Source: a virus. From it: 21,950 nt of DNA. The notes below the pieces were generated by a model that had not been told where the DNA came from, did not search any database, and saw nothing but the letters and a program-made list of their open reading frames with translations. The stretch covers positions 1,600-23,549 of IMG/VR virus record IMGVR_UViG_3300030328_001042. One strand, 5' to 3'. Both the position numbers and the translations under genes were made by a program. Below, in pieces: positions 1 to 21,950 of this stretch (the first letter of the stretch is position 1; each line of letters opens with the position of its first letter).

Positions 1-91
1 TTGGAGGAATTATTTCCGCAGGAGGAATTATTGTTAGTTCTGGTAAATCTTTAACCTTTGGCTCGTTTATAAAAGGAGGCTTTAATTCCAC
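1..91 (-). CDS. Partial proline-rich protein, N-terminus only
   Basis: A GTG codon directly follows the TAG stop of the upstream 185-aa gene, in the same frame. The frame stays open for 30 codons to the window edge. The peptide begins MELKPPFINEPKVKDLPEL and continues with a six-residue repeat (IIPPAE, IIPP). Such a proline-rich charged stretch looks like real protein rather than a chance frame. No convincing Shine-Dalgarno sequence precedes the GTG, so translation would depend on coupling to the upstream gene or on stop readthrough. I do not recognise the family. The gene continues outside the window, so its function cannot be judged. Confidence 0.5.
   Translation of the reverse strand, partial: MELKPPFINEPKVKDLPELTIIPPAEIIPP
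3..32. repeat. 12-bp direct repeat, 18-bp period
   Basis: GGAGGAATTATT occurs at 3-14 and again at 21-32. Read on the minus strand it encodes the proline-rich repeat IIPPAE-IIPP at the start of the partial gene. The 18-bp period keeps the reading frame. The array may continue beyond the window edge. Confidence 0.7.
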
Positions 92-649
92 CTAGCAGTC
101 GTTCCATTGACCTGCAAGATTACTTGCGGCTTCACCTGCTTGTTTCCTAGCCTGACCAAAGAATATCCCTGCTAATACTGGCCCTACGATTGGAACCCCT
201 GCCAAAGCTGGTGTTACTTGAACCGATCCAGCATCAGCAATCATCATTCCATTACTTCTACCTTGGGCTTGTTTCTCAATACATTCGATCTGTTTTGCTG
301 TCAATTTACCGTCTGAACCTTGAGGATATGTAATGAACTGAGCAACAGATTCTTTATGTATATGTTTTTTCTTTACACCACCATTAAATGTAGGTTGTTC
401 TGAATCTTCGTAAGACAACATCGTTTTTGGATCGTGTTGACGGCTGGCAAAACTCCATTCTTCTGCGCCATCAGCACCTTTTTCGCTTCTGATTTGAAGA
501 CTGCTGTAGGGAGTGCTAGAAAGCTTGGCTATATCAGGGATGCCAGAATCTTTACGAGCCAAAAGATTAAGGCTCATAAAGTTAGTAGCAATTAAACCAC
601 CGCCTAACACTAAAGAAGTCAGACCGTTAAATGACTTGAACTGGATCAT
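92..649 (-). CDS. Hypothetical 185-aa protein with hydrophobic N- and C-terminal segments
   Basis: Not assigned to a known function. A hydrophobic stretch at about residues 9-31 (LTSLVLGGGLIATNFMSLNL) could be a signal anchor or membrane helix. A second one at about 147-165 (ALAGVPIVGPVLAGIFFG) sits near the C-terminus. Between them lies a hydrophilic region with the basic patch KKKHIHK. The ATG overlaps the stop of the upstream 71-aa gene by 4 nt (ATGA), which suggests translational coupling. It sits after the fibre cluster beside two other small proteins, a place where phages often keep accessory virion or lysis genes. Membrane association is inferred from hydrophobicity only. A GTG-initiated frame follows its TAG stop immediately. 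Confidence 0.75.
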   Translation of the reverse strand: MIQFKSFNGLTSLVLGGGLIATNFMSLNLLARKDSGIPDIAKLSSTPYSSLQIRSEKGADGAEEWSFASRQHDPKTMLSYEDSEQPTFNGGVKKKHIHKESVAQFITYPQGSDGKLTAKQIECIEKQAQGRSNGMMIADAGSVQVTPALAGVPIVGPVLAGIFFGQARKQAGEAASNLAGQWNDC

Positions 650-861
650 TTAGCGAAAGGGTTAACAGGGCCAGTACTAGAAGGCATTTTGGGTACAGAT
701 GGCATTGATCCTTTAACAAGAGAAGGCAATTGCTTTTGCACTTCAGTCATTATGGATTCTGTAATCTTGCCACGCTGAAAATAAGCAAGCGTACCACCAC
801 CTACTGCCACTACAAGAGCAGCAGTATTTATGTAGGTGAGGATCTTAAGCATTGCCGACAC
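646..861 (-). CDS. Small single-pass membrane protein (71 aa)
   Basis: One hydrophobic helix at about residues 7-28 (ILTYINTAALVVAVGGGTLAYF) is followed by a short basic/amphipathic segment and a proline-rich tail (SMPSVPKMPSSTGPVNPF). From memory, small proteins of this build occur in cyanophages, usually unassigned. The first codon at 861 is GTG. An ATG three codons downstream (852) would start the protein at MLKIL and cut the overlap with the preceding gene from 17 to 8 nt, so either start is possible. The stop overlaps the next gene by 4 nt. One N-terminal helix with a charged tail is compatible with a holin-like or virion membrane protein, but no endolysin is visible nearby, so this remains a guess. 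Confidence 0.75.
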   Translation of the reverse strand: MSAMLKILTYINTAALVVAVGGGTLAYFQRGKITESIMTEVQKQLPSLVKGSMPSVPKMPSSTGPVNPFAK

Positions 862-1060
862 CAGCCTCTTTATCTATGTCCTCTAAGAGGGTTGCATTTA
901 TTTCTCCGACTCTTTTGTTTAAAGAATCAAGCTTGGCTTGGGTTGTTGCAGGTAAATCTCCTAGCAATTCTTTCACTTGTTCATTGTAGTTATCTACAAT
1001 TTCCTGCTGCTGTTTCCCTAAATTTTCCTTCTCTTGTGCAAGAGCGATACGGTCAGCCAT
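845..1060 (-). CDS. Small coiled-coil protein (71 aa), unknown function
   Basis: The protein is almost wholly helical by composition. It is rich in Q, E, K and L with heptad-like spacing over residues 5-60 (for example ALAQEKENLGKQQQEIVDNY), has no cysteine and carries no membrane segment. It starts at ATG 1060 after a gap of about 63 nt, the largest gap among the genes at this end of the window. Its last codons overlap the small membrane protein gene. A short coiled coil encoded just before a membrane protein could be a structural accessory or a lysis regulator. I see no diagnostic motif, so no function is assigned. Confidence 0.7.
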   Translation of the reverse strand: MADRIALAQEKENLGKQQQEIVDNYNEQVKELLGDLPATTQAKLDSLNKRVGEINATLLEDIDKEAGVGNA

Positions 1061-1123
1061 AAAAATAATACATTTCTCTTGAATTATAAACCTACTGTCT
1101 ATCCCCTACCCTTTCGGCTAACA

Positions 1124-1576
1124 CTAAGATGTTGGTTTTGTAGGCCAAGCCATTCCATCAGCTTCCCAAGGAAATCCACTTTGATCAGGTAAATCTCTTA
1201 AAGCCTGTCTGTAAGTTTTCCATTCTGCTTTCTTATCATCTGTTAAATCTGGTGAGTTCACTGTCCATTCATACTTATTTAAAAGAGCATCTCTTTTCTG
1301 TCGAACTATTTCTTTTTCAAAAGGAGTGTCGGCAATTTTTTGTTCAGCCTCGGTTAAAAGAACACTCCAGTAATTAGGGTTATTTCTAAGAAGTCCATCC
1401 ATTAATTCTTTTACATTATCTTCAGAAGTAAATTCTATTTGAGTTTCTGGGTTTCGGCGTCCTACTTTTACATGCCATTTCTTTGTTTCAGACTCTTCAA
1501 TTATCCATTCAGAAGTTAAGTCTGCTGCAACAGTTATGTTGAATACTGCTGTCGATAGAAGTGTTTTGTTAATCAT
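1124..1576 (-). CDS. Phage_tail_APC-like tail assembly chaperone (150 aa)
   Basis: The C-terminal half carries the pattern of the Phage_tail_APC family: KRDALL at about residues 94-99, then DLTDDKKAEWKTYRQALRDLP at about 110-130, then GFPWEADGMAWPTKP at the end. Family members commonly lie next to tail fibre genes and are thought to help fibre or tail assembly. The N-terminal half (about 1-85) is a separate acidic region with no motif I know. The ATG overlaps the stop of the upstream 118-aa gene by 4 nt, so the two are probably coupled. It is unrelated to the G/G-T chaperone near 20000, and its likely client is the fibre cluster rather than the tape measure. The family call is strong; the precise client is inferred. 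Confidence 0.75.
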   Translation of the reverse strand: MINKTLLSTAVFNITVAADLTSEWIIEESETKKWHVKVGRRNPETQIEFTSEDNVKELMDGLLRNNPNYWSVLLTEAEQKIADTPFEKEIVRQKRDALLNKYEWTVNSPDLTDDKKAEWKTYRQALRDLPDQSGFPWEADGMAWPTKPTS

Positions 1577-1929
1577 AAGTCAAATTCAACGCCTTGGACT
1601 TTAGTTCCACCGCTACCTTGTCCAGAGGAGCCGCTTTTTATAACATCTCCAGCATACAGCCTAAACTCATGGGACATGTAATTGTTATAGGAATCAGAGT
1701 TTTCGTCTATATTTATATATTTAAATAATTGGTTGTTATTAATTTCAGGTGGATACTGATATTCTCTGTGAATAATGTGTCCTTTAAAATACTTCCCTGA
1801 TGGAACAGTATATAAGGTTTCATTGTTAGAATCAGACCAAGCGACAACGCTTCCAGATGGCTTTTCATAGTTGGATGCTGCGGCGGCTGATGATCCAGCA
1901 GCAAATGAGACTGAGTTTGTTAATCCCAT
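1573..1929 (-). CDS. Small phage structural protein, probable adhesin accessory (118 aa)
   Basis: A compact, beta-rich sequence. Residues 35-55 carry ETLYTVPSGKYFKGHI, followed by an aromatic/Asn-rich middle and then FRLYAGDVIKSGSSGQGSGG and VQGVEFDL at the C-terminus. The 'YTVPxGKY ... LxAGDxI ... VxGVEF' layout is one I recall from small structural proteins of marine phages that sit next to fibres and are thought to form jelly-roll-like knobs. The gene starts 3 nt after the stop of the 525-aa adhesin-like gene and overlaps the following chaperone-like gene by 4 nt. Together they look like one receptor-binding cassette. The assignment to a fold is inferred; the sequence does not show what it binds. 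Confidence 0.65.
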   Translation of the reverse strand: MGLTNSVSFAAGSSAAAASNYEKPSGSVVAWSDSNNETLYTVPSGKYFKGHIIHREYQYPPEINNNQLFKYINIDENSDSYNNYMSHEFRLYAGDVIKSGSSGQGSGGTKVQGVEFDL

Positions 1930-1932
1930 GAT

Positions 1933-3510
1933 TTAAGTAGAAAGGATACCAGTTGTTCTCTGCTTCATTGTGCCATAGGCAGCAGCTAATAACGAAGGCT
2001 TGAATGTAGGAGTCCAAGTTTCAGACTCACCGTAATAGTTCGGAAGAGTTGCCTCAGTCGCCGAACTTCCGAATTGAACTTTAACTCTATACGCCATTCC
2101 TCCAGCAGTATTATCACCACCAGAACCGCCATCTGTGATGTTATCCATATCAAGAACAAAACTACCATCACCATTTGAAGCACCAATGTTCATCCAATAT
2201 CTAGAAGTGCTATCTGTAGGAGTAGGTTTTTTTAAAGGTCTAAAACCGTTATATGGCCCAATGTGTTTATTTGCTGTATTACTACCAGAACAAGGAAAAT
2301 CTCTATAGTCAAAATTACTGTCTCCACCACCCGAAGTTGGTTTCCAATTAGTTACCAAATTCAATCCATCAGGATTAGTCCAAGTACCACTGGTAACTAT
2401 TTTATCAAGTTGCGCTGGAGTACCTAACTGATAAATACACAATCCAAACTGGTTTGTACTTGTACCTCTACTCCAAGGCCAAAGAGCATAATAAATTCCA
2501 GCAGTATTTCTAACCAATGCTGGTCTCCATCCACTCCAGTTATAGCCAGAGTTTCTTATTGGAGCGTCACCACTTGTAGAAGTCGAAGTATCCCAATAAT
2601 TAAACCTTCCATCCGAAATTCGAAATAAACCTAATCTGTCACCACTACTAGCGTCAGTTGTAGATTTAACTAGGCAGTAATTATCTAAAGCACTAAAATA
2701 ATGTTTTTCATTACTAATCGTCCAGTTAGTACCACTTCCTAGGGAATTTTTTAGTGTTATATTTGAACTTACAGTGTTAGTTGTTGTATCTAAATACTTA
2801 TAATTTGAAAAGCTAGTACTATCGTTTCTCAAGATCAAATACTTATTTGAATAACCACCACACCAATTTCTATAGTCATTGTCAGCGTTAAATACTTCTG
2901 TAACTGTATCAGCAGAAGCGTCATAGAACTTCATGTGATTATATCCATCAGTACTTTCCGCATTGTCTATATATTCAGTGTAATAAAAATCGCCTTCATC
3001 TTTTCCAAGATGTTCATCGGCCCAATAGATAGTTATGTTTGAAGTACCTAAACCTCCTCCATTTGTTTTGTTAAGTACACTGGTACTTGAACCTGTTAAA
3101 TATATACTTGATCTACTAGTCATTGATACCCTTCCTGCCGAAGACATATCTTTAGGTTTTGTATAATAATCTGAGGCACTTATAACATCAGCGTTTCTAT
3201 ATTGACTGTTTGAGCCAGCACTGGACTGTGATTTCATTCCTGTCCATATAGCATTGTCAGCAGGAAACATTTTTAATGTTTGACTTGCCTTCATTAACAA
3301 CGTGCCACCAATCGCACCTGAGCCACTTTGCTTTGCAACTGGTACATTATCTACTCTAAAATCGACAGCCTTCCCGCCGGGGATAGTGACGGCAATATCT
3401 CTTACTACTGCTGTCTGACTTCCTGTCGTTGTCGCAACGGTATGACCATTCGCAATGTCTGAGTAAGAAAGACTTGCATCACTTGAAAATTCATGTATTG
3501 CGTCAGCCAT
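1933..3510 (-). CDS. Putative tail adhesin / receptor-binding protein (525 aa)
   Basis: Large, Ser/Thr/Asn/Tyr/Gly-rich and without membrane segments, as expected for an extracellular beta-structured virion protein. Residues 1-95 form a distinct N-terminal domain (GHTVATTTGSQTAVVRDIAV, then KAVDFRVDNVPVAKQSG) that could dock to the tail. From about residue 180 to 380, short blocks recur with the sense 'aromatic-strand, turn, D/T-rich loop' (KFYDASADTVTEVF; YKYLDTTTNTVSSNI; LGLFRISDGRFNYWDTSTS), which resemble beta-propeller or kelch-like blades. The gene lies 54 nt downstream of the giant fibre gene. Position and composition suggest receptor recognition. I recognise no specific family, and the propeller suggestion rests on pattern alone. 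Confidence 0.65.
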   Translation of the reverse strand: MADAIHEFSSDASLSYSDIANGHTVATTTGSQTAVVRDIAVTIPGGKAVDFRVDNVPVAKQSGSGAIGGTLLMKASQTLKMFPADNAIWTGMKSQSSAGSNSQYRNADVISASDYYTKPKDMSSAGRVSMTSRSSIYLTGSSTSVLNKTNGGGLGTSNITIYWADEHLGKDEGDFYYTEYIDNAESTDGYNHMKFYDASADTVTEVFNADNDYRNWCGGYSNKYLILRNDSTSFSNYKYLDTTTNTVSSNITLKNSLGSGTNWTISNEKHYFSALDNYCLVKSTTDASSGDRLGLFRISDGRFNYWDTSTSTSGDAPIRNSGYNWSGWRPALVRNTAGIYYALWPWSRGTSTNQFGLCIYQLGTPAQLDKIVTSGTWTNPDGLNLVTNWKPTSGGGDSNFDYRDFPCSGSNTANKHIGPYNGFRPLKKPTPTDSTSRYWMNIGASNGDGSFVLDMDNITDGGSGGDNTAGGMAYRVKVQFGSSATEATLPNYYGESETWTPTFKPSLLAAAYGTMKQRTTGILST

Positions 3511-3564
3511 AGATTTTCACGAGTTCATTGTCAATCTTACTAGATATTAGCATTGGATCTACGT

Positions 3565-6500
3565 TTAGCACCCGCAGAAGTGTTTTAGTAGACCAGCGTA
3601 ACTAGGAACAGCAGCAGGAAGGTTGGTAATATTTGAACCATCACCGTAAAGAGTGTCAGCGTACATATTTCTTACTCGGACGCCATTAGCTCCTATGTCA
3701 TAAGTACTATCTGTAGCTGGTTCAATATGACCACTACTGGTAATCTGCCATCTATTACTATTGTTGTGTCTGAAAATTAAACCGTTACTACCACCACCTA
3801 TATAAAGATAATTTGAGTGCTGTTGAATCTTTCCGTAAGCGTCACCTGTCCAAGAACCATTAGCGAATCTAATATCACTATTAGCAGCAATACTTACAGC
3901 ACCAGCACCACCGCTAAAGGTAATATCCCCAGTAGTCGTATCATCAGCATCAGATCTTAAGAAGCTTGCACCTTGAACACCATCCAACGTGTCGGCATCT
4001 AGCCCAGAACCAGCACCATCAACAGTTTTGATTAATGTAAGTATTTCACTAGCTGATTGATCTGCTGTCGCTCCGTCTTCTACATTTAAAAGAGTCCGAG
4101 CATCACCAGCCGCTAAAGTTTCAACATCCCCTGTTCCTGATGTAGTTCGTCCTAGGAATCGTGCTGAAGGAATCTCTTGCATTTTTGCAAAAGTAACAGC
4201 ATCATCTTCTATTCGTGCTGAAGCCAAAGTTCCTGAACTTATATTGTCTGCGTTTAATGCAGTTAAGTTTGCACCACTAGCAACAGGTAATGTTGATGGG
4301 AAACGAGCATCAGGAACAGTACCCGAAGTTAAATTACTTGCACTTAAATTAGTTAAGTCAATTGTTTGCCAACTGTTATCACCTCTTAAGAAGTTAGAGC
4401 TAGAAGCTGTACCACTTCCAAGTCTCGCTGTTGCTACCGTTCCAGAAGCTAAGTTAGTTGCGTTTAAAGCAGTTAAAGTTGAACCATCTCCAATAAATGT
4501 CTTACCACTAGCAACCTGAATATGCTCTGAAGATGTCCAAGCATCTGTTGAATTGACCCAGTTAAATGTCTTATCGCTGCTGCCCTTAAGGGTTAGTCCC
4601 CCTCCATCTGCGGTGGTATCACTAGGACTTGATACTTTACCAAGTTCTATATTTTTATCAGCCACCTCAACGGTTGTACTTGAAACTGTTGTAGTTGTGC
4701 CTTGGACTGTGAGATCTCCACTTACAGTTAATGCTCCTGTAACTGCCACTCCAGTTGAACTCGTGGCAAGTCTGGTTGTTCCTGCATGTTGTATCCTTAC
4801 AGGATTATCACTCTGAGTCGCAAGAACTAAAGGAGAAAGATTAGAGTCTAAAAAATTGATATTTGTAGAATTATTATGCCCAACAGTTAAATCAGCACCT
4901 ACCCCAAATTTTGCATATTCTTGATCGCCTAAAGTTAAGTGTCCATTTACATCTAATGCTCCTGAGACTGTAGCACCCGCAGTTGTAGTGGTTAAGCGAG
5001 CCGAATCATTAAAATAAAGAATGGCTCCACCATCCATTTCAAATCTGGCTGACTTTTTAACATTCCCTCCATTTGTAGCTGAATGTCTTATTTCTACAGG
5101 CGATCCTTTTCCTTGAACAATACTGGTGGTTCCGTCATACCAGAGCTTCATCTGATCAGTTGAATCTCCAACGTATAGATTTCCATTTTCGACAACAGTC
5201 AAGCCAGTTAATGTTCCAAGAGAAGTGATATTTGCTTGAGCAGCAGTTTGGATCGTTCCAGTTAAATTTCCTGTGACATTTCCAACAAAGGAAGTAGCAG
5301 TTAAAGCACCAGTTCCAGAATTGAAGGTTAATGAACTTGATCCTGCAAATGATCCAGAATTATTAAATTGAACTTGTGTATTTGATCCAGCAGCAGAAGT
5401 TACTACAGACTGCCAAGAACAAGTTCCGTCACCATCCTCTCTTAGGAATTTAGTAGCACCTGATTCGCCTGTTGAAAGTATTGCTGTTCCTTCTGGAGTA
5501 GCAGAGATTGTTTGCCAAGTATTATCTCCTCTTAGGAACTTGCTGCTTACAGAACTTCCTGATCCAAGCCTTGCAACATTGACGGTTCCGGAACTTAAGT
5601 TTGAAGCATTTAAAGCTGTTAATGAAGTTCCAGCTCCACTAAATCCTGTCGAAGTTAACAACCCAGTTGAAGGGTTATAAGTTAAACCTGTATCAGTTTC
5701 AATTGCTTGAGTGCCAGTAGCACCATCAACAAATGTTGGATATACAGTTTCATCAGTAGAATTATTTGCTACAGCAATAATATTAGTTGCTTCAGTTGCA
5801 GAAGCAGCATTACCAGTACAAGCTCCAGATGAACCTGATACATTACCTTGAAGAAGATTGCACGATAGAACATTAGTACTTGGGTTATAAGTAAGTCCTG
5901 TATCTGTCTCGGCTCCTTGTGATCCTGTCGCTCCATCAGCAAATAACAGATAAACAGTTTCATTTGTTGAGTTGTTAGCTGTAACAGTAAAGCTTGCTGC
6001 ATTACCTGTTGTGTCTTGATTTCCAGCAGCGTTAACGCCGGGAAGATTTATGCTTGCTGATCCATCGAAAGCAACTCCGCCAATATTTACACTTGAAGCA
6101 AATTTTGTTGCTGTTGCAGCATTACCAGAAGTGTTTTGCGTTCCAGTAGCATTGACGCCGGGAAGATTTATATTTGCACTTCCGTTAAAGCTGACTCCTC
6201 CAATAGTCCTTGCTGTTGCAAGTGTTGTAGCGGTGTCTGCATTGCCAGTTACATCCCCAGTAATATCTCCTACAAAGGTTCCTGTAATTGTTCCGCCATT
6301 TGTAATATTCTGACTGCCCATATTGAGAGCACCTGACATTGTGCCGCCAGCCAACGGAAGCTTAGTTGCGTCAGTAGCAGAGTCAGTAGCCCATTCAAGT
6401 GTGGTTGCAGTCGATCCAGCCTTGAGCACTTGACCTGTTGTAGGTGCTGTTGCTGGAAGGGTATAAGTTATATCGGCTGCTTGAGCTTGAGCTTTAAAAC

Positions 6501-9500
6501 CTGAGTAATGTGCTCCGTCTGAATCTGCCTCACTTAGCCTTAGTTCTTTTGCATTATCAATTATCAAATTGCCTGTCATTATGCCGCCAGCTTTTGCTAA
6601 GGCATTTCCAGCCGTGGTATTAGCGGTTGTAGCCAAATCAAAGGCAGATTTAACAGCGTTAGGTGTGGCTGCTGTTGTTGCACTTGTGCTTGAAGTTGAG
6701 TCTGTTAATTGAAGGACACCAACGGCACTTGTCGTTCCAGTCGTAACTTTTGAACCTGTAATTGCAGCAGAGTTTGATATATCTGCGTTGACAATTACTC
6801 CAGCAGAAATAGAAGTTAAACCAGCATTATTTATACTTATGTCTCCTGTAACTGCTACTGCTGCTACCTTGTTTGATGCGTTACCTACAAGGATTTGAGC
6901 AGAGGTTAAATTGGCTAATTTTGTAAACGCAATTGCAGCATCACTCTTAATGTCTACGTTCTGGATCGTGTCATTGGCAAGCATCGCTCCAGTAACAGTT
7001 CCAGTATCACCAGTTGTAATTACTGTTCCAGTTACATTCGGCAGGGTTATTACTTTGTCCGAAGTCGTTGGATCGGCAACTGTTAATTTTGTCTCAAACG
7101 CATCTGCTGTTGCTCCCTCGAAAACAAGACTTCCAGTGTTACCAATTAGCAACTCACCTGTAACAGTACCACCTGCTTTTGCTACTTTTTCTGTTTCTAA
7201 TTCGTCTATCGCTGCCTGAACATTAGTGGCTTGAAGTTGGCCAAAAGCTGTATAGCCAATTTGGTTAGCAGTTTGCGAAGCAACGGTTTCAGATAGATCT
7301 ATTTCTACCCAGTTTGATCCAGAACTATTTGTTACTCCAAGTAAGTAGTCGGGTGGCTTAAGGATACTGGTTATTCCTGCAATCCCGCTTGGTGTGCCTT
7401 GAACCGAAACAACAACATATCCGCCGTCCACCGCAGAGCTAGCAGCAGGAAGATTAGCACCAACTGTTAAACCAGCAGCAGCTCCAGCACTTGTTACATG
7501 ACTTACTTCGCTCTGCGAAGCATCGTATGTACCAAGACGGACCAAGGCTCCTTTCGTTAAAGTGGTGATCGGATTCCAAGCGTTTCCGTCCCACAAAAAC
7601 GCATCTTCAGCGATTGGGTCAAAGAGAAGTTGACCAGTAAAGGCTGCTGTTGGGTAACCTAATTGGGCTATAGATTGTATTATCGTGGTTGATGAATTGC
7701 TAAGTTTAGATGAATCAATAGTATCGGCTCCAATCCTTGCAGCGTCTAAGGTTCCTGTTGTTATTTTACTTGCAGGAAGCGAAGGAATTTGCCCTTCAGT
7801 TAAGGCTGCTCCTGCTGTTGCTACACCTTTATTGTTAACAGTAATTGATTGATATGTTCCCGCACTAATTCCACTTGTTGCCGTTATTAAATTACCAGAA
7901 CCATCAACAGTTAAACCTCCTCCAGATGTAATCTGTACGGCTCCTTTTGCACTCGTAGTTGCAACAGGTAAATCAGCAGCGACCAGTGCAGTAGTCGAAG
8001 TAATCTGGCCTTGAGCGTTATATGTGATACCACTAATTGATGCGCCTGTTATTGAATTTGTAATTGATAAAGCACCTGCTCCACTAACGCTTAATCCAGC
8101 ACCAACAGAAACGCCGCCGACAGCACTAGCAGTTGCTACAGGCAAGTCTCCTGCTACCAATGCGGTTGTAGCGGTTATCAAGCCCTGTGCGTTATATGTA
8201 ATCCCAGAACGAGTAGCAGCAGTAATAGTGTTATTGATTCCAAGATTCCCACTTGCTACGTTTAAAGATCTATCAATATTGCTTGTATTTAATTTTGCAG
8301 CAGTAATTGTTCCATCACCTATTTTTGTTCCGCTAATTCCACTCGCTACCTTGTCATTGGTGATAGCGGCGTTAGCCACAGCAGCAGTATCTACAGCGTT
8401 ATCTGCTAGTTCAGCAGCTCCTACAGCATTGGCGGCTATCTTTGAACTTGTAACTGTATTGTCACCAATAGATGTTGCTGAAATAGTTCCATCAAGTTTT
8501 GCTGCGTTTATAGCTCCGTCTGCAATCTTGTCCCTCGTGATGGCTCCATTTGCAACAGCCGCAGTGTCCACAGCGTTGTCAGCCAGTTCACTTGCTCCTA
8601 CGGAATTTGCAGCTAGATTTCCAGCCGTAATTGTATTTGCAGCTATCTTTGCAGAAGTAATGGCAGCGTCAGCAACAGCATCAGTATCTACGGCATCATC
8701 AGCCAACTCTGAAGCAGTTACGGCGTTTGCTGCTATTTGTGCCGCAGTTATAGAATTTCCAGCGATCTTTGCTCCTGCTATATCGCCGTCAGATATATTT
8801 AACTTGGCATAAGTAACAGTTGCATTAGATAATTTATCTCCAGTAATACTTCCCGCTAATTGTGCATTAGTGATCGTTCCAGATAAAGAAGAAGCTGGAT
8901 AATTTGTAGCGTCAGTTAAGTTAAATGCAGGGGTCGCATCAGTCGCCCCAAGGGATATTGAAACTCCTCCAAGGCTTATAGATTCGTTTGCTAACTTAGC
9001 ATTAGTGACAGCATCATCAGCTATTGCAGCAGTGTCTACAGCATCATTAGCTAGTTCCGAAGCCCCTACAGCGTTCGCTGCTATTTGTGCTGCGGTTATT
9101 GAATCTCCTGTTATTTTCGCTCCGCCTATAGATCCATCGGCTAGGTTTAGTTTCCCTGCTCCAATCGTTGAATTAGCTAATTTATCGCCAGTAATACTTC
9201 CTGCTAACTGAGCATTGCTAACAGTTCCAGACAAAGAGGCTGCTGGATAGTTTGTTGCATCAGAAAGGTTAAATGCTGGAGTAGCATCAGTCGCTCCCAG
9301 TGAAATACTGACCCCGCCAAGACTTACAGATGAGTTCGCTAATTTCGCATTAGTAACAGCAGAGTCAGCAATAGCGTCTGTGTCTACGGCATCATCAGCA
9401 AGTTCAGAACTCCCTACAGCATTGGCTCCTATCTGTGCATTTGTTATAGAATTTCCTGTAATCTTTGCGCCGGGAATATCACCGTCACTAAGATTTAATT

Positions 9501-9954
9501 TGGCATAAGTTACATTATTATCTGCTATTTTTACGGTTGTTACGGAGTTACTTGCAAGCTTATCTGCCGTTACATTTAAGTCAGTTATTTTTGAAGTTAT
9601 TACAGAATTAGTAGCTAAAGCTCCTGAATCTACGGCGTTATTTGCCAGTTCACTTGCTCCAATAGCATTTGCAGCTACAGCATCCGCAGTAACGGAATCA
9701 GTTGCTAACTTGGCCGAGTTAATAGCATCATCTTGAATAGTTGCAGTTGCTACTGAGTTAGCAGCAAAAGGTGTTGCAACTTTCGCAGCAGGTATATCTC
9801 CAGAATCTATAAGAGCCACACCAGCAGCAATTAAATCCTTTACAGTTACTTTTTTTGTCTCGGTTGCACTCAGATCAGCAAGTGCAAGTACATCGGTCGA
9901 TTGGATCGAGCCTTCCGCTAAGGCGGGTAAGCCCGTAATTTTTAAATCTGCCAT
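3565..9954 (-). CDS. Giant modular tail fibre (2129 aa)
   Basis: This is the largest gene, 29% of the window. It starts at ATG 9954 after a good ribosome site (AGGGG, 3 nt spacer). Residues 1-60 (MADLKITGLPALAEGSIQST...) match the N-terminal module I recall from cyanophage fibres, probably the tail-docking part. Residues 60-600 are short repeats of the type ASELADNAVDTAAVANGAIT, including two long 116-aa units. Later modules include paired IGGVxFxGSxxINLPGVN blocks (about 1236-1315), paired NNSTxETVY blocks (about 1325-1435), a VEVADKNIELGKVSSPSDTT module (about 1760) and, near the C-terminus, LDADTLDGVQGASFLRSDAD and GDGSNITNLPA. It ends in HFCGC. Low-complexity G/A/T/N-rich repeats fit an elongated trimeric beta fibre that contacts the cell surface. 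No chaperone-type or peptidase ending is visible. Confidence 0.9.
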   Translation of the reverse strand: MADLKITGLPALAEGSIQSTDVLALADLSATETKKVTVKDLIAAGVALIDSGDIPAAKVATPFAANSVATATIQDDAINSAKLATDSVTADAVAANAIGASELANNAVDSGALATNSVITSKITDLNVTADKLASNSVTTVKIADNNVTYAKLNLSDGDIPGAKITGNSITNAQIGANAVGSSELADDAVDTDAIADSAVTNAKLANSSVSLGGVSISLGATDATPAFNLSDATNYPAASLSGTVSNAQLAGSITGDKLANSTIGAGKLNLADGSIGGAKITGDSITAAQIAANAVGASELANDAVDTAAIADDAVTNAKLANESISLGGVSISLGATDATPAFNLTDATNYPASSLSGTITNAQLAGSITGDKLSNATVTYAKLNISDGDIAGAKIAGNSITAAQIAANAVTASELADDAVDTDAVADAAITSAKIAANTITAGNLAANSVGASELADNAVDTAAVANGAITRDKIADGAINAAKLDGTISATSIGDNTVTSSKIAANAVGAAELADNAVDTAAVANAAITNDKVASGISGTKIGDGTITAAKLNTSNIDRSLNVASGNLGINNTITAATRSGITYNAQGLITATTALVAGDLPVATASAVGGVSVGAGLSVSGAGALSITNSITGASISGITYNAQGQITSTTALVAADLPVATTSAKGAVQITSGGGLTVDGSGNLITATSGISAGTYQSITVNNKGVATAGAALTEGQIPSLPASKITTGTLDAARIGADTIDSSKLSNSSTTIIQSIAQLGYPTAAFTGQLLFDPIAEDAFLWDGNAWNPITTLTKGALVRLGTYDASQSEVSHVTSAGAAAGLTVGANLPAASSAVDGGYVVVSVQGTPSGIAGITSILKPPDYLLGVTNSSGSNWVEIDLSETVASQTANQIGYTAFGQLQATNVQAAIDELETEKVAKAGGTVTGELLIGNTGSLVFEGATADAFETKLTVADPTTSDKVITLPNVTGTVITTGDTGTVTGAMLANDTIQNVDIKSDAAIAFTKLANLTSAQILVGNASNKVAAVAVTGDISINNAGLTSISAGVIVNADISNSAAITGSKVTTGTTSAVGVLQLTDSTSSTSATTAATPNAVKSAFDLATTANTTAGNALAKAGGIMTGNLIIDNAKELRLSEADSDGAHYSGFKAQAQAADITYTLPATAPTTGQVLKAGSTATTLEWATDSATDATKLPLAGGTMSGALNMGSQNITNGGTITGTFVGDITGDVTGNADTATTLATARTIGGVSFNGSANINLPGVNATGTQNTSGNAATATKFASSVNIGGVAFDGSASINLPGVNAAGNQDTTGNAASFTVTANNSTNETVYLLFADGATGSQGAETDTGLTYNPSTNVLSCNLLQGNVSGSSGACTGNAASATEATNIIAVANNSTDETVYPTFVDGATGTQAIETDTGLTYNPSTGLLTSTGFSGAGTSLTALNASNLSSGTVNVARLGSGSSVSSKFLRGDNTWQTISATPEGTAILSTGESGATKFLREDGDGTCSWQSVVTSAAGSNTQVQFNNSGSFAGSSSLTFNSGTGALTATSFVGNVTGNLTGTIQTAAQANITSLGTLTGLTVVENGNLYVGDSTDQMKLWYDGTTSIVQGKGSPVEIRHSATNGGNVKKSARFEMDGGAILYFNDSARLTTTTAGATVSGALDVNGHLTLGDQEYAKFGVGADLTVGHNNSTNINFLDSNLSPLVLATQSDNPVRIQHAGTTRLATSSTGVAVTGALTVSGDLTVQGTTTTVSSTTVEVADKNIELGKVSSPSDTTADGGGLTLKGSSDKTFNWVNSTDAWTSSEHIQVASGKTFIGDGSTLTALNATNLASGTVATARLGSGTASSSNFLRGDNSWQTIDLTNLSASNLTSGTVPDARFPSTLPVASGANLTALNADNISSGTLASARIEDDAVTFAKMQEIPSARFLGRTTSGTGDVETLAAGDARTLLNVEDGATADQSASEILTLIKTVDGAGSGLDADTLDGVQGASFLRSDADDTTTGDITFSGGAGAVSIAANSDIRFANGSWTGDAYGKIQQHSNYLYIGGGSNGLIFRHNNSNRWQITSSGHIEPATDSTYDIGANGVRVRNMYADTLYGDGSNITNLPAAVPSYAGLLKHFCGC
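5652..5980. repeat. Two copies of an NNSTxETVY fibre module (210-nt period)
   Basis: The fibre protein carries NNSTNETVYLLFADGATGSQ and then, 70 residues later, NNSTDETVYPTFVDGATGTQ. Each is followed by the same ETDTGLTYNPST block. The DNA copies lie at roughly 5862-5980 and 5652-5769 and differ at many third positions, so this is an old internal duplication. Confidence 0.75.
6007..6246. repeat. Tandem 120-nt repeat in the fibre gene (IGGV / INLPGVN)
   Basis: Two adjacent 40-residue units, 6246-6127 and 6126-6007, each read GNAxTATxxAxxxxIGGVxF, xGSAxINLPGVNxxGxQ. Both contain the nearly identical DNA stretch gccgggaagatttat on the plus strand. The unit is a module familiar from marine phage fibres. 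Confidence 0.8.
8650..9510. repeat. 348-nt tandem repeat in the fibre gene, two full copies plus one half copy
   Basis: Two full 116-residue units run from 9345 to 8998 and from 8997 to 8650. Each begins KLANxSxSLGGVSISLGATD, continues with ATPAFNL, TNYPAxSLSG and AQLAGSITGDKL, and ends in xASELAxDAVDTxAxADxA. A third, half unit precedes them at 9510-9346 (the DGDIPGAKITGNSITNAQIG part). The first halves are most alike, including the VSISLGATDATPAFNL core; the second halves have drifted. Below 8650 the pattern decays into shorter ASELADNAVDTAAVANxAIT repeats. Confidence 0.85.
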
Positions 9955-9985
9955 TGACCCCTAACTAAAAACCAATAGCAATAGT

Positions 9986-10852
9986 TTAAACCTGTTCGAG
10001 CAATATGGGACTTTCATTTTCTTGAAGAACCTTATCGTCATTTTCTTGAAGAATATATCCGGGTGTATCTCCTGTTTTTAAAGCAATTACTCCGTTAGTG
10101 ACAAAATCAATTCTTGTCTCGATAACTTCAGCCGCAGCAACAGATACGGCAACATTTGTCACGCAACATTCAGCTTCGTAATAAACGTTTTTCCTTGGAT
10201 ACGTCCCATCTCTGTAAATGTAGAAGATTCCACTAAAATCTGCTCCTTGCTGTGTCCTTAAAATTAATTGAGCTAGATAAAAAGGAAATTCTGCATCTGT
10301 TCCATATTGATTAGCCCTATTTTTTGCCCCATAGCTATGCTCCCAAATGCAATTCATAGAACCTTGACCACTAATCAAACCAGCCTCGTATTGACTTTTA
10401 AATTCATCTCCTACAGAAGTTAAATCAACTTGATCTCTGCTAGTTGTCATCTCAAAATCTTTAACATTCGCAACGTGTCTAAACTGTTCATTTCTAGTTT
10501 GAAGAATTACGTTTTTAGTACTGCTAGGAGTTACAAGAGTTTTTGCATTGGCAGTTACTCCTTCAATAGCTAACGGAAAAGACTCAAATAAACGAATCCC
10601 TCCTACAGGATCAATATTTACAAACCACTTTCCATCTGGATAATTATGACCGTCAACAAGTTCTAAAGTTGAACCATCAGCAGTTGATATTTCTACCTCA
10701 TCTCCAGTTATTAACGAGCCAGAACTATGGTCAACATTAAATCTCTTCGTCTGTGTGTTCACATCCGAAGGATCTAAAGTTGTTTGCAGTGGAGATTGAA
10801 GCGTATCTCTTTTTAAAACAATCTCACCGCTTTGACCAAAATAAACACCCAT
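9986..10852 (-). CDS. Tail-tube-like structural protein, paralogue 3 (288 aa)
   Basis: Residues 127-160 read VANVKDFEMTTSRDQVDLTS, then VGDEFKSQYEAGL. Residues 199-254 read TQQGADFSGIFYIYRD followed by TNVAVSVAAAEVIETRIDF. Both blocks line up with the major tail protein (VREWTFEIERAEIDVTTIG; QQVGAAFKLYTDR; TSASFSVNPDDAQEVTVNF). An N-terminal insert at about 27-95 (ITGDEVEI ... KWFVNIDPVGGIRL) matches the corresponding insert there (KTGDPVKF ... TYYVSSYNATTGALKV). The C-terminus carries three short copies of a YILQEN / KVLQEN / ILLEQ repeat. The start overlaps the previous stop by 1 nt (TAATG). It probably forms a tube-like ring or collar at the distal tip, connecting tip and fibre; that role is inferred. 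It has a CC pair at 229-230. Confidence 0.75.
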   Translation of the reverse strand: MGVYFGQSGEIVLKRDTLQSPLQTTLDPSDVNTQTKRFNVDHSSGSLITGDEVEISTADGSTLELVDGHNYPDGKWFVNIDPVGGIRLFESFPLAIEGVTANAKTLVTPSSTKNVILQTRNEQFRHVANVKDFEMTTSRDQVDLTSVGDEFKSQYEAGLISGQGSMNCIWEHSYGAKNRANQYGTDAEFPFYLAQLILRTQQGADFSGIFYIYRDGTYPRKNVYYEAECCVTNVAVSVAAAEVIETRIDFVTNGVIALKTGDTPGYILQENDDKVLQENESPILLEQV

Positions 10853-11331
10853 TAAGAACCAGTAGCAGCAGCTCCAGTTGCAAGAGTATCTTCAATTGGT
10901 GCGCCATTAGCTTCCCAAGTAATGTCAACAGATGACACTTCACCCATAGAAGCACCCATTGTAACCCCAGTTACATAAGTAAAAAATGTAATAAATCTAG
11001 GTGTTGAACCATCTAGCCATGCAAGTTTTAATTTTATTTGGTCACTTGCTGTCTGCTCGCCATCACCTCCAGCAGTACCAGAACTTCTCTTGATTGAATT
11101 TTGTAAAATATCTTTTACGTTTGAACCACCTGAAGTTGTGTAATAAAAAAGTCTTGCACTTCCTGAGTAACTACGAATCCCATCAGTAATAGTTCTATCA
11201 GTATCTCCCATTGCAGTTGTTTCTAAAACTGCTTGAGTAGAAGAAAAGCTCCAGTTCTGGACTTTTGCTGCTTTTGCTGTTGATGTGCCTATGTATAAGG
11301 CTCCATCTCTTCCGCTATAAAATCCAGCCAC
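10852..11331 (-). CDS. Tail-tube-like structural protein, paralogue 2 (159 aa)
   Basis: It shows the tube-protein pattern in compact form: FYSGRDGALYIG at 4-15 (compare LSGTSGALYYKP in the major tail protein), then KVQNWSFSSTQAVLETTAMG at 23-42 (compare VREWTFEIERAEIDVTTIG). The ending, YVTGVTMGASMGEVSSVDIT followed by WEANG, matches the strand pattern at the ends of the other two. It lacks the TGD insert seen in the major tail protein and in the next gene. The start codon is GTG at 11331 with TTTGGAAT just upstream. It overlaps the following gene by 1 nt. The tube-like fold is supported by the shared motifs; placement at the tail tip is inferred from gene order (after J, before the fibre). 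Confidence 0.75.
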   Translation of the reverse strand: MAGFYSGRDGALYIGTSTAKAAKVQNWSFSSTQAVLETTAMGDTDRTITDGIRSYSGSARLFYYTTSGGSNVKDILQNSIKRSSGTAGGDGEQTASDQIKLKLAWLDGSTPRFITFFTYVTGVTMGASMGEVSSVDITWEANGAPIEDTLATGAAATGS

Positions 11332-11360
11332 AATTCCAAATCAAAAACGTTGCGTTTATT

Positions 11361-11771
11361 CTAAGGGGAATCGAGACAGGCGACAAATGAACAGCTCACA
11401 TTGCTCCTTCCTTTAAAAGTACTTGTAACGCTAGGAGGAGAAGAATATCGCCATTTTAAACCCGATCCATTAGTTTCTCTAACATAATTACGAAGGTCCG
11501 AAGGTTCCATTCCTGAAGTTGCATATCCACGATTAAAAGTTACATAATTCCAGTCTTTATTTACATTTACATAATTATCTAAGATCAAAGCAGCATCAGA
11601 ATCAGAAATATTTGAGAAACCAAGAGTCAAGGTCGCATTAACTCTTTTATTCCCATAGCGAATATGTGTCTTCGTTCCATTTAAAGCTTCAAAATTAGTG
11701 CTAGGAAAGTTTCCGGGTTGGTAACTCCTAGAACTTGGTTTTATTTGTGGAAATTGTTGTTCTGTTGCCAT
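11361..11771 (-). CDS. Minor tail protein, possibly M-like (136 aa)
   Basis: Residues 6-60 read FPQIKPSSRSYQPGNFPSTN, then an NGTKTHIRYGNKRVNATLTL block, then SNISDSDAALILDNYV. The last third contains KWRYSSPPSVTSTFKGRSNV and CSFVACL. The order 'F..I.PS ... RYG.... LTL.F.NI.D..A ... W/F ... PP.V' recalls lambda gpM-type minor tail proteins, which sit at the distal end of the tube. In lambda, M lies between the tape measure and L; here the candidate lies after J, so the match is tentative. Its ATG shares one base with the stop of the J-like gene (TGATG), which suggests coupled translation and a stoichiometric partner in the tip. Confidence 0.6.
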   Translation of the reverse strand: MATEQQFPQIKPSSRSYQPGNFPSTNFEALNGTKTHIRYGNKRVNATLTLGFSNISDSDAALILDNYVNVNKDWNYVTFNRGYATSGMEPSDLRNYVRETNGSGLKWRYSSPPSVTSTFKGRSNVSCSFVACLDSP

Positions 11772-14700
11772 CAGGAATCAATAACGTAGAAGTTTGAAGG
11801 TTGATTTATAGATGATCCCCAATCTTGCATAACAGAGAGTTGACCTGCTAGTGGATTAGGATTACCGTTTGGCAACTTATCGGGTTCAGTTGGAGTAAAA
11901 CTGCCAGAAACCTCTAATAACCCATCATCACCATAAGTGATAGTTTCACACTTATAAACCTTATTTTCTGTTGTTGTATTTTTGACGGTAAACAAGACAC
12001 CATTAGGAACACTACCTAGTGTTCCAGACTGAACTCCTTCCGTCCCAGGTTTCCAATAATACACTGTCTCACTATTGCTTACGTTATCTTTGCTAACAAT
12101 TGTTCCATCGTCTAGTTTTGCTCCATTTTTAAAACGACTTGTATGAGTTGCCTCTGACACCAATCTAAAATAATCGCCGGGACCAAGACCTAGAACATAC
12201 TGAGGAGCTGTTTTAAAGGTTAAACCGTGGTCAATTAAACGCCTTGACCTTATAGCGTGACAAGCAAAGTACAATGCTTGTTGTCTAGACGTACAGAAGC
12301 CAGATAGATCAAAAGTTTCAATAGGATCACTCTCATAATTCGCAATTGTTTCTGAAACTAAAATAGATTTAGTCTCTGGGAACCCATTTGATTTTTCTTG
12401 TCTGTAAAGAACAGCAGCTCTAAAAGTTTGTCTTTCTTCTGGGCTTAAAAAAGAAACTTGTAAATCATTAATATTGCCATCAGTAAATAAACATTTTATA
12501 TCAGGTAATTCTGTCTTATCAATCTCATTATTATCATTGACAGGAACAGAAGGTTTGAGACTAAACTTACCTCCAATTATTGTAAAATCTAACAAACAAT
12601 AAGCAGCGTGTTCAAAGATAAAATCTCTTAAGTTCAACTTACTACTAATAGTTCCATCCCAATAAAATTTATTTTTATGGCAAAAATCAGCCGCATCAGC
12701 CATTGCGTCACGATCCACGGAATTTGCTCCTACTAATTTACCTGCACCCAACGTTGTATCTGTTAATAAGGCATACGCAATTTCAGGAAGTAAATTTGAA
12801 GCTCCTTTTCCACTACTGTTTAGTTTTTCAATTTCGATTCCCTTTTTGAAGTAAGCGGAAAACTGACTAAAGTTTGTCCATTCTTTTGAGCTATTAATTC
12901 TGATTCCAGCAAAAGCTAGATTGCTATATTTAGCAGGTGCATGTGTTTCATCTGCTGGTTGTAGTATCTCGTTTACGTAAACAATTTCATGGTCTGGATC
13001 GTTACGATTACTATTTTCATCTCCTTCATATACGTTCCAATCTATTAAGGCATCATAAGAATTAAAGTTCTGAGCAGATCTTGTAATGATGTTTACATTA
13101 GTAACCGTTAAAGTTACATATATATTTTCTGACGAACCATCTGCTTTTGTCCAAGGGATTCTGACCTGTTCACCGTTTACATAACCGCTTCCTAATCTAC
13201 TTGAATCTATAGACCAACTTGCTCTGTACCGATATACAACAGGTGCTCCAATTGTAGAAAATTCATTTTCATTTTGTTTTTCAACTTTTAAATTGACATA
13301 TAAACCAGTACCAGTTCCGCCTAAAACTTCTACAGGTCCATCGAAATGAGTATATGTATTGCGTGTAGTTTCGTTACATACGAAACGCTGTTCTCTAACC
13401 CAGTAGTGCCTAGTGTTGTTGTTTGGATGATAATGATCTGCGGGGTCTGCACACCAGAATTTCTGCTCTGGTGGACCTGATAAGTAAAACCAAACACTAG
13501 GCCAAGCACTAACGCTGTTAGCGGGCCAATCAATGTCTAGCTTCTGTGATAAACCGCCGGGTCTATACAATGTCCAAGTCCAATCTCTAAGACCTGCTGC
13601 CCTTCTCCCTGCCGCCCAAAGGGGATCTGATGTTTCGTTATGTAAGACAATTATGTAATTTTGATTATGCCCTTTATGAATTGCATGATCTTGCCACCCA
13701 CATGACCTATCGACTCCATTGAAATTATGGTTTTCAGACCAACTTGTTTGACCTGAAAGTCTTGCGTCTGTAACTGTTCCAGCCGAACTAACGGAAGATG
13801 CACCTAATTGCCACTCCGTATTACAGGCTTCTGTTTCACTGATTGAATAAGTTTCACTTCCTGAAAAAGCGACATCAAACGTTCCAAAAGATGTGTTTCC
13901 TGAAAAGTGATAAACGGCTGCGTCTCCACTTGAATCAGTGCCTAACAAATTAAAGTTCTTATTAAATAAGTTGTTTCTAGTTATATAATTGCCGGGATAA
14001 GGTTTAAATCTATATTCATATTGTCCACGTTCAGGATGTGAAATTGTAATAGCATTATATTGAGCTTCAGGTGTATTACCTTTGATAGCAAATAAGCCTG
14101 AATGATTTGATACTGATGTATTTTTTAAGTCATGCCAAGTTGTGTCTCCTATTCTCCTTGCTTGCAACATAAACAAAGATATTCTTTTTGCATAAGTATT
14201 AACTTGTCCTAATTGAATTTGCGTTCTATCCTCAAACGCTCTTTTTAATGCTTCTTCGTCAGGTTGACTGGCTACATTTGCGAATCGAATACGTTTATAA
14301 ACAGTGGACTTAATTCCTATCTCAGTAACGTCACATATTCTGTTGTTAGATACAGTTGCTAGAGCAACTCTTTGTGCTGTAAGAATATCGTGACCATGAT
14401 ACAAATCGTTTTGTCCTCTACCGTAATTTCGTTCAGTCTCACTGATTATCTGTTGCCAAAGAATTGGACCCTGATCGCTTAAACTGTATGCAGCAGTTCT
14501 ATCTAAGCTAGAGCCGGGATCGAACCATTTAGGGTTCTGACAGTGCATTGTTAGATTTGCATTGTTAACAGGAATATCTACTTGACCTGGCTCTATAACT
14601 TTAAAAGTATATTCTTTAGTTTTTTCTATAGTCCAAGGGACAGGATCATTATCATTTCCAGTACAAACAACAAGAGCAGTTCCAAATAAATATTGCTCTC

Positions 14701-15967
14701 CAACGGCAAATAAACTATCTATATTTTCCCTTATAGACATCGTTAAATTATCAACATCTTCTACTCCATGAGGTCTGTAATTAAACTTATCTGCTGAACC
14801 TTCGGTATTGCTATAAACCCTTTGATAAGCATTACCGTCTCCGCTTTGAGTCCCAACGACTTGATACATGATCGTATCGTTTTTATTAACATTATGTAAG
14901 CCTTTACTTTTTGTATTATTTATCTGTAAGATCCCTGCTCTCGTAGGCCATTTAGCAAATTCAAGTTTCTTTCTTTTTCTCATCATATCCTTAATCGCTT
15001 CTTTCGTTGAACCTCTAGGATCACGAATTAGTTCATAAGGAAGACGAACAATTTGACAATTAGGAACAGGTGAATAAGCACCAAAAATAGTTTGAGTTGT
15101 AGGGTTTCTTGCTCCGCTAAAAGACTTGCTTGTTGTAGTTGGGACGCTGTTTCCAGTGTTGTTAGGTATCCCTACAACAAAAGGATCATTGCCATTTGTA
15201 AAAGTTAACTCAGAGCGTGTATATCTATCAGATTCAACTATTCGATTATTGCCTGTACTGCTTCCACCCCTAAAGTAAAGCCCAACTTTATGAGAGTTAT
15301 AAGTACTTAAAAGTGTATCCCCTACAGCATATCCTTCATAATTTGGATGAGCCACGCCACTGATTTCTTCTGGAATCGTCCCATGAGAAAATAAAGCAAG
15401 TGCTTTTAACTGTTGATATTTACCAAGACTTACAAATTGTGACCATAACAATTGGCTGTTAACTCTTATGCCGCCATACACATAATTATTATTGGATGAG
15501 TCAAAGTATTGATTAGTAAATATGAGAGGAATGGCATCACCTAACGTTGCTAACTCTTGAATTGAATTAAAGGAAGATTGTGGGGCAAATTTACTATTAC
15601 CAATAGCGTCAGCAGTACGTCTTGACCCTCCTGATTTTTGCTCCTTTGGTTTTGGTGTTAATAAATAAGAAATAGTTGCCGCAGCAACAGCTATTCCTAC
15701 TTTGACTAAGAAAGCTTTTCCTGCTGCTGAAGCCAAAAAAGCCGTTACAGGATCACAACGAATATCAGGAATTAACTCATATCCTTTTGGTCTTTTCCCG
15801 TTATAAGCAGCAGTCTGATCTACAAATATCCAATATTCATCTTCACTTATGCCTAAAAGATTACATAACTCTACTTCCGTTGGTAGTAACAGCCTTGGAC
15901 CGTGAGGGCGTTTAAGGGAGACCACATCACCGTTTGGCCTTCTAATGTTTTTCTGTAACTTATCCAT
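11771..15967 (-). CDS. J-like central tail tip / host specificity protein (1398 aa)
   Basis: Its length and its place after the NlpC/P60-like gene match lambda J-type central tip proteins. Residues 74-104 form a hydrophobic helix (TAFLASAAGKAFLVKVGIAV...) followed by KPKEQK, similar to the membrane-active segment that lambda encodes in gpI. Residues of about 1064-1150 carry a J-typical core (YALLTDTTLGAGKLVG, DRDAMADAADFCHKNKFYWD, LLDFTIIGGKFSLKP), and YVLGLGPGDYFRLVSEAT lies near 1255. The middle (about 650-950) is Trp/Asn-rich and variable, as expected for surface-exposed tip domains. The start is ATG 15967 with GAGGGCGG just upstream. No other in-frame ATG, GTG or TTG occurs before residue about 79, so a 97-nt overlap with the preceding gene is real on this evidence. 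Confidence 0.85.
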   Translation of the reverse strand: MDKLQKNIRRPNGDVVSLKRPHGPRLLLPTEVELCNLLGISEDEYWIFVDQTAAYNGKRPKGYELIPDIRCDPVTAFLASAAGKAFLVKVGIAVAAATISYLLTPKPKEQKSGGSRRTADAIGNSKFAPQSSFNSIQELATLGDAIPLIFTNQYFDSSNNNYVYGGIRVNSQLLWSQFVSLGKYQQLKALALFSHGTIPEEISGVAHPNYEGYAVGDTLLSTYNSHKVGLYFRGGSSTGNNRIVESDRYTRSELTFTNGNDPFVVGIPNNTGNSVPTTTSKSFSGARNPTTQTIFGAYSPVPNCQIVRLPYELIRDPRGSTKEAIKDMMRKRKKLEFAKWPTRAGILQINNTKSKGLHNVNKNDTIMYQVVGTQSGDGNAYQRVYSNTEGSADKFNYRPHGVEDVDNLTMSIRENIDSLFAVGEQYLFGTALVVCTGNDNDPVPWTIEKTKEYTFKVIEPGQVDIPVNNANLTMHCQNPKWFDPGSSLDRTAAYSLSDQGPILWQQIISETERNYGRGQNDLYHGHDILTAQRVALATVSNNRICDVTEIGIKSTVYKRIRFANVASQPDEEALKRAFEDRTQIQLGQVNTYAKRISLFMLQARRIGDTTWHDLKNTSVSNHSGLFAIKGNTPEAQYNAITISHPERGQYEYRFKPYPGNYITRNNLFNKNFNLLGTDSSGDAAVYHFSGNTSFGTFDVAFSGSETYSISETEACNTEWQLGASSVSSAGTVTDARLSGQTSWSENHNFNGVDRSCGWQDHAIHKGHNQNYIIVLHNETSDPLWAAGRRAAGLRDWTWTLYRPGGLSQKLDIDWPANSVSAWPSVWFYLSGPPEQKFWCADPADHYHPNNNTRHYWVREQRFVCNETTRNTYTHFDGPVEVLGGTGTGLYVNLKVEKQNENEFSTIGAPVVYRYRASWSIDSSRLGSGYVNGEQVRIPWTKADGSSENIYVTLTVTNVNIITRSAQNFNSYDALIDWNVYEGDENSNRNDPDHEIVYVNEILQPADETHAPAKYSNLAFAGIRINSSKEWTNFSQFSAYFKKGIEIEKLNSSGKGASNLLPEIAYALLTDTTLGAGKLVGANSVDRDAMADAADFCHKNKFYWDGTISSKLNLRDFIFEHAAYCLLDFTIIGGKFSLKPSVPVNDNNEIDKTELPDIKCLFTDGNINDLQVSFLSPEERQTFRAAVLYRQEKSNGFPETKSILVSETIANYESDPIETFDLSGFCTSRQQALYFACHAIRSRRLIDHGLTFKTAPQYVLGLGPGDYFRLVSEATHTSRFKNGAKLDDGTIVSKDNVSNSETVYYWKPGTEGVQSGTLGSVPNGVLFTVKNTTTENKVYKCETITYGDDGLLEVSGSFTPTEPDKLPNGNPNPLAGQLSVMQDWGSSINQPSNFYVIDS

Positions 15968-16254
15968 CCGCCCTCATAGAAAGCAGCCATACCGTAAGAA
16001 CCATCTTCGGATTTGCATAAAGCAATTGCTCCTAGTTTAGGGGGTGAATCAACCCCCCACCGATTTAATTCTTCGGTAAAGATACTATAGTCTTTTTTCT
16101 TTAATCTTCGATACCAAGAACGCTCTGGTTCTGGAGAACTAATACCGTAACTTTTTAAAACCGTTCTGCACAAAGATAAACAGTCTCCAGCACCATGCTT
16201 TTCAGGATCAGCACCTAGACGATAAGGAAGACCAATTAATTGATGTGGCTTCAC
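15871..16254 (-). CDS. NlpC/P60-like tail tip protein, histidine missing (127 aa)
   Basis: Gene order (L-like, this gene, J-like) corresponds to lambda K. The N-terminus LIGLPYRLGADPEKHGAGDC carries the GxxY/W...DC signature, with Cys25 as the expected nucleophile. The ending WSPLNALTVQGCYY is also typical of phage NlpC/P60 proteins. The strand that normally supplies the catalytic histidine (form 'HVAxF/Y..G') reads SYGMAAFYEGGW at 86-97, with Gly-Met instead of His. The protein may therefore be a non-catalytic structural relative, or use another residue. Family members cleave peptidoglycan during entry. Its ATG overlaps the preceding stop by 4 nt and its 3' end overlaps the J-like gene by 97 nt. 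Confidence 0.7.
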   Translation of the reverse strand: MKPHQLIGLPYRLGADPEKHGAGDCLSLCRTVLKSYGISSPEPERSWYRRLKKKDYSIFTEELNRWGVDSPPKLGAIALCKSEDGSYGMAAFYEGGWISYRKTLEGQTVMWSPLNALTVQGCYYQRK

Positions 16255-16715
16255 CTGTTTTGTAGTGATCCAGTTACAGGTAACGATCCAACAATATCTC
16301 TAGTTAAAACTCGATCAGGAGCATTAGCCCCTACGGCATCAATAGCAGAAGATAAAATAACCTCTATCGTTTCTGGATCGTATGACATGGATGAGGCAAG
16401 CCACTGTTCTTCTGTTAACTCTGTCTGCCTTTCAAAACTGTCGGTCATTAGCCAAGTTTCTACTTTTACATGATATTTATTAAGAACAATTTGTTGTGCA
16501 TAATTCATACTTAACTCACTGTTAGCAAGAATCAAAGAAGACATCATATTGTCGCCAGATCTATTTCTGGCAGCACCTTGATAAATAAAGGAGAGATATT
16601 TAAACCCAGAAATATCTGGTGAAATTCTTCCGTTCTGGAATTTATCGGGGATGCCTGAAACAGATCCGTTTGGATTTGTAATAGTTATAAAATTAGTTAA
16701 CGCAATTGAACTCAT
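16251..16715 (-). CDS. L-like minor tail protein (154 aa)
   Basis: It sits between the tape measure and the NlpC/P60-like gene, where lambda L sits. The C-terminal half (KVETWLMTDSFERQTELTEEQ..., SYDPETIEVILSSAIDAVGANAPDRVLT) follows the 'E..L..E....ASL.YD...I...LS..iDA.G...P.R.L' pattern of L-type and DUF1833-like tail proteins. Lambda L goes on to a cysteine-rich C-terminal domain that binds an iron-sulphur cluster. This protein ends soon after the common part and contains no cysteine, so only the tail-docking portion is present. It overlaps both neighbours by 4 nt (ATGA at each end), indicating coupled translation. Confidence 0.65.
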   Translation of the reverse strand: MSSIALTNFITITNPNGSVSGIPDKFQNGRISPDISGFKYLSFIYQGAARNRSGDNMMSSLILANSELSMNYAQQIVLNKYHVKVETWLMTDSFERQTELTEEQWLASSMSYDPETIEVILSSAIDAVGANAPDRVLTRDIVGSLPVTGSLQNR

Positions 16716-19700
16716 AATCCTATATTTTGCCTCCTACTTCTTGAGTTTTGAAGACTAGATAATGTTCTAGCTTCTCCAGCTTTTGCACCTCTAGCTGCTG
16801 CACTATTAATAATTTGACCTATTGCAGATTTAGGAACAAATTCTTCACTGTTGAAATTAAGTATTGGCCCAGAATAATTAACAGTAGTAGATCCTCCTGC
16901 ACCTCCACTTGCGTAAGACGAACCAGTGCCGGGGATAACCGCTTCACCTCTAGCACCTGCTGAGTACCTTTGCATACTTGAAGCCATCTTAGAGGCTGGA
17001 ATTATATATTCATCCTCTCCAGCTTCTCCCACAAGACCAAGAGTGGGTCTCGTAGCTATACCTCCAGAAGAAAAAGCTTTTATTCCGTTACGAGCATACC
17101 CACCTTCTGCAAAAGGAAGAACATCTAAAAGGGCACTCTTTATAGCCATGCTTGCAATCTGTTTTGCAATACCCGCTAATGATTCTCCTAATGATTTAGT
17201 ACCCTCAATTAATCCCATAATTGCATCAGTCAACCCAGACGCAACTGTGTCTTTTATGCTCTCCCATAGCTTCTCTAGTCTCTTAGCATTTTCAGCTTCT
17301 TTTGTTAATTCACCATTCTTTTTCACCAAAGCTGTTACTTGATCTTTGTACTTAATTCCTATCTTGTCTAATATTTTTTCAATTGTTTGTTGTTGCTTAA
17401 TCTCATCTTCGTTACCGTCTATCTTGCCTTGTAATAAATCATTTTGTTTTTGTAAGTCATCTAATACATTTTCTGCTTCTTCTTTCTTTTCTTTTCTATA
17501 CGCATCTATTTTTGTTTCTAAATTAAAATTAGCTTTAGCTATATCTAGTTTAGCTGCCTGGACCTTAAGCTCTTTTTCTGCATCATCTTTACCAGCAGTA
17601 TCTTCCATTAATTTACTTGTTATATTTGCTATCTCTTTTTCTGCTTCTAATCTAAATTCAAGCTCTTTGTTTTCGTCTGTTTTTGCCTGTGCAATCTTTT
17701 TATCTATACCAAGGAGAGCAGCTTTAAGTTCGTTTTGTGATTCTAATTTTCCTAATAATTGATCTTCCTGTTGATTTATCCTGGTTGTAGCGTCTAGTTG
17801 TTCTTTAAAAATAAGATCTTTACCTGCTGCTCTTTCTTCGTTAAAAGCATCTTCGTCAAAGTTTTCGTTATTTGCAAAACCTTCTCTTCTTAACCTATTA
17901 GTTTCTCTATCAAACTTTTCTAGTTTAATTTGAGAGTCACCTTTAACCCGTGCTCTTTGATTTTCAAATGAACCACCTAAAGGCATAGCAGATCTTATTT
18001 CTAACTCTCTCCTTAACATCACTGCGTTATCTCTCATTTTATTTCCTAGTTCAGTTGCTTTAGCTATTGACTCTTGTAATGCAGGATTTACACCATCTAC
18101 TAAACCAGCAATAAAGTCATTAACACCAGAAGGAAGTTTGTTCATCACCCACATAATTCCATCTCTTATAAGACCGAATAATTTATTCCATCCAGCAAAC
18201 GCCATTGCCGTAAGTTTTAATATGGCACTTAAGGCGACAAGAACTGGCGAACTAATAATCCCTAAAAACGCACCTACCGCACCAACAACATCGTTCCATG
18301 CAGCTTTAACAAGATTCACAGTGTTATTTACGTCTTGAAGAGATCCAGCAGAAGCTCCTGTTTGTTTTTGTACTTGTTGAGCTATTAAAGCTCTTGCTTT
18401 CTCTATATCTCCTGCCTTTCTAAGAAGATTTACTTGAACTTGTAATTCTGAACTCAGTCGAATACCTGAATCAACCAACTCATCCATACTTACGGTACGA
18501 AGAGCTTCCCCTAGTGCTGCTGCCTTTTGAACAGCAGTATCCATCATTGTTCCTATCGCACTACCAAGAATCTGAGCACCAAATCCTTCCATACCCATCT
18601 TGTTTCCAAGTAAAGCACCACCAACACCACCACCAACAGAACCAACTCCTCCTCCAAACAAGAGAGGGAAACCAGCTCCAAGCATTAAGTTTTCTCCTCC
18701 TCTTCCTCCCATTCCACCTTTTCTACGTCTTATTCTTCTTATGTTTTGAAGTCTTTCTCTAGCTGTTTTTCTATGTGTAGCAGACTCTCTATTTGTTATT
18801 TTCTCTTGCTCTTTTTTAGATTTTTTAATCTTTTCTTCTATTGCCCACGATTGAGTTAGAACTTTTCTTCGTTTTGTTTCTAGTTCGTAGTGTCTTCTAA
18901 TTGATTTGGTAACAGCGTCTTCTGCTCCTGGTCTGTTTGGCCCAAACATTCCTTTTGGTCTTCCAGAAGGAGTATTCATTACTTGATCTGCTTTTCTGCT
19001 GAAATCAGCAAATCCACTACCAGCCCTAGCTGCTTTGCTTGCCCTGACATTTTTGATAATATTTCCTTTCATTCCTAAAGTTTGGAATTTTTTCAATGCC
19101 TCACTACTTATATTTATCTCCATAGTCATCTCTCTGAAAAACCCTTTCGCATCAAACGCAGCTTTACCCATCTTGTCTAAGCCTTTTATTAACTTCGGAA
19201 CCCCTTGCACGGCAACATTTGTAAGTTTGTCGCCAAAAGCCATATAAGCTACACCCATAGATGCAGCTATAACTGGATGAGCAGCAGCAAGAGCAGCTAA
19301 TTGACTAAGTTTTCCACTAAGAAATCCTGTTTTTACAGCAGCAACTTCAGCTCCCTTGCTAAATGGATTTAACGCACCAAAAGCGACTGATTTTAAATTT
19401 TTAAGCCAACCGACAGTTGTAGCTATATCTTGCGAAGCTTTGTTTAATCCCATAGCAGCTCCCAATCCAGCTACCCCCATAGCTCTCTTTCCTGCTGGAG
19501 ATCCCATTACATCTCCCAATTTGCTAAACCCCTCCATACTCCTAGCTGCTTTATTCACACTTCTTGCTGTTTCTTCTGCACTACGAGTTATCCCACTAAA
19601 TGTCCTGGAAGCCTTTCCTCCCATACGATCTAACTTTTCATTTATCTGATCTAATCCTTTAACTAGCTTTTCGTTACTCGCATTTATTCCCTTTAAATTC

Positions 19701-19765
19701 TCTGACAACTTATTCAGTTGGTTCAGATTCTTGACAACAATATCAATTTTGGTTTCTAAGCTCAC
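16712..19765 (-). CDS. Tail tape measure protein (1017 aa)
   Basis: Sets the tail length; at the usual 1.5 angstrom per residue this predicts a tail of roughly 150 nm. Residues 1-45 (ETKIDIVVKNLNQLNKLSEN...) are coiled coil. A Gly-rich hydrophobic patch lies at about 358-390 and a long hydrophobic segment at about 491-525, candidates for membrane insertion during DNA entry. Long charged coiled coils fill 560-840. The C-terminal part resembles lambda-type tape measures: WESIKDTVASGLTDAIMGLI and EGTKSLGESLAGIAKQIASM at about 832-872, then LGLVGEAGEDEYIIPASKM near 905. The start codon is GTG at 19765, preceded by AAAAGAAG; no in-frame start exists upstream before a stop. It begins 26 nt after the frameshifted chaperone reading frame ends. 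Confidence 0.92.
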   Translation of the reverse strand: MSLETKIDIVVKNLNQLNKLSENLKGINASNEKLVKGLDQINEKLDRMGGKASRTFSGITRSAEETARSVNKAARSMEGFSKLGDVMGSPAGKRAMGVAGLGAAMGLNKASQDIATTVGWLKNLKSVAFGALNPFSKGAEVAAVKTGFLSGKLSQLAALAAAHPVIAASMGVAYMAFGDKLTNVAVQGVPKLIKGLDKMGKAAFDAKGFFREMTMEINISSEALKKFQTLGMKGNIIKNVRASKAARAGSGFADFSRKADQVMNTPSGRPKGMFGPNRPGAEDAVTKSIRRHYELETKRRKVLTQSWAIEEKIKKSKKEQEKITNRESATHRKTARERLQNIRRIRRRKGGMGGRGGENLMLGAGFPLLFGGGVGSVGGGVGGALLGNKMGMEGFGAQILGSAIGTMMDTAVQKAAALGEALRTVSMDELVDSGIRLSSELQVQVNLLRKAGDIEKARALIAQQVQKQTGASAGSLQDVNNTVNLVKAAWNDVVGAVGAFLGIISSPVLVALSAILKLTAMAFAGWNKLFGLIRDGIMWVMNKLPSGVNDFIAGLVDGVNPALQESIAKATELGNKMRDNAVMLRRELEIRSAMPLGGSFENQRARVKGDSQIKLEKFDRETNRLRREGFANNENFDEDAFNEERAAGKDLIFKEQLDATTRINQQEDQLLGKLESQNELKAALLGIDKKIAQAKTDENKELEFRLEAEKEIANITSKLMEDTAGKDDAEKELKVQAAKLDIAKANFNLETKIDAYRKEKKEEAENVLDDLQKQNDLLQGKIDGNEDEIKQQQTIEKILDKIGIKYKDQVTALVKKNGELTKEAENAKRLEKLWESIKDTVASGLTDAIMGLIEGTKSLGESLAGIAKQIASMAIKSALLDVLPFAEGGYARNGIKAFSSGGIATRPTLGLVGEAGEDEYIIPASKMASSMQRYSAGARGEAVIPGTGSSYASGGAGGSTTVNYSGPILNFNSEEFVPKSAIGQIINSAAARGAKAGEARTLSSLQNSRSRRQNIGL

Positions 19766-19791
19766 GATCCATCGCTTCTTTTCACTTTAGT

Positions 19792-20336
19792 TTACCTACG
19801 TCTGCGGTTTTTTCGCATTTCTTCTTCCTGATCTTCGTTTAAAATTTGAAAATAAGCACTCCACCCAATAATTTCTTCTACCGTCATCTGCCTTATTTCC
19901 GCTAAAGATTTACCTAATTCTTTAGCTATACCAAACTGAAGCATCAATAAATTGTCTTTACGCAGCTCCTTGCTTAGTCCTTTGGGTCGATCTGATCCTC
20001 ATCGTCTGTAATTACAGCAAGCATTAACTTTTGCAAGTCAGCATCCTTAACTTCATTCTTTAAAACATCAATTTCTCCAAGATTAAACAGTCTTTGACCA
20101 GTATCATCCTGTGCTTTTGTCATTAAAAGTCTTAATGCAAACTCATTAGCATCATCAGATTTAGCTCCTTTTTGTGCTCTTTCTCTTTCTGACATTGTTA
20201 ATGGTGTTACCCACATCTCAAAAATAGATCCATCAGATAGTTCAACTTCTTTCTTTACTGCTTCCAAATTTGCAGCCTTTTTTAAACGGTCTACTGCTCT
20301 CAATCCTGATCGAGAAGATTTAGGACTAGTTGTCAT
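19792..20336 (-). CDS. Tail assembly chaperone G-T, product of -1 frameshift (about 181 aa)
   Basis: Residues 1-119 are shared with the short chaperone. At CCCAAAG (19986-19980) a -1 slip would move translation into a frame open for 62 more codons, stopping at TAA 19794-19792. The extension reads GLSKELRKDNLLMLQFGIAK..., EIRQMTVEEIIGWSAYFQIL and ends in a basic run (RKNRRRR). The Trp-containing 'EIIGWSAYF' stretch is typical of T-domains of tail chaperones. It has no good start codon with a ribosome site of its own, so frameshifting is the simplest explanation. In lambda, the G-T fusion bridges tape measure and tube protein; the place directly before the tape measure fits. The frameshift itself is inferred, not observed. 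Confidence 0.8.
19974..20336 (-). CDS. Tail assembly chaperone G (120 aa)
   Basis: A short acidic protein between the major tail protein and the tape measure, the canonical place for the G chaperone, which coats the tape measure before the tube polymerises. The sequence has a basic N-terminus (TTSPKSSRSGLRAVDRLKKA), a strand SDGSIFEMWVTPLTMSERER resembling the 'F.V..L...E' core of tail chaperones, a helical middle and an acidic tail DDEDQIDPKD. Its stop TAA lies just one codon after a slippery heptamer, so a minority of ribosomes would extend it to G-T. It is separated from the major tail protein gene by a strong terminator, so it may be made from read-through or from its own promoter; none stands out in the 94-nt gap. 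Confidence 0.8.
   Translation of the reverse strand: MTTSPKSSRSGLRAVDRLKKAANLEAVKKEVELSDGSIFEMWVTPLTMSERERAQKGAKSDDANEFALRLLMTKAQDDTGQRLFNLGEIDVLKNEVKDADLQKLMLAVITDDEDQIDPKD
19980..19986 (-). promoter_or_regulatory. Slippery heptamer CCCAAAG for -1 frameshifting
   Basis: Read in the chaperone frame the site is C CCA AAG, the canonical X XXY YYZ form and very close to lambda's G GGA AAG between genes G and T. The zero-frame stop follows after one codon, and the -1 frame is open for 62 codons. No strong downstream stem-loop is obvious by eye. Confidence 0.8.
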
Positions 20337-20374
20337 AAGAAAAATGAATACAGAATTATTCTAACCTAATAAAG

Positions 20375-20402
20375 AATAAAAAACCCTGCACTAGGCAGGG
20401 TT
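20375..20402 (-). terminator. Intrinsic terminator after the major tail protein gene
   Basis: On the minus strand the RNA forms an 8-bp perfect stem, AACCCUGC and GCAGGGUU, with a 5-nt loop CUAGU, followed directly by a U-rich tract (six U then AUU). It lies about 30 nt after the stop of the major tail protein gene. A terminator here would raise the ratio of tube protein to downstream tail proteins. Confidence 0.85.
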
Positions 20403-20430
20403 AATTGGAACATTCCGTGCTCCAAGACTA

Positions 20431-21201
20431 TTATGTAGAACTTAGATCGAAAGAAGGGAGACTTGCTGGACGGAAATTAACTGTCACTTCTTGAGCATCA
20501 TCAGGGTTAACACTGAAACTTGCAGAAGTTAGCGTTGCGTCAAAGCTGATTGAACGACTAAGAGTGTCGCTAACATTTCCACCACTAAATACACGATCTG
20601 TATAAAGTTTGAACGCTGCACCGACTTGCTGACGTTGAAGAACGTCTTCTACCAATCTGTTTGATAGAGCTGAATCTTCGTTTGTCATATATGTAGAAGC
20701 AGTACCAGAACCATCACCAAATCCAGCAATGTAAGTTCTAAATGGAACGTATTGACCAGGAGCTTGACCAATTGTTGTTACATCGATCTCAGCTCTTTCA
20801 ATTTCAAATGTCCACTCTCTTACTTGTCCAATAGAAGCAAAATCGTTGTAATAAACTTGAAATTCGTTAGGAGCTGCGGCTGTTCCAACGTCAGTAAGGT
20901 TTAAATCAGAACCACCATTTGTTGCTGATACTTTCAATGCACCAGTGGTTGCGTTGTAAGAACTAACATAATAAGTCGTAGAGGCACTTATAGGGGCAGG
21001 AAGCGTTCCTGTTCCTGTGTCACCAGTAGAACTATCTATAACTTTGAACTTAACTGGATCGCCTGTTTTTAGGTTTAGGTAAGTTTGAACAACCATTGTT
21101 TCTGTTCCAATGGTGACATCAGTAGTGCTAAAAGTACCTGTAGTACCAGCAGGTTTATAGTAGAGAGCACCTGATGTGCCAGATAAGACGGTTACGGCCA
21201 T
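20431..21201 (-). CDS. Major tail (tube) protein (256 aa)
   Basis: Polymerises around the tape measure to form the tail tube. Residues 7-16 (SGTSGALYYK) and 125-146 (GQVREWTFEIERAEIDVTTI) form the core tube pattern, continued by FRTYIAGFGDGSGTAS, VLQRQQVGAAFKLYTDR and a final strand pair (TSASFSVNPDDAQEVTVNF). Residues of about 26-105 are an inserted domain (LKTGDPVKF ... STTYYVSSYNATTGALKV). It is followed by an intrinsic terminator and preceded by the tail terminator gene, the usual lambda-like order U-V-G. No strong ribosome site precedes ATG 21201. Two genes near 10-11 kb carry clearly related sequences; this one is taken as the main tube protein because of its place before the chaperone and tape measure. 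Confidence 0.85.
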   Translation of the reverse strand: MAVTVLSGTSGALYYKPAGTTGTFSTTDVTIGTETMVVQTYLNLKTGDPVKFKVIDSSTGDTGTGTLPAPISASTTYYVSSYNATTGALKVSATNGGSDLNLTDVGTAAAPNEFQVYYNDFASIGQVREWTFEIERAEIDVTTIGQAPGQYVPFRTYIAGFGDGSGTASTYMTNEDSALSNRLVEDVLQRQQVGAAFKLYTDRVFSGGNVSDTLSRSISFDATLTSASFSVNPDDAQEVTVNFRPASLPSFDLSST

Positions 21202-21229
21202 GAGGCTGCTTTAGAAATTTACCTATAGA

Positions 21230-21661
21230 TTAGCTCAAAACCGTGGCAACGTAAGAAGTTTCTATTCTTCCCATGAATAATGGAGCATCTTCAGTACTAG
21301 AAAAGCTTGGCCCTTCGATAGAACCAGTCTTTAAATACGCTCCTGTAGTCCCTTTTGTCTCATCATTTAGCGTTTCTAAAACATTAACAGCCGTTGTAAT
21401 TAATGTTTGATTTCTTGATGGTCCTTCTCCTTTTTTAGAAAAACAACGAATAACTATTGCTCCTCTAGCGTTATCAACGCTTGAACCTAGTGTTGGATCG
21501 TTTGTTAAGCCGAATGTAACATTTACTCTTACATATTCAGTCGTACTATTTGCTGGTGCAGCAGTGATGTTGTCAAAGAAAACAGGAACCGCAGGACTTA
21601 ACGCTCCAAAAGCAGTTAATAATGGGTTTTCTACTTTTGCTCTGATTTTTTGGTAATTCAT
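21230..21661 (-). CDS. Tail terminator / tail completion protein, gpU-like (143 aa)
   Basis: The size and opening (MNYQKIRAKVENPLLTAFGA, then VPVFFDNI and YVRVNVTFG) match the alpha-beta pattern of phage tail terminators: first helix, short strand with the PVxxDN turn, then an 'YVRVxVxFG' strand. It ends in a further strand pair (PLFMGRIETSYVATVLS). Such proteins cap the growing tube at the head-proximal end. The gene lies directly before the major tail protein with a 28-nt gap, as lambda U precedes V. Its ATG shares one base with the preceding stop (TAATG). The family call rests on pattern and position. Confidence 0.75.
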   Translation of the reverse strand: MNYQKIRAKVENPLLTAFGALSPAVPVFFDNITAAPANSTTEYVRVNVTFGLTNDPTLGSSVDNARGAIVIRCFSKKGEGPSRNQTLITTAVNVLETLNDETKGTTGAYLKTGSIEGPSFSSTEDAPLFMGRIETSYVATVLS

Positions 21662-21948
21662 TAGTCAGAAACAGACCGTGTTCTAGAAGGAAGGAAAGAA
21701 TAACCTGTAGGAACATTAATCTTTGTACCCATATACTTTTTAATTATCTGATCTACTTTACCTCCACTTTTAAACGTAGAAAACCAATCTAAAGGTGCTG
21801 TTTTACTTGCCGTGCCTTTACCAAAAGAATCAGTAACTCCTCTTCGCATCACTCCAGCCCTACTTCCTCCTCCCTGTTTCCATTTTGCTGGATTAACTGG
21901 CCCACTTGGATACCAATCTCTATTAAATTTGCCCTCTTCTAAATCCAT
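21661..21948 (-). CDS. Probable head-tail junction protein, possibly 5'-truncated (95 aa visible)
   Basis: A basic, glycine-rich protein lying immediately before the tail terminator gene, where phages usually encode the tail completion or neck protein (lambda Z, HK97 gp10 type). Visible features are WYPSGPVNPAKWKQGGGSRA near the N-terminus, a central LDWFSTFKSGGKVDQIIKKYM stretch and an Arg/Ser-rich end (FLPSRTRSVSD). No motif settles the family. An ATG lies at 21948, two bases from the window edge, so either this is the true start or the gene begins outside the window. The stop overlaps the next start by 1 nt, indicating coupling. Confidence 0.6.
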   Translation of the reverse strand: MDLEEGKFNRDWYPSGPVNPAKWKQGGGSRAGVMRRGVTDSFGKGTASKTAPLDWFSTFKSGGKVDQIIKKYMGTKINVPTGYSFLPSRTRSVSD

Positions 21949-21950
21949 TG

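Follow-up and report, generated by a model that had tools for sequence, protein, structure and literature searches.

A conserved slippery heptamer points to a programmed −1 frameshift in the tail assembly chaperone gene of a virus related to marine cyanobacterial phages

Sequence analysis indicates that a relative of the marine cyanobacterial phages very probably produces a second, longer form of its tail assembly chaperone. The longer protein, a G-T fusion, is attributed with high confidence to programmed −1 ribosomal frameshifting as in lambda G/GT. The frameshift arrangement is real and conserved, and the proposed frameshift is ordinary in kind, the trick being well known in phages. The DNA analyzed, hereafter the window, was a stretch of 21,950 nucleotides (positions 1,600 to 23,549) of the 23.5-kb IMG/VR virus record IMGVR_UViG_3300030328_001042. 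The chaperone gene G lay on its minus strand.

G was an open reading frame (19974–20336, minus strand) running from ATG at 20336 to TAA at 19976–19974 and encoding 120 aa that ended in ...DQIDPKD. A profile search matched G to phrog_20784 with an E-value of 1.5e-30. All 15 G homologues tested matched phrog_344, 'tail assembly chaperone', and 5 homologues gave weak matches to Pfam TAC_13. The three-dimensional structure of G was predicted by AlphaFold with a pLDDT of 80.7. The top matches of the model among solved structures were the HK97 tail assembly chaperone (PDB 2OB9, Z 9.1 over 103 residues) and Bacillus subtilis YqbN (PDB 3KLU, Z 8.1); the next-best match had a Z of 4.6. Identity to these two proteins was just 10–13%, with Foldseek TM-scores of 0.45–0.49. 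Profile and predicted fold supported the identification of G as a tail assembly chaperone; an earlier reading of the DNA made from the sequence only had called it a chaperone.

The gene order around G was that of a lambda-like tail: tail terminator, major tail protein, G, T and tape measure, the last placed mainly by position and length. The tail terminator gene (21230–21661, minus strand) matched phrog_179 with an E-value of 2e-10. The upstream neighbour of G encoded the major tail protein (20431–21201, minus strand), with 64% identity to a KBS-S-2A protein and 33% identity to an S-2L protein annotated as major tail protein. The presumed tape measure of 1017 aa (16712–19765, minus strand) matched phrog_167 weakly (E 0.027), and a tblastn search with it against KBS-S-2A, S-2L and three other loci gave no match. 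Its start was a GTG at 19765, 26 nt past the end of T. By gene order and homology, G was thus a chaperone frame between the major tail protein and tape measure genes. When the tail region was searched against the phage collection at the DNA level, nothing matched, and a scan of bacterial and archaeal genomes with an alignment of G found no relative and hence gave no host or prophage context. Elsewhere in the window, the minus strand at 3565–9954 encoded a 2129-aa protein built from numerous alanine-rich near-repeats (ANAVGASELANNAVDT-like), which is presumably a tail fibre or a protein similar to one.

The 3′ end of G read GAC CCA AAG GAC TAA. The heptamer C CCA AAG (19980–19986, minus strand) was an in-register X XXY YYZ site, and the 0-frame stop TAA (19974–19976, minus strand) lay one codon past it. 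C_CCA_AAG is rated highly shift-prone in E. coli (NAR 2016 review, PMC5009743). A TGA (19999–20001, minus strand) closed the −1 frame upstream, so both frames were open together for only about 25 nt, to which a slip would be confined. C CCA AAG was the sole X XXY YYZ site within this stretch, and a comparable −1-frame stop lay 3–10 codons ahead of the 0-frame stop in most relatives. The T extension in the −1 frame (19792–19980, minus strand) had 62 codons (19980–19795) encoding GLSKELRKDNLL...RKNRRRR, with a basic C-terminus, and a stop at 19794–19792. Nine of 11 T homologues matched phrog_337, 'tail protein' (best 1.8e-7; T of this virus 0.0021), and a Pfam search with T gave no family above the cut-off. 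The sequence-only reading had placed the heptamer, the 62 codons, their stop and the 26-nt gap correctly to the base.

From these features we infer a slip and its efficiency as follows. Most ribosomes would stop at the TAA and yield G. In a minority, tRNA-Pro and tRNA-Lys on C CCA AAG would slip back one base to CCC AAA, perhaps aided by pairing of an upstream GAGGA with 16S rRNA and by a downstream structure. The slipped ribosomes would read the 62 further codons and produce a 181-aa G-T with the junction ...IDPK/GLSKEL.... By analogy with lambda, the tape measure would be coated by G, and recruitment of the major tail protein would fall to the T portion of the less abundant fusion.

The conservation of the heptamer and the −1 frame was investigated among relatives, a check that the sequence-only reading had proposed. 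An IMG/VR scan with G gave 80 loci. In 77 of them, CCCAAAA or CCCAAAG lay ten bases ahead of the stop in identical register, so the combination of heptamer and open −1 frame was not due to chance. Counted from the CCC of the heptamer, the −1 extension had 64 codons (65 in three loci), except in L018, where T was broken, and L078, where it was cut off by the contig end. The three remaining loci (L079–L081) carried C CCC AAG, with the −1 frame still open and homologous. Relatives thus bore out the proposal.

Wider searches from KBS-S-2A, L079, AG-345-A17 and S-2L gave 286 G loci, including the window and its own copy. T was in the −1 frame in 192, in the +1 frame in 91 and not found in 3. Dereplication at 5% divergence left 101 −1 loci, and 91 of these had a canonical heptamer (CCCAAAR, AAAAAAC, AAAAAAA or GGGAAAG). 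CCCAAAR alone was found in 73, overlapping CCCAAAA and AAAAAAC in 5, AAAAAAC in 11 (one with an extra AAATTTA farther upstream), AAAAAAA in 1, GGGAAAG in 1 and CCCCAAG in 10. Therefore, the heptamer varies and the frame relation is kept. More distant homologues had A AAA AAC or G GGA AAG, and T was in the −1 frame in the distant homologues KBS-S-2A, phi3LM21, CRP-811 and S-2L despite other heptamers or positions.

Two variants of the site were observed. In L096, L100, L104–L107 and L120, the overlapping in-register CCCAAAA and AAAAAAC lay in the string CCCAAAAAAC beside the stop, and either or both could be used. In L079–L081, L125–L132, L137, L148 and others, C CCC AAG AAY TAG replaced CCCAAAR and T stayed in the −1 frame. 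On C CCC AAG, full re-pairing would be possible for the P-site tRNA-Pro only; the occurrence of this non-canonical −1 site in 10 of the 101 dereplicated −1 loci was counted against the frameshift explanation.

Selection on the site and on T was then considered. Among dereplicated loci ending in D-P-K, the Asp codon was GAC in 85/85, compared with 51% GAC among the other Asp codons there, and the Pro codon was CCA in 75/85. At a divergence cut-off of 20%, which kept the most divergent subset, Asp was still GAC in 11/11 versus 33% elsewhere; P-values for this bias ignore relatedness among the loci, and its direction was clear. The heptamer begins with the third base of this Asp codon. Provided that the two tRNAs slip in concert, that base affects neither protein, and the fixation of GAC therefore points to slippage. 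In the 12 codons from the heptamer to the first Met, pN/pS was 0.20 in the −1 frame versus 0.77 and 3.4 in the other frames, and after the first Met it was 0.18 in the −1 frame. T was under protein-level purifying selection from the heptamer onward, in the −1 frame only. Conservation of the heptamer and frame, the fixed GAC and the constraint before the Met all favoured the programmed −1 frameshift that had been proposed.

T could instead be a separate small gene, started from TTG at 19947 or ATG at 19944 through an AAGGAG after the G stop, and no fusion would be made. This reading was given very little weight. The Met at codon 13 of T was kept in 29 of 31 close relatives, and AAGGAG is present upstream in this virus. 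However, AAGGAG lay 18–21 nt from the TTG and ATG, and no properly spaced Shine-Dalgarno sequence was found for them in the window. The motif was also not conserved, the relatives having GCGAAGAG and GTGCAGAG. The codons before the Met were constrained like those after it, L051, L072 and KBS-S-2A had T without that Met, and the fixed GAC CCA AAR would be left without a reason. An independent start of T, which the sequence-only reading had named as a point to check, was contradicted by the early constraint, the Met-less relatives and the spacing. Since the Met was so well conserved, extra internal initiation of T may occur in addition to the frameshift.

Transcriptional slippage, a genuine frame break or an assembly error would likewise put the two protein halves in different frames. 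Nothing computed here favoured these explanations, and together they have only a very slight chance of being right. The site in this virus has no homopolymer longer than three bases, and the arrangement recurs in 192 loci, among them isolate genomes that were sequenced independently. A fortuitous, untranslated −1 frame has next to no probability. Such frames do occur: among control ORFs with 100 aa or more from the compared loci, which recur across related loci and hence are not independent, 6 of the 147 evaluable had a −1 frame open for at least 50 codons beyond the stop. None of these had a heptamer too, and none of 216 control ORFs had an in-register heptamer of such type in the last four codons. 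Strong purifying selection on T in exactly the −1 frame and the homologous T of other phages argued against chance, and the programmed −1 frameshift was retained as the explanation.

The analysis went beyond the sequence-only reading in three features: a probable upstream stimulator, a possible stem-loop and sister clades with T in the +1 frame. The Shine-Dalgarno-like GAGGA (19996–20000, minus strand) ended 9 nt 5′ of the heptamer. This spacing of the tetranucleotide was found in 23 of 31 close relatives, and the Glu codon forming the element was GAG in 25/30 versus 24% elsewhere in G. The element is therefore a probable stimulator of the frameshift. A candidate stem-loop lay downstream (19930–19978, minus strand), with an outer stem of 19978–19972/19936–19930 and an inner stem of 19969–19965/19942–19938.

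The stability of the stem-loop was compared with synonymous-codon shuffles. With 48-nt segments, z was −2.88 in this virus, −1.65 as the mean of the close clade, −2.82 in the KBS clade and +0.52 in the +1 loci. With 57-nt segments, the close-clade mean was just −1.12, and the high-GC clade showed no excess stability downstream of the site. The inner stem GGAGC/GCUYC was common to the window and KBS clades, and synonymous sites there hardly varied; pair counting gave little covariation. Shuffles of the pairing partners reached much the same pairing (66/500) and covariation (55/500) as observed. Because of these shuffles and the high-GC result, the stem-loop was not counted as a proven element, and it is regarded as a possible stimulator.

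E. coli dnaX undergoes a −1 frameshift at A AAA AAG, with a Shine-Dalgarno-like element about 10 nt upstream and a downstream hairpin as proven stimulators. The same layout of upstream element and downstream stem-loop is proposed here for an unrelated gene. The upstream element was conserved in the close clade, and the stem-loop was backed by folding z, not by covariation.

In lambda, the G/GT frameshift at GGGAAAG is of the −1 type and is widely conserved in long-tailed phages (PMC5009743, citing Xu et al. 2004). The partner of lambda G is the tape measure and that of T the major tail protein, and the virion contains neither G nor T (PMC5009743). The virus studied here shared with lambda a T in −1 after G, a heptamer at the 3′ end of G and the position between major tail protein and tape measure; this likeness is one of layout and gene order. 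It differed from lambda in having CCCAAAG instead of GGGAAAG, a stop one codon past the heptamer, a T of only 62 codons and a possible Shine-Dalgarno-like stimulator.

In KBS-S-2A (HQ634187), which infects Synechococcus WH7803, G was 63% and T 56% identical, T was in −1 and the neighbours were the same. It differed in having A AAA AAC abutting TAA and a stronger stem-loop. G of S-2L (MW334946) was 40% identical, is annotated as putative tail assembly chaperone and had an in-register CCCAAAG. In S-2L (L083) and L285–L287, CCCAAAG lay 17 codons ahead of the 0-frame stop, unlike in this virus, and the homologous T in −1 overlapped the end of G. No T gene is annotated in KBS-S-2A or S-2L, consistent with the earlier statement that standard gene callers would miss it. 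In phi3LM21 (L085, 2534–2644), the deposited annotation gives T as p41, a hypothetical gene of its own. It lies in −1 behind an in-register AAAAAAC that ends the chaperone gene, and it is probably a missed fusion.

A homologous T was in the +1 frame of G in AG-345-A17 and its kin (L084, L205–L284), in several close relatives of KBS-S-2A (L108, L109, L111–L115, L117 and L118) and in L121–L122. In these loci the overlap was limited upstream, within a few bases, by a stop in the +1 frame, and it held AAA AGC, occasionally AAA AGG, AGA or AGT. The Ser codon at the site was AGC in 56/57 loci versus 5/215 other Ser codons in G, and the +1 frame near the junction was without ATG, GTG or TTG in 50/60 loci. 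The simplest reading is that tRNA-Lys makes a +1 slip from AAA to AAA while a rare AGC codon waits in the A site. Where AGC was present, the next +1 codon was always GCN (Ala), so the bias towards AGC could instead reflect selection for that residue in the fusion. A −2 slip instead of +1 may also operate at these loci. On a careful tree, the +1 state required 3 changes, and an AU test of one +1 clade gave a p of 0.226; a single +1 origin was neither established nor rejected by these results.

Shifts of −1, −2 and +1 are already known for the chaperone gene pair in different phages (PMC5009743). The results suggested that one alignable G/T family probably uses −1 slippage at CCCAAAR, AAAAAAC or GGGAAAG with local stimulators in the window and KBS-S-2A lineages, and +1 slippage at AAA_AGC in their sisters, where no structure was detected downstream. 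The direction would have switched, perhaps repeatedly, with the G-T product kept. The direction switch among alignable homologues and the recurrent AAA_AGC +1 site would be new here.

A T extension with no start of its own is easily missed in annotation. The analysis supplies T, the half of the tail chaperone that had been lacking, for a large group of cyanophage relatives, most of them uncultured. In this family, which can be aligned, several heptamers occur together with one non-canonical −1 site and a +1 branch, and such a series allows one to ask what a chaperone frameshift must conserve. The quantity proposed to be conserved is the product ratio, not the direction of the slip.
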